The notes under the pieces: model-generated
Databases searched by the model: none
What the model saw: the letters and a program-made list of their open reading frames with translations, nothing else
What the model was told of the DNA's origin: nothing
Position numbers and translations under genes: made by a program
Source of the DNA: Microcoleus sp. bin38.metabat.b11b12b14.051
GTDB taxonomy: Bacteria > Cyanobacteriota > Cyanobacteriia > Cyanobacteriales > Microcoleaceae
DNA length: 64,000 bases
Direction of reading: 5' to 3'
Assembly (NCBI RefSeq): GCF_013299165.1
Contig: NZ_JAAFKD010000007.1
Location: 1 to 64,000 of the forward strand
In this document: positions 1 through 64,000 of the stretch, in pieces
How positions within the stretch are numbered: position 1 is the stretch's first letter
How the letters are laid out: every line of letters begins with the position of its first letter

Positions 1-342
1 CATTACGAAAGTGATGGTGTGCAGGGGTTTTGACCCATTTTAGCTGCATTGCTTGCACTTTTTGAGGATTAAAACGAGCCAACGTCTCTTGCTGTAAGGG
101 TTTTAGGCTTTTTCAGCAAGCCCTATAGTAGAAGGAAGAAGTCATTTGTCATTTGTCATTTGTCATCAGCAATCAGGAAGAGGGAAGACGGAAGCAGGAA
201 TTGACTGGATGGGAAAGGTTAATTCGAGAAAGTCCCAAACGTCGGGGCCTGTTGCGATACAACCTCAGCGATTCGGGGATGAGCAAGAGAAAACCCATGG
301 GTTTTGGGCCGCCTTTGCTTCCCCTTCACCAAAAAACGAGAG

Positions 343-394
343 GGAAGCCCCTGGCTTTAGACATGGGGAGGAACTCGGTAGCGGTTTCAACCGC
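343..394 (+). mobile_element. Orphan IS200/IS605-like right-end hairpin
   Basis: The stretch GGAAGCCCCTGG-CTTTAGA-CATGGGGAGGA can fold into an imperfect hairpin of the kind found at the right end of IS200/IS605 elements, where it also forms the 3' part of the TnpB guide RNA. It is followed by the 14-bp palindrome GCGGTTTCAACCGC at 381-394. The same pairing with almost the same spacing occurs at 22434-22482. No tnpA or tnpB is nearby, so this would be a relic or a non-autonomous copy. Family assignment is by motif recognition only. Confidence 0.42.
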
Positions 395-765
395 ATTCAA
401 CATTTATTTACGCAATTGATCAAAAGATTTGTTATGATTAGGTCGTAAGTAAAAAAACTATCTACGTGTTGAAACATTCTAGTATCGGAGAAATCCCGGC
501 GAGCGTGAGCCACCACACTCTTTAAGGAGTAGTAAGCCTGTTTAACTGACAAGTAACGGCAGAATGTGAAGCGTACCTAATCTGGCGAAAGTGATAGATT
601 ATGAAAGCAAACAATTTAAAAGTAAGCGCAATTGCAATACCTTTTGTATTGGTAGTTGTTTTGAGCGTCTAGAGGTGCTTTGATAACGCCTTCCGTGAGT
701 TTTCGGATTCATTCAAGAATCCCCCTGATTCATCAGTGGGGAGTATCAAGTTTAGGGTTCCCGAA

Positions 766-836
766 AAGAAACCCGGTTTCTCAGAAAGATATCTCGCCGC
801 TCGATGAGAGGGCGAGAGAGAAACCGGGTTTTTAGT
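766..836. repeat. AACCCGGTTT-type inverted repeat
   Basis: Two arms, GAAACCCGGTTTCTC and its near complement ending in GAAACCGGGTTTTTA, flank about 35 bp. The core AAACCCGGTTT is itself self-complementary. The same family recurs in intergenic DNA at 13228-13294, 32168-32275, 32423-32438, 45046-45071 and 48500-48566. It lies downstream of the minus-strand ferritin-like gene and could fold in its 3' UTR. Function is unknown. Confidence 0.6.
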
Positions 837-864
837 CCCCGCGATCGCGGAGACTAAACAGTTT

Positions 865-1770
865 TTAACCCTTAGACTTAGCTGGGGCCGACTTCTTCTC
901 AATGTTGTTGAGACCGTTAAGGAACATCGGCACAAATTTCTCGACAAATGCCTTCGGGTCGCGGTTCCAGGCGCGCTGAGCTACATCGACTCTGGTCATT
1001 TGCAGGTCAGGGGCGATCAGGGTGGCCGGCAAGCGATCCATCAAATATTGCGGGCGTTCCCACAGCGGCATAGTGTTGGCGATGTTTACCAAGCGGGTGA
1101 CGCGGCGCAGTTCCGCTCCCAACATGATATCCATTCCCGACTCAAATGCTGCTTGTTCGATCGCCACATACTTGCGTTTTGCTTGTTCCACCTTCTCGCG
1201 GTGTTGATGGCTTTTCGCAGCAATTGCACCCAGCAAGCGATTTCCCCAGCGGACGTGACCAGCTTCTTCGGGAAAAATCTTTTCGATGGTTTCGCGGATT
1301 TTGACGTTTTCCTCGGTTTGGGGAGCCTGTTTCAAGGCGTAGATGTGCGCAGAGAAATACTCGCATCCTCGCTTCTCGGTAACGTTAATCGCTGCTAGGG
1401 AGGAAATTACAAAATCTTCGCGGTCTTTGGTAGGGTCTTTTTGATCGCTGTCGAGCAATCTTTCAAATTCGTCAATATAGGAAACTCCCGGCGGCGTTCC
1501 CACCTTCTCGCCGATGTCTACCAGCAAGTCGGTAAGCCACATGGCGTGTCGTGCTTCGTCGGAAATGTGCCGCGAAAGATCCCGCACGAGTTCGGCCGGT
1601 TCGCCGTCTAGCTGTTCGATCAAGTCGGTGAGGTCTTTGCAACTGCGCTGTTCGCTGTAGCGGTAGCGGTTGAGAGTGATCAAGTGAATTTCGCGATCGC
1701 GCACCACTTGAGCTAAAATATCGCGCGCTCCCATAGCGTTACGCAGCTTGCGGGGATAAGCAACAGTCAT
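865..1770 (-). CDS. Ferritin-like di-iron protein
   Basis: The 301-residue product carries the carboxylate and histidine pattern of a four-helix di-iron protein: a Glu near residue 40 (RYRYSE), E72-A-R-H75, a Glu near 132 (TEKRG) and E169-A-G-H172. The spacing of two E-x2-H-like motifs on helices is typical of the ferritin-like superfamily (bacterioferritin, rubrerythrin and di-iron oxygenase relatives). The substrate is unknown; a soluble metal-dependent oxidase or an iron-handling role is inferred. An upstream in-frame ATG at 1842 would add 24 residues, but the MTVAYPRK start at 1770 better fits a compact domain. The Lys/Ser-rich tail is likely disordered. It stands alone. Confidence 0.75.
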   Translation of the reverse strand: MTVAYPRKLRNAMGARDILAQVVRDREIHLITLNRYRYSEQRSCKDLTDLIEQLDGEPAELVRDLSRHISDEARHAMWLTDLLVDIGEKVGTPPGVSYIDEFERLLDSDQKDPTKDREDFVISSLAAINVTEKRGCEYFSAHIYALKQAPQTEENVKIRETIEKIFPEEAGHVRWGNRLLGAIAAKSHQHREKVEQAKRKYVAIEQAAFESGMDIMLGAELRRVTRLVNIANTMPLWERPQYLMDRLPATLIAPDLQMTRVDVAQRAWNRDPKAFVEKFVPMFLNGLNNIEKKSAPAKSKG

Positions 1771-1978
1771 ACTTTTATGTTGTTTTGTAAAGATACCTAT
1801 ATAAGTGTAACGCAGTTTTTTGAACAGCCCATTACGTCGCAAGGCGGAAAGTTGTTGGATAGCAGGCTGAATGAATTATCTACACAGAATTTTTTTAACT
1901 CGCGCGATCGACTTTCAATAGTTTTGAGTTACCAGCCAAGCAACAGTTGCGCTCCGCTCCCAAAGCAATCTCGGGCAT

Positions 1979-2212
1979 TCAAAACAGTTCTGATTCGGTC
2001 GAGTCTGAAGCCTCAACACTAGCAGGCTGTTGTTGAAATTTGCGCGCCTCTTCTACTTCCAACCGGGCCAGGGTTGTCGCCACATCGGCTAACTGCAAAG
2101 CCAGATTCATCCGACAAACCGGATTTTTTTCCCTCCACAGGTCTTTGGCTAAAAAATGTACTCGATAGCGAAACATTTTAATTGAATTTGGCGGAGTAAC
2201 TTTCACTGTCAT
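1979..2212 (-). CDS. Small hypothetical protein (second gene of a pair)
   Basis: This 77-residue protein is not recognised. It has a basic N-terminal half containing MFRYRVHFLAKDLWREKNP, a short predicted helix rich in Ala, Leu and Glu (LADVATTLARLEVEEARKF), and an acidic Ser/Glu tail. There is no membrane segment or signal peptide. Its ATG overlaps the stop codon of the gene at 2209-2535 by four bases (ATGA), so the two are almost certainly translated together. That coupling is the main evidence that it is a real gene. No function is proposed. Confidence 0.6.
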   Translation of the reverse strand: MTVKVTPPNSIKMFRYRVHFLAKDLWREKNPVCRMNLALQLADVATTLARLEVEEARKFQQQPASVEASDSTESELF

Positions 2213-2535
2213 AGTCTTTCTTCGGTTGAAGTTTGAATGCGGAGCAGCACTCGTTCTAGCTCCAGGTAAACAAATGTCACCATGATGACCCGATCTTCAT
2301 CGGTGATTGTAACATTACAGATTGCCGATCGGGGTTCGACGGCTTCGTGGCTGACAACTACAGTATATTTGCCCTGCTTGAGTTCATCAAAATTCACATC
2401 TGCCTCAAACAAGTCAACTATCTCCTCGGCGAGAAGTCGTCCTTCTTGAGTCAGTAAAGTGACAAATGCAATGCCGTCAACTGAAGTCATGGCAACATTA
2501 CTCTGATTGCGAACCATCACAAAAATATCGGACAT
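2209..2535 (-). CDS. Hypothetical protein, possible beta-sandwich domain
   Basis: The 108-residue product has no signal peptide and alternates short hydrophobic strands (IFVMVRN, GIAFVTLLT, YTVVVSHE, AICNVTIT, VIMVTFVYLEL) with polar turns, consistent with a small all-beta fold. The segment FDELKQGKYTVVVSHEA resembles carboxypeptidase-regulatory-like or Ig-like beta domains in which a value passes from DELK to YTV, but the match is only suggestive. It is the first gene of a two-gene minus-strand unit with the 77-residue protein, joined by a 4-bp overlap. Its start lies about 70 bp from a possible divergent small exported protein. Confidence 0.62.
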   Translation of the reverse strand: MSDIFVMVRNQSNVAMTSVDGIAFVTLLTQEGRLLAEEIVDLFEADVNFDELKQGKYTVVVSHEAVEPRSAICNVTITDEDRVIMVTFVYLELERVLLRIQTSTEERL

Positions 2536-2602
2536 CGTTTGGTCATTTGTAATTGCTAATTGCTACTTTATACTGAGAGCAGCACATCACAAACAAATCA
2601 GC

Positions 2603-2845
2603 ATGAAAACTGGGCATTATTTCCCGCCTTTGCTAGTTTTGACGGCTTTGACAGCGGTTCTGGGTTTGGGGAAAAGTGGGGCGCTAGCTGCTGTCTGGAA
2701 TATCTTGGAGACTGAGCCTTGTTGGCAGCTTCACAGAGTCCAAATGGCAGCAAAGGGCGATCGTAATTTCCAGACTTCAAAAGGTACATTAAAAGCAGGC
2801 AGTGCCCTATCTGTCGATCCAGATGAAGTTATACCATTTTTCTAA
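2603..2845 (+). CDS. Possible small exported protein
   Basis: Read from the ATG at 2603, this 80-residue product begins with MKTGHYFPP followed by a hydrophobic core (LLVLTALTAVLGLG) and an Ala-rich SGALAA site, which fits a Sec signal peptide cleaved near residue 30. The mature part would be about 50 residues with a single Cys and no recognised domain. A longer start at 2507 would overlap the divergent gene and is less likely. I am unsure that it is expressed: it is short and has no obvious strong ribosome binding site. Confidence 0.4.
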   Translation: MKTGHYFPPLLVLTALTAVLGLGKSGALAAVWNILETEPCWQLHRVQMAAKGDRNFQTSKGTLKAGSALSVDPDEVIPFF

Positions 2846-2859
2846 AGTAGTGTTATACA

Positions 2860-2896
2860 ATCACCCCCCCAACCCCCCCTTACTAAGGGGGGGCTA
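2860..2896. repeat. C-tract/G-tract palindrome
   Basis: A run of CCCCCC, the centre TTACTAA and a run of GGGGGG make a strong hairpin. It is one copy of a dispersed family also seen at 10085-10205, where it is translated inside a GTPase gene, and at 10735-10815. It is intergenic here. Confidence 0.7.
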
Positions 2897-3034
2897 AGAG
2901 TTCATCTCTAGCAAATCTTTATAAAATTGGTATTAGGGGCATCCCAAAAGCTGACGCGCGGCGGCGTTTCATCCTGAATACATGGGCAGTAGAGAATGTT
3001 TCTGAAGCTACACAGGGTGCTATAGCAGTTGACA

Positions 3035-3158
3035 GTTGACAGAAGAGCGCGCTCGCGACTTGCCCGCCCGCGAAGTCGAGGGGAGTCGAAGAGTTGACAG
3101 AAGAGCGCGCTCGCGACTTGCCCGCCCGCGAAGTCGAGGGGAGTCGAAGAGTTGACAG
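3035..3158. repeat. 58-bp GC-rich tandem repeat, two copies plus start of a third
   Basis: Units starting at 3035 and 3093 are near-identical and 58 bp apart; a third GTTGACAG start follows at 3151. Each unit contains GAGCGCGCTCGCGACTTG and CGAAGTCGAGGGGAGTCG, both with internal dyad symmetry. The same unit is present in the opposite orientation at 57201-57325. The GC content is far above the flanks. Confidence 0.8.
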
Positions 3159-3322
3159 TTGCATAACGGGCATCAATGGTTTGATTCCGTAAGGATATCG
3201 GCTCTATTCATGAAGTTATTTATGTCCTAACCGCCAAGGCGGTTGCTATACTACTCACAGCGTCGCCGAGATAGTTTCCGGTAAAGGCAAAGTCTGGGCG
3301 CTGATTCAGAAGTTCTAAACTA

Positions 3323-3354
3323 TCAAAAAAAACGCCGCTTTTGAGGGCGGCGTT
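3323..3354 (-). terminator. Rho-independent terminator of glnA
   Basis: On the minus strand, AACGCCGC pairs with GCGGCGTT around an eight-base loop and is followed at once by a run of T residues (the A run at 3325-3332 on the plus strand). It lies 55 bp beyond the glnA stop codon, the expected place for a terminator. Confidence 0.8.
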
Positions 3355-3408
3355 ATTCTTAATTAAGCATTAAACATGGGAATTATGCCATTTTTAATGC
3401 TTAATTTT

Positions 3409-4830
3409 CTAACAGTCGTAGTAGAGAGCAAACTCGTAGGGGTGAGGGCGCAGCCGCATCGGGTTGACTTCGTTGTCAAGTTTGTAGGAAATCCAGGTTT
3501 GGATGAAGTCTTCGGTAAAGACGCCAGTTTCTGTTAAGAAAGCGTGGTCTTTTTCTAAAGCTTCTAAAGCGCCTTCCAAGGAACCGGGAGTAGATGGAAC
3601 TTTTGCCAATTCTTCCGGGGAAAGGTCGTAGATATCTACGTCCAAAGGTTCGCCCGGATCGATTTGATTTTTGATGCCATCTAAGCCTGCACACAGCATG
3701 GCTGCAAAGGCTAAATAGGGGTTGGATGTGGCGTCTGGGCAGCGGAATTCTAAGCGCTTGGCTTTCGGGTTGTTGCCGGAAAGAGGAATCCGCACTGATG
3801 CCGATCGATTTCCTTGAGAGTAAGCCAAGTTTACAGGCGCTTCAAAGCCGGGAACCAAGCGCTTGTACGAGTTGGTTGTGGGGTTGGTGATTGCCAAAAG
3901 TGCCGGGGCGTGCTTGAGAATGCCGCCGATGTAATGCAGTCCCATTTGACTGAAACCAGCATATTGATCGCCTGCAAATAGCGGTTGGCCGTCTTTCCAA
4001 ATCGACTGGTGAACGTGCATCCCGGAACCGTTGTCGTTAAACAGCGGTTTGGGCATGAAGGTGATGGTTTTGCCGTATTTTTTGCCGACGTTTTTGATGA
4101 CATATTTATATGTCATCAAGTAGTCGGCGGCTTGGATTAATGTGGCAAAGCGGAAACCGAGTTCGCACTGCCCGCCGGTGGCGACTTCGTGGTGGTGCTT
4201 TTCGATTGGTACGCCGCATTTTGCCATTGTCAGCAGCATTTCCGTTCTCATGTCTTGAGAGGTATCGGTTGGTGCTACTGGGAAATAACCTTCTTTGTAA
4301 CGCGGCTTGTAGCCGAGGTTGCCGCCTGCTTCTTCTTTGCCGGAATTCCAGCGACCTTCGATCGAATCTACGTAATAGTAGCCGGAATTTTGGGTTTGGT
4401 CGAAGCGAACGTCGTCAAAAATGAAGAATTCTGCTTCTGGCCCGAAGAATGCTGTATCGCCGAGACCTGTGGTCAGCAGGTAGTCTATGGCTTTTTGGGC
4501 TATGGTGCGGGGACAGCGGTTGTAGGGTTGGCCGGTGCGGGGTTCTTTGATGCTGCAAATGAAGCTGATGGTGGGTTCTGCCATGAACGGGTCCATCCAC
4601 GCGGTGGTCGGATCGATGACCATTGTCATGTCTGATTCGTTGATGGCTTTCCAGCCCCGAATGCTGGAACCGTCGAAGGGTACGCCGTCGGTGAAGGCTG
4701 TTTCGTCGATTTGGTCGTGGTACAGGGAAAGGTGCTGCCAGATCCCCGGCATATCGATGAATTTCAAGTCAACGATCTGGATCTTATTTTCTTTGATGTA
4801 GTTTAAGGCTTCTTGGGGTGTCTGGAACAT
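3409..4830 (-). CDS. glnA: Glutamine synthetase, type I
   Basis: This 473-residue enzyme makes glutamine from glutamate, ammonium and ATP and is the entry point of ammonium into the GS-GOGAT cycle. Length and motifs are those of a type I (GSI) dodecameric enzyme: the N-terminal beta-grasp, the DGSSIRGW segment, the metal-binding EAEFFIFDD region, the [19 protein letters not shown] loop and the NRSASVRIP arginine region. A Tyr-Asp-Leu (IYDLSPEE) sits where enterobacterial enzymes are adenylylated, but cyanobacterial GSI is generally controlled by small inactivating proteins instead (family knowledge; none seen here). The ATG is preceded by AGGAG. An NtcA-type box lies upstream and a terminator downstream, so it is a single-gene transcript. 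Confidence 0.97.
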
Positions 4831-4918
4831 GACTTACTCCTGATATGGGTTTTGTTGAGGGCGACCGGCAGATTTCAGACGATTTTGGCGATCGTGGGCC
4901 TTCGGTACCAGGATTTTT

Positions 4919-4932
4919 GTAGCAAGAGATAC
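4919..4932 (-). promoter_or_regulatory. NtcA-type binding site upstream of glnA
   Basis: GTA-GCAAGAGA-TAC matches the GTA-N8-TAC consensus of the global nitrogen regulator NtcA exactly. It sits 88 bp upstream of the glnA start. A weak -10-like CACGAT lies about 22 bp further in on the minus strand, the usual distance in NtcA-activated promoters. Because the site is symmetric it could in principle act on apcF as well, but that gene is over 230 bp away. Confidence 0.72.
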
Positions 4933-5168
4933 AAAATATTCAAAGTGGTACTCAGTGCGGCCCGGCAGTTGGTGATGCTTGCCCGATCGATGTTTCGGCT
5001 GAAGATACAAGGTAAACGGGCGCATAAATGCGACTGTTTGCCAGGGATTGACTACCGATCGTAAAATCCTATCTCAAATCTTAATCAAAGGTCGATTTGT
5101 AGTAGTCTACAATAGGCGGTCTATCTCAGATAGCAAAGTATTGATAAAGATTTTTGGGAGAGAAACTT

Positions 5169-5678
5169 ATGCGCGACGCAGTGACGAGTCTGATTGAAAA
5201 TTATGATGTTGCTGGTAGGTATTTAGACCGAGATGGTATCGATCGGTTGAAATCTTATTTTGCAACGGGCACGGCACGGGTACAAGCAGCAGCAGCAATT
5301 AACAGCAATGCTGCTGCAATTGTCAAGCAAGCTGGTATTCAGCTATTTGCTGAACAGCCCGAACTGATCCGCCCTGGTGGCAATGCTTACACAACTCGTC
5401 GCTACGCGGCTTGTCTGCGAGACATGGACTACTACTTGCGCTACGCTACTTACGCGCTAGTTGCTGGCAGTACGGATGTGCTCGACGAGCGCGTGCTGCA
5501 AGGTTTGCGCGAAACTTACAATTCTCTGAGCGTTCCCATTGGCCCGACGGTGATGGGGATCGGCATTATGAAGGAGATGGTTAAGGCTCAGGTGGAAGCT
5601 GCTGGTTTGTCTGTAGGGCCTTTCTTGGATCAGCCTTTTGATTACATGATTCGCGAATTGAGCGAACAAGATATTTAA
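5169..5678 (+). CDS. apcF: Allophycocyanin beta-18 subunit
   Basis: The 169-residue phycobiliprotein has the seven-to-eight-helix globin-like fold of the family and the chromophore-attachment region RRYAACLRDMDYYLRYATY, whose Cys carries phycocyanobilin. The start MRDAVTSLIENYDVAGRYLD and the end ELSEQDI are those I recognise from ApcF rather than the major beta subunit ApcB. ApcF is a minor phycobilisome core subunit that pairs with the ApcE core-membrane linker and helps pass energy to the reaction centres. I chose the ATG at 5169, preceded by GGGAG, over an in-frame TTG at 5154. It is monocistronic, with a terminator just downstream. Confidence 0.93.
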   Translation: MRDAVTSLIENYDVAGRYLDRDGIDRLKSYFATGTARVQAAAAINSNAAAIVKQAGIQLFAEQPELIRPGGNAYTTRRYAACLRDMDYYLRYATYALVAGSTDVLDERVLQGLRETYNSLSVPIGPTVMGIGIMKEMVKAQVEAAGLSVGPFLDQPFDYMIRELSEQDI

Positions 5679-5743
5679 GTTAAGCAAGCTGCTTCTTTTT
5701 GCAGCAAATTGCATTTGTGGCTTGCACGTAGCAGGCGTTTGAT

Positions 5744-5785
5744 AGATCGCTTTTTTGGCATTCGTGCCTGCAAGCGATCTTTTTA
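5744..5785 (+). terminator. Rho-independent terminator of apcF
   Basis: AGATCGCTT pairs with AAGCGATCT, with an inner GGCA-TTCG-TGCC hairpin, and is followed by TTTTT. It ends about 100 bp after the apcF stop codon. Confidence 0.75.
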
Positions 5786-5790
5786 ATGGC

Positions 5791-5988
5791 TTAAAAGTCG
5801 CCGACGCATCCCCAAACCACGCATTTGTCGAGGGGACATTTGGTTTGGCGCCGATCGATTTGCTCGCTGGTTGTTGCTTCTACTTCGCCATTGGGATAAA
5901 CAATGTGGATGATGTTACCGCTGATGAAGGCTAAGGGATTTTCTTGACAAATGCTCTGATTTCTGATCGGAAAGTTAGTGGTTTTCAT
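5791..5988 (-). CDS. Small hypothetical protein with Cys-rich end
   Basis: The 65-residue product is not recognised. It contains the strand-like stretch GNIIHIVYPNGEVEA and then a C-terminal CPLDKCVVWGCVGDF with three cysteines spaced like a small metal-binding or redox motif. There is no signal peptide. It is convergent with apcF and shares the short intergenic hairpin region with it. The unusual residue pattern makes a chance reading frame less likely, but there is no operon partner. No function can be given. Confidence 0.5.
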   Translation of the reverse strand: MKTTNFPIRNQSICQENPLAFISGNIIHIVYPNGEVEATTSEQIDRRQTKCPLDKCVVWGCVGDF

Positions 5989-6388
5989 GCTCGATCGCCC
6001 TGATTGTGTTTGTAGCGCATTTCCCTGTACTTACATAATCCGCTACTTGCCAAATTTTTTATGTGATTCTACTAATGTTTATCTGTGATCCGACTACACG
6101 CAAAAAGCGATCTCTGTCACATCAGGCGAAAGTTGTTTCAAAAAAAGAATACAACCGCAGCCAAGAGCCAAACCCCGCCCGCCATCAGCCATTCGTCAAT
6201 CGAAAATGGCAAATCCTTTCAGGTGGGGGCGCGAGCCTCGCAGCTTTAGAAAACAGGGAAAAAATCGCGGCGGGCGATCGGCGGTGCTGCTGGGAAAACC
6301 AAAATAATCGCCAAAAATCTGCTATCGGATTTTTGCGTAAGTGATAATCTGGTACAGTCGTTAACCGTATCCGTACAGATTAAAAACC

Positions 6389-7312
6389 TTGGCTAAACAG
6401 CGATTAGATACTTTATTGGTCAGCCTGGATTTGTGCGCCTCCCGACAGCAAGCTCAGGCCTTGATTCGGACTGGGAAAGTCTCCATCAACCAGCAGGTAA
6501 TTGACAAACCAGGGACTGAGGTTGACATTGCAGCAAAAATTCAGATCAAAGAGCGATCGCGCTACGTTTCCAGAGGCGGCGACAAATTAGCCAAAGCTTT
6601 AGAAGTGTTTGAGATTCCGGTGGCTGGCAGAATTTGTCTCGACGGCGGCATTTCCACAGGTGGCTTTACCGACTGTCTGCTGCAAGCCGGTGCGGCCCTG
6701 GTATACGGGATAGATGTTGGCTACGGTCAAGCTGATTGGCGCTTACGCAACGATCCGAGGGTAATTTTGAAAGAACGCACCAACTTGCGCTACATGACTC
6801 CTGCGGAGCTTTACGGAGAGTCACCCCCCCTTGTAGGGGCGGGTACGGGGGCACCACCCCTACAAGGAGGAGAGCAAGAATTGCCTCTGGGCGATGCTTT
6901 GCCAAAAAGAGTTTATGCAGATTTGGCGGTAGTAGATGTGTCGTTTATTTCGCTGGATAAGGTTTTACCGGCGTTGTGGGAATTGTTGGCACCACCGCGA
7001 GAAGCGGTATTGTTGGTAAAGCCGCAGTTTGAGGTTGGGCGCGATCGCGTCGGCAAAAAAGGCGTAGTCAGAGACTCGGCTACTCAAGCGGATGCGATTT
7101 TTCAAGTATGGAAGGCAGCTACAGCCTTAGGATGGCAGGAAAGAGGCTTAACGTGGTCGCCTTTACTTGGCCCGGCCGGTAATATCGAGTATCTTTTATG
7201 GTTGGGGATCGATCGCCAACCAGAGCTAGAGCTTAGGGCGATCGAAGAGGGTGTTGTGAAGGAACGGATCGCACAAGTCGCGAAAGCGGCTGCGGAGGAA
7301 CTTATCAAGTGA
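6389..7312 (+). CDS. tlyA: TlyA-family rRNA 2'-O-methyltransferase
   Basis: The product (307 residues from a TTG start) has an N-terminal S4 RNA-binding domain (residues 1-65, RLDTLLVSLDLCASRQQAQ) and a Rossmann SAM-dependent methyltransferase domain with motif I LDGGISTGGFTDCLL. VKPQFEVGRDRVGKKGVV is characteristic of TlyA/hemolysin A proteins, which 2'-O-methylate cytidines of 16S and/or 23S rRNA. Between residues about 145 and 161 there is an in-frame insertion (SPPLVGAGTGAPPLQGG) encoded by a dispersed intergenic palindrome with arms TTGTAGGGG and CCCCTACAA. The frame survives, so the enzyme may tolerate it as a surface loop. The TTG start follows no strong ribosome binding site. Confidence 0.88.
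   Translation: MAKQRLDTLLVSLDLCASRQQAQALIRTGKVSINQQVIDKPGTEVDIAAKIQIKERSRYVSRGGDKLAKALEVFEIPVAGRICLDGGISTGGFTDCLLQAGAALVYGIDVGYGQADWRLRNDPRVILKERTNLRYMTPAELYGESPPLVGAGTGAPPLQGGEQELPLGDALPKRVYADLAVVDVSFISLDKVLPALWELLAPPREAVLLVKPQFEVGRDRVGKKGVVRDSATQADAIFQVWKAATALGWQERGLTWSPLLGPAGNIEYLLWLGIDRQPELELRAIEEGVVKERIAQVAKAAAEELIK
6829..6887. repeat. Dispersed palindrome inserted in tlyA
   Basis: CCCCCCC-TTGTAGGGG and CCCCTACAAGGAGG form the arms of an inverted repeat around a GC-rich centre. It keeps the tlyA frame and adds Gly, Pro and Ala codons. Such sequences are otherwise intergenic in this type of genome. Confidence 0.65.
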
Positions 7313-7461
7313 TTTTAGATTTTAGATTTTAGATTGAATAATAGACTTTTCAATGTCAAGGCCATCTATTTTACAAGTCAAATTGCGAAATCTAAATTTA
7401 TCTAAAATTTCAAGTTGTTTTGTCAGTCAGACTCCTAAACTTTCACTTATCGAATAATTCC

Positions 7462-8151
7462 ATGCAGTCATTTAAACAAGTCGGTTCGATTTTACTGTAC
7501 GTTCTAGGTGGCATCGGGTATCTGGCAATTGCAGCTACGATTGTAGGCGTGTCAATTCTGATCAAATTCGCAGCTCTGCTGCTGGCAGACAAACTATTAT
7601 ATACAATTCTGATTATCGGCGATTTGTTGAAGGGCATCGAAATAATCGAATTATTAAATATATTAGTATTTGCTTTTATCGGCATGGGATTTGGGATCGC
7701 GACCAAACTTCTGCCCCCTAAATACTGTCGGCAAATTAGTGCGGCTTTGTTGATAGTTATAGTTCCTGTAGTTTTCATGAGTACGCCAGCAATTAGATAC
7801 AATTATTGGCTGCAAAAAGTAGGGGAATCGGATAACTTATCCCCGCAGGAAACAACAACATTAACTAATTCATTTTTGAATCGCAAGGTCGGATTGCCTG
7901 GTTTTCTGGGTTATTACGTATATACCGGGCAGTTTCCGGTGATTCCGACAAAACAATCTGAGATGAAAGACCTCGATAGCTTTGAAAAAAAAGTTAATTC
8001 AAAATTTGTGCAGTTAACAGGTGTTGCTCCGACGATTGTTACTTGGGCTATGCGGGTGTGTTTTTGGCTGATTAGACTATTTTATTTTTGCATAGCAGTA
8101 ATTGCGACAATCGTTCATTTTAGGGAAGGCGTGAGAATCGCGGGACGATAA
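7462..8151 (+). CDS. Hypothetical membrane protein
   Basis: This 229-residue protein from the ATG at 7462 is predicted to have at least four membrane segments: two near the N-terminus (VGSILLYVLGGIGYLAIAAT and a following hydrophobic stretch), one at FAFIGMGFGIATKLL/LLIVIVPVVFMS in the middle, and one near the end (MRVCFWLIRLFYFCIAVIAT). About 100 mostly polar residues lie between the third and last segments. I do not recognise a family. A TTG at 7420 would add 14 residues but is less likely. It is downstream of tlyA with a 150-bp gap holding TTTTAGA repeats, so it is probably not cotranscribed. Confidence 0.7.
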   Translation: MQSFKQVGSILLYVLGGIGYLAIAATIVGVSILIKFAALLLADKLLYTILIIGDLLKGIEIIELLNILVFAFIGMGFGIATKLLPPKYCRQISAALLIVIVPVVFMSTPAIRYNYWLQKVGESDNLSPQETTTLTNSFLNRKVGLPGFLGYYVYTGQFPVIPTKQSEMKDLDSFEKKVNSKFVQLTGVAPTIVTWAMRVCFWLIRLFYFCIAVIATIVHFREGVRIAGR

Positions 8152-8155
8152 GAAT

Positions 8156-8352
8156 ACAAATAAGACTCGGCGGTTGAAACCGATCCTATACAAACGAAGA
8201 AGATAAGACTCGGCGGTTGAAACCGCGACTACACAAACGAAGTCTGCCTCCGCAGACTGAAGACAATAAGGTAATTTGAATCTTCCAGTCTTCAACCCGC
8301 TTGGCATGGGTTTTCTTTGTATAGACGCGGTTTCAACCGCCGAGTCTTCTGC
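8156..8352. repeat. Composite dispersed repeat (GGCGGTTGAAACCGC type)
   Basis: Two direct copies of AAGACTCGGCGGTTGAAACCG are followed by a GTCTGCCTCCGCAGAC palindrome, the segment AATCTTCCAGTCTTCAACCCGC, and an inverted closing arm GCGGTTTCAACCGCCGAGTC. The same building blocks, in the same order but with different lengths, occur at 18951-19085 and 32909-33116. It looks like a MITE-like mosaic with no coding capacity. Confidence 0.75.
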
Positions 8353-8357
8353 AATTT

Positions 8358-9005
8358 TTATGACTCAGTAATCAGTTGACCAATTTTTATTAAGATTTGA
8401 AGAACCGTATAAAGTTCGTTTGTTAAAGGAACAGGTGAAAATATTCTTGATAAGTCATATTTACGTGGATGCTGAAAGTCTAGCTTAACGAATACAATTT
8501 CACTACCATTTGTCATTGCAGCAAAACTCGGTCTATCCTGCCGAGGATTGGCTGTCATGTATGCTAGTGTTTGGGGAAGTGCAGACATTACTGAAATTGT
8601 GGTGCGCTTCGACTCTAAGAGTGTCACCCAAAATTGATTTTGCATCACTAAAACATCAATCCGTCCTTTGAGTGTTTCAATTTCCTCATCCTCGTCATCT
8701 AAAACAATTTGTATAGATTTTTCAGCAGTCATTTTAAAAGGTGAATCGTAAAAACCTGCTCGTTCCAATAGAGGGGAACCCAGGATTAGCGTGACGGTTC
8801 CTTCTGTCAGATTTCCATCATTTAGATGATAGAGATATCGGCGCCGAATCAAATTGAGAGCGACTTTATCTGTTTCTGAAATTTCGGGCAAATCTTCATG
8901 CCATTCGGGGAAAAATCCCTCGGATTCAGTGCGCGTAATATTGAATCGAGATGCAACATCTGCTAAAGTTTGGATAATTTCAGTAATAGCTGTAGTTTGT
9001 GTCAT
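8358..9005 (-). CDS. PD-(D/E)XK-like nuclease-fold protein
   Basis: The 215-residue product has a core GRIDVLVMQNQFWVTLLESKRT in which Asp and a later E-S-K match the D...(E/Q)xK pattern of the restriction-endonuclease-like fold. It resembles the N-terminal parts of type I restriction R subunits and cyanobacterial proteins of unknown function. It is likely cytosolic. Its ATG overlaps the stop codon of the GTPase gene (ATGA at 9002-9005), so the two are translationally coupled. I chose the ATG at 9005; a longer frame to 9101 would lie inside the GTPase gene. The pairing may be a conflict or defence module (inference). Confidence 0.72.
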   Translation of the reverse strand: MTQTTAITEIIQTLADVASRFNITRTESEGFFPEWHEDLPEISETDKVALNLIRRRYLYHLNDGNLTEGTVTLILGSPLLERAGFYDSPFKMTAEKSIQIVLDDEDEEIETLKGRIDVLVMQNQFWVTLLESKRTTISVMSALPQTLAYMTANPRQDRPSFAAMTNGSEIVFVKLDFQHPRKYDLSRIFSPVPLTNELYTVLQILIKIGQLITES

Positions 9006-10549
9006 ATTTTGAATTCTTGCTGGAGGCGATCGATAATTGTATTGCGCTCGATGGTAGCGAGAATCTCTTGAATGACCGTATCTTGTCCTAGGGGGCCCCA
9101 AGTACAGCCTTTTTCTAAATAAACTTGGGCGGCGCGACCGACAGCGTAGGTTCCGTAAGCTGCTAAACTAGCTTGAGTGACAGCGACTCCGGCGAAAGTA
9201 GAAAAGCCGATGTGCGGGGCAGCAGCCGCCGCACTTTTACCAAATCCCAAGAGAAAACTGCTACCCAATTCTCCCAAAAGTACGCCGCCTGCGCTGGAGA
9301 AAATAGTTTGCCAAAGTTTCCCGGCTTCGTAACCAGTCATGGGCAAACCGTAAAGTCTGGATAAAGAGCGAATTAAGGCTAAATCTGCGACTGTTGCTCC
9401 CATTATGTCTAGGAAAGCAACGGGATTTAAGCCTACGGCTAAGGCTTTATATTTGGCAAATTGCCAGATTAAATCGTCGGCTTCTGTTTGCCGCAATTTC
9501 AGAATTTGACGGGCAATATTTGCTTCGGCATCCCTAGCTTCTACTAAAGCATTGAGGGCGAGGAGCGATCGCCCTTCTCTGTTAAGAATTGTCAAAATTG
9601 TGTGTTTGAGCTCGTCTATCTGGGCGGGCGGCGATTCCCATTCGTGAGTAATACTTCCATCTGACCATTCTACCCGCACTTGTACCGGCGCGGGTTCGGC
9701 AGCTACCATGACTATTTCTAAAGATTTGGCAGTTTGAGCGGGTGATTTTGCTGTAGATTTAGGAGCAGGGATGTTGTTTTGGCGATCGTCCAAATCTTCG
9801 CTATCTGTGGCATCTGTTACCGCCTCGGCTGCTAACTGTTGGGAATTTGCCAGCGCTTGTAAACTTTGGTAAATAGCTTTTCTGTCTAATTCTGGATACA
9901 GGTCAATTTTATTAAAAACTAAAATTAGGGGCTTTTGAGCTGCTCGCAATTCGCACAAAGCTTGATATTCAGTGCGCGTGATATCGCCTGCAACGACAAA
10001 TAGAATTAAGTCAGCTTGGCGAGTTACTTGTTTTGCCATGTCGCCGCGCACTTCGCCACCAACTTCATCCAGCCCGGGAGTATCAATTAACTCTACTTGA
10101 ATCCCCCCCTGCTCCCCCTTACCAAGCGGGGGTTCCAGAAGCCCCCCCTTACCAAGGGAGGGTTCCAGAAGCCCCCCCTTACCAAGGGGGGGTTGGGGGG
10201 GTTCCACACTGTCAAGGAAAGGTAAAGGCACGCTCCAGCGCACGGAACGCGGCCACTTAGTCACGCCGTTGAGAGGGCCTGTTTGCAGGATTTTTTTACC
10301 TAACAGTGCGTTTAATACGGCTGATTTGCCACGACTGACAAGACCGAAAGTAGCAATGCGAATAATATTATGGTCGAGTTTTTGTGAAGTGTAAGTTAAG
10401 ATATCTAATTGAGTTTGCAGCGCGGCTTCTAATTCTGTGTTGTGCGAGTTTGTTTTGCCTTGGCGCAGGTAGGAGTAGCGCGCGAGGGCTTCGCGCAAAC
10501 TGGCGCGGGCTAGGGAGAGGCGATTTTCTTGGATCGAATTGTCAGCCAT
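9002..10549 (-). CDS. Dynamin-like/DUF697-type GTPase with repeat insertion
   Basis: The 515-residue protein has G1 GLVSRGKS (residues 69-76), G3 DTPG (156-159) and G4 NKID (213-216), giving an intact GTP-binding domain. The C-terminal half is helical, with Ala/Gly-rich hydrophobic stretches as in YcjF/DUF697 membrane-associated GTPases. Between G1 and G3, residues 117-149 are an expanded 10-residue repeat (GGLLEPPLGK) encoded by the C-tract/G-tract palindrome family, lying in the switch I region. The family is linked to membrane remodelling or stress in bacteria (inference). It overlaps the nuclease-like gene by 4 bp. Confidence 0.82.
   Translation of the reverse strand: MADNSIQENRLSLARASLREALARYSYLRQGKTNSHNTELEAALQTQLDILTYTSQKLDHNIIRIATFGLVSRGKSAVLNALLGKKILQTGPLNGVTKWPRSVRWSVPLPFLDSVEPPQPPLGKGGLLEPSLGKGGLLEPPLGKGEQGGIQVELIDTPGLDEVGGEVRGDMAKQVTRQADLILFVVAGDITRTEYQALCELRAAQKPLILVFNKIDLYPELDRKAIYQSLQALANSQQLAAEAVTDATDSEDLDDRQNNIPAPKSTAKSPAQTAKSLEIVMVAAEPAPVQVRVEWSDGSITHEWESPPAQIDELKHTILTILNREGRSLLALNALVEARDAEANIARQILKLRQTEADDLIWQFAKYKALAVGLNPVAFLDIMGATVADLALIRSLSRLYGLPMTGYEAGKLWQTIFSSAGGVLLGELGSSFLLGFGKSAAAAAPHIGFSTFAGVAVTQASLAAYGTYAVGRAAQVYLEKGCTWGPLGQDTVIQEILATIERNTIIDRLQQEFKI
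10079..10205. repeat. 30-bp repeat expansion inside a GTPase gene
   Basis: Three units of about 30 bp contain CCCCCCTTACCAAGGGGG-like palindromes joined by TTCCAGAAG. A 30-bp unit keeps the reading frame, giving 10-residue protein repeats. Related palindromes are intergenic at 2860-2896 and 10735-10815. Confidence 0.85.
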
Positions 10550-10879
10550 TGGCGATCGGCTTTTTTAAGCAAGTATAATTGAGTGTAGAATTATCACATT
10601 CTATTTCTTATTTTAATACAATTTTTGATAATTTTCTAGATTGTTATTTGAAAATTATGTAGGGACACGGCAGTGCCAAGGCGTGTTAACAACCGCGTAA
10701 AACCCTTTGTATATCTCGTTTACTGCCGAGGTCTGACCCCCCTAAATCCCCCTTAAGAAGGGGGACTTTGAGAATGCTCTTGTCCCCCCCTTCTTAAGGG
10801 GTGTGCCAGGGAGATCTGGCCATAATTTTTTAGACAGATCATACCCGATTTCTGGCCGCCCTTGCGTCCAGGACTAATT
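10550..10879. other. Intergenic region between two GTPase genes
   Basis: No gene is seen. The region holds an AT-rich part next to the upstream gene start (10560-10650) and, at 10735-10815, two more copies of the C-tract/G-tract palindrome (CCCCCTTAAGAAGGGGG). The two GTPases are therefore separated by about 330 bp and probably have separate promoters. Confidence 0.6.
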
Positions 10880-12331
10880 CTAACTGGCGGCAGAATTAAC
10901 AGCCTGGGGCCCAGATGTTTGAGGTAAGAGACGACTTGCGACTTGGTTGACGAAAGTTTGCAAGAAGGAAACTTGCTGATTTTGCTTAAATACAGCTTGT
11001 AAAGTCTCAGTCAACTGATTGAGACTGAAAATGCCTTTGGCAGCATTTTCTAGTTCTTGACTTTGGAAATATTCAATCAAACTCTGTCCCGCTATTCTGG
11101 TAAAATAGGCTGCACTAATTCCCTGCACCGCGCCTCCGGCTGCATAGGTAACGGCATTGCTTTTCAGCAGTCCAGCAATAGTTTGGGTAGAGAGTTCTAC
11201 CAGTCCGAGTTTGAACATTTGGGTTGCCAAAGTTCCTGCTACAGTCTTAGCTTGGTCTAAGGAAAACTGTTGCTTGTAAATAGCGCCGAGGTCGATTACC
11301 AGTTGGGTGCTGATGGCGGTTGTGGCTAGCAAGTCTAAGGCGGCAACTGGGTTAGCAAATACGGCGGCGGCGGCGATATACTGATATTGTTCGATGATGG
11401 GCATTGCCCGATCACGCCTGATGCCATTTAAGAAAGTTTTTGCCTCTAATTTAACCGTTGCAGCCTCGCGCACGGCACTGGCCCAGACCAACTGTTGCCG
11501 TTCTTGGGTTAAGATTTGAGTCAATCTTGCTGTCAGCGGTTCGAGTTGAGAGACTTGAGTTTCAATCCGTTCTTTAACAGTGCCGTCGGCTTGGTGCTGC
11601 CGCACTTTAATCGAATTGGGGGAAGCTGCGATCGCAATTATATCTTCTGTCCCCAATATTCCCTGCATTCTTTCGTGCAACTGCTGCAAAATTTGCGACT
11701 GCTGCGCTGGCAAATATTGGTCTAGTTTGTTCAAAACTAGCAACACGCGCTGACCTGCGGACGCTAGTTGAGATAATGTTTTAAACTCCGAATCGGTGAT
11801 GTCGCCCGCTGTGACAAATAGGACTACATCGCCGCCGATTTTGGCATCCGCATTTGTGGTATTAGCAAACAGCGCTGCTGTTTCCGAGAAAATCTGCTCT
11901 TGTGGCTGTTGGGATGCCCAATTAGAATTTAAAACTTGAATTAAGCTAGTTTTGCCGACTGATTTGCCGCCAGTTACGGTAATCCGCAAATCTTGTCTGT
12001 CTAATTCGACTTTGAGCCGATCGAGCTTTGCTGTTAGATGAGCCGGATTTGCCGATTTTTGCGCTTCCAAGGCGAGCAACTTAATTGCTGCTTCGGCAGT
12101 CGCGATCGCTTTTTCGGCTGCTTCCCTGCTCACCAAGGGCTGCGGGAGTGCGAGTTCGAGTTGGGGCGATTGTTGTTTCCACCACCAATAACCAGCACCG
12201 GCTGCCGCCAAACCGATGAGTGCCGTTTCACCCATTTCTGAACCCGAATGCTGTAGAGTTTCCAGCAGCCACAGCGCTGCTGAAAGTCCGATTCCGCCTA
12301 TCAAAATTGGTCGCCGCAAGTTAAGTGTCAT
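10880..12331 (-). CDS. Membrane-anchored DUF697-type GTPase
   Basis: This 483-residue protein starts at the ATG at 12331, preceded by GGAAGGG. Residues 9-25 and 37-51 are membrane segments. A GTPase domain follows with G1 GGKSVGKTS (121-129) and G4 NKLD (201-204); the G3 region (SETAALFAN, 149-157) lacks a clear DxxG, so hydrolysis may be altered. The C-terminal half resembles that of the neighbouring GTPase (VTAGDIT, NPVAALD, a hydrophobic DUF697-like region). The two genes are probably paralogues. A longer frame to 12502 is unlikely: its extra residues are rich in Arg, Lys and Pro and look like upstream DNA. Confidence 0.78.
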   Translation of the reverse strand: MTLNLRRPILIGGIGLSAALWLLETLQHSGSEMGETALIGLAAAGAGYWWWKQQSPQLELALPQPLVSREAAEKAIATAEAAIKLLALEAQKSANPAHLTAKLDRLKVELDRQDLRITVTGGKSVGKTSLIQVLNSNWASQQPQEQIFSETAALFANTTNADAKIGGDVVLFVTAGDITDSEFKTLSQLASAGQRVLLVLNKLDQYLPAQQSQILQQLHERMQGILGTEDIIAIAASPNSIKVRQHQADGTVKERIETQVSQLEPLTARLTQILTQERQQLVWASAVREAATVKLEAKTFLNGIRRDRAMPIIEQYQYIAAAAVFANPVAALDLLATTAISTQLVIDLGAIYKQQFSLDQAKTVAGTLATQMFKLGLVELSTQTIAGLLKSNAVTYAAGGAVQGISAAYFTRIAGQSLIEYFQSQELENAAKGIFSLNQLTETLQAVFKQNQQVSFLQTFVNQVASRLLPQTSGPQAVNSAAS

Positions 12332-12682
12332 TTTTCCCTTCCTGTGGGTATTATTGCCAAGCTTAACCTTACCGGGCTTGGCTTCCCTCCCTATATTCCA
12401 TCGTACCTCTGCGGCATCCAAACCGGCAGGCGGGCATCCGACTTTGGGCGATCGGGATTTGCGGCTTGTACTAACCTCTTCTGCATTTAAATTGCCGAGC
12501 AAAAATCAATTAAACTCTTTTGTGGGGTGGACACGCGATCTCGCCACTCCTATGCAAGTCCAAGGCGCAACAGCTTAGTAACTTTTTGCACTTTAAAAAA
12601 TGGGGGATATAGGACTGAAGTCCGAACGATCAAACCTAGAGCTTTTTTAATTAAAGTTTTAGATAAAATAGTTGATATTTTT

Positions 12683-13111
12683 CTAGGTTGATTGTTCGGG
12701 AAACTGCGCTTTAAAAACATCAATTATCTCGGCTGGAATTGCTTTGGGTCGCATTTTCACAATCTCAATCTCAACCCAAACCCACAGCGCCTCTGCTTTT
12801 AACAAAATTTCGTCACTACCGGCTAAGCGAATTTCGTAGCGGCGGACGGCGCGCGGCCCCCGCACCTGTTCGATCCAAGTGGATACATCCAGTCTGTCAC
12901 CTGCGGTTGCCGATCGCAAATAATCAATTTCTATGCGACGCATTACAAAGACGCCGCCCAATTCGCGGTAGCGAGAAAGTGTAAATCCCAAGTGTTCTAA
13001 ATGTTCGATCGCAGCGTGTTCTAAATAACGCTGGTAGACAGCATTATTGACGTGACCGAGGGCGTCCATTTCGTAATGGCGCACTCTAATTTGTGTTATA
13101 AATGGTGTCAA
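12683..13111 (-). CDS. 4-hydroxybenzoyl-CoA-type thioesterase
   Basis: The 142-residue product is a single hot-dog domain. It has the signature DALGHVNNAVYQRYLEHA (residues 16-33), in which the catalytic Asp or Glu near the start and the His-Val-Asn-Asn turn are typical of the 4HBT/YbgC-FadM branch. These enzymes hydrolyse acyl-CoA or acyl-ACP thioesters. The cellular substrate cannot be told from sequence; in cyanobacteria related enzymes act on 1,4-dihydroxy-2-naphthoyl-CoA or acyl-CoA. It is single and cytosolic. Confidence 0.82.
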   Translation of the reverse strand: MTPFITQIRVRHYEMDALGHVNNAVYQRYLEHAAIEHLEHLGFTLSRYRELGGVFVMRRIEIDYLRSATAGDRLDVSTWIEQVRGPRAVRRYEIRLAGSDEILLKAEALWVWVEIEIVKMRPKAIPAEIIDVFKAQFPEQST

Positions 13112-13440
13112 TTGCTCACCTTTTCACTTATTGCAGTATTTGGGAATCGCCAGTGCGAGCGAGAATAGCCCAGACGCGATCGTAACTGATTGCACGTTAC
13201 ACTAATAGTCCTGGACGCACGGGGAGTCAGAAACCGGGTTTTTTACGAAAATCTTTCGCACTCACCCACAGATTAGGTAAAAAACCCGGTTTCTTTGGTA
13301 ATGATGCGTAAGTCCTGACTAAAAAATAGTTGAAAAGCTACTGCTTCCCGGTTAATCTTAGTCTTGGACGCACTGGTGGCCGTGACCTTGTTGTAAGTGC
13401 ATCCAGAACTAAATTTTTGATAAATCTGACGGGTAATTGA
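13112..13440. repeat. Intergenic region with AACCCGGTTT-type inverted repeat
   Basis: From 13228 to 13294 the arms CAGAAACCGGGTTTTTTACG and TAAAAAACCCGGTTTCTTTG face each other across a short spacer. It is flanked on both sides by the phrase 'GTCCTGGACGCAC' or 'AGTCTTGGACGCAC' in direct orientation (13208-13221 and 13361-13374). No gene is seen. Confidence 0.65.
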
Positions 13441-14523
13441 CTAATCTCCCAAGCAAATTCCCAAACCGCGGGCGGTTTTAACTAGAGTACCATCGAAGTC
13501 TACGGGTCTGTATTTGGCGATCGCATCTTCTAATGGAACGCTGACAACTTCCCGCTGTTGCCAAGATACCATGCAGTCGTATTTCTCTTCGGCAACTAAA
13601 TCAACTGCTGCGACACCAAAAGCCGAAGCAATTAATCTTTCTAGGGGAGAAGGAGTTCCGCCGCGTTGAGTGTGCCCCAAAACTGTCACACGAGTTTCTG
13701 CACCGCTACAATCAGAAATTGTATCGGCTAAATATTGACCAATGCCGCCTAATCGACTTTGGCCTAAGCGATTTGTGTGCATTACTAACTCGCCTGCTTC
13801 TGTGCGGACAGCCTCGGCTACTATAATTAAACAGTAGTTTTTTCCACGTTGTTGGCGTTCTTGAATTTTCGCGCAGATTTCAGAAATTTTGTAAGGAATT
13901 TCGGGAATCAAAATTATATCAGCTCCGCCAGCAATTCCGGCACTAATCGCAATATGTCCGGCATCGCGTCCCATGACTTCAACAATCATGACGCGGCTGT
14001 GACTGGCTGCGGTAAAATGTAAGCGATCGAGTGCTTCTGTGGCAATATTGACAGCAGTATCAAAACCGATCGAACGCTCGGTAATACCGACATCATTATC
14101 AATAGTTTTAGGAATAGCTACTAAATTCAAATTGCCTGCTTTGGCAATCTTTCTGAGAATCGCGAGACTACCGTCGCCACCAATGCCAATTAAGGCATCC
14201 AGCCCGAGTTTATGATAGCCTTCGATAATATCATCAGAGCGATCGCGCAAACTCCCATCAGGCATCGGGAAGGCAAAAGGGTTGCCCTCATTTGTAGTTC
14301 CTAGCATCGTACCGCCAATGGTGAGCCAGGAGTCTACTTTCTCCACATTCAAGGCCATTGCTTCGGGAGGGCGACTCATCAACCCTTTGGTGGCTTGACG
14401 AATGCCCATCACTTTCCAATTATAAGTTTCCGTTGCGCGGTAAACAACGGCTCGAATCACGGCATTTAAGCCTGCACAGTCACCCCCGCTGGTGAGAATG
14501 CCGATACATTTTTGTTCTCCCAT
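13441..14523 (-). CDS. pfkA: ATP-dependent 6-phosphofructokinase
   Basis: The 360-residue enzyme phosphorylates fructose 6-phosphate to fructose 1,6-bisphosphate in glycolysis. The ATP site GILTSGGDCAGLNAVIR (residues 8-24) and GIGGDGSL are clear; Gly rather than Asp after the GGD points to ATP instead of pyrophosphate as donor. PKTIDNDV is the substrate and catalytic loop, and VEVMGRDAGHIA and GHTQRGG also match the family. Length fits the cyanobacterial group of PFK-A enzymes. It is a singleton; the ATG is at 14523. Confidence 0.95.
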   Translation of the reverse strand: MGEQKCIGILTSGGDCAGLNAVIRAVVYRATETYNWKVMGIRQATKGLMSRPPEAMALNVEKVDSWLTIGGTMLGTTNEGNPFAFPMPDGSLRDRSDDIIEGYHKLGLDALIGIGGDGSLAILRKIAKAGNLNLVAIPKTIDNDVGITERSIGFDTAVNIATEALDRLHFTAASHSRVMIVEVMGRDAGHIAISAGIAGGADIILIPEIPYKISEICAKIQERQQRGKNYCLIIVAEAVRTEAGELVMHTNRLGQSRLGGIGQYLADTISDCSGAETRVTVLGHTQRGGTPSPLERLIASAFGVAAVDLVAEEKYDCMVSWQQREVVSVPLEDAIAKYRPVDFDGTLVKTARGLGICLGD

Positions 14524-14732
14524 AATTAAGCCAGACTTTTGTTCCTCAGAACATGGTTGATATTTTTAGATCCGATGCGTCGAATCCTGATTTGCGAGGT
14601 AAGTAGGTACAAATAAACTTTAATCTGTTACAGAATGTAAAGCTATGATAACCTTTGTGATTGCTTCGTTTCACTTCGTTGTACTAGCAATGACATACTT
14701 ATAGCCTTTCTCAGAAAGATGAGGTACTATCC

Positions 14733-14800
14733 GGCATAGGGCATAGGGCATAGGGCATAGGGCATAGGGCATAGGGCATTCGGCATTGGGCATTCGGCTA
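14733..14800. repeat. GGCATAG heptamer tandem repeat
   Basis: About six tandem copies of the heptamer GGCATAG turn into GGCATTCGGCATTGGGCATTCGGC. A flanking CTCAGAAAGATGAGG on the left and CCTCACTTTTTTGAGAACCGCTAT on the right give a possible stem. The same right flank, next to a GGGCATT tandem run, recurs at 62165-62233, so the run and its flank behave as one dispersed unit. Confidence 0.8.
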
Positions 14801-14941
14801 TCCTCACTTTTTTGAGAACCGCTATATGTATTGTCAAGGTTTATCGACCTAATTGAGTGGCTCATTTCTGACGCACTCCACAAGTTCGATCGACTAACTT
14901 TCGTAGCGTCCCAAATCACCGTCTCAAATACAACATCAATT

Positions 14942-15184
14942 CTACTTGGGATTGAGGCGTTTAGAAATTTGATTAATGATGCCGCTGAGAATTGCACCGC
15001 CCATGAGAATGCCGAGGGCAGGATTGAATACGGGCTGCCACAGACTGTACCACAAATCGAAACCGAGATTCACGCCAGTCGATCGCCCTGCAACGGCGAT
15101 CGCAAACCATGCAAAAATAGCCAATACAAAAAATACATCAGCGACTAGAATCAAGTTGAGAAAGTTAAGAATTTTATCTTTCAT
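14942..15184 (-). CDS. Small two-segment membrane protein
   Basis: The 80-residue product has two predicted membrane segments: VADVFFVLAIFAWFAIAVAG (residues 14-33) and PALGILMGGAILSGIINQI (55-73). Between them lies a loop rich in aromatic residues (GFDLWYSLWQPVFN). The charged termini (MKDK, SKRLNPK) are probably cytosolic. I do not recognise the family by name, but such short two-helix proteins are common and conserved in cyanobacteria. It is divergent from the gene at 15322. No function is proposed. Confidence 0.7.
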   Translation of the reverse strand: MKDKILNFLNLILVADVFFVLAIFAWFAIAVAGRSTGVNLGFDLWYSLWQPVFNPALGILMGGAILSGIINQISKRLNPK

Positions 15185-15321
15185 GGTCGAGGGTTCCTTT
15201 TGAGTGTATATGTGTCAACTTTTGGCAAGCGGTTGGTCAGGGGCGGATCGATTGCTGCAACAGGCGATCGAATCTTTGATAAAATATCATTGAATTGTTT
15301 TCGCATACTTGTGGTCAAATT

Positions 15322-15825
15322 ATGGTTCGTTATACACTTCCTCAAAGCCCCGAAATTATTTTAACTGTCAAAGGGAAAGATTCAGCGAAAGCCCGGGAAG
15401 AAGCAATGGATCGGCTGATGCTGTTGATGGATGAAGGGAAGCTACCTACAGAGCTCGCAGAAGGATTTGGGCCCAAGCAGTTTGTGGAAGTTATCGAAGA
15501 TGCTACTGTGTCTGACGGGGACGACGCAATTACTGAAGCGGTGCAGATTTTGAGCAATTTGGCAAGTCTCAAATTGAAGGTAATGGAATCCCGTGAAGAA
15601 GCCCTCAAAATCCGGGAGGCGATCGATATTTTGTTTACAGATGAGGCTGTGAGTGCCGAAGAAATTGGTCGCCTGAAAGACGGTTTCAAGGTTCTCAAAA
15701 ACTTCGCTCAAGCTAATGTCCGCTATCGAGAAGCTAGGGGCAAAGCTGAAGAAGCGCGGGCAATTCTTGACGAAGCTTTGCAATCTGTAGAATCGGAAAA
15801 AAAGGGGCAGAAGTCGGCGAAATAG
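15322..15825 (+). CDS. Hypothetical cytosolic protein with helical C-terminus
   Basis: The 167-residue protein from the ATG at 15322 has a short N-terminal beta segment (MVRYTLPQSPEIILTVKGKD), a middle part, and a long helical C-terminal half with heptad-like Leu, Ala and Glu spacing and a Lys-rich tail. There is no signal peptide or membrane segment. The fold could include a coiled coil. No known domain is recognised; similar proteins appear in filamentous cyanobacteria from memory, but I cannot confirm it. An alternative start at 15295 would add 9 residues. Confidence 0.68.
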   Translation: MVRYTLPQSPEIILTVKGKDSAKAREEAMDRLMLLMDEGKLPTELAEGFGPKQFVEVIEDATVSDGDDAITEAVQILSNLASLKLKVMESREEALKIREAIDILFTDEAVSAEEIGRLKDGFKVLKNFAQANVRYREARGKAEEARAILDEALQSVESEKKGQKSAK

Positions 15826-15833
15826 TAGCTAAC

Positions 15834-15900
15834 AGTAGGGTGCGTCAGGGCGCAAATTCTTAGTTTGCGATTGTAATATTTTGACCTGACGCACCCTACA
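15834..15900. repeat. GTAGGGTGCGTCAGG inverted repeat
   Basis: GTAGGGTGCGTCAGG at 15836 pairs with CCTGACGCACCCTAC at 15885-15899 around about 34 bp that includes a GCGCAAATTCTTAGTTTGCG palindrome. It lies just after the stop of the 15322 gene and before fkbM, so it could fold in the transcript. It may be a terminator or a mobile repeat. Confidence 0.7.
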
Positions 15901-15938
15901 ATAATTACAATAACCTTATAGAAATCAGGATAAAAATT

Positions 15939-16757
15939 ATGAGCGAACAACAAAAGGGAATTCAGAGAAACTCAATGACAGGAAGCTTGGTGCTGGCCAA
16001 GAAATTAGGTTTTGAGCCAAAAACTGTGATTGATGTCGGCGCAGCTTTGGGAACTTTTAACCTTTACGAAACCTTCCCCAATGCGCGACATTTGCTAATT
16101 GAACCCATCGCCGAAAATGAACCTTACCTAGCCAAAATTTGCCGCAAGCTCAAAAGTGCAGAATACATCATGGCGGCTGCGGCCAAAGAATCGGGAGTTT
16201 TAACTCTCAGCGTCAATCCAGGTATGGTGCACTCTTCGATTTCGCAAAATGCGATTACTGATAGCAGTAATCCTTATTTGAGAAATATTCGAGCAATTAC
16301 ATTGGATGACATATGTAGGGAAAGAAATTTTTCAGGCCCGTATTTAATTAAAGTTGATGTAGACGGTAAGGAATTAGATGTTTTAGCGGGTGCGACTGAG
16401 ATTTTACAGCAAACTGAATATGTAATTGTAGAAGTTACTTTGTTTGGTCAGATGCATGAGATAATGAGTTTTATGAAGTCGCAAGGATTCGTAGCTTACG
16501 ATATTGTTGATTTGGCTTATCGCCCGATTGATGCAGCTTTGTGGCAAATTGATATGGCTTTTGTTAAGGAATCTGGTTTATTTAGGAACAATAGCAATTA
16601 CGCCACTGGAGAGCAGGATATCGAAGCACTGAATTCGCATCTCAAAGTTTATCGGGAAAATTTTATTAAACATATTGATGCTTATTACAGCGACCCGATT
16701 GAGCCGGAACCGCAGGTGAGTCAAGCGATTTTGAGCGATGATTATGTCATTATTTGA
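15939..16757 (+). CDS. FkbM-family methyltransferase
   Basis: The 272-residue protein has the SAM-binding motif I TVIDVGAALGTFNLY (residues 29-43) and the FkbM signature PYLIKVDVDGKELDVLAGA near residues 133-151, which contains the conserved acidic VD(V/I)DG(x)E region. Family members O-methylate sugars or small secondary metabolites. No glycosyltransferase is adjacent, so the substrate is unknown. The last 70 residues lie beyond the core domain. It is followed by the hairpin array and faces ygfZ tail to tail. Confidence 0.85.
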   Translation: MSEQQKGIQRNSMTGSLVLAKKLGFEPKTVIDVGAALGTFNLYETFPNARHLLIEPIAENEPYLAKICRKLKSAEYIMAAAAKESGVLTLSVNPGMVHSSISQNAITDSSNPYLRNIRAITLDDICRERNFSGPYLIKVDVDGKELDVLAGATEILQQTEYVIVEVTLFGQMHEIMSFMKSQGFVAYDIVDLAYRPIDAALWQIDMAFVKESGLFRNNSNYATGEQDIEALNSHLKVYRENFIKHIDAYYSDPIEPEPQVSQAILSDDYVII

Positions 16758-16781
16758 TATGTTGAAAAAACACGCACTCTA

Positions 16782-17105
16782 GGTTCGTAGTGAGGACTTT
16801 AGTCCTTTGATTGATGCGGACTGAAGTCCTCACTACGAACCTGACTATGAACTTAATAAGGCGATCTAGGTTTGTAGTGAGGACTTTAGTCCTTCATGGA
16901 TGCGGACTAAAGTCCTCACTACGAACCTGACTATGAACTTAATCAGGCTATCTAGGTTTGTAGTGAGGACTTTAGTCCTTCATGGATGCGGACTAAAGTC
17001 CTCACTACGAACCTGACTATGAACTTAATCAGGCTATCTAGGTTTGTAGTGAGGACTTTAGTCCTTCATGGATGCGGACTAAAGTCCTCACTACGAACCT
17101 GACTA
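16782..17105. repeat. Four-unit hairpin array, 86-87 bp period
   Basis: Units start at 16782, 16869, 16955 and 17041. Each contains a 24-bp stem: GTAGTGAGGACTTTAGTCC on one arm and GGACTAAAGTCCTCACTAC on the other, with a loop of 11-12 bases reading TTCATGGATGC in the last three units. The inner GGACTTTAGTCC is also self-complementary. Units are joined by CTGACTATGAACTTAATCAGGC. The array fills the space between the convergent fkbM and ygfZ genes. Single copies occur at 18391-18446 and 62281-62336, and a seven-unit array lies at 50801-51320. Confidence 0.9.
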
Positions 17106-17116
17106 TGAACTTATAG

Positions 17117-18169
17117 TTACAAGCTTAGAAAGGGTACGTTTACTATTTCTCCGGTAATTTCTTCTAGCTGCACTTTTAGTCCTTCGCCTCCGGCTTTGGT
17201 GCGGATGTAAGCAAGACCAAAAAAGCCGGATTCGGTTTTGGTAAAACTGGTGAGTTTGCCGACTTTTTCTTCTCCGATTGTGATGACTGTTCCGGGTTCA
17301 ACTACGCCGTTTAATTGCACGCCCCAAAGTTGCTGTTTGACTCCTTGATAAGTGTTCAAACGGGCAATTGTTTCTTGGCCTATGTAGCAGCCTTTGTCGT
17401 AGGTAATTGTGTGTAACAGGCGCGCTTCTAGGGGGTTGTAATCGTCTGTGAGTTCAAAATCTGGTGCGGGGCGTCCTTGTTCGATGCGTAGTTGTTCCCA
17501 AATTCGATCGCCCATTGGTACAGCCCCAGCTTTGACTAATTCAGTCCACAAGCGGGCTGCATCGGTTGCTGACGCAATTAATGTGTATCCAGGAGTGGCT
17601 AAACCGCTACCAATCGCAACTCTGACTTCTATACCGGCAAGGTCGATCGACTTGTGGGTAGCATAAGCTGTATGATCAAGTTCGGTAACTCCGAGTTTTT
17701 CTAGTAGTTGAGTGCTTTCGGGGCCGAGGAGACTGAAAGCAACGGTTGTATCGGTTATGTCTGTTAATTCTACGCGATCCATTGGGAAAATGTAGCGATC
17801 AAGCAATTCGAGTAATTGGCCGCGGCGGTTGGCTGAAACGAGCAAGATTACAGCATCTTCTGTAGCATAGGCTGTCGCGAGGTCGATCGTCCTAGCTGTA
17901 GATGTGACGAAAACGGTGTCGCAACCTTGACCGGGTTTGAGTATGTTAAAGTTATTGGTACTTTGATTGTGCAGGAACCGCAGGCGATCGCTATCGGAGA
18001 TTTGAATGCGTCCCCAGTGAGTGCGATCGCACAAAGCTACACTTTGTTTGGTTGCTGCGATGGCGGCTGCGTCGTTACCAAAACTGATGGGGACTGTTTG
18101 TGTGGTTGCTAACTCGGCAAAAGTAGCACCGGCGGCGGCTTGAATGTCGTGCAATTCTTGAATTAGCAT
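17117..18169 (-). CDS. ygfZ: YgfZ/GcvT-like folate-binding protein
   Basis: The 350-residue protein has the tetrahydrofolate-binding fold shared with the glycine cleavage T-protein and the YgfZ signature KGCYIGQETIARL near residues 253-265, with its conserved Cys. YgfZ (Iba57-like) assists repair or assembly of certain iron-sulfur enzymes in a folate-dependent manner (family knowledge). It does not belong to a glycine cleavage operon here, which supports YgfZ rather than GcvT. The N-terminus DIQAAAGATFAEL reads through to FGNDAAAI as in cyanobacterial versions. Cytosolic, monocistronic. Confidence 0.85.
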   Translation of the reverse strand: MLIQELHDIQAAAGATFAELATTQTVPISFGNDAAAIAATKQSVALCDRTHWGRIQISDSDRLRFLHNQSTNNFNILKPGQGCDTVFVTSTARTIDLATAYATEDAVILLVSANRRGQLLELLDRYIFPMDRVELTDITDTTVAFSLLGPESTQLLEKLGVTELDHTAYATHKSIDLAGIEVRVAIGSGLATPGYTLIASATDAARLWTELVKAGAVPMGDRIWEQLRIEQGRPAPDFELTDDYNPLEARLLHTITYDKGCYIGQETIARLNTYQGVKQQLWGVQLNGVVEPGTVITIGEEKVGKLTSFTKTESGFFGLAYIRTKAGGEGLKVQLEEITGEIVNVPFLSL

Positions 18170-18390
18170 AGGATTTGAAATTTAAGATTTGACTGTGTAT
18201 TGAATGATTAATGCTGGGTTTGAGTTTGAGTTTGCGATCGCACTCGCAGGCCAAGAAACTGGGTTTTTTACAGAATCTCCGGTGTGTAACCAAGTCTTGT
18301 CCTGAAAAAAAACAGTTTCCAACTAGCCATGACTAATAACTAATGACTAATGATATCGTGTCCGGTCGATTGACAACTATAAAATTGGCT

Positions 18391-18446
18391 CGTAGTGTGG
18401 ACTTTAGTCCGCAGTCTAAGAGCGGACGCCAGGACACACTACGAAC
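18391..18446. repeat. Single degenerate hairpin of the GGACTTTAGTCC family
   Basis: GGCTCGTAGTGTGGACTTTAGTCC and the complementary closing arm GGACACACTACGAACC bracket a spacer. It is one diverged copy of the array units at 16782-17105 and 50801-51320, and lies between ygfZ and the 18464 gene. Confidence 0.72.
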
Positions 18447-18463
18447 CGTTTTTGTTACTATAG

Positions 18464-18847
18464 TTAATGATTCAAATTAGCAAAGACTTCTTGGATTAAT
18501 TGACTAGCTTTAGCATCAAGACAATTCCAATCTACATCGCCAGTGTCCTCATCAATCAAAACAGTGTCAATTATGACTTCCTGACTCTGCATTGGAGTAT
18601 GGGCTGGCTGGTAGTTGACAAAGCAGACTCGATAGCAAAGTTCCCAAATATCCACGGATCTTTGCTCGCCTTGATGCTCTAAAATTAGTTGATATCCGGG
18701 AATCGGAACCTGTACTTCTTGATAAGTTCCTTTCCAGACTGACTCCTCTAGTTCTTTGCGGATGTTGTCGAGGACTCGGATCATGGCAGGCTGCATGAGT
18801 AGTTCAGCTTGTTTCCAGGCGATCGGGCTAGTTATTTTAGGCTTCAT
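18464..18847 (-). CDS. Hypothetical protein
   Basis: The 127-residue product from the ATG at 18847 starts MKPKITSPIAWKQAELLMQP and contains AMIRVLDNIRKELEESVWKGTYQEV, then several beta-like stretches, a Trp-Glu-Leu-Cys-Tyr segment and a final acidic part (VLIDEDTGDVDWNCLDAKAS). It has no membrane segment. I do not recognise a named family, although proteins of this composition occur widely in cyanobacteria (from memory). A longer frame reaching 18922 would start in poorly supported sequence. Function unknown. Confidence 0.65.
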   Translation of the reverse strand: MKPKITSPIAWKQAELLMQPAMIRVLDNIRKELEESVWKGTYQEVQVPIPGYQLILEHQGEQRSVDIWELCYRVCFVNYQPAHTPMQSQEVIIDTVLIDEDTGDVDWNCLDAKASQLIQEVFANLNH

Positions 18848-18950
18848 ATACGCGATGTTAAAAAGGAAAATCAATGAATTAATTTTCCAGCATTGGGTGC
18901 CAACTTGTGAGACATCCGCCACAAAATGTTAAGTTTGGTTCAAAAAGACT

Positions 18951-19085
18951 GGTTGAAACCGCGTCTATAAAGACAAAACCCACGTCTTTAAGTTGAAGAC
19001 TGGGCTGTTAAAATTACCTTACCTTCTTGAGTCCGCGGAGGCGGACTTCGTTTGTGTAGACGCGGTTTTAACCGCCGTCTTCTCT
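18951..19085. repeat. Composite GGTTGAAACCGCGTC repeat
   Basis: GGTTGAAACCGCGTCTATA opens and TAGACGCGGTTTTAACCGCC closes a 130-bp block; inside are GTCCGCGGAGGCGGAC and the AAGTTGAAGACTGGGC segment also present at 8156-8352 and 32909-33116. It lies directly upstream of the 18464 gene and downstream of the tRNA-Val gene. Confidence 0.75.
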
Positions 19086-19118
19086 TCAAGCCCTTGGCAA
19101 CAGCTTTTCAATTGAGTA

Positions 19119-19190
19119 TGGGCGATGTAGGATTTGAACCTACGGCATCCTGCGTGTAAAGCAGGCGCTCTACCACTGAGCTAATCGCCC
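19119..19190 (-). tRNA. trnV-UAC: tRNA-Val(UAC)
   Basis: The minus strand folds into a full cloverleaf: acceptor arms GGGCGAT and ATCGCCC, D arm TAGCTCAGTGGTAGAGC, anticodon stem CCTGC/GCAGG with loop TTTACAC (anticodon TAC) and T arm with GGTTCAAATCC. No CCA is encoded: the discriminator A is followed by other sequence. It reads GUN valine codons. No intron is seen. Confidence 0.97.
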
Positions 19191-19261
19191 GATTGCGCTT
19201 ACAGGGATTTATCATATCACAGTATCCCAGAAAGATCAACTAAAAAAATCATAAACATTTA

Positions 19262-19852
19262 ATGCCCTCTGGCCGCACGCACGATCGAATAACTCTATGG
19301 ACTTTGCCCTTGGTGGCAGGAGTCACCTTTGGCCATACTCAAAGCAGCAGCCTGACTTTGCTCGTTTCCGGCAGCTTCTTAGTCGGCGGACTGATGTTTG
19401 GCCCTGATTTAGATATCTACTCTTGTCAGTATCAGCGCTGGGGATGGTTCAAATTTATTTGGCTACCCTACCAAAAAAGCCTGCGCCACCGCTCTGTCTG
19501 GTCTCACGGGCCGCTGATTGGCACTGCTTTGCGAATCTTGTACCTCGCTACCTGGATCGCGGTTGTGGGAGTGTTGGGATTGACGATCGCCGAAAAAATT
19601 GGCAACTTAGCCGGGAATTGGCAGGATGCGGTTTTGGATTACGGTCGATCGATCTTGGCACACTATATCGAAATTATAGCCATCTACATCGGTCTTGAAT
19701 TGGGCGCGATGAGCCACTATCTGAGTGATTGGGGTGGCTCGGCTTACAAACAGTTCAAAAAGAAAGGATTTAGCGGGTTGCGTCCTCCTAAGACTATTAA
19801 GAGGCGCAAAAGTAAAGCTCCCCGCCGCACATCTAGCAAATCTAATAGGTAA
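19262..19852 (+). CDS. DUF2227 (putative metal-binding) membrane protein
   Basis: The 196-residue protein begins MPSGRTHDRITLW, with the conserved His-Asp near residue 7, and continues through GLMFGPDLDIYSCQYQRWG, HRSVWSHGPLIG and GAMSHYLSDWGGS. The conserved His and Asp residues match the DUF2227 'putative metal-binding' family, which is related to the membrane hydrolase/phosphatase-like YdjM group (family knowledge). Hydrophobic stretches at about 19-45, 88-110 and 136-155 suggest membrane association. The Lys/Arg-rich tail is basic and likely disordered. It ends 6 bp before mazG and is probably cotranscribed with it. Confidence 0.8.
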   Translation: MPSGRTHDRITLWTLPLVAGVTFGHTQSSSLTLLVSGSFLVGGLMFGPDLDIYSCQYQRWGWFKFIWLPYQKSLRHRSVWSHGPLIGTALRILYLATWIAVVGVLGLTIAEKIGNLAGNWQDAVLDYGRSILAHYIEIIAIYIGLELGAMSHYLSDWGGSAYKQFKKKGFSGLRPPKTIKRRKSKAPRRTSSKSNR

Positions 19853-19858
19853 ATTCTG

Positions 19859-20686
19859 ATGTCTAATTCCCAAAGTCGATCGCTCGTAGCACTCGAAAAC
19901 CTAATAGAAGTTGTAGCTAAATTGCGATCGCCAGACGGCGGATGTCCTTGGGATTTAGCCCAAACTCCCCAAACTCTGATTCCTCACATCATTGAAGAAG
20001 CCTATGAAACCGCCGACGCGATTCGCAAAGGAGACAAAAGTGCGATCGTTGAAGAATTGGGCGACTTGCTATTACAGGTAATTTTGCAAGCACAAATTGC
20101 CAGCGAATCAGAACAATTTAGCATCGCCGAAATCGCTGCGGGGATTACCGAAAAACTGATTCGCCGCCATCCCCACGTCTTCGGGGATGCGGAGATTAAC
20201 AGCGTGGATGAAGTGAACGAAAACTGGGAAAAAATTAAAGCAGCAGAAAAAGGCATAACTGCGGAGAACCCAGCAACTTTAGCCTCAAAAATGAGCCGTT
20301 ATGCGAGCACTTTGCCGCCCATCGCCGCCGCCGCGAAAATCTCTCGAAAAGCCGCGGAGGTGAGTTTTGATTGGGACAGTGTAGACGGTGTTTGGGATAA
20401 GTTTCATGAAGAAATGGCCGAATTTGAACACGCTCTCAAACACGAGGATCGGGCGGCGCAGGAGTCCGAGTTGGGGGATATTATGTTTGTGTTGGTTCAA
20501 TTAGCTCGCTGGTACGATTTAGATGCGTCGGCTGCTTTGCAGGGAACGAGCGATCGCTTTGTACAGCGGTTTGCTAAAGTTGAGGCTGCGTGCGATCGAC
20601 CTTTATCCGATTATCCGCCCGAAGAGTTAGAGGCTTTGTGGCAAAAAGCTAAGGCTTTACTAGCGAAGCAAAAAGGCGATGCTTAA
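19859..20686 (+). CDS. mazG: Nucleoside triphosphate pyrophosphohydrolase MazG
   Basis: The 275-residue enzyme hydrolyses (d)NTPs to NMP and pyrophosphate and is thought to cleanse abnormal nucleotides. Its first domain has RSPDGGCPWDLAQTPQTL followed by the metal-binding E-E-x2-E helix (HIIEEAYETADAI) and the VEELGDLLLQVILQAQIA helix; a second MazG domain begins near residue 160 (KAAEVSFDWDSVDGVWDKFHEEMAEF) and also carries EExxE. The length fits full-length two-domain MazG. The DUF2227 gene is immediately upstream. Confidence 0.93.
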   Translation: MSNSQSRSLVALENLIEVVAKLRSPDGGCPWDLAQTPQTLIPHIIEEAYETADAIRKGDKSAIVEELGDLLLQVILQAQIASESEQFSIAEIAAGITEKLIRRHPHVFGDAEINSVDEVNENWEKIKAAEKGITAENPATLASKMSRYASTLPPIAAAAKISRKAAEVSFDWDSVDGVWDKFHEEMAEFEHALKHEDRAAQESELGDIMFVLVQLARWYDLDASAALQGTSDRFVQRFAKVEAACDRPLSDYPPEELEALWQKAKALLAKQKGDA

Positions 20687-20809
20687 TATCAAATCCGTTG
20701 GTATCAGAATGATTAATCTCTCTCATTTATCCTCCTCTGCGCCCTCTGCGCTCTCTGCGGTTAAAAACTCCAAATCTAACTAATTTGGTTTAATCAGTTC
20801 AGATATCAA

Positions 20810-21211
20810 CTACTCATAGAGCTGCGCGTCGTTGTACGGCGGATGTTCGCAGGCGATGTAAAGGGCGTTTGTCGGTTCGAGGGGTTGATTTGTCACAGGA
20901 TCGATCGGCTTGAGGACAAAGCATAACAGAGAGAGCGATCGCCAATCCAAGCTTTCTAACTTCCCTCTTTCGTAGCGGCTGACAGTCGCATTACTGATAC
21001 CGACATCTTTCGGTACAGGTTCTCCGGCTGTCCGAAACAAAGCCGCCTCATATTCTTTTGTCACCATTTCAGTTTCAATAATTGACCAACCTCGAAGCTC
21101 TCTACCTGCTTTCAGAAGCTTTCCCAGTCTACCGCGTCCCGTATCGCTAAATCGCACAGGACGCAGCTTTTCCTGCTCGACTACAGCCTTAAAGTCAAGA
21201 AATCCCGGCAT
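20810..21211 (-). CDS. XRE-like regulator, copy 1
   Basis: The 133-residue protein has an N-terminal VRFSDTGRGRLGKLLKAGRE segment followed by GWSIIETEMVTKEYEAALFR and a DVGISNATVSRYERGKLESLDWRSL helix-turn-helix-like stretch. It ends in a conserved tail PIDPVTNQPLEPTNALYIACEH. Copies 2 and 3 (21342-21767, 22912-23316) share the tail almost identically at DNA level. It is likely a DNA-binding regulator or antitoxin-like protein; no toxin-like partner is recognised. Copies 1 and 2 form a minus-strand pair next to the divergent small gene at 21933. Confidence 0.72.
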   Translation of the reverse strand: MPGFLDFKAVVEQEKLRPVRFSDTGRGRLGKLLKAGRELRGWSIIETEMVTKEYEAALFRTAGEPVPKDVGISNATVSRYERGKLESLDWRSLSLLCFVLKPIDPVTNQPLEPTNALYIACEHPPYNDAQLYE

Positions 21212-21341
21212 TTTACAGTCCTATAGGTCATAAACTAAAAGTCACATAAAAACTAACCGAAGATCCAAGTTTAGGAGTTAGAGGCTATGTAGCAGTAAGC
21301 TAAAGCTTCAATTGCTAAGCAAAAGGGCGGGACAAAGCAAC

Positions 21342-21767
21342 TTAAGAGTCGGTAATCTCTTCGTAAAGCTTCGCATCGTTGTACGGCGGGTGTTCGCAAG
21401 CGATGTAAAGGGCGTTTGTCGGTTCGAGGGGTTGATTGGTCACTGGATCGATCGGCTTGAGGACAAAGCATAACAGAGAGAGCGATCGCCAATCTAGATT
21501 ATCCAACTTCCCGCGTTCGTAACGGTTGACTGTGGCGGCACTGATACCGACATCTTTGGGTACAGGTTGATTTGTCGCGATGAAAAGCGCCTCTTCGTAC
21601 CCCCTTGTTTTGAACTGCGTTTCGCTAACAGACCAACCTTTTGTATGTCTTGCAGCCTTTAACATCTTACCCAAACGCATCCGCCCCGTCTCCGTGAAGC
21701 GAACGGGACGCAATTCCTGCCGGTTATCTACCACAGCGTTGTTAGAGAGTGCTGACATTTTTTCCAC
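21342..21767 (-). CDS. XRE-like regulator, copy 2
   Basis: This 141-residue paralogue reads RPVRFTETGRMRLGKMLKAAR, then GWSVSETQFKTRGYEEALFIA and DVGISAATVNRYERGKLDNLDWRS, ending in the same NQPLEPTNALYIACEH tail plus ITDS. It is closer to copy 3 than to copy 1. The 130-bp gap to copy 1 has no gene. It lies 165 bp from the divergent small gene at 21933, so a shared, self-regulated promoter is likely (inference). Confidence 0.74.
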   Translation of the reverse strand: MEKMSALSNNAVVDNRQELRPVRFTETGRMRLGKMLKAARHTKGWSVSETQFKTRGYEEALFIATNQPVPKDVGISAATVNRYERGKLDNLDWRSLSLLCFVLKPIDPVTNQPLEPTNALYIACEHPPYNDAKLYEEITDS

Positions 21768-21932
21768 CTAGGTTAACTCTCAAACTAGCACAGCATCAAT
21801 GATTGAGGGTTGTACGAGCAATATCTGAGTTTAAATTAACTTTTATTTCATAAGTGAGATAAGAATCTGAGATAGAGTAATATGTAATTGAGTCTAAACA
21901 GAACTTGCATCTCAATCCCTGAGTATACAGCC

Positions 21933-22313
21933 ATGACAGCACTATTTCGCCGTATCATGCCCTCGAAAAAACTCCGTATCACCGCGCGATCGATCGCCCA
22001 ATTCCTGAAAATGGGTCAAAATCTGATTAAGCGGGTGGAGTGCTGGGCTTGCGTAGTGTTCGTGCACCATCACAAAGGCGGACAATTTATCTCGTACCGC
22101 AGGCTGGAAGAATGGCAAAATGCAATCGCCCATCAAATCCAAAGTTGCTCAACCCTATCGCAACTCTCGCAGCTCAAAACATCAATTCTGTACGACAGCC
22201 GGAAATTCAAAAAACAATATCTCCCAAAAACCCTTGACTTATTAAATCAAATGTGCATTGATAGACAAGATATTTTAGAAATCTGGGAAAGCTCAAACAG
22301 CATTGCTTCCTAG
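21933..22313 (+). CDS. Small basic possible HTH protein, copy A
   Basis: The 126-residue product starts MTALFRRIMPSKKLRITAR. Residues about 20-45 (SIAQFLKMGQNLIKRVECWA) look like a helix-turn-helix or winged-helix recognition element, followed by a conserved GGQFISYRRLEEWQNAIAHQIQ helix and a C-terminal DSRKFKKQYL/QMCIDRQDILEIWE part. It is closely related to the 127-residue copy B at 23845-24228. No family is recognised. In both cassettes it is divergent from XRE-like genes. The ATG at 21933 was chosen because it matches the copy B start; a longer frame begins at 21888. Confidence 0.72.
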   Translation: MTALFRRIMPSKKLRITARSIAQFLKMGQNLIKRVECWACVVFVHHHKGGQFISYRRLEEWQNAIAHQIQSCSTLSQLSQLKTSILYDSRKFKKQYLPKTLDLLNQMCIDRQDILEIWESSNSIAS

Positions 22314-22911
22314 CAGAAACTCAGCAAAGTTGCTGGGGTTGCTTTCATAGGGGAATATCGGTATCATTTCTCAAAATTTAGAACTAGCCTTCGGGGTTTC
22401 GGCGGTCGTAAAAGAAATACGGTAAGTGGGAAACTCAGCGACTTTAGTCCTGAGAGGGAAACGACCAGGCGGTTTCAACCGCGTTGAATCTTTCCATTAC
22501 CGCCTTGGAACTGGTTAATTCGGTGTGCTGTTGTGTTGCACTTTCAACGGGACAGTTACCATTTCAAATCTTCCAGTCCTGTACGCATAATGGTTGCCTT
22601 TGTTGGGCTCCCTTGCGGGGTAATGTTCGCTTGTCGGTCAATGTTATAGGGGCTTGTGAGGCCAGCAGCACTGTCTCAGTGACTTTAAGACTGTTTAACT
22701 ACTGGCGATAGAGCGGAAAACTAGCGTCGCATTCTCCGGTATCGTGACCCGAATAACGTAGACCTCGAAAGTCTTAGGCTGGTCAGAATAGCTTACTCGA
22801 TTACTCTTGCAAGCGAGGGTGTCTTTAGACCTGAGTTCCTGACTTAATACTTGCATTGAGCAACACCGCCAAAGCTGTAATTTCTCAACAATAAAGGCGG
22901 TCAGTATTAGT
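22314..22911. other. Long non-coding stretch between cassettes
   Basis: No gene is supported. The first part carries an IS200/IS605-like hairpin with a GCGGTTTCAACCGC palindrome (22434-22482). The remainder is rich in short complementary segments and looks structured; an untranslated RNA or IS remnant is possible. Reading frames here have no family features. Confidence 0.55.
22434..22482 (+). mobile_element. Orphan IS200/IS605-like end hairpin
   Basis: CTCAG (22434-22438) pairs with CTGAG (22450-22454) around GACTTTAGTC, in the context GGGAAACTCAG...CTGAGAGGGAAAC. GCGGTTTCAACCGC follows 27 bases after the CTTTAG core, versus 26 bases in the copy at 343-394. No transposase is adjacent. It suggests a remnant or non-autonomous element separating the two XRE cassettes. 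Confidence 0.42.
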
Positions 22912-23316
22912 CTACTCCTCGTAAAGCTGCGCGTCGTTGTATGGCGGATGTTCGCAGGCGATGTAAAGGGCGTTTGTGGGTTCGAGGGGTTGATTTGTTA
23001 TGGGATCGATCGGCTTGAGGACAAAGCATAACAGAGAGAGCGATCGCCAATCTAGATTATCCAACTTCCCGCGTTCGTAACGGTTGACTGTCGCAGCACT
23101 AATACCCACATCTCTAGGTACGGGTTGATTTGTCGCCGTGAACAGCGCTTCTTCATAGCCCTTTGTTTTGAACTCTGTTTCGCTAACAGACCAACCAGTT
23201 TCCCGTCTTGCTACTTTCAAAATCTTGCCCAAACGCATCGGTCCCGTCTCAGTGAAGCGAACGGGACGCAATTCCTGCCGGTTATCTACCACAGTCTTGT
23301 TAGAGAGTCCTGACAT
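22912..23316 (-). CDS. XRE-like regulator, copy 3
   Basis: The 134-residue protein begins MSGLSNKTVVDNRQELRPVR, continues FTETGPMRLGKILKVARRETGWS, and carries the same HTH-like DVGISAATVNRYERGKLDNL and NALYIACEHPPYNDAQ tail as copies 1 and 2. DNA identity with copy 2 is very high over the C-terminal half, which points to a recent duplication or gene conversion. It follows copy 4 with a 7-bp gap and is probably cotranscribed with it. Start chosen at 23316 by similarity to copy 2; a longer frame would overlap copy 4. Confidence 0.74.
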   Translation of the reverse strand: MSGLSNKTVVDNRQELRPVRFTETGPMRLGKILKVARRETGWSVSETEFKTKGYEEALFTATNQPVPRDVGISAATVNRYERGKLDNLDWRSLSLLCFVLKPIDPITNQPLEPTNALYIACEHPPYNDAQLYEE

Positions 23317-23323
23317 TTTACGG

Positions 23324-23704
23324 CTAAGCCTCAACGTTTGGATTCCAAAACTCAGTTCCAATCAACAGCAAGTCTTCCAAAGTCAGCAAACGCTCTTCAA
23401 TCGGGTGAACCGGTTCGAGAACATCGAGAAACAGCCACAAAAGATCCGGTGCTGGCTTGTTGTAATAGCCATTTTCAATTCTCGAAATCCCTGCAATGCT
23501 GACCCCCAAAACTTTCGGCAAAGGCTCTCCTGCTAGAGTATAGAATTGAACCTCATGCTGCTTGGTCTGTTCGCTCAATTCGTGAACGCTCCAGCCCCTA
23601 GCTTCCCGCCACGATCGCAAAAATTTACCCAACCGCCGTAGCCCGGTGTCACTAAATCTTCGTCTCAGGTATTCTTTTTCTCGTTTAGCTTCTGCTACAA
23701 CCAT
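23324..23704 (-). CDS. XRE-like regulator, copy 4 (divergent paralogue)
   Basis: The 126-residue protein has the same layout as the other three (RRFSDTGLRRLGKFLRSWREARGW, then GVSIAGISRIENGYYNKPAP as the HTH-like part) but only weak identity, and a different tail (DLLLIGTEFWNPNVEA). It starts 18 bp from a pair of tandem 21-bp repeats and is divergent from the small gene at 23845. It probably leads a two-gene minus-strand unit with copy 3. A role as self-regulating repressor is inferred from the layout. Confidence 0.72.
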   Translation of the reverse strand: MVVAEAKREKEYLRRRFSDTGLRRLGKFLRSWREARGWSVHELSEQTKQHEVQFYTLAGEPLPKVLGVSIAGISRIENGYYNKPAPDLLWLFLDVLEPVHPIEERLLTLEDLLLIGTEFWNPNVEA

Positions 23705-23721
23705 TAGTCATCCCCTATCTG

Positions 23722-23763
23722 CATAAAGCTACGCTATCACGCCATAAAGCTAAGGTATCACGC
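23722..23763. promoter_or_regulatory. Tandem 21-bp operator-like repeats
   Basis: Two adjacent 21-bp units (23722-23742 and 23743-23763) share CATAAAGCTA, then one variable base, G, one variable base and TATCACGC; 19 of 21 positions are identical. A spacing of 21 bp is two helical turns, which places both on one DNA face. They lie in the intergenic region between divergent copy 4 and copy B, 18 bp from the start of copy 4, as expected for an operator. Confidence 0.65.
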
Positions 23764-23844
23764 CAGACTTTTTAGTTTTATATTTTAAGTTGCAAACTTA
23801 AGATGCTGTGTTACAATGTTGGAACAGGGTAGTAAATAAAAACC

Positions 23845-24228
23845 ATGACACCATTATTTCGGCGCATCCAACCATCTAAAAAACTCCGCATCACCGTGAG
23901 GTCGATCGCCCAAATGCTGAAAATCAGCCAAAATCTAATTAAGCGAGTCGAATCTTGGGCTAACGTGGTGTTTGTGCATCGGCTCGACAAAGGCGGACAA
24001 TTTATCTCCTACCGCAGGCTGGAAGAATGGCAAAACGCGATCGCCCATCAAATTCAAACTTCCCCCACCCTCTCGGAACTCTCGCAACTGACAACATCCA
24101 TTCGCCACGACAGCCGGAAATTCAAGAAACAATATCTCCAACAAACACTTGACTTTTTAAATCAAATGTGCATTGAAAGACAAGACACTCTCGAAATCTG
24201 GGAAAGCTTAAACAGCCTTGCTTCCTAG
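23845..24228 (+). CDS. Small basic possible HTH protein, copy B
   Basis: This 127-residue product (MTPLFRRIQPSKKLRITVRS) parallels copy A at 21933-22313 residue for residue, including SIAQMLKISQNLIKRVESWA, GGQFISYRRLEEWQNAIAHQIQ and the QMCIERQDTLEIWES end. A conserved helix-turn-helix-like N-terminal half and basic charge suggest nucleic-acid binding; I know no matching family. It is divergent from XRE copy 4, with the tandem 21-bp repeats between the two starts. Conservation of both copies suggests they are functional. Confidence 0.74.
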   Translation: MTPLFRRIQPSKKLRITVRSIAQMLKISQNLIKRVESWANVVFVHRLDKGGQFISYRRLEEWQNAIAHQIQTSPTLSELSQLTTSIRHDSRKFKKQYLQQTLDFLNQMCIERQDTLEIWESLNSLAS

Positions 24229-24345
24229 GAGAAACTCGGCAGATTTCCGTGTCTAAAACAGAAGCGAAACATTTGCGAGCAATTACGAGACAAATTTACC
24301 CCAAAATCACGCGCAAATGCTCCGCCACATCTGCCACAAAAGCAA

Positions 24346-24831
24346 TTAAGACATTGCTTGAGCGACATAATCAAAATAAGGAGCAGCTTCCCTAGCATCA
24401 TCCTGATTGAGCAAAGCCAAAGAAGCTTCCTTCAAACAGCGAATAGCTTCAGCCATGCCAGGAACAGGAACGCCCAGAGAATTGTACATTTCCCGAACGC
24501 CAATCAAACCGATACTTTCGATCGGCTCCTTGTCACCAGCTAAGATACCGTAGGTAATCAGGCGCAAATACCAGCCGTAATCGCGCAGACACAAAGCGCG
24601 TTCGCGTTGGCCGTAAGCATTGCCGCCAGGGGAGATAAAATCAGGGCGTTTTTTCCAAAGTTTTTTGCTAGCTTCTTCAACAATTTTTTTCTCACTGTCA
24701 GAAAGCGCAGTAGCAATACGCACCCGCTGTTCTCCCGTCTTAAAAAAATCATTGATGCTTTGGAGTTCGCCGGTACTGGGATAACGAAGTTCGTCATCGG
24801 CTTGGAGAATAAATTGGCTAACTACGCTCAT
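24346..24831 (-). CDS. apcD: Allophycocyanin alpha-B subunit
   Basis: The 161-residue phycobiliprotein carries the phycocyanobilin site [19 protein letters not shown] near residue 80 and the family's [10 protein letters not shown] segment. [19 protein letters not shown] and EASLALLN...[11 protein letters not shown] are features I recognise as ApcD, the minor alpha subunit of the core, rather than ApcA. ApcD is a terminal emitter that passes energy to photosystem I or II (family knowledge). It is not clustered with other apc genes, as is usual for apcD. Confidence 0.93.
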
Positions 24832-24870
24832 TGTTATTCAAATTTGAGGATATTTGAGGAAAAGATTGAT

Positions 24871-25210
24871 TGACATTCCCATCTGTTAAAGATGAGATTC
24901 TTGCTTCGGCGACTTACCTTGCTGCTAACATTAATCGAGTCCAGAAGCAGGCGGTCAACCTCCGCAAGCGTTATGCTTAGTGACTAAGCCAGTTTCCTTG
25001 TGTCCCAAGGTACTCTGGGAGAAATTCAAAAACTGCGATCGAGAGTTTGGATGTCGGCAGACATTTAGACTGTTTGACGAGTTTTGGCCCATCAAGCCCC
25101 AATAGCATATCGCACAGGCTCGATCGAGGACAACGTTCTCTCTTTGCAAGCTTTGGCTGTAGCATCCAGGGGTTCGGAAGCACGAAGACTTCCTGCACTT
25201 GAGCTTGAGT
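24871..25210 (-). mobile_element. Degenerate IS200/IS605-type remnant with right-end hairpin
   Basis: On the minus strand, GAATCTCATCTTTAACAGAT followed by GGGAATGTCA (24871-24899) matches the typical right-end form GAA-stem-TTTA-stem-TGTCA of IS200/IS605 elements. The DNA upstream on that strand has interrupted reading frames (for instance TKHNACGG then a stop) of the kind seen at the decayed C-terminus of TnpB. No intact transposase frame remains. Confidence 0.5.
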
Positions 25211-25300
25211 GGGATGGCTTACGCCTCGCTTCGGTACGATCGATCTCTCAAAAAAGAGATCAATATTGCATTAACATATTAAATCCTACCACGACTACTT

Positions 25301-26722
25301 GTGACCAAATCTAAATTCCCCACCCGAAACTCGACGAAAGTGGCAAACCCTTGCCAGCAAGGTCAACTGATTGAGCTTGAGATTACCGACTTGGCAGACA
25401 CCGGCGACGGAGTTGGTCGTTTTGGTGAATTAGTGGTGTTTGTGCCCGATACCGTAACGGGCGATCTAATCCTCGCGCGCCTCGTGCAAGTCAAATCAAC
25501 CTATGCTACAGGTAAGCTGGACACACTTCTGGAAGCATCCGAACACCGCATCCGACCCAACTGCATTGTCGCCGACAAATGCGGCGGCTGTCAGTGGCAA
25601 CACGTAGACTATCAACATCAACTTACAGCCAAGCAAAATCAAATCATTCAAGCCTTAGAACGAATTGGCGGATTTAGCGATGTGCAAGTCGATGAAATTT
25701 TAACTGGAAAAATCGAAGAATTTCCCCAATTTTTGGGATACCGCAACAAAGCGACGTATCCCGTAGCAATTTCTGCGACTGGTCAAGTACAAGCAGGTTA
25801 CTATCAAAAAAGCACCCACAAATTAGTCAATCTAAATCAGTGTCCGGTGCAAGATCCACGCCTCAATCCATTATTAAAAGAAATCAAAGAAGACATCCAC
25901 TGGAGAGATTGGCCAGTCTACGACGAAAAGAAACATACAGGAGAATTGCGTCATTTGTCCTTGCGAATCGGACGGCGCACGGGAGAAATGCTGCTAACTT
26001 TAATAGTTCGCACCGGAGAGTTGCCGGGAATTGAAGCACAAGCCGCTGAGTGGCTAAAACAATATCCTGAACTTGTAGGTGTTTGTTTGAATGTAAATTC
26101 AGCTCAAACTAATGTGATTTTTGGTGCGGAAACTCGCTGCATTGCCGGCCAGTCTTATCTGCGAGAAAAGTTTGCGGGTTTGAACTTTCAGCTAAGGGCA
26201 GATACTTTCTTCCAGGTAAATACAGAGGCTGCTGAGGCTTTGTTGCAGGTGATAGTTGGGCAGTTGAATTTGCAGGGAAGCGAGGTATTGGTGGACGCTT
26301 ACTGCGGAATTGGGACTTTTACTTTACCGGTGGCCAAGCAAGTCAAAATTGCGATCGGTTTAGAAGTGCAACCTGCTGCGATCGAGCAAGCTAAATTAAA
26401 TGCTGAATTAAATGACTTAAAAAATGTCGATTTTCAGGTAGGAACTGTAGAGAATTTGCTGCCTTCCCTGGGACTGACACCGGATATTGTGCTGCTAGAT
26501 CCGCCGAGAAAAGGGTGCGATCGGGCGGTGTTGGAAACAATCAAGGAAATGAAACCGAATCGGATTGTTTATGTTAGCTGCAAGCCTGCGACTTTGGCTC
26601 GCGACTTAAAGATTTTGTGCGAAAATGGGGATTATCAGTTAGCGCGAGTGCAGCCTGCGGATTTCTTTCCTCAGACTTCTCATGTGGAGTGTGTGGCTTT
26701 TTTGGTGAAGCTACCGGCTTGA
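25301..26722 (+). CDS. rlmD: 23S rRNA (uracil-C5)-methyltransferase RlmD-type
   Basis: The 473-residue enzyme has a TRAM domain (residues 15-75, LIELEITDLADTGDGVGRFG) and an RNA methyltransferase domain. The iron-sulfur cluster Cys pattern C-x5-C-x2-C (CIVADKCGGC) with a later Cys (NQCPVQD) is that of RumA/RlmD; the SAM motif DAYCGIGTFTLP and the catalytic LDPPRKGCDR and VSCKPATLARDL are present. RlmD methylates U1939 of 23S rRNA; in cyanobacteria the site is inferred from homology. It starts with GTG at 25301. Confidence 0.93.
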   Translation: MTKSKFPTRNSTKVANPCQQGQLIELEITDLADTGDGVGRFGELVVFVPDTVTGDLILARLVQVKSTYATGKLDTLLEASEHRIRPNCIVADKCGGCQWQHVDYQHQLTAKQNQIIQALERIGGFSDVQVDEILTGKIEEFPQFLGYRNKATYPVAISATGQVQAGYYQKSTHKLVNLNQCPVQDPRLNPLLKEIKEDIHWRDWPVYDEKKHTGELRHLSLRIGRRTGEMLLTLIVRTGELPGIEAQAAEWLKQYPELVGVCLNVNSAQTNVIFGAETRCIAGQSYLREKFAGLNFQLRADTFFQVNTEAAEALLQVIVGQLNLQGSEVLVDAYCGIGTFTLPVAKQVKIAIGLEVQPAAIEQAKLNAELNDLKNVDFQVGTVENLLPSLGLTPDIVLLDPPRKGCDRAVLETIKEMKPNRIVYVSCKPATLARDLKILCENGDYQLARVQPADFFPQTSHVECVAFLVKLPA

Positions 26723-26921
26723 TGATTCGGCGATTGAAATCGCTTCTAGTCAAACGAAGTCCGCGCAACGTGAGACTAAACCTTGACTTTCTCTGGGTGC
26801 GAACCTTACTTCGACGATCGTTTTTTGCACGTAAAGGGCGATCGACTGTTTTATTCTTTTCATTTTGGTTGAGTGTTATAATATTGATGCTAAGCTCCTG
26901 TAGAGATAGATCTAAAAAGCA

Positions 26922-27236
26922 ATGACATCAGCTTTAATTTATCCTCATATCGAGAAAGTAGCGGGTCAACCCGCACGGTTGCAACGGATACCGCGCGTGC
27001 GGGTTGCTCAGATTGTCATGGATTATCTAGCTTACGGTTGGTCAGTGGAGGAAATATGCCGCCAGCATCCTTATTTGATGCAGTCAGAGGCTCATGCAGC
27101 GATGGCTTATTACTTCGACTTTCAAGCAGAAATTGATCGGGAAATTCGGATGGAATGGGAGCAGGTACAACAGGAAAACTCTTTGCTTTCGCGTTCACCA
27201 TTTTTCGTGAGAATGCGAGCTAAGGGGTTGTTATAA
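26922..27236 (+). CDS. DUF433-family protein, probable antitoxin
   Basis: The 104-residue product begins MTSALIYPHIEKVAGQPARL and contains RVRVAQIVMDYLAYGWSVEEICRQHPYLMQSEAHAAMAYY, the core of DUF433 proteins, which are small helical partners of PIN-like DUF5615 proteins (family knowledge). Its stop codon is immediately followed by the GTG of the DUF5615 gene, so the two form one transcript. A TATAAT sequence lies about 40 bp upstream of the start. It probably binds its partner or the promoter. Confidence 0.8.
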   Translation: MTSALIYPHIEKVAGQPARLQRIPRVRVAQIVMDYLAYGWSVEEICRQHPYLMQSEAHAAMAYYFDFQAEIDREIRMEWEQVQQENSLLSRSPFFVRMRAKGLL

Positions 27237-27512
27237 GTGGCAATTGCTCTGTACATGGATGTTCACATTCCGCAAGCAATTACCGAACAGTTGCGCCGTC
27301 GCGGTGTGGATGTTTTGAGTGCGATCGAAGATGGTGCGACAGAATTGCCGGATGACGAACTTTTGGAACGTGCGACTGCGTTAGGGAGAGTATTGTTTAC
27401 TCAAGATATCGGTTTTAGGGCAATGGCTCACAATTGGCAGCATCAGGAAAAAAAGTTTGCTGGTTTGATATTTGGACATCAGCTAGGCGGTACGATTTTG
27501 GGCCGAATTTGA
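27237..27512 (+). CDS. DUF5615 PIN-like protein, truncated
   Basis: The 91-residue protein from a GTG directly after the DUF433 stop carries the conserved start ALYMDVHIPQAITEQLRRRG and GRVLFTQDIGFRAMAHNW, in which the Asp residues correspond to PIN-like acidic positions. It stops after GGTILGRI, about 25-30 residues short of the normal family length. The last 34 bases overlap, on the other strand, a fragment of a DUF4058 gene. The truncation therefore looks like a recombination junction rather than a normal end, and the protein may be inactive. A nuclease role is inferred for the intact family. Confidence 0.75.
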   Translation: MAIALYMDVHIPQAITEQLRRRGVDVLSAIEDGATELPDDELLERATALGRVLFTQDIGFRAMAHNWQHQEKKFAGLIFGHQLGGTILGRI

Positions 27513-27616
27513 GGCATGATGTAGTCGGCGATCGCCACAATTAACCGATTGTGAGTTTCCTGCCAGAAATCGGGGTGTTCTAAGTAGGGGTCGATGCCGG
27601 GAAAGGGTGATGGCAT
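27479..27616 (-). pseudogene. 5' fragment of a DUF4058-family gene
   Basis: On the minus strand the frame from 27616 reads MPSPFPGIDPYLEHPDFW, then QETHNRLIVAIADYIMPQI, then RPKIVPPS and a stop. This is the N-terminus of the DUF4058 family up to its L-x-P-x-(L/I)-R-P-K motif, then lost. About 45 residues remain out of a usual 240 or more. The remainder of the gene is missing: it is joined to the 3' end of the DUF5615 gene, so a deletion or recombination has fused two genes tail to tail. Confidence 0.7.
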
Positions 27617-27814
27617 AGGACTTTATTGGGATTTGTTGATTTTAAAATCATTTTAGCACTCGGTTAATGTTGCGACAAGGGCGATCGTTTTTGGGAAGAA
27701 AAGGGCGATTTTCTACGGGATAGCTGTACTCGTGCGTAATTTAATTAGATTGGTGGTGAAAGGGCGAGCGCACTTACTTTACTAGCTCTACACAAAATAA
27801 CTTAATTATTTCAA

Positions 27815-28966
27815 TTACGAGTAATATTGACGCTTCATGAAAACACTAAAAATCGAGCTATCGCAGTCGCATTTTTTAGAATGTATCGTTAACATCACTT
27901 TGATTGGAAGATGCCCAGGTAGAGATGTTGAAGAATGTTTAATATCAGAGTAGTATATCCAATCACCCTTTACATACCAGCCAACACGCTTGCCAAACTG
28001 CTTATAATGCTCATTAAATTGCGGATAAGGATAATAGTTTTCTTCGTCAGATTCAGTGCCAACAATGCTTTCCCAAATACACTTTTGCACGCTAAAGCCA
28101 AAGCGTCCATTGCTATTATCTTTCCATAGTTTATTTATAATATTGAGGTCTTTACCTGGTAAAATTTCAATATCAGAACCCGATAATAAGTTGAAAATAG
28201 ACCGGAACTCTCTTTGTTCTTTCCCTAGTATATCTAATATAAGGTTCTCTGTTTCCTCATCAGCTTCTTTCCATTTTCGAGCTTCGAGCAGGCTAGATAA
28301 CTTATAATACTTTCCAGATGCCACATAAGTGGATTTAGCAGACGAACTATATTGAGAATTAACAGCATATTTAATAACTTCTCTAGCTGCATCAGCTTCA
28401 TCATTTATTCTAGTGTTGGATGGATTATTTAAAGACTTTCTCCACTTAAATAGTCTTTTTTTGACTTTTGGGTTACTGCGGGCTTCTTCTTCTAAATCTT
28501 TAGCTACCTGCACCTCAGCTTTTTCCGCACTATATCCCTGGTTTTTAAGTTGAGTCACAACATCCCGAAACTCTGCGACTACTTCAGATAATTCCTGATT
28601 GGTGTTTATGTAACAATCTTGTATTTTTATATAGTCTCCCTGGATATAATTGCCCTGAATAGATTGGTTATAATTGCCACCATTCATGTGAATATTGCGA
28701 TCGCCAATTTTGCTATTGTCTTCAAAGTGGGCTTCTGATTCTTGGGGATGATTAACAGCTAAAAACCATAAAAATTTACACCCCCCAAAGGCTACACAGC
28801 TAACTATAAACCTAGTTATAGTTAAAACGCCCGTGCAAAAAAATAAAATACCGATTAATCCCAGTAATACACTAAAAAAGAAGTAATATCCTTGCTTTTT
28901 AATTCTTCGCAGCCTAGATATTGAATTGTTGAATATGTTAAATATTGGTTTTTTTTTACCTGTCAT
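27815..28966 (-). CDS. Membrane protein with NYNxSIQGNYIQG motif and GUN4 domain
   Basis: The 383-residue protein has a basic N-terminus, two hydrophobic segments near residues 28-72, a motif NYNQSIQGNYIQGDYI (98-113) followed by a helical domain (121-175) that resembles the small neighbour at 29089-29445, and a C-terminal GUN4 domain (about 221-365) with SSLLEARKWKEADEETENLIL, GRFGFSVQKCIWESI and GWYVKGDWIYYSD. GUN4 domains bind tetrapyrroles; fused forms of this sort are thought to be sensors (inference). No chelatase subunit is adjacent. It is most likely a membrane-tethered sensor or conflict component. Confidence 0.75.
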   Translation of the reverse strand: MTGKKKPIFNIFNNSISRLRRIKKQGYYFFFSVLLGLIGILFFCTGVLTITRFIVSCVAFGGCKFLWFLAVNHPQESEAHFEDNSKIGDRNIHMNGGNYNQSIQGNYIQGDYIKIQDCYINTNQELSEVVAEFRDVVTQLKNQGYSAEKAEVQVAKDLEEEARSNPKVKKRLFKWRKSLNNPSNTRINDEADAAREVIKYAVNSQYSSSAKSTYVASGKYYKLSSLLEARKWKEADEETENLILDILGKEQREFRSIFNLLSGSDIEILPGKDLNIINKLWKDNSNGRFGFSVQKCIWESIVGTESDEENYYPYPQFNEHYKQFGKRVGWYVKGDWIYYSDIKHSSTSLPGHLPIKVMLTIHSKKCDCDSSIFSVFMKRQYYS

Positions 28967-29088
28967 TGTTTGGCTGAATAAGCTGAGCTGAAGAAAACTT
29001 TAACTCTTAGGGTGGGCTGGATGCCACCCTATAATAATTTTAATAAACCGGGCTGCCTAGATTAAATGCGCGACAGCTTATGAGTCCT

Positions 29089-29445
29089 TTAAAACAGAGG
29101 AATACCTAACAGCCCCAGCGCTAGCTTAACCACATTTACCGCTGCTTCACCAATCAGACCATTAGCACCAGCATCACTTACATAATGTGCAAAATCGACT
29201 AACCAGCTTTTAAATTGAGAATCTTTATTAGCCTGAGATACTAAGTCACTAGCGATTTTCTGCTGAGCATCCTGTGGAGTGTAGCCCTCTGTCTGAAGCT
29301 TGATTAATAATTGTTGAATTTTAGCTGCTGCTTGAGATGAATCCCGATCGATATTTATGCAATTACCTTGTATGTAATTGCCTTGGATTGATTCGTTATA
29401 ATTACCGGAGTTACCCGAACCCATATAAACGTTGTTGCCAGCCAT
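29089..29445 (-). CDS. Small protein with NYNESIQGNYIQGN motif
   Basis: The 118-residue protein starts MAGNNVYMGSGNSGNYNESI, and residues 15-30 share the NYNxSIQGNYIQG motif of the membrane GUN4 protein. A helical domain follows (QLLIKLQTEGYTPQDAQQKIASDLV) that corresponds to residues 135-160 of that protein, and a hydrophobic C-terminal end (AVNVVKLALGLLGIPLF). It is upstream of the GUN4 gene on the same strand with a 122-bp gap containing an AGGGTGG/CCACCCT hairpin. It may act as a soluble partner through the shared domain (inference). Confidence 0.72.
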   Translation of the reverse strand: MAGNNVYMGSGNSGNYNESIQGNYIQGNCINIDRDSSQAAAKIQQLLIKLQTEGYTPQDAQQKIASDLVSQANKDSQFKSWLVDFAHYVSDAGANGLIGEAAVNVVKLALGLLGIPLF

Positions 29446-29760
29446 ATCTATATTTCCTTAAATTTGATAGCGGTGAATAAAGACTTGAGGAACATTATAC
29501 TTACTTTTTCAAAGTCTCGCAACCATTATAGTTTTTATTTTTGTAACATCGATCCTTCGGACAGTTTTTGATTTTCCGGCGTAGAATAAGGGTTTCAGGC
29601 AGATCGCAAGCTAGTGATTCGATATCCAGTGGCAGCTAAGGAATGAAAATTCAATAAGTTCGGCATTGTCATGCCTAGACAGTCTGCGGGCAAGGATTGA
29701 GATGGAAACGTTGCTTAAGTTATTAAATTTTAATTCCTAATGATTGTCAAGCTTGTTTTA

Positions 29761-30003
29761 CTATTTAGTCGCGATCGCCATATAGAGTATGAGATAGTTA
29801 TCTACCGAGAGACTGCGTAGACTTGGTAAAATCTCGTCTCGTTGTCGTCCCAGGTTCGGAAACAGAGCAATTTTGGCAAATTTTGCATCTAGATTGCTTA
29901 AAAAGCGATCGGCTGTATCGAATCCTGATTGACGAGCGATGTAGTCGGCAATTTGCTCGATATCTTGAATTGCGGGCTCGGTGATGCGAAATTTAGGAGT
30001 CAT
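29761..30003 (-). CDS. parE: ParE-family toxin, C-terminally short
   Basis: The 80-residue protein has the RelE/ParE fold start FRITEPAIQDIEQIADYI, then a helix with RFLSNLDAKFAKIALFPNLGRQRDEI, then strands LSVDNYLILYMAIA before an abrupt stop. ParE toxins are usually about 95-105 residues and end in a strand after YRAI; the missing part suggests truncation. The parD gene overlaps it by four bases. A 24-bp sequence around its stop codon is directly repeated at 30342-30365, upstream of parD. ParE inhibits gyrase in characterised systems (family knowledge); activity of this form is doubtful. Confidence 0.75.
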   Translation of the reverse strand: MTPKFRITEPAIQDIEQIADYIARQSGFDTADRFLSNLDAKFAKIALFPNLGRQRDEILPSLRSLSVDNYLILYMAIATK

Positions 30004-30269
30004 GCTTCTGAGGAATTGTACCGGGATCGCAGGTTGGCGCGGATTTTTGCTAGGGCTGTAGCGCCATCTACAACTTCACCTCGTTGAGACGCTTCTTGGC
30101 CAATCAGCGCGTCTTTTTGGAGTTCTAGGAGTCGCCCTTGATAAATATCTTCTTGCTGTTCAAGCAGTTGAATACCTGCTAGGATAACTTCGATCGCGCT
30201 TTTGTATTTGCCAGTCGTGAGTTGACGCTGCACGAGGGCTTCGACTTCAGGTGACAAAACAATTTGCAT
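30000..30269 (-). CDS. parD: ParD-like antitoxin
   Basis: The 89-residue protein has a ribbon-helix-helix-like N-terminus (MQIVLSPEVEALVQRQLTTGKYKSAIEVILAGIQLLEQ) followed by a helix that would wrap the toxin (YQGRLLELQKDALIGQEASQRGEV). It overlaps parE by four bases (ATGA), the usual order of antitoxin then toxin. It would repress its own promoter together with ParE (family knowledge). Conserved and complete in length. Confidence 0.82.
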   Translation of the reverse strand: MQIVLSPEVEALVQRQLTTGKYKSAIEVILAGIQLLEQQEDIYQGRLLELQKDALIGQEASQRGEVVDGATALAKIRANLRSRYNSSEA

Positions 30270-30460
30270 GGCATATTAAAGGAGAATTGTTGGTTATATT
30301 ATAGGCGATTTAATATAACGTAATTTTTACTTTTCAAGGTGATTTTACTATTTGGTTGCGATCGCCTTTTCTGAAGATTGCCTTTGACCGATAACTTCAT
30401 CAAGTGTAGCAAATAAATTCTAGATACAAGCTAGATCCAGTACGTGCTGAATGGGGAGTC

Positions 30461-31681
30461 GTGGAGGCGTACAGTATAGAAGTTGCGGAACCGGCACACC
30501 GATCGCCCGATCGCCAGCAATTTGTTACCCTAAAAGTAGAATCATCCCTCCCTCAACTGCATCCCATGAACAACGCCTCCCCCTTGATTCAAACCGTCAC
30601 TCCAGAACGCTGGGCCGGGTTTAGCATGGACTTTATCGGGGCGGGTTACACAGGTTTGTTGGTCAAAAACGGCCGCGCCGTGCGTACCCTGAAATCCGGG
30701 CGTCATTTCAGCTTCGCCCTTCCCCTGCTGGAACAGTGTCAAATTGTCCTCGTAGATACGAAACTCCGCAACTTAGACGTGCAGTCCCACGGTGATTTCT
30801 TGTCTAAGGATAGATTTTTAATTGATGCGACTTTGACGGTTATTTATCAAGTTATAGATCCGAAACGGGTAGCTTTAGAATTGTCCGATCCGATCGCAGC
30901 TTTAGCAAGTGCAGTTAAGGATTGCATGGGATTGGCGATCGGGCAATTTTCCTTACAACAGCTTATCACTCAGGGCCGGCTGTTGCTGCGCCAAAATTTG
31001 CTCGATCGCGTCCAAGATTTTTATCCCCTGGGTTTTAATTTAGAAGACGTGCGAATTGGCGATGTCAGCTTCCCGGAAACTAACGGAGTGATTCGCCAAG
31101 TTGAGGGAATGAGTGCCCGACAGGAAGCCGAAAATTCGGCCGCCCTGCAAATGAGAATTGCTGAAGCCGGCCGCCCGATCGCACCTCAAGCCCCCATCCA
31201 ACAGTTAAACTTAATTTCAGGTCATTCTCCCGCGAGTCTTCCAGCTTCCGAAACAGCCGCATCATTCGATCGCGATTTGCAACAACTGACAGAACAACTC
31301 GCCCAAAATAGTCTCCCACCTGCGAGAAATTCACCTTCACTTGCACCGACGGTACTCGCTAGCAGCGATCGCAAAAACACTGCATATTTAATCTACAAAT
31401 TTTCTGGACAGGCGATCGGTTTAACGGCAAATCCTTTTACAATTGGACGCGAACCGACCAACTCTTTAGTATTGCAAGATCCGCAAAGTTCCCGCTACCA
31501 CGCCCAGATTCGGCGCGCCACTGATGAAGTTGGGAAACAGCGATATCAACTTGTCGATAGCGGCAGTTCCAACGGTACTTTTGTTGGAGGCCAGAGGCTG
31601 GCTGCTAACGAACCTTTTTGGTTGGCGAATGGTTGCGAAATTGCGATAGGCGACCAAAAATGGGTGTTTCAAGACGGGTGA
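30461..31681 (+). CDS. SPFH/band-7 and FHA-domain fusion protein
   Basis: Of 406 residues, about 50-225 form an SPFH (stomatin/prohibitin-like) domain with GAGYTGLLVKNGRAVRTL, LRNLDVQSHGDFLSKDRFLIDATLTVIYQV and DVRIGDVSFPE. Residues about 305-400 form an FHA domain with the canonical FTIGREPTNSLVL, SSRYHAQI and DSGSSNGTFVGGQRL motifs, which binds phospho-threonine. The linker is Pro/Ser-rich. Such a fusion suggests a membrane-scaffold protein recruited by kinase signalling (inference). GTG at 30461 is taken as start; an ATG at 30566 is equally possible and would still give the whole SPFH domain. Confidence 0.75.
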   Translation: MEAYSIEVAEPAHRSPDRQQFVTLKVESSLPQLHPMNNASPLIQTVTPERWAGFSMDFIGAGYTGLLVKNGRAVRTLKSGRHFSFALPLLEQCQIVLVDTKLRNLDVQSHGDFLSKDRFLIDATLTVIYQVIDPKRVALELSDPIAALASAVKDCMGLAIGQFSLQQLITQGRLLLRQNLLDRVQDFYPLGFNLEDVRIGDVSFPETNGVIRQVEGMSARQEAENSAALQMRIAEAGRPIAPQAPIQQLNLISGHSPASLPASETAASFDRDLQQLTEQLAQNSLPPARNSPSLAPTVLASSDRKNTAYLIYKFSGQAIGLTANPFTIGREPTNSLVLQDPQSSRYHAQIRRATDEVGKQRYQLVDSGSSNGTFVGGQRLAANEPFWLANGCEIAIGDQKWVFQDG

Positions 31682-32593
31682 ACAGTACCCTTTTTTCGAT
31701 TGAACTTAACGCTCTGTCCAAACTCGGACTACGGGTATTTTATAATACTCAAATTGTTTTTATGTACTTAGGCTGCTTGTAGGGCGATCGGTGGAAATAT
31801 TTGCTGTTTAAATCGGATGCTCATACCCATACGGAGACACAACAAAGCTGAAACTGATTAAATACAAGGGTTTAAGAAAAGTGACTAGAGAATAAATGTT
31901 GGTTTTGACGGACTTTTAATCATAAAAATGTCACTAATTGGGGCGAGTTCCCATATCCTAATTATCAAAAAAACAGGTGTAAAAATATACCAAAAAACTG
32001 TTCCTTATAGAACAGTTTTGTTTGTTCAAAATAGTAGCCCCCAACCAAAGTTACAGCGCTCAAAATAGCTCATCTACTAAGTAGATGAGCGGGAAAAAAT
32101 CTATGTATGTCATGATGTATAGAACCCATTTGACATCTTTGAGTTTTTGGGTTGGGTGACGAGAAATACTCCTAGAAACCCGGTTTATGAGATTTACGCC
32201 CGGGGCAAGAAACCGGGTTTCTACGAGTTTTTGGGTTGGGTGACGAGAAATACCGAGATCAACCCGGTTTCTGAGATTTACGCAGAATATATCTCAAATG
32301 GGTTCTATATTCTGTGATGTGTCAATGTTGATTTCCGCGTATCTGCTCAGACAGTCGCATCAAACCCCAGAAACCGGATTGAGCCGATAAAATCCAGGGT
32401 TGCAGCCTGCTGATTCGGCAAAAAACCCGGTTTCTGAATCCGGGCGATCGCAAGTCTCAACTCTCTCAATTCAACAGTAGCAATTCCAAATACCTGCGAG
32501 TAGCATTCTCTTCCCAACCCTAGGGGGGATATCTCCACAAGCGTTTCGAGCGAGAATTTGTCAAGATTGAAAATATAACGAGAGGACAACCCC
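31682..32593. other. Long intergenic region with hairpins and repeats
   Basis: No protein gene is supported. It contains a 10-bp-stem hairpin AAAACTGTTC/GAACAGTTTT followed by T-rich DNA (31994-32025), a perfect GCTCATCTAC-TAA-GTAGATGAGC hairpin (32068-32090), two copies of GTTTTTGGGTTGGGTGACGA (around 32143 and 32228), and several AACCCGGTTT elements (32168-32440). A small RNA cannot be excluded. Confidence 0.6.
31994..32025 (+). terminator. Possible Rho-independent terminator
   Basis: The 10-bp stem AAAACTGTTC/GAACAGTTTT around a six-base loop is followed by GTTTGTT on the plus strand. It is about 310 bp past the SPFH-FHA gene, so it may end a longer 3' UTR or an unannotated transcript. 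Confidence 0.4.
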
Positions 32594-32908
32594 ATGAATT
32601 TTTCTATACAATCGGTTTACAACTGGTACCGCGAAACGCTCCGCAACCCCAAGTACCGCTGGTGGATTATTCTGGGAACCGTGGCATATCTGGTAAGCCC
32701 GATCGACATTGCACCGGATTTTCTGCCAGTGATCGGACAAATTGACGATGTGGCGATCGCAGTATTGCTGATTTCCGAAGTGTCCCAAATGGCGATCGAC
32801 CATTTTAAATCCCGTCAAACAGAGACAGCATCAGCCTCGGAACCAACCAGCAGCTATTCGGAAGGTACAGCCCGCACCGTAGATGTAGAAGCCTCTTCAG
32901 TGCAATAG
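32594..32908 (+). CDS. DUF1232 (YkvA-like) membrane protein
   Basis: The 104-residue protein has the DUF1232 core WWIILGTVAYLVSPIDIAPDFLPVIGQIDDVAIAVLLI (residues 23-60), with the family's hallmark SPIDIxPD motif and two short membrane segments. The remainder is a Ser/Thr/Glu-rich tail that is probably disordered. Members are small inner-membrane proteins with no established activity. It is preceded by GAGAGGA and stands alone. Confidence 0.85.
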   Translation: MNFSIQSVYNWYRETLRNPKYRWWIILGTVAYLVSPIDIAPDFLPVIGQIDDVAIAVLLISEVSQMAIDHFKSRQTETASASEPTSSYSEGTARTVDVEASSVQ

Positions 32909-33116
32909 ATCAGACGGCGGTTGAAACCGCGTCTACACAAACAATGTCCGCCTCCGCGGACTTAAGAGGATGATGTAATTTAACCGCCCAGTCTTCAACC
33001 CGCTCCCGTCGGGTTTTTGTTTGTAAGGATGACGTAATTTAACCGCCCAGTCTTCAACCCGTTTGGAGTGGGTGAAAGTTTGTATAAACGCCGTTTCAAC
33101 CGCCCAGTGTTCTTGG
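32909..33116. repeat. Composite GGCGGTTGAAACCGC repeat (longest copy)
   Basis: An opening AGACGGCGGTTGAAACCGCG, a GTCCGCCTCCGCGGAC palindrome, two tandem AATTTAACCGCCCAGTCTTC blocks and a closing CCGTTTCAACCGCCC arm make a 200-bp mosaic. Related blocks are at 8156-8352 and 18951-19085. Confidence 0.75.
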
Positions 33117-33206
33117 ATTCCTACAATTTTTTTTATGACTGTCGATCGATCGAACATGATATGATTTTCATCTTGAGGAATAGGTGTTAACAGTAAATTT
33201 TTATTT

Positions 33207-34247
33207 ATGCAGTTTAGCGAAATAGTAGAGAAACTTAACTTAGCCAACAGCCACAGCCTAAAAGCCTCCAGCGCAGCCGATCGAGAAATTACAGGCCCCG
33301 CCCCAGTCGATGAAGCCGAATCAGGTACGATAAGTTACATAGAAGGAGCGAAATTTGCCGCTCATACAGCCACTACCAACGCTTCAGCTTTAATTTTACC
33401 CTTAGATGAAAGCCTCCAAGCTCAATGCAGCGATCGCAACATTGCTTGGATTTCCGCAGCAGATCCGCGGTTGCTATTTGCTCAAACCATCGCCCTTTTT
33501 TACCAACCATTTCGCCCAGCATCCGAAATTCATCCCTCCGCTACCGTTCACCCCTCAGCAGAAATCGGTGAAAATGTCAGCATCGGCCCCCACACAGTTA
33601 TTCAAGCAAAAGTCAAAATCGGCAATAACGTCTGCATTCATCCAAATGTCGTCATTTACCCAGATGCGGTAATTGGCGAAAATACAGTTTTACACGCTAA
33701 CTGTGTGATTCACGAACGTACTCGCATCGGGGCAAATTGCGTCATTCACAGCGGTGCGGCGATCGGTTCCGAAGGTTTTGGGTTCGTGCCGACAGCCACA
33801 GGATGGGTGAAAATGGAGCAGTCTGGATGCACTGTATTGGAAGAGGGCGTTGAGGTGGGCTGCAACAGCACGATCGACAGGCCAGCAGTCGGAGAAACCC
33901 GCATCGGGCAAAATACCAAGATTGACAATTTAGTACACGTAGGTCACGGCTGTCAAATCGGGAAAAATTGCGCTTTTGCAGCCCACGTCGGCTTAGCCGG
34001 TGGCGTCCAAATTGGCAACAATGTAATTTTGGCAGGTCAAGTGGGAATAGCCAATCAAGCTAAAATTGGAGATGGGGCGATCGCCACAGCCAAAGCCGGA
34101 ATTCACAGCGATGTGCCCGCAGGTGCGATCGTGACTGGAGTTCCAGCAATTCCCCACAAACTATTTCTCAAAGCCGCTGCGGTGTACAACCGCTTACCCG
34201 AAATGTACCAATCTTTGAGGCAAATTCAGCGCCGGATCGATCGTTAA
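33207..34247 (+). CDS. lpxD: UDP-3-O-acylglucosamine N-acyltransferase
   Basis: The 346-residue enzyme adds the second acyl chain to UDP-3-O-acylglucosamine in lipid A synthesis. The N-terminal uridine-binding domain (1-105) leads into a long left-handed beta-helix of [LIV]-G-x4 hexapeptides (about 110-305, IGENVSIGPHTVIQ onward), with the catalytic His in LVHVGHGCQIG, and a C-terminal helical tail (LPEMYQSLRQIQRRID). No other lpx gene is adjacent. An unusual Ala/Glu-rich stretch near residue 25-40 extends the N-terminal domain slightly. Confidence 0.93.
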   Translation: MQFSEIVEKLNLANSHSLKASSAADREITGPAPVDEAESGTISYIEGAKFAAHTATTNASALILPLDESLQAQCSDRNIAWISAADPRLLFAQTIALFYQPFRPASEIHPSATVHPSAEIGENVSIGPHTVIQAKVKIGNNVCIHPNVVIYPDAVIGENTVLHANCVIHERTRIGANCVIHSGAAIGSEGFGFVPTATGWVKMEQSGCTVLEEGVEVGCNSTIDRPAVGETRIGQNTKIDNLVHVGHGCQIGKNCAFAAHVGLAGGVQIGNNVILAGQVGIANQAKIGDGAIATAKAGIHSDVPAGAIVTGVPAIPHKLFLKAAAVYNRLPEMYQSLRQIQRRIDR

Positions 34248-34326
34248 GTTGACGATTGACAGTTGACGATTGACAGTTGACGATTGACAGTTGACGATTG
34301 ACAGTTGACAGTTTGCAGTTGACAGG
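34247..34326. repeat. TTGACGATTGACAG tandem repeat
   Basis: About four direct copies of a 15-bp unit GTTGACGATTGACAG change into TTGACAGTTTGCAG and TTGACAG. Similar GTCAGTTGTCAGTT runs occur at 63374-63445. These are simple intergenic repeats typical of this genome type. Confidence 0.7.
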
Positions 34327-34519
34327 TAACGAATTTTATAGGGAATTCAACTGATGTTTAAAGAATAGATTCGAGGGAATTTCCGCAACGAAGAACTCGA
34401 ATTGAATAGAGTTGTATTTATTTGCTTTCATTTTTTGAAATCATCTGCGTTCATATGTGTTAATCCGCTTTAAATCTGCGGTTTACATATTAATCCAATA
34501 TTTTGAGACAATCGCTTAA

Positions 34520-35389
34520 ATGTGGAATAGCCTAAATAACCTGCGACTGCTGTCGCCCTCAATACCAGCAATTGTCAAAGTAATTGTTTTTTTCTCAACT
34601 TGGGCTTGTTTGTGGCTACCCATAGCAGTTATGCTGGCGATCGCCCTAAAATGGCATCCGCCCCAACCATTAGGTAACAAAAAACTACCTTTACTCGCTT
34701 CCCTATACTTAATTGTCCCCCTAATTTTGTGGGCGACAACTTGGATCGAAGGCGCATCTTTGGCAGATTGGGGTTGGAATTTGCAACCAGCAACTTTGAT
34801 ATCGGCGCTGTTAGGATTAACATTGGGAGTAGTCAGCTTAACTATTTTGTTCGGCGTGCAATTAACCGCTGGTTGGCTGGAATTATCAAACAGCCAAGTT
34901 TCAACCGAAACAGGCGAAACAATCATTAATCCTGCGGCTTCAATCCTGAAGCCTTCAACTCTGGTGACATTGTTATTAGCTTTGTGGATTAGCGCCACAG
35001 AAGAGTTAATCTTTCGGGGTTGTTTGCAAAATTTACTCCAACAAGATTACTCAATATTAACCGCAAGTGCGATCGCCAGTTTCATTTTTGCGATCGCCCA
35101 CCTAATTTGGGCCGCCAAAGAAACTCTACCTCAACTACCGGGATTGTGGCTGATGGGCGTGGTTTTAATCTTAGCCCGCATCGCCGACAATGGTAGTCTA
35201 GGATTCGCGATCGGACTCCACGCCGGATGGATTTGGGGTATAACTACCGTAGATACAGCTCAAGCAATTAACCCCACAGGCCACATACCCGAATGGATCA
35301 CAGGAATAGGAACAAAACCCTTAGCCGGTGCAGCCGGAATTCTGTTATTGCTAGCAACAGCAGCCGTAGTTTTGTTAATTAAAAATTAA
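34520..35389 (+). CDS. CPBP family intramembrane glutamic endopeptidase
   Basis: The 289-residue integral membrane protein has about seven to eight hydrophobic segments. The CPBP/Abi motifs are present: EELIFRG near residues 160-166 (Glu-Glu with Arg), FAIAHLIW (His) and GLHAGWIWG (His). These residues form the active site of Rce1-like prenyl-protease relatives and bacteriocin immunity proteins (family knowledge). The actual substrate is unknown. It is a single gene. Confidence 0.87.
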   Translation: MWNSLNNLRLLSPSIPAIVKVIVFFSTWACLWLPIAVMLAIALKWHPPQPLGNKKLPLLASLYLIVPLILWATTWIEGASLADWGWNLQPATLISALLGLTLGVVSLTILFGVQLTAGWLELSNSQVSTETGETIINPAASILKPSTLVTLLLALWISATEELIFRGCLQNLLQQDYSILTASAIASFIFAIAHLIWAAKETLPQLPGLWLMGVVLILARIADNGSLGFAIGLHAGWIWGITTVDTAQAINPTGHIPEWITGIGTKPLAGAAGILLLLATAAVVLLIKN

Positions 35390-35634
35390 AACCTAACACC
35401 CCAAACCCCTTTAAAAGTATCAATTCTCTTCCCCTCTTCCTCTGCGCCCTCTGCGCCCTCTGCGGTAAAAAAAAAGATTAGATTCAGTCAAGCGAGAACT
35501 AGAACAAAAAAAACAGATAAGCTGTTGGGAACTTAAATTTGATGCTAAAAAACAATCAAATAATGAGTGCGTGGGCTCTTGTAGCCCGCCCTAAATATAC
35601 AATTTAAATGCGCGACAGCGTTAAAAATTCTAGA

Positions 35635-36948
35635 TCAATCCAAAAGCCGATCGATCGTCACAATCGAAATTGGATTCAACGCATCAAAACGAGTCAAAGT
35701 GCCCGCAGACACAGAGCGCGATAACTGCACCTGTACAATTCGGTAACTCCAGTGCGGTTCCCGGCGCACCCGATCGCCAATCCAGCTCAAAACAGTAGCA
35801 ATATCCTCAAAAACATCCAAAGGCAGCACGATTGACCCTCCAGGGAGCAGCCGCAGCGCGCAAACGCCCAAAATTTTAGTCAACCCCCCACCGCTGCCGC
35901 CGATCAAAATCCGGTGCGGCGGACGCAAACGGTGCAAGATTTCCGGAGCGGTTCCGTGAATTGAGAACACATTTTGCAACTCAAAACGGCGACAATTGAG
36001 TTCGATCGCAGAAGTACCAGAAACCGTTTGTTCGATCGCATATACTTCAGACTGCGGGAATAAACGAGCAATCTCGATCGACACAGAACCATTACCAGCA
36101 CCCACATCCCAGACAACTTGTTCCGGTTGCAAAGCCAACTGTGCCAGCACCAACACCCGCACTTCCCGTTCCACCGTCAAACCAGGCCTGTCCCCGCAAC
36201 CAATAAAAGCTGCATCGGGAATACCCAACAAAGGCAACTTTCCCAAATCCAAAGGTGCTGTCGGCGGAAAATCCCGCAGCAGCACCACCACGCTCAGCGG
36301 TGCAAAAACCTCTTCCAGCAAAGCTTCCAGAGACCTGCAACCCACTTTCTCCTCTGCCGAACCCAAATTTTCGCAAACCCAAAACTGGTAGCGTGTGGGC
36401 AAATCTAGAGCTTTCACCAAACTTCCTATAGTCGCCGGAGTGCGAGTTTCGTCCGCAAGCACCGCAATCTTCTCGACACCCAGCTTGAGTTTTGCCGTCA
36501 GTTCCTCAAAAAAACGTCCCTGGGAACCTACAAAATGAGCATCATGCCAGGGGATGTGCAAGCGGTTAAAGGCCAACTGCACGGAGCTTAAATTGGGGTG
36601 AAATGTCAATCTATCCGGCGGCAGTTGGGAAATGAGCAACTTTCCCCAGCCGTGGAACAGCGGGTCGCCGGCTACTAAAATTACAATAAGTTGGGGCGAA
36701 GGGGTGGATGCCTGCCCAAAAGTGTCTGCATCTGCTTCTAAATTCGCATCTGCGACCAACCAACGCCGAATTTCCAGAATTGCTTCGGTCAAATCTGCCA
36801 CCGCCCAGCGCTCGCAGGATTGCTGGGGAAAATAGCTCAAATGCCGATCGCTCCCGACGAGCAGAGCGGCCATTTCTACAACCTGCCGCGCCGAGGAGCT
36901 CAGCCCAGCAGCTCCATCTAAACCAATACCAACAACGTGTACAGTCAC
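35635..36948 (-). CDS. cobL: Fused precorrin-6B/cobalt-precorrin-7 methylase (CbiE-CbiT)
   Basis: The 437-residue protein is a fusion. The N-terminal half (1-235) is a SAM-dependent tetrapyrrole methylase domain (VVGIGLDGAAGLSSSARQ near the start, VAGDPLFHGWG, and a PNLSSVQLAFNRLHIPW segment) corresponding to CbiE. The C-terminal half is a Rossmann methyltransferase (VVWDVGAGNGSVSIEIARLF, LIGGSGGGL) corresponding to CbiT, which also decarboxylates. Together they methylate C5 and C15 of the corrin ring in vitamin B12 synthesis. The fusion is common in cyanobacteria. No other cob gene is adjacent. Confidence 0.92.
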   Translation of the reverse strand: MTVHVVGIGLDGAAGLSSSARQVVEMAALLVGSDRHLSYFPQQSCERWAVADLTEAILEIRRWLVADANLEADADTFGQASTPSPQLIVILVAGDPLFHGWGKLLISQLPPDRLTFHPNLSSVQLAFNRLHIPWHDAHFVGSQGRFFEELTAKLKLGVEKIAVLADETRTPATIGSLVKALDLPTRYQFWVCENLGSAEEKVGCRSLEALLEEVFAPLSVVVLLRDFPPTAPLDLGKLPLLGIPDAAFIGCGDRPGLTVEREVRVLVLAQLALQPEQVVWDVGAGNGSVSIEIARLFPQSEVYAIEQTVSGTSAIELNCRRFELQNVFSIHGTAPEILHRLRPPHRILIGGSGGGLTKILGVCALRLLPGGSIVLPLDVFEDIATVLSWIGDRVRREPHWSYRIVQVQLSRSVSAGTLTRFDALNPISIVTIDRLLD

Positions 36949-37079
36949 TTTTTAATCAAAAAGTCAAAAACCAGAATTAATGATTTTTCCTGGTTTCTCA
37001 TGATTTTTTTGCTTGATTTTGTTGCCCAGCTAGAATAATTAAAACATTTTATCGGAAATTTGGGTCTAAAACCCTCTGC

Positions 37080-37490
37080 ATTTAGCACGGCTTTAAGTTA
37101 AAATAGAAGTGGTTGAAATTCCCAAGGTGGGCGGTTGTGAAGCGGCTTTGAGTCGGCACCCTTGAACCTGAAAGCTTCAGAAAAGCACAAAAAAGGGTAG
37201 CGAAAACCTTGTAAAACAGAGCTAGAGAATCACCGAATTCTCATACCAGAAGATACATAATTTGGTTTCATCAATCAAGTAGGGCGGGGCACGCCCAAAC
37301 TCTAGGTCGTATCAAGCGTACCATGAGTGGAGATAGACCCAAAGAAGGTTGCTGTAAATCAGGCTCGTCAATTGGTGTTTGTTCACGGTTGAAAGGTTTG
37401 AAGATTGCTCGCAAGAGATACGGTGCTTAAAGGTCAGTCGCTGAATTAAGAATCTCCGTCGCCCAGAGCACGGAGAGTGTCAAAGGCAGT
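37080..37490 (+). mobile_element. Non-autonomous IS200/IS605-like element
   Basis: The right end reads AAGAATCTCCGT, then an inner palindromic spacer, then ACGGAGAGTGTCA (37449-37482), the GAA-stem-TGTCA form typical of IS200/IS605 right ends and of the 3' end of TnpB guide RNAs. To its left there are about 350 bp of structured, non-coding DNA starting near AGAAGTGGTTGAAATTCCC (37106). No transposase frame is present. It is probably a short element mobilised in trans. Confidence 0.5.
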
Positions 37491-37615
37491 ATTTTGACGG
37501 TTGGCACAGAAAAGAGAGGGAGAGCGGGAGAGGGAGAGGAGGATAGAAGCAGTGGGAAAATCTGCCTTCTTCCCTCTGCCTTCTTCCCTCTTCCTTCTTC
37601 CTTCTTCCTTCGTTA
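37491..37615. other. Polypyrimidine/polypurine tract
   Basis: The stretch 37513-37545 is purine-rich (GAGAGGGAG) and 37557-37607 is an imperfect tandem of CTTCTTCCCT. It can form triplex-like or slipped structures. It directly follows the 2H phosphoesterase-like gene's stop codon (that gene is on the minus strand). Confidence 0.6.
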
Positions 37616-38434
37616 TCAAAACTCAAAAACAGGCCAATCCGGTTGCCGCACGTAGCTAGTCATGTCGTCAAACTTCCGCAGTTCGGCTCGGTGCACGCAC
37701 AGATCCTGCGGTGTGTCGAGCCATTGATCGTTTAACTCCGACATCACGGCACAAAAATGACCGCGGTCTAGGTTCGGCCCGGTGTCCCCAAAATAAGCCA
37801 GAGTAATGTGTGCCGTAAAATGATATTGCTGTTCAATTCCCAAAGCCATTAGATCGGGATTTTGATAGATCGATCGACGAAACTCCAGAATTTGCTTGTA
37901 AGAGTTTTCGTCCGTCGGTGCCAAACACACACCTACAGCTCTAGTCATCACCATCAACCCCAGCACCGTCCAGCGTATGGGAGGGCCGCCCGCCAACGGT
38001 TTGCAGGCTGCAAAACCATCTTTCATGCGCTCGCGCAGTTGCCCCTCAAATTCTGGATTTTTCTCAGAGGCATCTCGAAAAGCGCTGCTCCAAATCAAAT
38101 CAGCCACGGTTAAATGGAAGCTATCAGGAGGCAGTGCTACGAGCGCACCGTCCGCGAATTCCTGCAATAGCCTTTGTTGCACTGAGTTTAAATTACTATA
38201 AAGTGCAGTATTTTCTGCATCTTCCCCCGCAGGTGGCGTAATCACCGAATAACCCGGAAAAGGTACAGGATTTCTGTGACCGGCTTCATCAGGCTTAAAT
38301 TTTGGAGATTCCTGAATGTGTTCCACCTGGGACTTGTAGGAGTCCAGCAGCGTCATTCGCGCCACCCGATTTACGTAAGCTTGATAAGTGTCATCCAATC
38401 TTGATTTCCTCGCGGTGAAATACTCCCACACCAA
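37616..38434 (-). CDS. DUF1868 protein, 2H phosphoesterase-like
   Basis: The 272-residue protein has two H-x-T motifs, FHLTVAD near residue 106 and AHITLAYF near residue 214, spaced as in the 2H (RNA ligase/cyclic phosphodiesterase) fold. It also contains GYSVITPPAGEDAEN near residue 61. The DUF1868 family is widespread in cyanobacteria and plants with unproven function; 2',3'-cyclic or 2',5'-linked RNA phosphodiester substrates are possible (inference). It is divergent from holA; the two starts are 99 bp apart. Confidence 0.78.
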   Translation of the reverse strand: MVWEYFTARKSRLDDTYQAYVNRVARMTLLDSYKSQVEHIQESPKFKPDEAGHRNPVPFPGYSVITPPAGEDAENTALYSNLNSVQQRLLQEFADGALVALPPDSFHLTVADLIWSSAFRDASEKNPEFEGQLRERMKDGFAACKPLAGGPPIRWTVLGLMVMTRAVGVCLAPTDENSYKQILEFRRSIYQNPDLMALGIEQQYHFTAHITLAYFGDTGPNLDRGHFCAVMSELNDQWLDTPQDLCVHRAELRKFDDMTSYVRQPDWPVFEF

Positions 38435-38532
38435 ATTTTATATTATGGTGCGGGCTTCCAACAGTCTGATTCAGGATATGTTGGACTTGGCGATCGTACA
38501 AATCTATTTTTTTTGGCTCCAGGGCTTGAAAT

Positions 38533-39513
38533 ATGCCAATTTACCTGTTTTGGGGAGAAGACGACTTTGCGATCGCGCAATCCGTCACAAGTTTGCGCCA
38601 AACAGTTCTCGACCCCAACTGGGCTAGTTTTAACTATGACAAGATTGTTGCCGATCGAGCCGACGCTGTGGTTGAAGGACTCGATCGAGCTTTAACACCA
38701 CCCTTCGGTACCGGCAGCCGTTTTGTCTGGCTGGCAAATACGACTGTAACCCAGCAGTGCTCTGCGGAACTTTTAGCTCAACTAGAACGGGCGCTGCCGG
38801 TGATTCCCTCTACCACCGTATTGCTGCTGACATCCGTCAAAAAACCCGACAGCCGACTTAAATCTACTAAATTACTCGCCAAGTCCGCTGCCGAATTTCG
38901 AGAATTTTCACCGATTCCGCCTTGGAATGACAAGGAATTAGCCCAGCGAGTGCGCCAAGTCGCCGCCGAAATGAATGTTAAATTGACCGCTACGGCGATC
39001 GAGCTTTTGGCCGAATCCATCGGTAGCGATACCCGCCAGCTATACAGCGAACTCGAAAAATTGCTGTTATTTGCCGGCAGCCGCAGCCAACCTCTCAACC
39101 CGGAGGAAGTGGCCGCACTGGTGCACTGTCACGCCCAGAATACCTTCCAGCTAGCCGATGCGATTCGCGAGGGCAATACAGGAGCAGCTTTGGAGTTATT
39201 GGCGGGCTTAACTGCCCAGAGCGAGCCTGGTTTGAGGATTGTGGCAGGCTTGACTGGTAAGTTTCGGATTTGGCTGTGGGTGAAGGCAATGATCCAAGCG
39301 GGCGATCGCGATGATAAAATTGCCCAAGCTCTAGACCTCGGCAATCCGAAACGAGTATACTATTTTCGCCAAGAAGTCAAGAATGCCAGCTTAGAAAAAC
39401 TGCAAAAAAGTTTGCCTTTGCTGCTGGAGTTAGAAGCTTCTTTAAAGCGGGGCCGGGAAGAAGTCTCAACCCTGCAAACCAAAGTAATAGAACTTTCTAG
39501 CTTGTTTCGCTGA
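38533..39513 (+). CDS. holA: DNA polymerase III subunit delta
   Basis: The 326-residue subunit of the clamp loader begins MPIYLFWGEDDFAIAQS and has the AAA+ like N-terminal domain (1-140), a middle helical region with VRQVAAEMNVKLTATAIELLAESIGSDTRQLYSELEKLLL and a collar domain ending LELEASLKRGREEVSTLQTKVIELSSLF. Delta opens the beta clamp for loading at primer-template junctions. Length fits the family (330-345). An ATG start at 38533 lies after a weak purine run. Confidence 0.9.
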   Translation: MPIYLFWGEDDFAIAQSVTSLRQTVLDPNWASFNYDKIVADRADAVVEGLDRALTPPFGTGSRFVWLANTTVTQQCSAELLAQLERALPVIPSTTVLLLTSVKKPDSRLKSTKLLAKSAAEFREFSPIPPWNDKELAQRVRQVAAEMNVKLTATAIELLAESIGSDTRQLYSELEKLLLFAGSRSQPLNPEEVAALVHCHAQNTFQLADAIREGNTGAALELLAGLTAQSEPGLRIVAGLTGKFRIWLWVKAMIQAGDRDDKIAQALDLGNPKRVYYFRQEVKNASLEKLQKSLPLLLELEASLKRGREEVSTLQTKVIELSSLFR

Positions 39514-39925
39514 TGTCTTCTCCTCGCCCTCCAAGCAGCCAGCAAGTCGATTTTCCATTTTTCGATTTGAGGTGTTCGATCGCGTCGAAGGATTTTAGAT
39601 TTGACTCCACGGATCAATCTCGGAGCTAGAACAAAAGCCTTGCCCGCTTAGAGAAGAATCTAAAATTTGGGGCGGCGGGCGACTGTGGGAAAGCCAATAT
39701 CAGGTTTTGGGCTGGATAAATGTAAATTTTTACAACAAATTTCGCTAGCCGGTTGGCGATCGATCCCGGAATGTGGGACAAAGAGTCTTGAACAGATGCT
39801 AGAAATAATCTCAGAATGCCACAGTAGAAGTTAATGTGGTAAATAAATATTGTCCGCCGCCGAACGCCGATCGATTAATATTATTTGCCGGCTCTCCACC
39901 CCCCCCAAAAAAAAGAGCGCTACCC

Positions 39926-40999
39926 ATGACACAACAGAACCTGCGGGAACTTCTCAAGCAGGGCGATCCACAAGCGATCGCATCTAGCATCAACCGTACA
40001 CTCAAACCCAAAGGCATCAACGCCGATGTGACGCGCGACAACGGCTGCCTCCACATAACTCTGGAGTCAGGCAAAGTACCGAGTCAAATGGCATTGGTAG
40101 ATTTCATCCGCAGCGGGATGACGAATTTGGGACTCGAATCAATTCACACTGTCAAGGTTTACGGGCGTCGAACAGGTGACAGCTCGCCTGCGTGGGAAGA
40201 TGAAATAGATCTGATGCCTGCCGAGCCAATGTCTTACGCCTCGGATAGTGGAATGCCTGACGACTCTGTAGGCTTAGATGATGACGAGCCAGAAGGCCAA
40301 GACTATTATCAAGAGGGAGAATTCGATCGAGAAGACGACGAAGAAGACGACGAGGAAGACGACGAGGAAGATATCGCCCCGCCTCCGAAAAAACAATTCC
40401 CCAAATGGGCAATACCTGTCGGTATCTTAGTTCCTCTGGGGGCGATCGCAGCGCTTTACTTGACGGGAAATTTACCCTTTGGCGGCGGCTCTAACCCAGA
40501 ACCTAGCGCCCCCCAAGCTGCTTCCCCCTCGCCCAAAAAAGCCTCATCTCCTGCGTCTAAAGCCACATCTCCATCTCCCAGCCCATCTGGGGAGGCGCCC
40601 CAGGCAGCATCTCCTGCGCCAAAATCCCCTCCCACTACTGCTGCTGCGCCCGCCAGCCCGGTTCCCACACCGCCCACAACCACAGCAGCACCGGCATCTC
40701 CGGCACCCAAGGCAGCATCTCCTGCACCCAAGGCAGCATCTCCTGCACCCAAAGCCGCCGCGCCTAAGCCTGATTCTTGGAGGGAAGGCGTTAACAACGC
40801 TCAGAAGGCAGCAGTTTTGGCTCAAACGGCTCAATCTCAAACTGAGTGGATTGCAGTAGCAAGCGAGTGGCAGAAAGCGGTTGGGCTTATGAGAGCCGTG
40901 CCGTCAACTAGCCCCAACCATTCAAAGGCTCAGCAAAAAGCGGCAGAGTATCAGGCAAATCTGATTGTTGCCAACCGCAGGGCGGCGGCAGCACCTTAA
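39926..40999 (+). CDS. Hypothetical membrane protein with acidic and Pro/Ala-rich linkers
   Basis: The 357-residue product from the ATG at 39926 has a conserved-looking N-terminal domain (residues 1-75, QNLRELLKQGDPQAIASSIN onward), a very acidic run of Asp and Glu near 138-150, a single membrane segment (AIPVGILVPLGAIAALYLTG), a long low-complexity Ala/Pro/Ser linker with repeated APKAASP, and a C-terminal helical segment (SWREGVNNAQKAAVLAQTAQ) similar to helical bundles seen in cyanobacterial envelope proteins. The C-terminal part would lie outside the membrane. Function unknown. Confidence 0.72.
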   Translation: MTQQNLRELLKQGDPQAIASSINRTLKPKGINADVTRDNGCLHITLESGKVPSQMALVDFIRSGMTNLGLESIHTVKVYGRRTGDSSPAWEDEIDLMPAEPMSYASDSGMPDDSVGLDDDEPEGQDYYQEGEFDREDDEEDDEEDDEEDIAPPPKKQFPKWAIPVGILVPLGAIAALYLTGNLPFGGGSNPEPSAPQAASPSPKKASSPASKATSPSPSPSGEAPQAASPAPKSPPTTAAAPASPVPTPPTTTAAPASPAPKAASPAPKAASPAPKAAAPKPDSWREGVNNAQKAAVLAQTAQSQTEWIAVASEWQKAVGLMRAVPSTSPNHSKAQQKAAEYQANLIVANRRAAAAP

Positions 41000-41695
41000 G
41001 AGTTTTGAATTTTGAGTTTAATACTCTTAAGATTCTAAAAAGTCAAAAGTCAAAAGTCAAAAATCTTATTTTTACTGAAAGCTTTCTTACTTTTGACTTT
41101 TTTCAATTTTATTGACTGCTAAACCCATGCGAGGTTTATAACCGAATAGGGTTGACTTAAAAACAATTTGAATTGCAAAAAAAGCCTGTATTGCCTATAA
41201 AATCATGTTCTGAACTTCGTCAAAAAGCATATTTGTCAACCGTCTTGGGCTATAAATCTTAATTTATACTGGATCGATAGCTGTCAAAAAAGTGATAATG
41301 TCAGTAACAATATTACGCAAAACAGATTGCATTTGAGGCTTTTCTATTCCAAAAGCTGATGCCAAAATGCTGGTAATTAAAATCTCTCAAGGTCGAAGTT
41401 ATAGGGTCAAAAAATGTAACTGCCCGCTCGTCCTCTCCTGATACTCATATAGCAATTCTCAAAAACATGAGCTATCGATCGGCTTGAGCTCTCAATCCTT
41501 GGCCTAAAAGCGAAACCGCTCCGGGCAAATCTAAAATCTAAAATCTAAAATCTAAAATCTCAACCTGTAACTCACCTTTTTGAAAAAGGCTATAAGTCAT
41601 TCCCACTCCTCAAATCAAAAAATTGAAAATCTTAAATGCTATTTCTTCCGGATTGTGGTCAGTGTGTATTCCGAATGCACAAATCTTGGGATTTG
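41000..41695. other. Repeat-rich intergenic region
   Basis: No gene is supported. It contains AAGTCAAAAGTC tandem runs (41039-41075), a TTTTGACTTTTT stretch (41090-41105) that could pair with them, a TCTAAAATCTAAAATC run (41529-41560) also seen at 47641, and CTCACCTTTTTGAAAAAGGC at 41570-41590. Reading frames here have no family features. Confidence 0.6.
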
Positions 41696-43888
41696 TCAAG
41701 CGCTTGTGGGTGAGGGGAAATTAGTATTGGGGCGGTACAAGTCAACCGGGCGCACGGGAGGGGCTGTGCCGTTGGTCTTGGCTGTGGCAGAGTCTGCGTG
41801 GTAAACTTGGATGCGATCGCGCCCTGCATCTTTGGCTTGGTACAGCGCTCGATCGGCGGCGGCAATCAGAATCGAGGCTGGGGATTCAGCTCCTGGAACT
41901 ATACTCGCTACACCCAGACTGACAGTGACATACTGGCTTACCTGAGAACCAGCGTGAGGAAGCTGCAAAGCTGCTATTTTGAGCTGTATGTGTTCGGCTA
42001 CCAATATGGCGCCGCCAATCGCGGTATTTGGCAAAATCACGGCAAATTCTTCGCCTCCGTAGCGAGCTACTAAATCAGCGGGGCGACTGACTGCATTGCC
42101 GATCGCCCCGGCGACTTGCCGCAAACATTCGTCTCCGCCTGGGTGGCCGTAGGTATCGTTGTAACTTTTAAAAGAATCAATATCGCACAGAATCAGGGAT
42201 AGAGGTGTTTGTTCCCGGGCTTGTCTGCGCCACTCCATTTCTAAATACTGATCGAAGCGACGGCGGTTTGCTAGCTGTGTGAGTTCGTCTAAAGTTGCCA
42301 AGCGCTCTAACTTGAGGTTGGCTGCTTGCAACTGCTGGTAGAGTTCTGCTTGCTTGATGGCGATCGCCAACTGGGCCGCCAGATTCGACAGCAACTCGAC
42401 TTCCAACTGCATCCACTGGCGGGGACTGCACTGGTGGGCCATCAGCAACCCCCACAAGTCCTCTCCTTGCACTAGCGGTACCACCAAATAAGCTCTTACC
42501 TCAAATTCTGCCAGCAAGTCAATTTGATCTTGCCGTAAATCGGCGGCCGAGACATCGGCGATCGGTCGGATCGCCCGATGTTGGTAAGCTTCGAGATAAA
42601 ACTCGTCATAACAGAAATTTTCCAGGGTTTCTCCCAGCATCGGCCGACAGTTGGGTGCTACAGATTCCACTGTCACCGCCCCCGTGGCGGGTGTGGCGCA
42701 GAGACTGCCCGTACAGGGGTTGAAGCGGACGATCATCACTCGATCGGCCTGAAGAAACTGGCGTACTTCGTTGACAGTCGTGCTGAGCACTTCGCCCAAA
42801 TCCAGAGACTGGCGAATGTGCTGAGTAATCGTCGCCATCAGCAGTTCCCGTTCGTTTTGCTGGCGCAGGGCCTCTTCTGCGCGCTTGTACTCCGTAATAT
42901 CTTGAGCGGTGCCGAAAATTTGTGTGGGTTCTCCTGAGGCTGTGCGGGCGAACACTTGATCGCGACAGCGAAACCAGCGCCATTCGTCCGATCGGTGTTT
43001 GAGCCGATAATCCAACTCCAAGATATGCCCGTCCAGGGCCGAGGTAAATTTTTGCAGGTGCGCCGACACCCTTTCTAAATCTTCTGGGTAGACCAAACCC
43101 GAGTACAAAGCAGTTTGCATTTGTAAAATTTCTTCGGGAGTGTAGCCCAGCAATTTAGAAGCTTGACCGTTGACGTAGACGTTGCGCTGTTGAGTGAAGT
43201 CGTAAATGTAAAGCAAATAAGGCGCTGCATCAGCAATCTGCTGGATGAAATGCTGGCTCTCGCGCAATTCTTCCTCGACCCGCTGGCGGACTTTCACTTC
43301 TTCCAAAGCCTGATCGCGCATGGTGCGGTAAGCTTGGATGCGGTGAGTGAGGTCGGTTACGTCTTGTATCACCAACAGCGCGTAAAAAGATTGCAAGTTT
43401 GATGCCACAAAGCCGTAAGGCGCAGAACTCTGAGAAGTGGAGGGTTCCGCACGATCAAAACCTTCTGCTTCTGGCACCGTAGCTTTTGGTTCCAACTCTA
43501 CAGTCGATCGAATCAAGCCGACAATTTCCCATGCAGCAGGGCCGAGTGAAAGTGCAGGGACAGCAGTCACCGTAGTTTGCTGGATGCGCTGCTGACCGTC
43601 TTGCCAAGTTGCCGGAATCAGGTGCTTGTGAATTTGAGAAGAAAAAATTGTTGGCGGGCCTCCTGCAAAAATTTGCTGGAAGCGATTGGCGTACTTGAGC
43701 TGGCTCAGGTGAGGAAAATGAGTTGTGATCTTGGTTCCCAACATTTGCTCGCGGGGAATTTTCGTCCAGTCTTCGAGACAGGTATTCCAAAACAGCACTA
43801 CAAAATCATCTCGCAGCAGGCAGGCGCCTACTGGTACGCTGTCTAGAACTCCAAATTTTTCCTCAATAGTTTTGCTCTCCTCGATCAT
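41696..43888 (-). CDS. PAS-GAF-GGDEF diguanylate cyclase
   Basis: The 730-residue protein has a PAS-like N-terminal region (SVPVGACLLRDDFVVLFWN, residues 16-35 on), a coiled segment near 190-215, a second PAS (215-345, LLYIYDFTQQRNVYVNG), a GAF (350-520, SLDLGEVLSTTVNEVRQFLQ) and a GGDEF domain (about 545-700) with the motif YGGEEF. An RxxD inhibitory site (RPAD) lies five residues before GGEEF, so c-di-GMP feedback is expected. The GAF is of the cyanobacteriochrome-like type but has DQ where a chromophore Cys-His would sit. It is the last gene of an operon with a CheC and a CheY-like protein, joined by 4-bp overlaps. Confidence 0.88.
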   Translation of the reverse strand: MIEESKTIEEKFGVLDSVPVGACLLRDDFVVLFWNTCLEDWTKIPREQMLGTKITTHFPHLSQLKYANRFQQIFAGGPPTIFSSQIHKHLIPATWQDGQQRIQQTTVTAVPALSLGPAAWEIVGLIRSTVELEPKATVPEAEGFDRAEPSTSQSSAPYGFVASNLQSFYALLVIQDVTDLTHRIQAYRTMRDQALEEVKVRQRVEEELRESQHFIQQIADAAPYLLYIYDFTQQRNVYVNGQASKLLGYTPEEILQMQTALYSGLVYPEDLERVSAHLQKFTSALDGHILELDYRLKHRSDEWRWFRCRDQVFARTASGEPTQIFGTAQDITEYKRAEEALRQQNERELLMATITQHIRQSLDLGEVLSTTVNEVRQFLQADRVMIVRFNPCTGSLCATPATGAVTVESVAPNCRPMLGETLENFCYDEFYLEAYQHRAIRPIADVSAADLRQDQIDLLAEFEVRAYLVVPLVQGEDLWGLLMAHQCSPRQWMQLEVELLSNLAAQLAIAIKQAELYQQLQAANLKLERLATLDELTQLANRRRFDQYLEMEWRRQAREQTPLSLILCDIDSFKSYNDTYGHPGGDECLRQVAGAIGNAVSRPADLVARYGGEEFAVILPNTAIGGAILVAEHIQLKIAALQLPHAGSQVSQYVTVSLGVASIVPGAESPASILIAAADRALYQAKDAGRDRIQVYHADSATAKTNGTAPPVRPVDLYRPNTNFPSPTSA

Positions 43889-44493
43889 AGACCCCCGGCA
43901 AGTTGATTGATCGCAGCCAACAAGGCGTCAAAGGAACTGACATTGAAAATGAGGATGATGTCTCCTTGAATGTGAAGCTTTTCAATAATGAAACGGGTCT
44001 GGGCTAATAACACAACTGTATCAGCACTCAAACCGCCAGATGTCAGCAAAGTGGCGATCGTCCCTTCGGTATAATTGGGAATTGAGTAGTTCAGCCGTTG
44101 CTGAAGTACGTTGCTGATTGCACCCATGACCCCATTGATTACAATATTTCCCACTTCACTCAGCGTACCAATTTTCACTGAATCTAGGTCGTGAGTTCCG
44201 ACTTCTTCCCCTGTCAGCATCGTCACCAGCATTGCCGCGCTGTTGGTGGGAAAGACTAGCTGGGCAATACCGCCAAAGGAACCAGTGAATTTGAGCTGGA
44301 CGGCGGCGATTTGTTCGCCGTTGAGGTGCTGCTCTAATTCTGCTTGTACCTGGGCTGGAGACAGGATTTGGAGGTAGGGGATTTGCAAGCGAATGGGAGA
44401 TTCGATCATGTCGTTCAAAATCCCTGCTGCCTGACCGATCCCGATGTTGACGAGTTCTTGCAAAGCATCGAGCTGTCGAGCACTTAATTTCAT
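43885..44493 (-). CDS. CheC-type phosphatase
   Basis: The 202-residue protein contains two CheC-like phosphatase signatures: D-x3-E-x2-N in LDALQELVNIG (near residue 10) and E-x2-N in LSEVGNIVING followed 22 residues later by a Pro. CheC proteins dephosphorylate CheY-P. Start chosen at 44493 because it overlaps the upstream gene's stop (ATGA); the longer frame to 44598 lies inside the CheY-like gene. It overlaps the downstream GGDEF gene by four bases, so all three are one translation unit. It likely resets the CheY-like response regulator encoded just upstream. Confidence 0.85.
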   Translation of the reverse strand: MKLSARQLDALQELVNIGIGQAAGILNDMIESPIRLQIPYLQILSPAQVQAELEQHLNGEQIAAVQLKFTGSFGGIAQLVFPTNSAAMLVTMLTGEEVGTHDLDSVKIGTLSEVGNIVINGVMGAISNVLQQRLNYSIPNYTEGTIATLLTSGGLSADTVVLLAQTRFIIEKLHIQGDIILIFNVSSFDALLAAINQLAGGL

Positions 44494-44885
44494 GGGGCGC
44501 TCTCCTCGCTGGCACTGAGAGCTTTTTTGATCCACCCGATCAGTTCGTCTGAGTTGGGCATTTTGTGAATGACTGCCAGGGCTCCGAGTTCCATGCACTC
44601 GGATTTGGTGGTGGATTGAATGTCTGCCGTTATTACGATGACTGGAATTTTATATCCTCGTGAGCGCATGGCTTGCAGGACTTCCCGACCTTCCATTTCT
44701 GGCATCAGCAGATCTAAAAGCATACAGTTTGGGGTTTTAGTCGCCAGCAGTTCCAGAGCTTCCGGGCCGCTCGATGCCTCCCAAGTCTCGTATCCTTCTG
44801 CTCGCAGGATTTTGCAGATTACCCTGCGAGTCAACCACGAATCTTCGACAACGAGAATTGATGTCACTACGTTCTCCTCCTTCAA
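44490..44885 (-). CDS. CheY-like response regulator
   Basis: The 131-residue product is a single receiver domain. The phospho-accepting Asp is in NCMLLDLLMPEMEG (near residue 57), with acidic residues in VVEDSW (residue 12-13), Thr in ITADI and Lys in IHKMP. It has no output domain, so it acts by binding a partner. The gene order CheY-like, CheC-like, PAS-GAF-GGDEF suggests that a chemotaxis-style phosphorylation signal feeds a cyclic-di-GMP output (inference). No histidine kinase is next to it. Confidence 0.88.
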   Translation of the reverse strand: MKEENVVTSILVVEDSWLTRRVICKILRAEGYETWEASSGPEALELLATKTPNCMLLDLLMPEMEGREVLQAMRSRGYKIPVIVITADIQSTTKSECMELGALAVIHKMPNSDELIGWIKKALSASEESAP

Positions 44886-45045
44886 TTGTTTAGTACCAAC
44901 CGGCGCTACAGGTACTGCTTTTATCTTGACAGTAGTTTAAACTTTCGGCACAGCGTGCGATCGATATCTGGCCGAATTCCTGTTCTTAAAAACTAACGCA
45001 TTAAGGTGTTCGATAGTTTAGTATCTTTGACTAGGAGAAGAAAAA

Positions 45046-45071
45046 ACCCGGTTTCTCAATGAAACCAGGTT
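45046..45071. repeat. AACCCGGTTT palindrome
   Basis: AAACCCGGTTTCTCAATGAAACCAGGTTT forms an imperfect hairpin. It is located 33 bp after the ycf37-like stop (minus strand) and could act as its terminator or be a mobile repeat. Confidence 0.5.
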
Positions 45072-45103
45072 TGCGGGCTGTGTATTTCTCGTAACATCGG
45101 CGC

Positions 45104-45634
45104 TCAATTATAGATTACCAAACGCTTCCTGAGGGACTCTACTCGCCCTTTAGCCGTGGCATTCTCTGGATCGCAGGTGAGAGCTTGTTCGTACATTTCC
45201 AAGGCTTGAGCTGTTAATTTCTTGCGCTCGTAGGCATGACCCAGATTGTTGAGAGATGTAACGTATTCTGGCTGCAACTTCAAGGCTTCTTTGTACTGGC
45301 GGATCGCGATGTCGTACTGTTCTTGGCCGAAGTGTGCAAAACCCAGAGCGTTGTAAATAGCTGCTTTGTCTTCTTCCCCTTCTAAGTCTTTGGCTTTCAA
45401 TGCTTTTTGAAACAGCACGATCGCCTGGGAGTAAAGCTTCTTATCTACATAGATACTTCCTAGTTCGTAGTATTCCTGTGCTGTTCCTTTTTCAACTGTC
45501 AGCTTATTTTCTAAGCGTTCTAGAGACATTTCCAGCTTCCGAGTTTTGAGAATCTGGCGCACCACAAACCAGGAAGTGCTGCCGAGTATCGCCAGCAATA
45601 CTGACAGGTAAACAATCAGCAAATTACTATCCAT
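45104..45634 (-). CDS. ycf37: Ycf37-like TPR protein for photosystem I
   Basis: The 176-residue protein has an N-terminal membrane segment (LIVYLSVLLAILGSTSWFVV, residues 5-24) and then three tetratricopeptide repeats (about 52-85, 91-125 and 128-160, AIYNALGFAHFGQEQYDIAIRQYKEAL is the clearest). Its arrangement and wording, including ERLENKLTVEKGTAQEYYELGSIY, match Ycf37, which assists assembly and stability of photosystem I in cyanobacteria and chloroplasts (family knowledge). The TPRs would face the cytosol. It is upstream in direction from rplT but on the same strand with a 270-bp gap. Confidence 0.82.
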   Translation of the reverse strand: MDSNLLIVYLSVLLAILGSTSWFVVRQILKTRKLEMSLERLENKLTVEKGTAQEYYELGSIYVDKKLYSQAIVLFQKALKAKDLEGEEDKAAIYNALGFAHFGQEQYDIAIRQYKEALKLQPEYVTSLNNLGHAYERKKLTAQALEMYEQALTCDPENATAKGRVESLRKRLVIYN

Positions 45635-45902
45635 GTTTTTTTTATTAGGTTAATCGGTGGAAGGTTTTATTTATTTTAATTCGCTAGCAATAAGCACGAT
45701 CTGCCTCTGCAACTCTCTTAATAACACGAAAATGGCGATCGCCAACCCCGATCGCACTTTTTGAAAAAGCAAGAATCCAGAAGTAAGAACCAAGAAGGAA
45801 ATTGGTCTGAACCTCCTAGATTTATCTGGAGTTTTCCTTCTCTGGCCGATCGCTAAATCTTTCCTACTTCTGCTTTCTTCTTTCGGAAAACTATTCAAGC
45901 TT

Positions 45903-46259
45903 TCACGATCCGGCTCGATTGGCCATTTCCACGACTTTACCGAAGGTTGCGGGGTCAATGATTGCCATTTGTGCCAGCATTTTGCGGTTGATTTCGATAT
46001 TTGCCTTCTTCATGTTACCGATCAATTTGCTGTAGCTCGTGCCGTGCTGGCGCGATGCAGCATTGATCCGAGCAATCCACAGGCGGCGGAAATCGCGTTT
46101 GCGTTTTTTGCGATCGCGATAACTGTTACGCAGGGCTTGCATCACCCGTTGGTTAGCTGTGCGGAACTGTTTGGACTGTGCGCCTCGGAAACCCTTGGCT
46201 AATTTGAGAATTTTTTTGCGGCGCGCTCTGGCGACATTACCGCGTTTTACCCGTGTCAT
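45903..46259 (-). CDS. rplT: Ribosomal protein bL20
   Basis: The 118-residue basic protein ([20 protein letters not shown], then [20 protein letters not shown] and [20 protein letters not shown]) is ribosomal protein L20, which binds 23S rRNA early in large-subunit assembly. It lies 20 bp downstream of rpmI; the usual infC partner is absent. In many bacteria L20 represses its own operon by binding the leader RNA; no such leader can be confirmed here. Confidence 0.97.
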
Positions 46260-46278
46260 CTTTAATTTCCGTTAAACT

Positions 46279-46476
46279 TTACAAGTATGGAAGCATTAAC
46301 CGCACGTTACCATCATTAGTCTCATCGATGACGACCAGCTTAGAGAGACGGCTTTTGCGAGCTGAACTTTTGTGAGAGAGCAAGTGGCTTTTGTAAGCTT
46401 TGCGGCGCACAATTTTACCGCTGCCGGTCGCTCTAAAGCGCTTTGCGGCTGCTTTGCGAGTTTTGAGTTTTGGCAT
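46279..46476 (-). CDS. rpmI: Ribosomal protein bL35
   Basis: The 65-residue very basic protein reads [20 protein letters not shown], followed by [27 protein letters not shown], typical of L35. It is the first gene of a short two-gene ribosomal operon with rplT. The upstream region up to 46700 is short and AT-rich; no terminator is evident. Confidence 0.96.
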
Positions 46477-46700
46477 AAACTGGTGTTATTTGGACACAAG
46501 CTTCAACTATATCATGTTTTTGCTACTTTCTGCAAGGAAGATTTGCGGGTTGGGAGTTGGGGAGTTGGGTAGAAACCTAGGTGCAGAGAGAATTTAACGA
46601 TTTTTCGATTCGACGGGCTTGATATTACTTAACACGGCACTAATGATACAACCTACATACAAGATGTAATATTAGCTCTATAATTTGCAGGAGCGATCGG

Positions 46701-47405
46701 ATGAAGATTCATTATCTACAGCACGTTGGTTTTGAAGGGCTAGGCAGAATTGAACCGTGGGCGATCGCTCAAAATCACTCATTGTCAGTCACCAGGTTTT
46801 ATAATAACGAACCTTTGCCTTCTGTTCAAGAAATTGATTGGCTGATTGTCATGGGCGGGCCGATGAATATTTACGAAGATGACAAGTACCCTTGGCTGAC
46901 AGCAGAAAAACAGTTTATTGAGCAAGCAATTAAACAGGATAAAACAGTCATTGGCATCTGTCTGGGAGCACAATTAATTGCTGATGTTCTAGGTACAAAA
47001 GTTGATCCGGGGCCGCAAAAAGAAATTGGTTGGTTTCCGATTGAAATGACCGATGAAGCTGAGAATTTTGCCGTTTTCAACTCACTACCACAGAAGCTGA
47101 CCGTTTTTCATTGGCATGGCGATACATTTGACCTACCAAAAGGTGCGATTCGTCTAGCATACAGCGAAGGGTGTCAGAACCAGGCATTTGTTTATAACAA
47201 AAAAGTATTAGGTTTACAGTTTCACCTCGAATCAACCAAAGACAGCGTACAGCAAATTATTCAAAACTGTGGAGATGAATTAGTGGAAGGTAAATACATT
47301 CATAAACCAGAGGAAATGTTGACAAGAGAGAGTGATTTCGATGCAATCAACAAAGCCATGAACACAATCTTAAATAATCTATCAGCAGAAGTGCAGCCTA
47401 ATTAG
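46701..47405 (+). CDS. Class I glutamine amidotransferase-like protein
   Basis: The 234-residue protein has the nucleophile Cys in GICLGAQLIADVLG (near residue 90) and the His-Glu in LGLQFHLESTKDSV (near 175), completing the Cys-His-Glu triad of class I (Triad) amidotransferases. It has no synthetase domain, so it resembles stand-alone GMP-synthase-like amidotransferases or gamma-glutamyl hydrolase-like enzymes involved in gamma-glutamyl compound or polyamine degradation. A specific substrate cannot be assigned. It is a singleton. Confidence 0.85.
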   Translation: MKIHYLQHVGFEGLGRIEPWAIAQNHSLSVTRFYNNEPLPSVQEIDWLIVMGGPMNIYEDDKYPWLTAEKQFIEQAIKQDKTVIGICLGAQLIADVLGTKVDPGPQKEIGWFPIEMTDEAENFAVFNSLPQKLTVFHWHGDTFDLPKGAIRLAYSEGCQNQAFVYNKKVLGLQFHLESTKDSVQQIIQNCGDELVEGKYIHKPEEMLTRESDFDAINKAMNTILNNLSAEVQPN

Positions 47406-47830
47406 TCATACCAAGCTTGACAAATTTCTGTAATAATATTGGTAGGGTGTGTCGCTATTCATAGTATCAAAAAACAAACAAAAAATCTAACGAGCGACGC
47501 ACCATCGATAATATTTGAATAAACTTGCCTCAACCTCAATTATGTAACAAATATTTTCTAAATTGGTATTGTGAGCCATCCACGATGGCAAATATAGCGG
47601 TTGTCAGAAAGATCTAGTATTGACTAATCAATCCCCCAATCCTAAACTCTAAAATCTAAAATCTCAACTTGCACCTCATCTTTTTGAGAAAAGCGATAGA
47701 TTAGACAAGATTGCAAAAATCGGAAAATACCCTGAAATTATCTGCGTTTATCTGTGTTTATCTGCTTGATATCTGCGGTTTCTGGATCGATCAAAGACTT
47801 ATGCAATCTTGTCTATTGCAGTCGATCGCC
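47406..47830. other. Intergenic region with repeat fragments
   Basis: No gene is seen. It contains TCTAAAATCTAAAATC (47643-47665) followed by CTCATCTTTTTGAGAAAAGCGATAG, the same order as at 41529-41590 and similar to the flanks of the runs at 14800 and 62205. This suggests a dispersed unit with a small hairpin CTCATCTTTTTGAG. TTATCTGCG repeats at 47740-47780 are simple. Confidence 0.55.
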
Positions 47831-48433
47831 CTAACCGTCCCTAACCATCCAGACCAACATCCCCAAAAGCGGCTCCACAGGAGGCACAGCATAGTCATTG
47901 AGGTCAATTGTCAGAGTTTTTGCCTCCAACTTCAAAAATCTCCAAACAGTCCCGCTGCTGACACTACCGTAAATTGTGGCGATCGGGATATTGTTAATTT
48001 CATTAAACTTTTGAGCCGCCACCATTTCGGCCGCGCACTGTCCCAAACCTACTTTTAAATCGGCTTTTTTCGCCTCAACAATCACAATTGCCGGCGCTTC
48101 AATCAATATTTGTTCGGGAGAGCGACTGATTAAAAAATCGCAAACTCCGCTCAATCCCAACTCCGGCTCTACGGTAAAATCTTCTCCCGAAAATAAGCTG
48201 ACTTGTCGCTGCAAAATCTTTCTGACTTCGACTAAGATTGGACTAATAATCAATTCAGAGCGTGCTTTTTCTGAACCAGTAGCTGTAGCCAGTGGTAATC
48301 CTTCAATGAGCGATTCCGTCAAATATAAACTAGGATTAATCGGCTCGGTTGGTGGCAGGAATCGCCCTGCTTCTACGGTTGTTAAGCCAAAATCACGTTT
48401 AGCTTTTTTGAGCGTAAATTCACTGTATAACAT
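47831..48433 (-). CDS. PD-(D/E)XK-like protein, paralogue 1
   Basis: The 200-residue protein begins MLYSEFTLKKAKRDFGLTTV and contains GLSGVCDFLISRSPEQILIEAPAIVIVEAKKADLKVGLGQC, with Asp and Glu-x-Lys placed as in the PD-(D/E)XK nuclease fold. C-terminal helices WRFLKLEAKTLTI and PLLGMLVWMV close the domain. Related to restriction-endonuclease-like proteins common in cyanobacteria. It is the divergent paralogue of 48642-49244, with which it has equal length and strong similarity. Confidence 0.75.
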   Translation of the reverse strand: MLYSEFTLKKAKRDFGLTTVEAGRFLPPTEPINPSLYLTESLIEGLPLATATGSEKARSELIISPILVEVRKILQRQVSLFSGEDFTVEPELGLSGVCDFLISRSPEQILIEAPAIVIVEAKKADLKVGLGQCAAEMVAAQKFNEINNIPIATIYGSVSSGTVWRFLKLEAKTLTIDLNDYAVPPVEPLLGMLVWMVRDG

Positions 48434-48499
48434 TGAAAATCACCGACTTTGTTGATAAGATTTTAGGAATACTTCAACAGGGTTTACGCATCAAAACCA

Positions 48500-48566
48500 A
48501 AGAAACCGGGTTTTTGATTTAATCTGTAGGCTACAGCGCAGGATTTTCGTAAAAAACCCGGTTTCT
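48500..48566. repeat. AACCCGGTTT inverted repeat between paralogues
   Basis: AAAGAAACCGGGTTTTTGA and CGTAAAAAACCCGGTTTCTG bracket 35 bp between the divergent paralogues. It resembles the element at 13228-13294. It separates their promoters and could carry a regulatory role, but the family is widespread. Confidence 0.6.
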
Positions 48567-48641
48567 GACTACCCGTGCGTAAGTCTTATTCAATAAATGT
48601 CTGGTGTGCACTACGCACATTCCGGCTTAACTTGAAAAATT

Positions 48642-49244
48642 ATGGCATATAGCGATTTCACAATACGGAAAGTCAAACAAGACTTTGGACTCACTACAGT
48701 TGAAGGTGGACGCTTTTTACCAGAAATTGATCCGATCGCGCCCAGTCTCATTTTAGCAGGTTTGTTGGAAGATACCATTCCCTGGGCGATCGCAGTAGGA
48801 ACAGCAAAATCCAGATCCGAAGCAATCATCGCCCCCGCACTTTTAGAAGTAAAACGCTTGCTAAACCGCCAAGTCAGCGTATTTTCCGGCACAAATTTTA
48901 CAGTCGATATCGCGCTGGGATTAAGTGGAGTTTGCGACTTTTTAATTAGCCGCTCTTCCGAACAATTTGAAATCGAAGCACCGGCGGTTATGCTGGTAGA
49001 AGCCAAGCGAGATAACATTAACAGCGGTTTGGGACAGTGTATTGCCGAAATGGTGGCAGCTCAAAGATTTAACGACATTAATAATAACTCAATTTCGACT
49101 ATTTACGGATCAGTAACCAGCGGTACTGCTTGGCGATTTCTCAAACTGGAAGGGCAAACCGTTACTATTGATGTTAGAGATTATCCATTTCCACCAGTCG
49201 AGACAATTTTGGGGATGCTGGTGTGGATGGTGCAAAATGGTTAA
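48642..49244 (+). CDS. PD-(D/E)XK-like protein, paralogue 2
   Basis: The 200-residue protein (MAYSDFTIRKVKQDFGLTTVE, GLSGVCDFLISRSSEQFEIEAPAVMLVEAKRD) has the same Asp and Glu-x-Lys motif as paralogue 1 and similar helices at both ends. The two appear to have arisen by an inverted duplication, with the promoters facing outward. The gene ends 1 bp before the stop codon of the convergent GST gene. A DNA-processing role in defence is possible (inference), but no methyltransferase or partner is adjacent. Confidence 0.75.
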   Translation: MAYSDFTIRKVKQDFGLTTVEGGRFLPEIDPIAPSLILAGLLEDTIPWAIAVGTAKSRSEAIIAPALLEVKRLLNRQVSVFSGTNFTVDIALGLSGVCDFLISRSSEQFEIEAPAVMLVEAKRDNINSGLGQCIAEMVAAQRFNDINNNSISTIYGSVTSGTAWRFLKLEGQTVTIDVRDYPFPPVETILGMLVWMVQNG

Positions 49245-50039
49245 TTAGCGCTGCTCTCGGTACAAGCGGAGTGCGTGATTTCCGGCAACTGTTGCCTGCA
49301 ACTCTCTAATTACTGATACCATATCGATCGGCAATTCGTCAATTTTCGCCACCAAAACCGGATGTTCGGGAGGTTGCAACACTGGAGCAGCTAATGCGGC
49401 AAAAGTCAAGTCTGCCGCCGATAAATTATCGCCTGCTAAATAAGGGCGATCGTCTGCTAATCTTTGATTCACTATCTCGAAAACTTCCCGAATCCCTTGC
49501 AGCGAAAGGGCTGCTGACTCTGCTGTAATGTTGTAAGTTTGCCGCACTTTGGCGCTAATCAACGGAAAGCCTATTTCAAATCCAACTCGCTCCAACAGAG
49601 GCGTCCCTTTACACCAAGCTTTTCGCATTGTATCGCGATTATCCAATCGATAAAAATATGCCCAATTGCGAATATCTACCCCCAATCTCGTATCAAATAA
49701 CTCTTCCAATTCTTCAACTTCTCGGCGCAATTTAGGCTCGGTTGGATATAATCGGAAATCTGATGAACTTATGGTATCGAGATAATGCAAAATCTCGGTT
49801 GAATCGGTAAAATTGCCAGATTTGCTAGCTAAAACAGGAACGCTGCTACCTCCGTATTTGCGGGTAGCCGAGCGGTGAAAAGCTGGTACGTGTTTTTCTT
49901 CAATGTAGGGAAGTTTTAGCAAGTCTAGCGCCCAGCGAACTTTTTCGCAGTAGTGGCTGATTGGAATAGTAATCAAGCGCAGTGGATCGGAATTGGCAAT
50001 TGTTGAACTATTCATTGGGTTATCTGCATATTTTGACAT
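49245..50039 (-). CDS. Glutathione S-transferase-like protein
   Basis: The 264-residue protein has an N-terminal thioredoxin-like domain (residues 18-90, LITIPISHYCEKVRWALDLL) and an all-helical C-terminal domain (100-255). The Cys in SHYCEK, after the first strand, suggests a Cys-type (omega/beta-like) glutathione transferase. GSTs detoxify electrophiles. The ATG at 50039 is chosen because of the upstream AAGGA. A 14-bp palindrome (50088-50101) upstream matches the one in front of the tetR gene, so the two probably share a regulator. Confidence 0.85.
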   Translation of the reverse strand: MSKYADNPMNSSTIANSDPLRLITIPISHYCEKVRWALDLLKLPYIEEKHVPAFHRSATRKYGGSSVPVLASKSGNFTDSTEILHYLDTISSSDFRLYPTEPKLRREVEELEELFDTRLGVDIRNWAYFYRLDNRDTMRKAWCKGTPLLERVGFEIGFPLISAKVRQTYNITAESAALSLQGIREVFEIVNQRLADDRPYLAGDNLSAADLTFAALAAPVLQPPEHPVLVAKIDELPIDMVSVIRELQATVAGNHALRLYREQR

Positions 50040-50087
50040 GAATTTGTCCTTAATTTTTATGATCTTGAATTAGATTAGGCTTTTTAA

Positions 50088-50101
50088 AGACCATTCGGTC
50101 T
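50088..50101 (-). promoter_or_regulatory. TetR-type operator upstream of the GST gene
   Basis: AGACC-ATTC-GGTCT is a perfect palindrome, 49 bp upstream of the GST gene start. Read on the minus strand and extended to 18 bp, ACAGACCGAATGGTCTTT differs by only two bases from the 50735-50748 site in front of the tetR gene. Both lie where a repressor would block RNA polymerase. Confidence 0.78.
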
Positions 50102-50129
50102 GTTTTATGGCAAAAAAATTGCTCTGATT

Positions 50130-50717
50130 CTAAAGTTGATTGTCGAGATAAGCGTGTAAGTGGGTAATTGCTCTGTTGATGTGAATCGGATCTCCGTAAA
50201 GTTTGCTCATCATTATCGCCCCCTCCAACGTTGAAATCAGAATAGTTGCTACTGCATCAGCTTCGACATTTTCTCGCACTTCACCTTTGGCAATTCCTTT
50301 GTCAATTATTTTGCAAATCAAGGCGCGCCAACCATCCATTGCTATTTGTGCGCGCTGGCGCAAGGCTGGATGAGCGTCATCGCTTTCAACTGCGGTATTT
50401 AACAGGGGACAGCCGCCAGGTATAGGAGAATTTTCGGCTAATTTACTAAATGCTGATACCATAGCTTTTAGGCGATCGATCGCATTTTTGTTTCCTTTCA
50501 AAGCCCCGAGATATTCTTTACGCATACATTGAACGGCAAAATCAAAGGCTTGCAAGGCTAGTTCGTCTTTGCTGTGGAAGTGGTTGTAAATTCCTCCTTT
50601 TTGCAAGCCTGTAACGCGCATGATGTCGGACATAGAAGAACCTGAGTAGCCGTACTGATTGAACAGTGCTGCGGCTTCCCTGAGAATTTTTTCTCTGGTT
50701 TCTTGGGCTTTTGACAT
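50130..50717 (-). CDS. TetR-family transcriptional regulator
   Basis: The 195-residue regulator from the ATG at 50717 has an N-terminal HTH (residues 1-50, KILREAAALFNQYGYSGSSMSDIMRVTGLQKGGIYNHFHSKDEL) and a ligand-binding C-terminal domain with a Cys in IPGGCPLLNTA and another in FAVQCMRK, which could sense electrophiles or oxidants (as in NemR-type regulators, inference). Paired AGACC-N4-GGTCT operators lie upstream of its own gene and of the GST gene. This fits a repressor of a small detoxification regulon. Confidence 0.88.
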   Translation of the reverse strand: MSKAQETREKILREAAALFNQYGYSGSSMSDIMRVTGLQKGGIYNHFHSKDELALQAFDFAVQCMRKEYLGALKGNKNAIDRLKAMVSAFSKLAENSPIPGGCPLLNTAVESDDAHPALRQRAQIAMDGWRALICKIIDKGIAKGEVRENVEADAVATILISTLEGAIMMSKLYGDPIHINRAITHLHAYLDNQL

Positions 50718-50734
50718 TTTGAGCGAGAGTTTAC

Positions 50735-50748
50735 AGACCGATAGGTCT
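50735..50748 (-). promoter_or_regulatory. TetR-type operator upstream of tetR
   Basis: AGACC-GATA-GGTCT is a palindrome 18 bp upstream of the tetR ATG, in the plus strand context ACAGACCGATAGGTCTTT. Its near-identity with the GST operator supports autoregulation and a shared regulon. Confidence 0.78.
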
Positions 50749-50800
50749 TTTTTAGAGAGTAGCAGAGATAATTGTGGATGGCAAGGGGCGATCGCAAATT

Positions 50801-51320
50801 GGTTTGTAGTGAGGACTTTAGTCCTTTCATGGATGCGGACTAAAGTCCTCACTACAAACCTGTACGATCGTTTGTAGTGAGGACTTTAGTCCTTTCATGG
50901 ATGCGGACTAAAGTCCTCACTACAAACCTGTGGATGGCAAGGGGCGATCGCAAATTGGTTTGTAGTGAGGACTTTAGTCCTTTCATGGATGCGGACTAAA
51001 GTCCTCACTACAAACCTGTACGATCGTTTGTAGTGAGGACTTTAGTCCTTTCATGGATGCGGACTAAAGTCCTCACTACAAACCTGTGGATGGCAAGGGG
51101 CGATCGCAAATTGGTTTGTAGTGAGGACTTTAGTCCTTTCATGGATGCGGACTAAAGTCCTCACTACAAACCTGTACGATCGTTTGTAGTGAGGACTTTA
51201 GTCCTTTCATGGATGCGGACTAAAGTCCTCACTACAAACCTGTACGATCGTTTGTAGTGAGGACTTTAGTCCTTTCATGGATGCGGACTAAAGTCCTCAC
51301 TACGAACCTGTACGATCGTT
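50801..51320. repeat. Seven-unit hairpin array, 156-bp super-period
   Basis: Units of GTAGTGAGGACTTTAGTCC-loop-GGACTAAAGTCCTCACTAC start at 50801, 50871, 50957, 51027, 51113, 51183 and 51251. They alternate between two spacers, one with TGTGGATGGCAAGGGGCGATCGC and one with TGTACGATCG, so pairs of units repeat every 156 bp. The loop reads TTTCATGGATGC. The same stem family forms the array at 16782-17105. It lies upstream of the tetR operator. No spacer differs as in a CRISPR. Confidence 0.92.
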
Positions 51321-51662
51321 TTCTGCGACCACGATCTTACACCAAAAATGGAAATTTTTAGGTTTAATGTCAAAAAAAATAGGCTAGCCATATTTCACAG
51401 CGCCTATCTCAATCAATTTTATGATGGCTCCCCGCAACGCCGTCTTACCTCAGCTTTTGACCTGGTATTTTACCAGGTGGGCACCGTTGGCTCGGACTTA
51501 AAGTTTCTGGGTACAAGCCCAGTTTACTGCTGTCCAAACATCTTGATTCCCGAGAGTTAAGAGTTATAGATCAAAAAAACATTATTGGCAGTCACCAACG
51601 TCGCAGTAGAACCTTTATTTAATATATACCAACTAACCAGATTTTGGCAAGCTCGGAGCAAT
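51321..51662. other. Intergenic region before purK 3' end
   Basis: I see no supported gene. A reading frame at 51348-51560 is short and without family features. The region has a GACCTGGTATTTTACCAGGT palindrome (51459-51478), which could pair as a small hairpin. Confidence 0.5.
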
Positions 51663-52982
51663 TTAAGTTGAATACCAGATGGATTCTACGGTTTGAGCGA
51701 TCGCACTAGCCGACTGTCCTCCCTCATCCCCCAACCGGGCATCGGACACAACAGTAACGTGACCGAGTTTGCGGCCCGGACGCGATACTTTCTTACCATA
51801 CCAATGTACAAAAGCGCCGCTGATTTGTGCCAGTTGTTTTCGTTTTTCTAAATAGTCGGACTCCGCAGACTCGTAGCCGAGCAAATTTACCATCACAGCA
51901 CCTGCACATTTCAGATCGCAATTGCCTAAAGGCAGTTGACAAACCGCGCGCAAATGCTGTTCAAATTGTGAAGTTTCGCAAGCATCGATGGTAAAATGTC
52001 CCGAGTTGTGAGTGCGCGGGGCGATTTCATTGACTAACAGCTTATTGTCGGCGGTTAAAAACAATTCAATGCCGAATACGCCGACAGCTTCTAAGCTATT
52101 GAGGAGAGTACGGGCGATCGCACAAGCTTCAGCTTGCACCTCTAAACTAATATCCGCGGGCGCGATCGCCCTGCGGCAAACTTGATCGAGCTGTTGGGTT
52201 TCCACGATCGGGTAAATCGCCATTTCGCCATTCGCCGATCGAGCAGCAATCACAGCCAACTCGCGATCGAAGGGCACAAACTCTTCCACTAGCAAAGACT
52301 GGCCTTTTAGTTGAGCGCTAATTGACTCAAAACTCTCGCGATCCTTAACAATAAAAGTACCTTGGCCGTCGTAACCGTGGCGGCGAACTTTGACCACAAA
52401 GGGAAAATCTCTCGGCCCAGATTCCGAGTTTTGTGCTATCTCTGTGCTGTCGGAAACGGAAATTCCCCGATTGTCGATCGCCACGAACCCCAAATTCGGC
52501 GCATCCCCCACACCTTCGGAGCCAATTTGCTTTTGCTCGGATTGCTGCAACGAATCTAACTGCAATTGGCTCAGATCCGCGGGCGCCCAAAACCTGGGAG
52601 TGGGCAAATCCAAATCTTGTAAATAACAGCGCTGCACGTACTTATCCAACAAAGGAGAAAGCGACGACAAGCTGGGCTGAAATAATACACCTTGCTGTTC
52701 GAGAATCCGCAAACCATCCACATCCACAAACTCATTTTCAAAAGTAACAACATCGCAGCCATCTGCCAAATGAGCCGTAGCCAAAACATCATCAACAGCA
52801 GCCAAAACAGCACCCGCAGCCACACAAACAGCCGGGTCAGTTGCCTGAGGAGTTTGCACTATTAATTCAAGACCCAGCGCATTAGCAGCATCCCCCATCA
52901 TCCCAGCTAGCTGGCCGCCGCCGATAACGCCCACCCGCTTAAATTTTGCAGAGGAACTCGCAGCGGTTTGATTTGATTTCAT
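51663..52982 (-). CDS. purK: N5-carboxyaminoimidazole ribonucleotide synthetase
   Basis: The 439-residue enzyme converts AIR, ATP and bicarbonate to N5-CAIR in purine synthesis. The ATP-grasp motifs are present: N-terminal RVGVIGGGQLAGMMGDAA, middle FPFVVKVRRHGYDGQGTFIV and the metal and ATP region LLVEEFVPFDRELAVIAARS. About 50 extra residues (nucleotides near 52420-52580, with EQKQIGSEGVGDAPN and SDSTEIAQNSESG) enter before the middle motif; they are polar and are absent from typical PurK. The start at 52982 was chosen because the in-frame ATG at 53006 lies in less likely coding sequence. Cytosolic. Confidence 0.92.
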   Translation of the reverse strand: MKSNQTAASSSAKFKRVGVIGGGQLAGMMGDAANALGLELIVQTPQATDPAVCVAAGAVLAAVDDVLATAHLADGCDVVTFENEFVDVDGLRILEQQGVLFQPSLSSLSPLLDKYVQRCYLQDLDLPTPRFWAPADLSQLQLDSLQQSEQKQIGSEGVGDAPNLGFVAIDNRGISVSDSTEIAQNSESGPRDFPFVVKVRRHGYDGQGTFIVKDRESFESISAQLKGQSLLVEEFVPFDRELAVIAARSANGEMAIYPIVETQQLDQVCRRAIAPADISLEVQAEACAIARTLLNSLEAVGVFGIELFLTADNKLLVNEIAPRTHNSGHFTIDACETSQFEQHLRAVCQLPLGNCDLKCAGAVMVNLLGYESAESDYLEKRKQLAQISGAFVHWYGKKVSRPGRKLGHVTVVSDARLGDEGGQSASAIAQTVESIWYST

Positions 52983-53090
52983 GTGAGTAAAAATCCGCAA
53001 AGTCAACCAACCTATTTTACCGCTATTTGTACCACAATGAATTAGAGTAATTGCACAGTTAACAGCAAAAGAATAGTTGTAATTGCAGGA

Positions 53091-53285
53091 TTAAATCGAG
53101 ACCGCAGCCCCAAAAAATCGGTGGCGAAAGTCTTTAATTATTCCACGCTCCGAGGCGTTGAGAAATAGCGATCGAGCCCGACTCATCGAGAAAAGTGCCA
53201 CATCTAGCAATTCCGTCGCGCCAAGCATGGCATAATTGAGGGCACTGCAAAAAGCAGACAGGTGCAAACACGGAAAATCAGCCAT
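53091..53285 (-). CDS. Possible small protein next to purD
   Basis: The 64-residue frame reads MADFPCLHLSAFCSALNYAM, then a hydrophobic LGATELLDVALFSMSRARSLFLN and a basic end. Its start is 31 bp from the purD GTG on the other strand. There is no recognised family or ribosome binding site of note. It may be a chance frame; I keep it because the small cyanobacterial hypothetical class is common and the region is otherwise gene-free. Confidence 0.3.
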   Translation of the reverse strand: MADFPCLHLSAFCSALNYAMLGATELLDVALFSMSRARSLFLNASERGIIKDFRHRFFGAAVSI

Positions 53286-53316
53286 TTAGAGAACAAAAGT
53301 TATAGGTGAGGATGCT

Positions 53317-54600
53317 GTGAAAGTTTTGGTTGTGGGGAACGGAGGTCGCGAACACGCGATCGCCAAAAAATTGCTAGAATCGACGCGGGTTAAACAAGTA
53401 TTCTGCGTACCGGGTAACGGTGGCACAGCTACCACCAAAGGCTGTCAAAATCTCTCGCTCAACATCGACGACTTCCAAGGCATCGAACGCTTTGTGATGG
53501 TCAACAACATCGGATTAGTGATTGTCGGCCCGGAATTGCCCCTATCGCTAGGCATCGTTGACTACTTCCAACAGCGAAAACTGATGATTTTCGGCCCCAA
53601 CAAAGCCGGCGCCCAAATAGAATCCAGCAAATCCTGGGCTAAAGAATTGATGCTCTCCGAGGGTATCCCAACACCCAAAGCTGCCGTATTTACAGAAGCA
53701 GAAGCAGCTAAAGCATACGTGCTGGAACAAGGAGCGCCCATAGTTATCAAAGCAGACGGACTCGCATCAGGCAAAGGAGTCACCGTTGCCACCACCGTCA
53801 AAATGGCTCACAGCGCCATCAACACCATTTTCCGAGGGGAATTCGGCACCGACAACATCCGAGTCGTCGTGGAAGAATATGTCACGGGCCAAGAAGTCTC
53901 GATTCTCGCCCTCACGGATGGCATTACCGTAGAACCCCTGCTGCCGGCCCAAGACCACAAAGCCATCGGCGAAGGCGACAAGGGAGCAAACACGGGCGGT
54001 ATGGGAGCCTACGCCCCGGCGCCAATTGTCACCCCAGAACTCATGGACAGGATTCAAGCAGAAATTCTCGAACCCACCCTCGCAGCGCTGCGAAAACGCA
54101 ACATCGACTACCGGGGCGTCCTCTACGCAGGTTTAATGATCGCCAGCGAAGGAGAACCCACAGTCTTGGAATTCAACTGTCGTTTCGGAGATCCCGAAAC
54201 TCAAGCGGTTTTGTCGCTCTTGGAAACTCCCTTAGAAGATTTGGTGTTGGCTTGCTGTCAACAGCGTCTCGGTGAATATTCCAATATTCGCTGGAAGTCG
54301 GGGGCTTCTGTTTGTGTAGTTTTGGCTTCAGGGGGCTATCCGGGAAATTACCAAAAAGGCAAAGTTATTACAGGTATCGAGGAAGCCGAAGCCAAAGGTG
54401 CAGACGTGTTTCATGCCGGCACTCAGTTGAAGCAGCAGCAATTGGTGACCGAGGGCGGCCGCGTTTTGGGCGTCACCGCTGCGGGTGAAACTTTGGAACA
54501 AGCTATTTCCAAAGCTTATGCAGCAGTCGATTGCATCCAATTTGAAGGGGTATACTGCCGTCGTGATATCGGCCGTCGGGCTTTGGCGGACAAAATTTAG
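53317..54600 (+). CDS. purD: Phosphoribosylamine-glycine ligase
   Basis: The 427-residue ATP-grasp enzyme makes GAR from phosphoribosylamine and glycine, the second step of purine synthesis. It has the N-terminal MKVLVVGNGGREHAIAKKL, the GPELPLSLGIVDYF region, IVIKADGLASGKGVTVA for ATP, GGMGAYAPAP and ECNCRFGDPETQ-like EFNCRFGDPETQAVL for metal binding. GTG at 53317 is used as start. purK, the sixth-step enzyme, is nearby on the other strand. Complete. Confidence 0.96.
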   Translation: MKVLVVGNGGREHAIAKKLLESTRVKQVFCVPGNGGTATTKGCQNLSLNIDDFQGIERFVMVNNIGLVIVGPELPLSLGIVDYFQQRKLMIFGPNKAGAQIESSKSWAKELMLSEGIPTPKAAVFTEAEAAKAYVLEQGAPIVIKADGLASGKGVTVATTVKMAHSAINTIFRGEFGTDNIRVVVEEYVTGQEVSILALTDGITVEPLLPAQDHKAIGEGDKGANTGGMGAYAPAPIVTPELMDRIQAEILEPTLAALRKRNIDYRGVLYAGLMIASEGEPTVLEFNCRFGDPETQAVLSLLETPLEDLVLACCQQRLGEYSNIRWKSGASVCVVLASGGYPGNYQKGKVITGIEEAEAKGADVFHAGTQLKQQQLVTEGGRVLGVTAAGETLEQAISKAYAAVDCIQFEGVYCRRDIGRRALADKI

Positions 54601-54741
54601 CAGTTTCGACACCGCCCGCCACCGGCAAGCCAAGCAATGTGAAATTAGAAATGTAACAATGAAGTTTGGCACATCTGCGGTGGCGGTAGCTTCCAAGTCG
54701 CAGCACAAAATTCGATCGACCAAAAACTAAATTAAGCAAAT

Positions 54742-54930
54742 CTACCTAATTAAACGTAAAATACGGATCGATAAAAAAAATTCTGTGTATATCTTCTTAC
54801 TTCTTCCTGATGACAAACGACCAATCACAAATGACCAATGACCAACGACCAATGACCAATGACAATTGACCAATGACAATTGACCAATGACCAATGACTT
54901 AATTTTGCTTTTAATATTTAACTGGTGAAC
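54742..54930. repeat. Simple CCAATGA/CAATTGA tandem repeats
   Basis: ACCAATGACCAATGACAATTGACC-like 7- and 9-bp units repeat from 54805 to 54900. Related TGTCATT runs occur at 141-164. Many cyanobacterial intergenic regions carry such simple repeats. They lie just upstream of nblS, so they could affect its promoter spacing. Confidence 0.7.
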
Positions 54931-54937
54931 AGGTGAA

Positions 54938-57103
54938 ATGCTGGCCATACTAAACAAAATCCGAGAAATTATTGCCCGCTGGTGGTCGGACTTTACCCTC
55001 CAGACTCGCCTGATGGCCGGTGCTACCCTCGTAGTGTCGTTAATTATGAGCGGCCTAACTTTTTGGGCCGTGAATACTATCCAGCTAGACGCCCGACTTA
55101 ACGATACTCGCTACGGCCGTGACCTCGGCCTGCTGTTGGCGGCAAATGTGGCGCCGCTGATTGCGAATAACGATCGCTCCGAAGTTGCCCGTTTTTCGCG
55201 CCAATTTTACAGCAGCACATCCAGCGTCCGCTATATGCTGTACGCCGACGAAGCAGGAGATATTTTCCTGGGGATACCATTCTCCGAATCCGAGGTACGC
55301 ACTTCCCTCACCCTGCGCCGCCAAATTAAACTCCCCGATAATTTTATCGCCGATATTGAAGCGAGAAATTTGACTTCTTTGCCTTTAGTGCGGCAGCACT
55401 TGACGCCAGACGGAGAAGTTACCGACGTATTTGTGCCACTAATTCACGAGGACAAATATTTAGGCGTTTTGGCGATCGGCATTAACCCAAATCCCGCAGC
55501 AGTTATCTCTTCAAATCTGACCAGGGATGTCACTTTAGCAGTATTTGTCACGATTTGGGTGATGGTAATTTTGGGCGCTGTATTTAATGCCCTAACAATT
55601 ACTCAGCCGATCAAACAATTAGTGTTCGGGGTCAAAAACATCGCCAGCGGGAATTTTAAGCAACGAGTTGACCTGCCTTTGGGGGGAGAATTGGGCGAGT
55701 TGATCGGCAGTTTTAACGAGATGGCCGAGAAACTCGAAAGTTATGAAGAACAAAATATAGAAGAGTTGACAGCCGAAAAAGCCAAGCTAGAAACTTTGGT
55801 TTCAACTATTGCTGACGGGGCGCTGTTGCTGGATGCGAATTTGCAAGTGATTTTAGTCAACCCGACTGGCCGGCGGATTTTTGGCTGGGAAGGTAAAAAT
55901 GCGATCGGAGTCAACGTCGTCAACATTTTACCTGCGGAAGTGCAGCGCGAGTTAGCAAGACCTCTGCACGAAATAGCAGCGGGCGATCGCGAAGGCGGCG
56001 AATTTCGGATTACTCTGAGCCAACCAGTCAACCGCACAATTCGGATTCTGCTAACCACCGTAATTCTCCACAAAGCCCCGGGGGCCGATCCCCTGTGCAG
56101 AAGCTGCGTGCGCGACGAGGAAAATACCTGTACCGAGCCGCAACGCCCAACTGCGATCGAGTGTACTTTCTACGAGCAAACCTCCAAACATCAAGGTTCC
56201 GGACAGTACCGAGAAAGTCTCAAAGGTATTGCGATGACAGTACAAGACATCACTCGCGAAGTCGAACTAAATGAGGCTAAAAGCAATTTTATTAGCAATG
56301 TTTCTCACGAATTGAGAACCCCTTTATTTAATATCAAATCTTTTATTGAAACTCTCCACGAATACGGAGAAGACCTTCTAGAAAGCGAGCGCCGCGAATT
56401 CCTAGAAATCGCCAATCGAGAAACCGATCGCCTCACCCGTTTAGTCAACGACGTGCTAGACTTGTCGCGCCTGGAATCCTGCCGAATTTATCAATTAGAC
56501 GCAGTTGACCTCCCGCAAGCAGTGGAACAAACCCTGCGGACTTATCAGTTAAATGCCAAAGATAAAGGTATCGAATTAGAGCAAGAAGTTGACCCGTATT
56601 TGCCGCCTGCGTTAGGTCATTACGATTTGCTGCTGCAAGTATTTGCAAATTTAGTCGGAAACGCCTTAAAATTTACCGAGTCCGGCGGTAAGGTAGCAAT
56701 TCGAGCGTATTTGCTAGAATCACACGCACCCGCCCGCAAAGAGGGCGCATCGGCGAACCACAACTTGTCACCCAATTCCAACCATTTTCCCGTGGTGCGG
56801 ATCGAAATTTCTGATACGGGGATTGGCATAGATCCCGAAGACCAACAAGCAATTTTCGATCGCTTTTTCCGGGTAGAAAACCGAGTTCACACTTTAGAAG
56901 GAACCGGATTAGGTCTGTCAATTGTCAGAAACATTATTGACAAGCACCACACTAAAATTAATTTAGTTAGCGAAGTTAACGCGGGTACTACTTTCTGGTT
57001 CGACTTGGCGGTTTATCAGCCGAAACAAGCAGTAGACATGGAAAATCCTTGGTCGGTGGAAGCACAGGTGGAGAGTGAAACAATTTCGAGTCATGTTAAC
57101 TAA
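54938..57103 (+). CDS. nblS: Histidine kinase NblS (Hik33/DspA-like)
   Basis: The 721-residue kinase has a membrane segment (about 25-47), a periplasmic-type region (48-190), a second segment (190-213), a HAMP linker (about 215-270), a PAS domain (around 285-410), a HisKA with SHELRTPLFNIKSF (His near residue 457) and an HATPase domain with FANLVGNALKFT, EISDTGIGID and GTGLGLSIVRNII. NblS/Hik33 controls high-light, nutrient and cold responses in cyanobacteria and acts with RpaB (family knowledge). The PAS region has an inserted Cys cluster (DPLCRSCVRDEENTC, then IECTF), possibly redox or metal related. Confidence 0.92.
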   Translation: MLAILNKIREIIARWWSDFTLQTRLMAGATLVVSLIMSGLTFWAVNTIQLDARLNDTRYGRDLGLLLAANVAPLIANNDRSEVARFSRQFYSSTSSVRYMLYADEAGDIFLGIPFSESEVRTSLTLRRQIKLPDNFIADIEARNLTSLPLVRQHLTPDGEVTDVFVPLIHEDKYLGVLAIGINPNPAAVISSNLTRDVTLAVFVTIWVMVILGAVFNALTITQPIKQLVFGVKNIASGNFKQRVDLPLGGELGELIGSFNEMAEKLESYEEQNIEELTAEKAKLETLVSTIADGALLLDANLQVILVNPTGRRIFGWEGKNAIGVNVVNILPAEVQRELARPLHEIAAGDREGGEFRITLSQPVNRTIRILLTTVILHKAPGADPLCRSCVRDEENTCTEPQRPTAIECTFYEQTSKHQGSGQYRESLKGIAMTVQDITREVELNEAKSNFISNVSHELRTPLFNIKSFIETLHEYGEDLLESERREFLEIANRETDRLTRLVNDVLDLSRLESCRIYQLDAVDLPQAVEQTLRTYQLNAKDKGIELEQEVDPYLPPALGHYDLLLQVFANLVGNALKFTESGGKVAIRAYLLESHAPARKEGASANHNLSPNSNHFPVVRIEISDTGIGIDPEDQQAIFDRFFRVENRVHTLEGTGLGLSIVRNIIDKHHTKINLVSEVNAGTTFWFDLAVYQPKQAVDMENPWSVEAQVESETISSHVN

Positions 57104-57120
57104 ACAAAACTTACCGTCAT

Positions 57121-57185
57121 CACAGGGGATTTAAGCCCCCACCTTTAGGTGGATTGTTTTTAGGCAGGGGCTTAAATCCCCTGCC
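57121..57185 (+). terminator. Possible terminator hairpin after nblS
   Basis: CAGGGGATTTAAGCCCC pairs with GGGGCTTAAATCCCCTG across about 30 bases holding a CCACCTTTAGGTGG inner hairpin. It has no T run, so it may act as an mRNA-stabilising structure or a repeat rather than a true intrinsic terminator. Confidence 0.4.
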
Positions 57186-57200
57186 TAAAAACTTCGCACT

Positions 57201-57325
57201 CAACTGTCAACTCTTCGACTCCCCTCGACTTCGCGGGCGGGCAAGTCGCGAGCGCGCAAGCTGTCAACTCTTCGACTCCCCTCGACTTCGCGGGCGGGCA
57301 AGTCGCTCAGCGCAAGCTGTCAACT
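57201..57325. repeat. 58-bp GC-rich repeat, inverted relative to 3035-3158
   Basis: Two units read CTTCGACTCCCCTCGACTTC then GCGGGCGGGCAAGTCG, the reverse complement of the unit at 3035-3158. The second unit is slightly diverged at its end. The pair brackets about 54 kb in inverted orientation, so recombination between them could invert the interval. Confidence 0.8.
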
Positions 57326-57531
57326 GTTAAACACCGCCTTCCACCTATAGCATATAGTAGGAAATCCCTCGCAATCGCACCAGTTAATCGGACAGTGGCG
57401 TGAATTATGGTAATATTATACCCTGTAAATTACCGCAATCAAACGAATCTTGTAGGACTGGAGATTAAAAAGTGCGATCGCACTCCAATATCCAGACCAT
57501 TATACATGAAAAAAAGCCAACACCGTCAGTC

Positions 57532-58881
57532 TTAATTATCCTTAGCCTTCGTATCCCAGCTCAATTTTACCGATAAAACTACATAAAAACACCAATAAGT
57601 ACCAATGGCCAATAATCCCCCCTCTGTCAAATTAGTCATTAGCATAAACGTTAATAGATACAAAGGCAAAGCTGACTCTGGAAAATCTTGTTGAATCAGG
57701 CACTTTATACCTCTGAATATATTATTAATAAATGAAAAAAAGAACAACGACAATCCGCCCCAACCCAGTTCGCAAAGTATATCAATAAAACCATTATGGG
57801 AGTGGGGCGGTATAAAACCAGATTTAACGTCTACAATGCCGTAAGCTGGGTCTTCCAATCCCCGCCAAGATTGCCAAAATCCCGTTATTCCATAACCAAA
57901 TATGGGATGTTTCTCATTAATGCGATCGATAATTAAAGGCCAAAAATTTGTCCGACCCGTTAAAGTCATATCTTTTTTTAAACCATCCACAACAATAGCC
58001 TCTAAATTATTTAACACTATAATACCAATACATATACTGCCCACCAAAAATAAAAGAAAGCAGAAAAAAGCCCACCTCACAGGCAATCTTTTTAACACAG
58101 ACAAATAAACCCAAAAACTGATTAATATCACCGTCAGAATTCTACTGGCACCACTACAACCTTTTTGCAATCCTATTAAAGCTACGAGAGTTATCAGTAA
58201 TGAGAAATATCGATATCTTTTTTCTTTTACAGCATATAAAATCCATAAAGAAGCAGTGTTAGCCATTTGAAAAGAAAAAGGATTTTTATGGCTTAAAATT
58301 CCCGTCCAGCAGCCGTCTGACGAGGGATTTTTTTGGACGACTCCCCAAACAGCTAATAAACAACTAAGCCATCTCAACAACCCATAAATTTCTCCCCAAC
58401 TATATTCTTTTCCTACATATATAGAAACTAGCGTGATTCCCCAGAGAGTCAAAACAGCCCGAAAACTAAGTTCGGGAGTTTCTGACCACAAGGGAGATAA
58501 AGTCATCATTAACAAAAACAAACAAAAACAACCATCTCCTATAATCCATTTTATACAAGCATTAACGAAATTCTTTGTTGTTTTGCTTAATCGAGGAATT
58601 AAAATTAAAATCATCCCCGAATAAATAGCAAGTTGACCGACAATAGTTGCTGCTGTAGTTTCAGTGTTTAAAAAAATGCTAGGATGAATTTTCTGAAACA
58701 TCATGGGCGTGACTCCAGAGCTACTGGTGATAGTAAAAAAGAGTATGCCCACAAAAATCTTTTCTACTCTGGCAGCAAATTTGCGATGGCGGGCCACTAA
58801 AATATAAACAGTTACAAAGGCCATCGCCGCGACACACAACAGCATAAACGCAAACATCGGAATCTTTAAAATTTCTTTCAT
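57532..58881 (-). CDS. O-antigen ligase-like membrane protein
   Basis: The 449-residue protein has about ten to eleven membrane segments (for example MFAFMLLCVAAMAFVTVYIL and FFCFLLFLVGSICIGIIVL) and a large extra-membrane loop after GRTNFWPLIIDRINEKHPIFGYG near residues 310-345. These features, including PPHSHNGFIDILCELG, match the Wzy/WaaL O-antigen ligase-like family that polymerises or transfers lipid-linked polysaccharides. The tyrosine autokinase gene at 59930 nearby supports a role in exopolysaccharide or O-antigen export. Substrate unknown. Confidence 0.85.
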   Translation of the reverse strand: MKEILKIPMFAFMLLCVAAMAFVTVYILVARHRKFAARVEKIFVGILFFTITSSSGVTPMMFQKIHPSIFLNTETTAATIVGQLAIYSGMILILIPRLSKTTKNFVNACIKWIIGDGCFCLFLLMMTLSPLWSETPELSFRAVLTLWGITLVSIYVGKEYSWGEIYGLLRWLSCLLAVWGVVQKNPSSDGCWTGILSHKNPFSFQMANTASLWILYAVKEKRYRYFSLLITLVALIGLQKGCSGASRILTVILISFWVYLSVLKRLPVRWAFFCFLLFLVGSICIGIIVLNNLEAIVVDGLKKDMTLTGRTNFWPLIIDRINEKHPIFGYGITGFWQSWRGLEDPAYGIVDVKSGFIPPHSHNGFIDILCELGWGGLSLFFFSFINNIFRGIKCLIQQDFPESALPLYLLTFMLMTNLTEGGLLAIGTYWCFYVVLSVKLSWDTKAKDN

Positions 58882-59929
58882 GCCTTTACCTATAACGTCA
58901 AATTTGTTGCTACCGATGAAATGATTATTCGGGATCGCCTGATCGTTCCAAAAAGCATTTTTTATTAAAGCTAGCGCACTTCAAATGCTTGTAGAACCCC
59001 GATACTCCCGACTCAATCCAGCAATGAGCATTAATACTGACTGCGATCTAAGTGGTGGAGACAATATGAAAATTGATATGTACGATCGCAGCTTAGTAGA
59101 GATTATCAAGTTTTTGCCTGGAGACTCTCAAGCTTGCGTACCATTGCTCAGAACCCGAGAAGTAGGCGACTCAGACAATAATTATGTAGGTACAAATAGA
59201 TGTTTCCTACGTAACATAATGTAAAGCATTCGCAACCAAAAGCGAATTACTCAGTTATCCTGGCAATGACTGTATATATTTTCCCGATCGTCTACTGGCA
59301 CGGGCAGTCAAAAGCAAGTGAAACGTTAGCAATCGCTTTCTCGCTCAGAAAGCAACTGCTGTGGGGACGGTCGCTTGACATTGTGTTACTTAAGCAAAAA
59401 AAATATTTAGGCCTATTTACTTACCTTTCAAGATAGTATACTACCAGAAGGCATAGGATCTGTGTTCCGACATGGGCGGCTACGCACTCAGGGTATTTTT
59501 TGGTTCTAGCTACTTCTAGTTTTGTGGTGGCGCACCTGCACAAAAGCGCGATCGCACAAGTCAATGTTCCGGAGGTTGAAACTACTTCTTAAATCAAGCA
59601 ATTATGAATGCTGGTGTTTTCCAACCACGCAACGCTAACTCTAGTAAATGTGTCGAACTAATTTGGCCAAACGATCGCGCTTTTCGATCGCACATTCAAC
59701 TACAATGAATTTTAATCGAAGAATTGACTGTCAAACCAACCCACTTATTCAAGACAGTGATATATTGATACTGCTACGTTATAAAAATGCAGCGTTCGCC
59801 GACAAAATCAACACGGCTCTCACATCAGGAACTCCAATCTTTGGTAAAATTATCTATCCTTGTTACCAAATCCAGAGCATTTGCACGTTTGCGTTACCTT
59901 AACAACCAATAAAAAATCACCTTAGTATT
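58882..59929. other. 1.05-kb region without a supported gene
   Basis: Reading frames of 79 and 84 codons (58985-59224, 59648-59902) lack family features, good start sites or codon patterns. The region lies between the O-antigen ligase-like gene (minus) and the tyrosine kinase (plus), so promoters are expected at both ends. The segment 59466-59620 contains short stretches that look like decayed protein code (for instance MGGYALRVFFG), but I cannot identify a parent. Confidence 0.55.
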
Positions 59930-62164
59930 ATGGATAAAAAACAGTTTTCTTTCCTAAAAAATGACATGAACGGTCACTACCTGTCTGGCTCTTCCAGTAA
60001 TTACCTAGCTAGTAAGCCAGAAGAGGATGACCAAGTTCTTGATATGAATTGGGTACTGGCTGTACTCAAACGTCGCGCTCTAGTGATGGTCGCAGTAGCT
60101 GCAACCCTGGCTGCTATGACTGGTAGTTTAATTCTCTTGAATTCCAAAAAAACTATTTCTGAGTACGAAGGAAAATGTACTGTTTTAGTAGAACCAGTTA
60201 CCTCTGACGATCAGCTACTAAAGCTCTATGTCCAAGCTCAGAATAATAGTTTAGGTCTCACAGAATTGAGCAAAATTAAATCTTCGGCGCAAGACAATTA
60301 CTCGGTGGACTATCAAAGTTTAACGCGGGTTTTAAAAAGCCCGGAAGTGCTAGCACCCTTATATGACAAGTTGCAAAAAAAATATCCTAAATTAGATTAT
60401 AATAGACTTTACAACCAATTAAATATTCAGCGAGTTAGCTTCGTGCAAGATGGCAAAGAAGCGGGGACTAAACTATTAGAAATTACTTACAAAGATCGAG
60501 ACTCAATCCGCATTAAAGATATACTGGAAGAAACATTAAAATATTACTTACAATATATGCGCCAAGAGCGTTTGAAGTTGAGCAATCAAGGTCTGGATTT
60601 TATCAATCAGCAAATTCCGGAACTGCAACAGAAAGTAGATAAATTGCAAAACGAATTACAAACATTAAGAACAAAGTATAATTTTAATCAGCCAGAGGTA
60701 GGCAGTCGCCTTCTATCCGATCAGATAAATAACTTAGCCATTCAGCTCGTTGAAGTCGAATCACAATTAGCACAAAACAGGCAACTGTATGAAACCTACG
60801 AACAACGCTCTCTAAAAGGTGATAATCGTTGGATTGTTGAGATTAGTCCTAAGTCTTATGAAAGTTTAATGGGGAGAGTAAATGATATAGAGTCGCAAGT
60901 AGCTTTAAGCTCTACACAATTTTATGAAGATAGCCTTCCCATTAAATCTTTGAAAAAAAAGCAACAAAGTTTGCGCGATTTAATGCAAAGAGAAGCTAAA
61001 TCTGTTTTGTTTCAGATGAATGCACAGATACAACAGTTGGAATCTCGCCAGCGGGTGCTGTCTAACAACCAAAAATTACTGAAAGACAAACTAATTTTAA
61101 TGCCGGAGGCTCAACGTCGCTATGAAGACATACAATTACAACTAGACATAGCTCGCGAGAATCTTAAACTGTTCCTAGGGAAACAAAAAACTTTGCAGCT
61201 AGACAGCGGTCAAATTAATGACTCTTGGAAAGTTTTATCTAAACCAGAGTTAGTCAGAGACGAAAGTGGTGCTCCCAATGTAGTAAAACCAAAACCAACC
61301 AAGCGGCACTTAGCGATCGCGTTCGTGATTAGCAGTTTGCTGGGTCTTGCTGTAGGTTTTCTAGTAGAAGTTTTACATACTGTTTTCCATACTCCCGAAG
61401 AAATTAGATCGGCAACGAAATGTCCGCTGTTGGGTGTAATACCCATCGCCAAAGCAATGAAAATCAAATCTCGTCGAGGCGCAATTGCTGCGGCTAAATT
61501 CACTAGCGTCAGTTCAACGACTAACAGCGCCACCTTAAGACGAATCATCGTGTCAAATGACAAAAATTTCCCTTTGACAGAGGCATTTCACTACTTATAC
61601 ACAAATATTCAGTTATTAAGCGCCCAAGAGCCAATAAATTCTTTAACCATTACTTCGACTGTGAAAGGTGAGGGTAAGTCCACGGTAGCAGTTTATTTAG
61701 CTAAAACTGCTTCGGCTGTTGGTAAACGAGTATTATTGGTGGATGCTAATATGCGATCGCCTCAACTGCACGCATACCTTAACGTCTCAAATGCTAGAGG
61801 TTTAAGTAATATTTTGACTTCTGATTTAAGTGTAAATGAGGTCATTCAGCAAGTACCAGACGACGAACATCTTTTTGTGCTTACCGCTGGTACTATCCCC
61901 CCCGATCCAATTAAATTACTTTCTTCCAGAAAGATGCACTATTTAATGGAACAATTCCTCACCTTATTTGATTTAGTAATTTACGATACGCCTGCTTTAA
62001 TTGGTTTAGCTGACGGTCATTTACTAGCTTCTCAAACTAATGGTACCGTACTGATAGTAAAAATAGAAAAAACTAATCGCGAGTTGGTAAACAAAGCCTT
62101 ATATCAACTAAATATAGCGGATTTTCCAGTATTTGGGGTAGTAGCTAATGGGGTAAAAATGTAA
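59930..62164 (+). CDS. Wzc-like polysaccharide tyrosine autokinase
   Basis: The 744-residue protein has a Wzz-type N-terminal domain with a membrane segment (about 47-66), long coiled-coil helices (about 215-265 and 375-405), a second membrane segment (about 460-480) and a C-terminal bacterial tyrosine kinase domain with Walker A TSTVKGEGKSTVAVYL (about 575-592), Walker A' VLLVDANMRSPQ and Walker B LVIYDTPALIGLAD. It ends VFGVVANGVKM without the usual cluster of C-terminal tyrosines. Wzc controls chain length and export of capsular or exopolysaccharide. The nearby O-antigen ligase-like gene fits this pathway. Confidence 0.9.
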   Translation: MDKKQFSFLKNDMNGHYLSGSSSNYLASKPEEDDQVLDMNWVLAVLKRRALVMVAVAATLAAMTGSLILLNSKKTISEYEGKCTVLVEPVTSDDQLLKLYVQAQNNSLGLTELSKIKSSAQDNYSVDYQSLTRVLKSPEVLAPLYDKLQKKYPKLDYNRLYNQLNIQRVSFVQDGKEAGTKLLEITYKDRDSIRIKDILEETLKYYLQYMRQERLKLSNQGLDFINQQIPELQQKVDKLQNELQTLRTKYNFNQPEVGSRLLSDQINNLAIQLVEVESQLAQNRQLYETYEQRSLKGDNRWIVEISPKSYESLMGRVNDIESQVALSSTQFYEDSLPIKSLKKKQQSLRDLMQREAKSVLFQMNAQIQQLESRQRVLSNNQKLLKDKLILMPEAQRRYEDIQLQLDIARENLKLFLGKQKTLQLDSGQINDSWKVLSKPELVRDESGAPNVVKPKPTKRHLAIAFVISSLLGLAVGFLVEVLHTVFHTPEEIRSATKCPLLGVIPIAKAMKIKSRRGAIAAAKFTSVSSTTNSATLRRIIVSNDKNFPLTEAFHYLYTNIQLLSAQEPINSLTITSTVKGEGKSTVAVYLAKTASAVGKRVLLVDANMRSPQLHAYLNVSNARGLSNILTSDLSVNEVIQQVPDDEHLFVLTAGTIPPDPIKLLSSRKMHYLMEQFLTLFDLVIYDTPALIGLADGHLLASQTNGTVLIVKIEKTNRELVNKALYQLNIADFPVFGVVANGVKM

Positions 62165-62340
62165 TATGGGCATTGGGCATTGGGCATTGGGCATTGGGCA
62201 TTGGGCTATCCTCACTTTTTTGAAAACCGCTATAGCTGACGGAAAAAGTAAGACAATTTGGGAGTTAAAGTTTTATGTTGGTAGTGCGGACTTCAGTCCG
62301 CAGCATTTTGCGGACTGAAGTCCGCACTACGAACCAATTT
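62165..62340. repeat. GGGCATT tandem run and GGACTTCAGTCC hairpin
   Basis: Five copies of GGGCATT (62167-62203) are followed by CTATCCTCACTTTTTTGAAAACCGCTATAG, the same right flank as at 14800-14825. From 62281 to 62336 there is one hairpin unit of the GGACTNNAGTCC family (GTAGTGCGGACTTCAGTCCG and its complement). They lie between the Wzc-like and S1-like genes, which are convergent. Confidence 0.8.
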
Positions 62341-62423
62341 TATTGGCGTCGCGCGCGCGGCACGCAAGCTAAGATGCCAGAGTAATAACTCAGCCTAATT
62401 AAACCTCAAACATCGCTCGGTTA

Positions 62424-62455
62424 GAGCCCCGACTTTTTTAATAAGTCGGGGTTCT
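62424..62455. terminator. Bidirectional hairpin between convergent genes
   Basis: TTAGAGCCCCGACTT pairs with AAGTCGGGGTTCTAA around a TTTTAAT loop. It lies 17 bp past the S1-like gene's stop on the minus strand. It has no long T run on either side, so termination is likely but unproven. Confidence 0.45.
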
Positions 62456-62470
62456 AAATTAGATAGAGAC

Positions 62471-63370
62471 TTAAGAAACAGTCTTTCTAGCGCGTTCCGA
62501 TCGCTCTTCTGCGGTATCCATGACATCCGCCATTTTATCCACCATTTCCCCTGGATAATTTTCGAGTACCCGAGTAGAAAGCGAAATTCGCCCGCGACTT
62601 TCATCTAGATCGAGCACCACGGCTTTCAGGGGTTGGCCTGGGGTAAAAACTTGTCCGAGGTTCTCAATATATTTTTGGCTAACTTGCTTAATGTGTAGCA
62701 AACCGCTAACTCCTTCCAAGTCCACAAACACGCCAAAAGGCTTGATGCTGCTGACTTTTCCTTCTACCAATTGACCGATTTGCAACTGACTGAAGGCAGA
62801 AGATTGAGTCGCCATCCGTTGCGAAAGTACGAGTTTTTCTCGTTCGCGATCGACTTCTAAGAAATTCACGGTTAAAGATTGACCAATTAGCGATTCTATG
62901 TTATCGCGTTGGGCTAAGTGCGATCGAGGAATAAAACCGCGCATCCCCTCAACATCCACCGTCACGCCGCCCTTATTCGCCCCAGAAACCCGCACCTGAA
63001 GCACTTTACCAGTTTCCTGCAAAGCAACTAAATCTTCCCAAGCTTGCTGAATTTGTAACTGTTTCAGAGACAGAGTAACTTGGCCGTCTGCATCTTGTTC
63101 GCGGATAATTAAAAATTCTCGTTCCTCGTCTAGGGGAACCACTTCGGACAAATCTGCTACCATTCTCAAAGCAGCCTCTTCGATCGGCAAAAAAGCCGAA
63201 GACTTGCCGCCGATATCAACATACGCGCCGTTTGAATCGTACTCGAACACTTTGCCGCGCACTACTTGTCCCTTCTGGAACTCGTAATTGTGCTGTTCGA
63301 GGGCTTTAGCAAAATCATCCATTGAAAAAGATGCTTTTGCGCTTTGAGAACCTGTAGATTTGGAATTCAT
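62471..63370 (-). CDS. Ribosomal protein S1 homologue (short form)
   Basis: The 299-residue protein has three S1 RNA-binding domains: residues 34-105 (GQVVRGKVFEYDSNGAYVDIG), 120-185 (GKVLQVRVSGANKGGVTVDVEGMRGFIP) and 198-270 (GQLVEGKVSSIKPFGVFVDLEGVSGLLH). The length is like the shorter cyanobacterial S1 homologue (Rps1B-type) rather than the six-domain enterobacterial S1. The N-terminal stretch of 25 residues is Ser/Lys-rich. It probably binds mRNA on the 30S subunit. The MNSKSTGS start is well placed. Confidence 0.87.
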   Translation of the reverse strand: MNSKSTGSQSAKASFSMDDFAKALEQHNYEFQKGQVVRGKVFEYDSNGAYVDIGGKSSAFLPIEEAALRMVADLSEVVPLDEEREFLIIREQDADGQVTLSLKQLQIQQAWEDLVALQETGKVLQVRVSGANKGGVTVDVEGMRGFIPRSHLAQRDNIESLIGQSLTVNFLEVDREREKLVLSQRMATQSSAFSQLQIGQLVEGKVSSIKPFGVFVDLEGVSGLLHIKQVSQKYIENLGQVFTPGQPLKAVVLDLDESRGRISLSTRVLENYPGEMVDKMADVMDTAEERSERARKTVS

Positions 63371-63511
63371 GTCAGTTTAGTTGTCAGTTATCAGTTGTCA
63401 GTTGTCAGTTGTCAGTTGACAGTTGTTAGTTGTCAGTTGTTGAAGGAAGAAGGAAGATGTTCCCCCACTCTCCCACTCTCCCCCTCTCCCCATCTTCCCA
63501 TCTTCCACACC
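63371..63511. repeat. CAGTTGT tandem run and polypyrimidine tract
   Basis: GTTGTCAGTTGTCAGTTGTC-type 7-bp units repeat from 63379 to 63440, followed by a CTCTCCCCCTCTCCC tract. It sits between two minus-strand genes and includes the promoter region of the S1-like gene. No gene is seen. Confidence 0.7.
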
Positions 63512-64000
63512 CTAAGCTGGTTGAAGTTCTTGATGAAATAGCTGCTTCACCTGCACCCACGATTCGGCTGCTGCGGTAGCGTTGTAACTGCCGCGATGGT
63601 CGCAGAAGAAGCCATGATCGGCATTGTACCGGAAAATTTGGTGAGGAATTATGTGTTTTTCCAATTCTGCGGCGATTTGGTCAACTTGTTCTGACGGAAT
63701 GCTGGCATCTTGAGTGCCGAAAAAGGCGTAGAGAGTGCCTTTAATGTCGGCTGTACGATCGATCGTGGGAGCTCCACCTCCGGGGGTGAGAGTGGCGATA
63801 CCGGCGCCGTAGAACGACGCTGTAGCCTTGATTTCGGGCAAAGTGGCGGCGAGGTAGGCGACGTGTCCGCCAAAGCAGAAACCGATGCAGCCAAAACCTT
63901 GCTGTTGGACGGATGGTAAGGTTTTGAGGTAATTGATGGTGGCTTGAATGTCGCTCAGCAGTTGGGATGCGGTAGTTTGTTCTTTGTATTCTCTGCCGAT
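63512..64000 (-). CDS. Dienelactone hydrolase-family protein, partial
   Basis: The frame runs off the window at 64000, so the 5' end is missing; 162 residues are visible. The nucleophile motif GFCFGG (GCIGFCFGGHVAY) places a Cys in the G-x-C-x-G-G position of the DLH alpha/beta hydrolase family. Later FFGTQDASIPSEQVDQI carries the Asp, and NADHGFFCD the His of the triad. Members hydrolyse dienelactones or related esters; the substrate here is unknown. Confidence 0.85.
   Translation of the reverse strand: MGREYKEQTTASQLLSDIQATINYLKTLPSVQQQGFGCIGFCFGGHVAYLAATLPEIKATASFYGAGIATLTPGGGAPTIDRTADIKGTLYAFFGTQDASIPSEQVDQIAAELEKHIIPHQIFRYNADHGFFCDHRGSYNATAAAESWVQVKQLFHQELQPA

Follow-up and report, generated by a model that had tools for sequence, protein, structure and literature searches.

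Divergent gene pairs encoding an XRE regulator and a small basic protein in Microcoleus and other filamentous cyanobacteria

What kind of system is formed by genes of predicted XRE-type regulators that are repeatedly set opposite a gene of a small basic protein? This question is raised by positions 20810-24228 of a 64,000-nucleotide stretch of Microcoleus sp. bin38.metabat.b11b12b14.051 (contig NZ_JAAFKD010000007.1, positions 1 to 64,000; hereafter the window), where four XRE genes (X1–X4, minus strand) are accompanied by two genes of small basic proteins (S1 and S2, plus strand). Back-to-back XRE/S gene pairs are carried by many filamentous cyanobacteria. No published description of the X–S pair was found in the literature searched, which was partial and limited to open-licence sources.

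Organization and history of the locus

The gene calls agree with the layout described in a sequence-only reading of this DNA, i.e. two cassettes, each with XRE genes on the minus strand and a divergent gene of a 126-127-aa basic protein on the plus strand. The features of the locus are as follows:

20810..21211, minus strand: X1, predicted XRE-type regulator of 133 aa (HTH_26 E 5e-4, just below the cut-off)
21275..21329, plus strand: 55-bp copy of the 3′ end of mazG (82% identity to the original at 20624-20678)
21342..21758, minus strand: X2, predicted XRE-type regulator of 138 aa, ATG at 21758 (the ORF reaches a GTG at 21767); divergent to S1
21759..21932: putative shared divergent promoter region of X2/S1
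21933..22313, plus strand: S1, small basic protein of 126 aa (pI 9.9) with the motif FISYRRLEEW
22408..22843, minus strand: 436-bp insertion with a HEARO RNA (RF02033 at 22620-22843) exactly at its end
22912..23316, minus strand: X3, predicted XRE-type regulator of 134 aa, ATG at 23316
23324..23704, minus strand: X4, predicted divergent XRE paralogue of 126 aa (HTH_3 E 4e-8); divergent to S2
23705..23844: putative shared divergent promoter region of X4/S2, with a promoter-like site for S2 at 23790-23817
23845..24228, plus strand: S2, small basic protein of 127 aa (pI 10.2)

X4 is located 7 bp upstream of X3, and the two genes are probably co-transcribed. XRE copies 1-3, singled out earlier, are indeed alike, but the total is four, X4 being an old paralogue (~36% aa identity). 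In a Pfam scan X4 matched HTH_3 with 33.5 bits (cut-off 23), while X1-X3 fell slightly short of the HTH_26 cut-off (20.7-21.5 vs 22 bits). Profile-profile comparison linked the X profile to a generic XRE profile (E 9e-13). The AF2 model of X3 (pLDDT 86.5) has an XRE-like helical fold, and a Foldseek search with the X model returned ClgR, C.BclI and SinR with a probability of 1.0, although at E values of 0.02-0.2. Both sequence and predicted fold therefore point to X1–X4 being HTH regulators of the XRE (Cro/CI) type.

The 3′ DNA of X1-X3 had been described as nearly identical, a sign of recent duplication or gene conversion. It is similar, but at 77-88% identity over 300 nt. Between X1 and X2/X3, most synonymous sites of the first half differ, and dS amounts to ~0.5-1.0 per site there but to 0.17-0.35 in codons 81-120, a drop in keeping with gene conversion at the 3′ end. 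Recent duplication was rejected, since dS between the cassettes (0.37 for X2-X3 and 0.56 for S1-S2) is as great as that between species. The 55-bp mazG copy beside X2 is a remnant of the tandem duplication from which X1 and X2 arose. The two-cassette layout was also found in L035 and L045, both of which share the window sequence between the cassettes, and is thus common to other species.

The cassettes are separated by the HEARO insertion, which lies outside the pair. The omegaRNA (minus strand; 130 bits vs a cut-off of 83) forms one end of the insertion, in which no IscB/IsrB ORF was found, and L035 and L045 contain the empty site. A related piece (73%) is present in L045 (8303-8532).

Among related records named Microcoleus, Tychonema, Lyngbya and Oscillatoriales, the gene order of the genus is DUF2227-mazG-X(one to three)-S-apc-trmA, or comprises two such cassettes. 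Genomes devoid of X and S have mazG and an adjoining stretch without either gene, except for an S fragment in G275. No integrase, phage or ICE genes were found beside the locus, whose flanks consist of DUF2227, mazG, apc and trmA. Across the genus, S has a median dN/dS of 0.21 and X one of 0.11, which indicates that both genes are under constraint, i.e. purifying selection; given these low values and the presence of homologues at the corresponding site of other species, the locus is not a product of chance. The window also contains a tRNA gene (19119-19190, minus strand; Rfam, 78 bits) and, 3′ of trmA, a gene of a DUF433-family protein (26922-27236, plus strand); this family is among the listed cyanobacterial antitoxins (PMC4963859).

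Pairing of the XRE and S genes

A co-occurrence survey was performed on 30 sampled congeners. X and S were both present in 22 and neither was intact in the remaining 8, which clearly refutes the view that the two families rarely co-occur; the probability of this joint presence and absence by chance is 1.7e-7 if the genomes are treated as independent, i.e. uncorrected for shared descent. Within the genus no intact S was found without X, save at contig ends. Outside the genus, divergent X–S pairs were identified in further lineages, namely in G091, G166 and G179 and, at ~30% identity, in G121 and G151.

In a partner survey covering 35 S loci (mutually <70% identical) and using its own XRE profile, an XRE ORF was located upstream of S at 27 of these non-redundant loci, in 25 cases divergently and within 1 kb; in the flanking DNA covered, no XRE gene occurred past 2.25 kb. 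The independent HTH_3 model of Pfam identified a divergent gene within 1 kb of S at each of the six loci of the host genome (S1 and S2 being taken as one locus), in a genome with just 34 HTH_3 matches in 7.07 Mb. In five genomes such a gene was present at 16 of 31 S loci, vs 0.07 expected.

The pairing is conserved with partners drawn from several XRE subfamilies: (i) the X type of 117-137 aa, (ii) HTH_26-like types of 70-79 aa, (iii) types of 81-91 aa, several of which end in LPDDF, (iv) a prfA-linked type of 120 aa and (v) DUF7662-HTH fusions, encoded upstream of S on the same strand. A co-directional upstream XRE gene is confined to L076 and L081-L083; the window and most relatives show the divergent arrangement. 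An array of six tandem XRE genes with seven HTH_3 matches was observed in L207 (G000:C30, 3336-6455); several of its members end in IPDDL-like motifs and a helicase-like fragment is located close by.

The prfA-linked type belongs to a sister branch, surveyed in 25 matching genomes of the Nostocaceae-like family f33 and of this genus. A divergent XRE gene is situated beside S in all 25, and prfA adjoins the pair in 23 (22 in the stretches read and the host genome in a longer stretch); in G323 and G167, prfA is outside the stretch read. The location of this branch next to prfA in two families makes it unlikely to be mere clutter.

Some copies of S are broken. In G220 (second copy), G319 and G279 the gene is interrupted near codon 20 by a shared, stop-containing insert of ~23 bp (TAGGCGTAAGCCGGGGCGTAGCC; ~7190-7215 of L045, and the equal codon in L050 and L024), while the divergent X remains open. 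A different, in-frame insert of 21 bp was noted in the S gene of L049, and both inserts look like small dispersed repeats. In L051 (~5700-5990), an insertion cuts the S gene short; an OrfB/TnpB-like C-terminus (GTNHDRDINAAKNIL) is encoded at the end of this insertion.

The S protein family

S1 and S2 are paralogues, as had been supposed, with 81% aa and 79-87% DNA identity. They form a single branch within a broad family of cyanobacterial proteins, whose genes are usually set back to back with an XRE gene. With a profile built from diverse members (A1), relatives were detected in 36 of 386 genomes of the phylum (E<=1e-6), including five more loci in the host genome, which has seven S members overall. 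The proteins are basic (pI ~10) and their hallmark is the motif F[IV]SYR-x2-L-x2-W. In S2 numbering, the invariant residues of A1 are S55, Y56, W62 and L79, and P10, A22, L25, I32, W38, V44, H45, F53, R57, L59 and Y97 are nearly so.

The earlier statement that S matches no known family was borne out: no convincing match was obtained in Pfam, NCBIfam, PADLOC or PHROGs, the family being absent from these libraries, and no known toxin or antitoxin family was among the results of these scans. Candidates such as GntI (E 8e-4, 18.8 bits vs a cut-off of 357) were rejected as chance-level library matches. A sequence search of the PDB yielded nothing. S was absent from the 72,556 plasmid and 50,697 phage records searched, as well as from the viral contigs, the viral scans reaching chiefly close relatives.

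An HTH-like region had also been proposed for S. Similarity to HTH_17 is weak, the model matching 4 of 30 members with a best E of 0.0018 (0.008 in profile-profile comparison), and no clear HTH is visible in the AF2 model of S2, which was predicted from a shallow alignment with modest confidence (pLDDT 71.6) and consists of a helix, three strands and further helices. Foldseek returned generic helical matches and none at E<=0.001; the best fold match (Z 7.3) is to a helical part of PheRS and is restricted to residues 52-127.

No XRE gene was found near the long S forms (187-228 aa) or near several dispersed S copies of G118 and G255. These two genomes, as well as G065, G134 and G148, contain about a dozen dispersed copies each (L052-L066); in several, the repeat unit is ~1 kb long (M + S), with similarity stopping at the end of S. 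In several lineages the XRE gene and S are separated by gene M, which has the same orientation as S; M was noted upstream of S in L052 (5610-6116), L054 (5350-5946) and L064 (5455-5964). Its product contains the conserved sequence WAI.RLLPDA.RYTVARF.NR.DA.DH.RFL.RF.PAAEFE..FD, for which Pfam gives no family over the cut-off.

Possible function and comparison with known systems

The locus is a duplicated form of a widespread cyanobacterial pair, in which, as we consider rather probable, an autoregulated XRE repressor controls the divergent, probably nucleic-acid-binding S. XRE dimers would bind the shared intergenic region and repress both their own genes and the S promoter, until some signal released S from repression. 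Less surely, S might bind nucleic acid through an HTH-like N-terminus, the conserved F[IV]SYR motif and a helical C-terminus, and might serve as a counter-regulator or downstream regulator, targeting nucleic acid or counteracting the XRE protein; the pair would then operate as a CI/Cro-style switch. The tandem XREs, with variable N-terminal and homogenised C-terminal halves, could give mixed dimers.

Inspection of the intergenic regions showed that many copies have a conserved promoter-like sequence (TTGCAA-N16-TACAAT or TAGAAT) ahead of S; the site upstream of S2 (TTGCAA-N16-TACAAT) is conserved in L033, L034, L036 and L038. Regions of the X2/S1 type contain the element TTGCACTTGTGCAA in several homologues, eroded in the window. 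No palindromic operator common to all of the X–S intergenic regions compared was found, which counts against the switch, as do the weak HTH similarity of S and the S genes that have no XRE partner.

It is possible, but in our opinion unlikely, that the pair is a toxin-antitoxin (TA)-like module, with S as the toxin, XRE as antitoxin and autoregulator, and various XREs recruited as partners. The joint gain and loss of X and S, the swapping of partners between XRE subfamilies and the high copy number in some genomes are all consistent with such a module, as are the intact X genes opposite broken S genes in three genomes, which have no reverse counterpart in the genus apart from contig ends. By eye, some copies are also near RM-, HEPN/MNT- or RelE-like genes. 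However, a regulatory pair is favoured over a classical TA operon because the genes are divergent, several XREs may accompany one S, no copy of S was found on the plasmids and phages searched, and the sister pair is stably kept next to prfA. Type II TA systems are bicistronic operons (PMC10440598). Moreover, partner XREs of 70-74 aa barely exceed the HTH, and S contains no conserved set of polar residues suggestive of an enzyme. The broader proposal, that divergent XREs and the F[IV]SYR family together constitute an uncharacterised class of cyanobacterial TA-like or defence modules, with one effector family repeatedly re-paired with XRE subfamilies, is equally tentative.

Still less probable is a domesticated control region of a phage or integrative element, in which a CI/ImmR-like XRE would face an excisionase- or Cro-like protein, the element itself being lost. 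In control regions of the CI/Cro type, the XRE repressor is transcribed away from a small DNA-binding protein, with a common promoter region. The X–S layout is like these, and the weak HTH_17 similarity of S would suit such an origin, but the lack of integrase and phage genes beside the locus, the absence of S from the phages and viral contigs searched and the stable synteny in the genus argue against it. Neutral clutter, i.e. adjacent small regulators with no functional link, would accommodate the S genes without an XRE, but is hardly credible in view of an association ~200-fold over chance that recurs with various XRE subfamilies and at separate sites in the genomes.

With its S family and strong divergent-XRE rule, the pair is a system, regulatory or effector, that lends itself directly to tests in cyanobacteria of ecological importance. 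The swapping of XRE partners provides a natural experiment for finding out which of its parts need to recognise one another or the shared DNA.

In layout, the X–S pair is similar to known XRE-controlled switches. In the control regions of phages and ICEs (lambda CI/Cro and immR of ICEBs1), as in the X–S pair, the XRE gene points away from that of a small, probably DNA-binding protein; unlike these, the X–S pair is chromosomal, with genus-wide synteny and no integrase or phage genes, its S falls outside the families searched and its XRE genes are often in tandem. Type II TA systems with Xre antitoxins (HigBA, HipBA and RES-Xre) differ in that X–S is divergent, was not found on plasmids and has an S without a known toxin family, but they too are small two-gene XRE units with partner change and many copies per genome. 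The X–S cassette lacks a restriction or methylase gene, in contrast to RM systems, the controller proteins of which (such as C.BclI and C.Esp1396I) are small XRE autoregulators and among the nearest folds to X.
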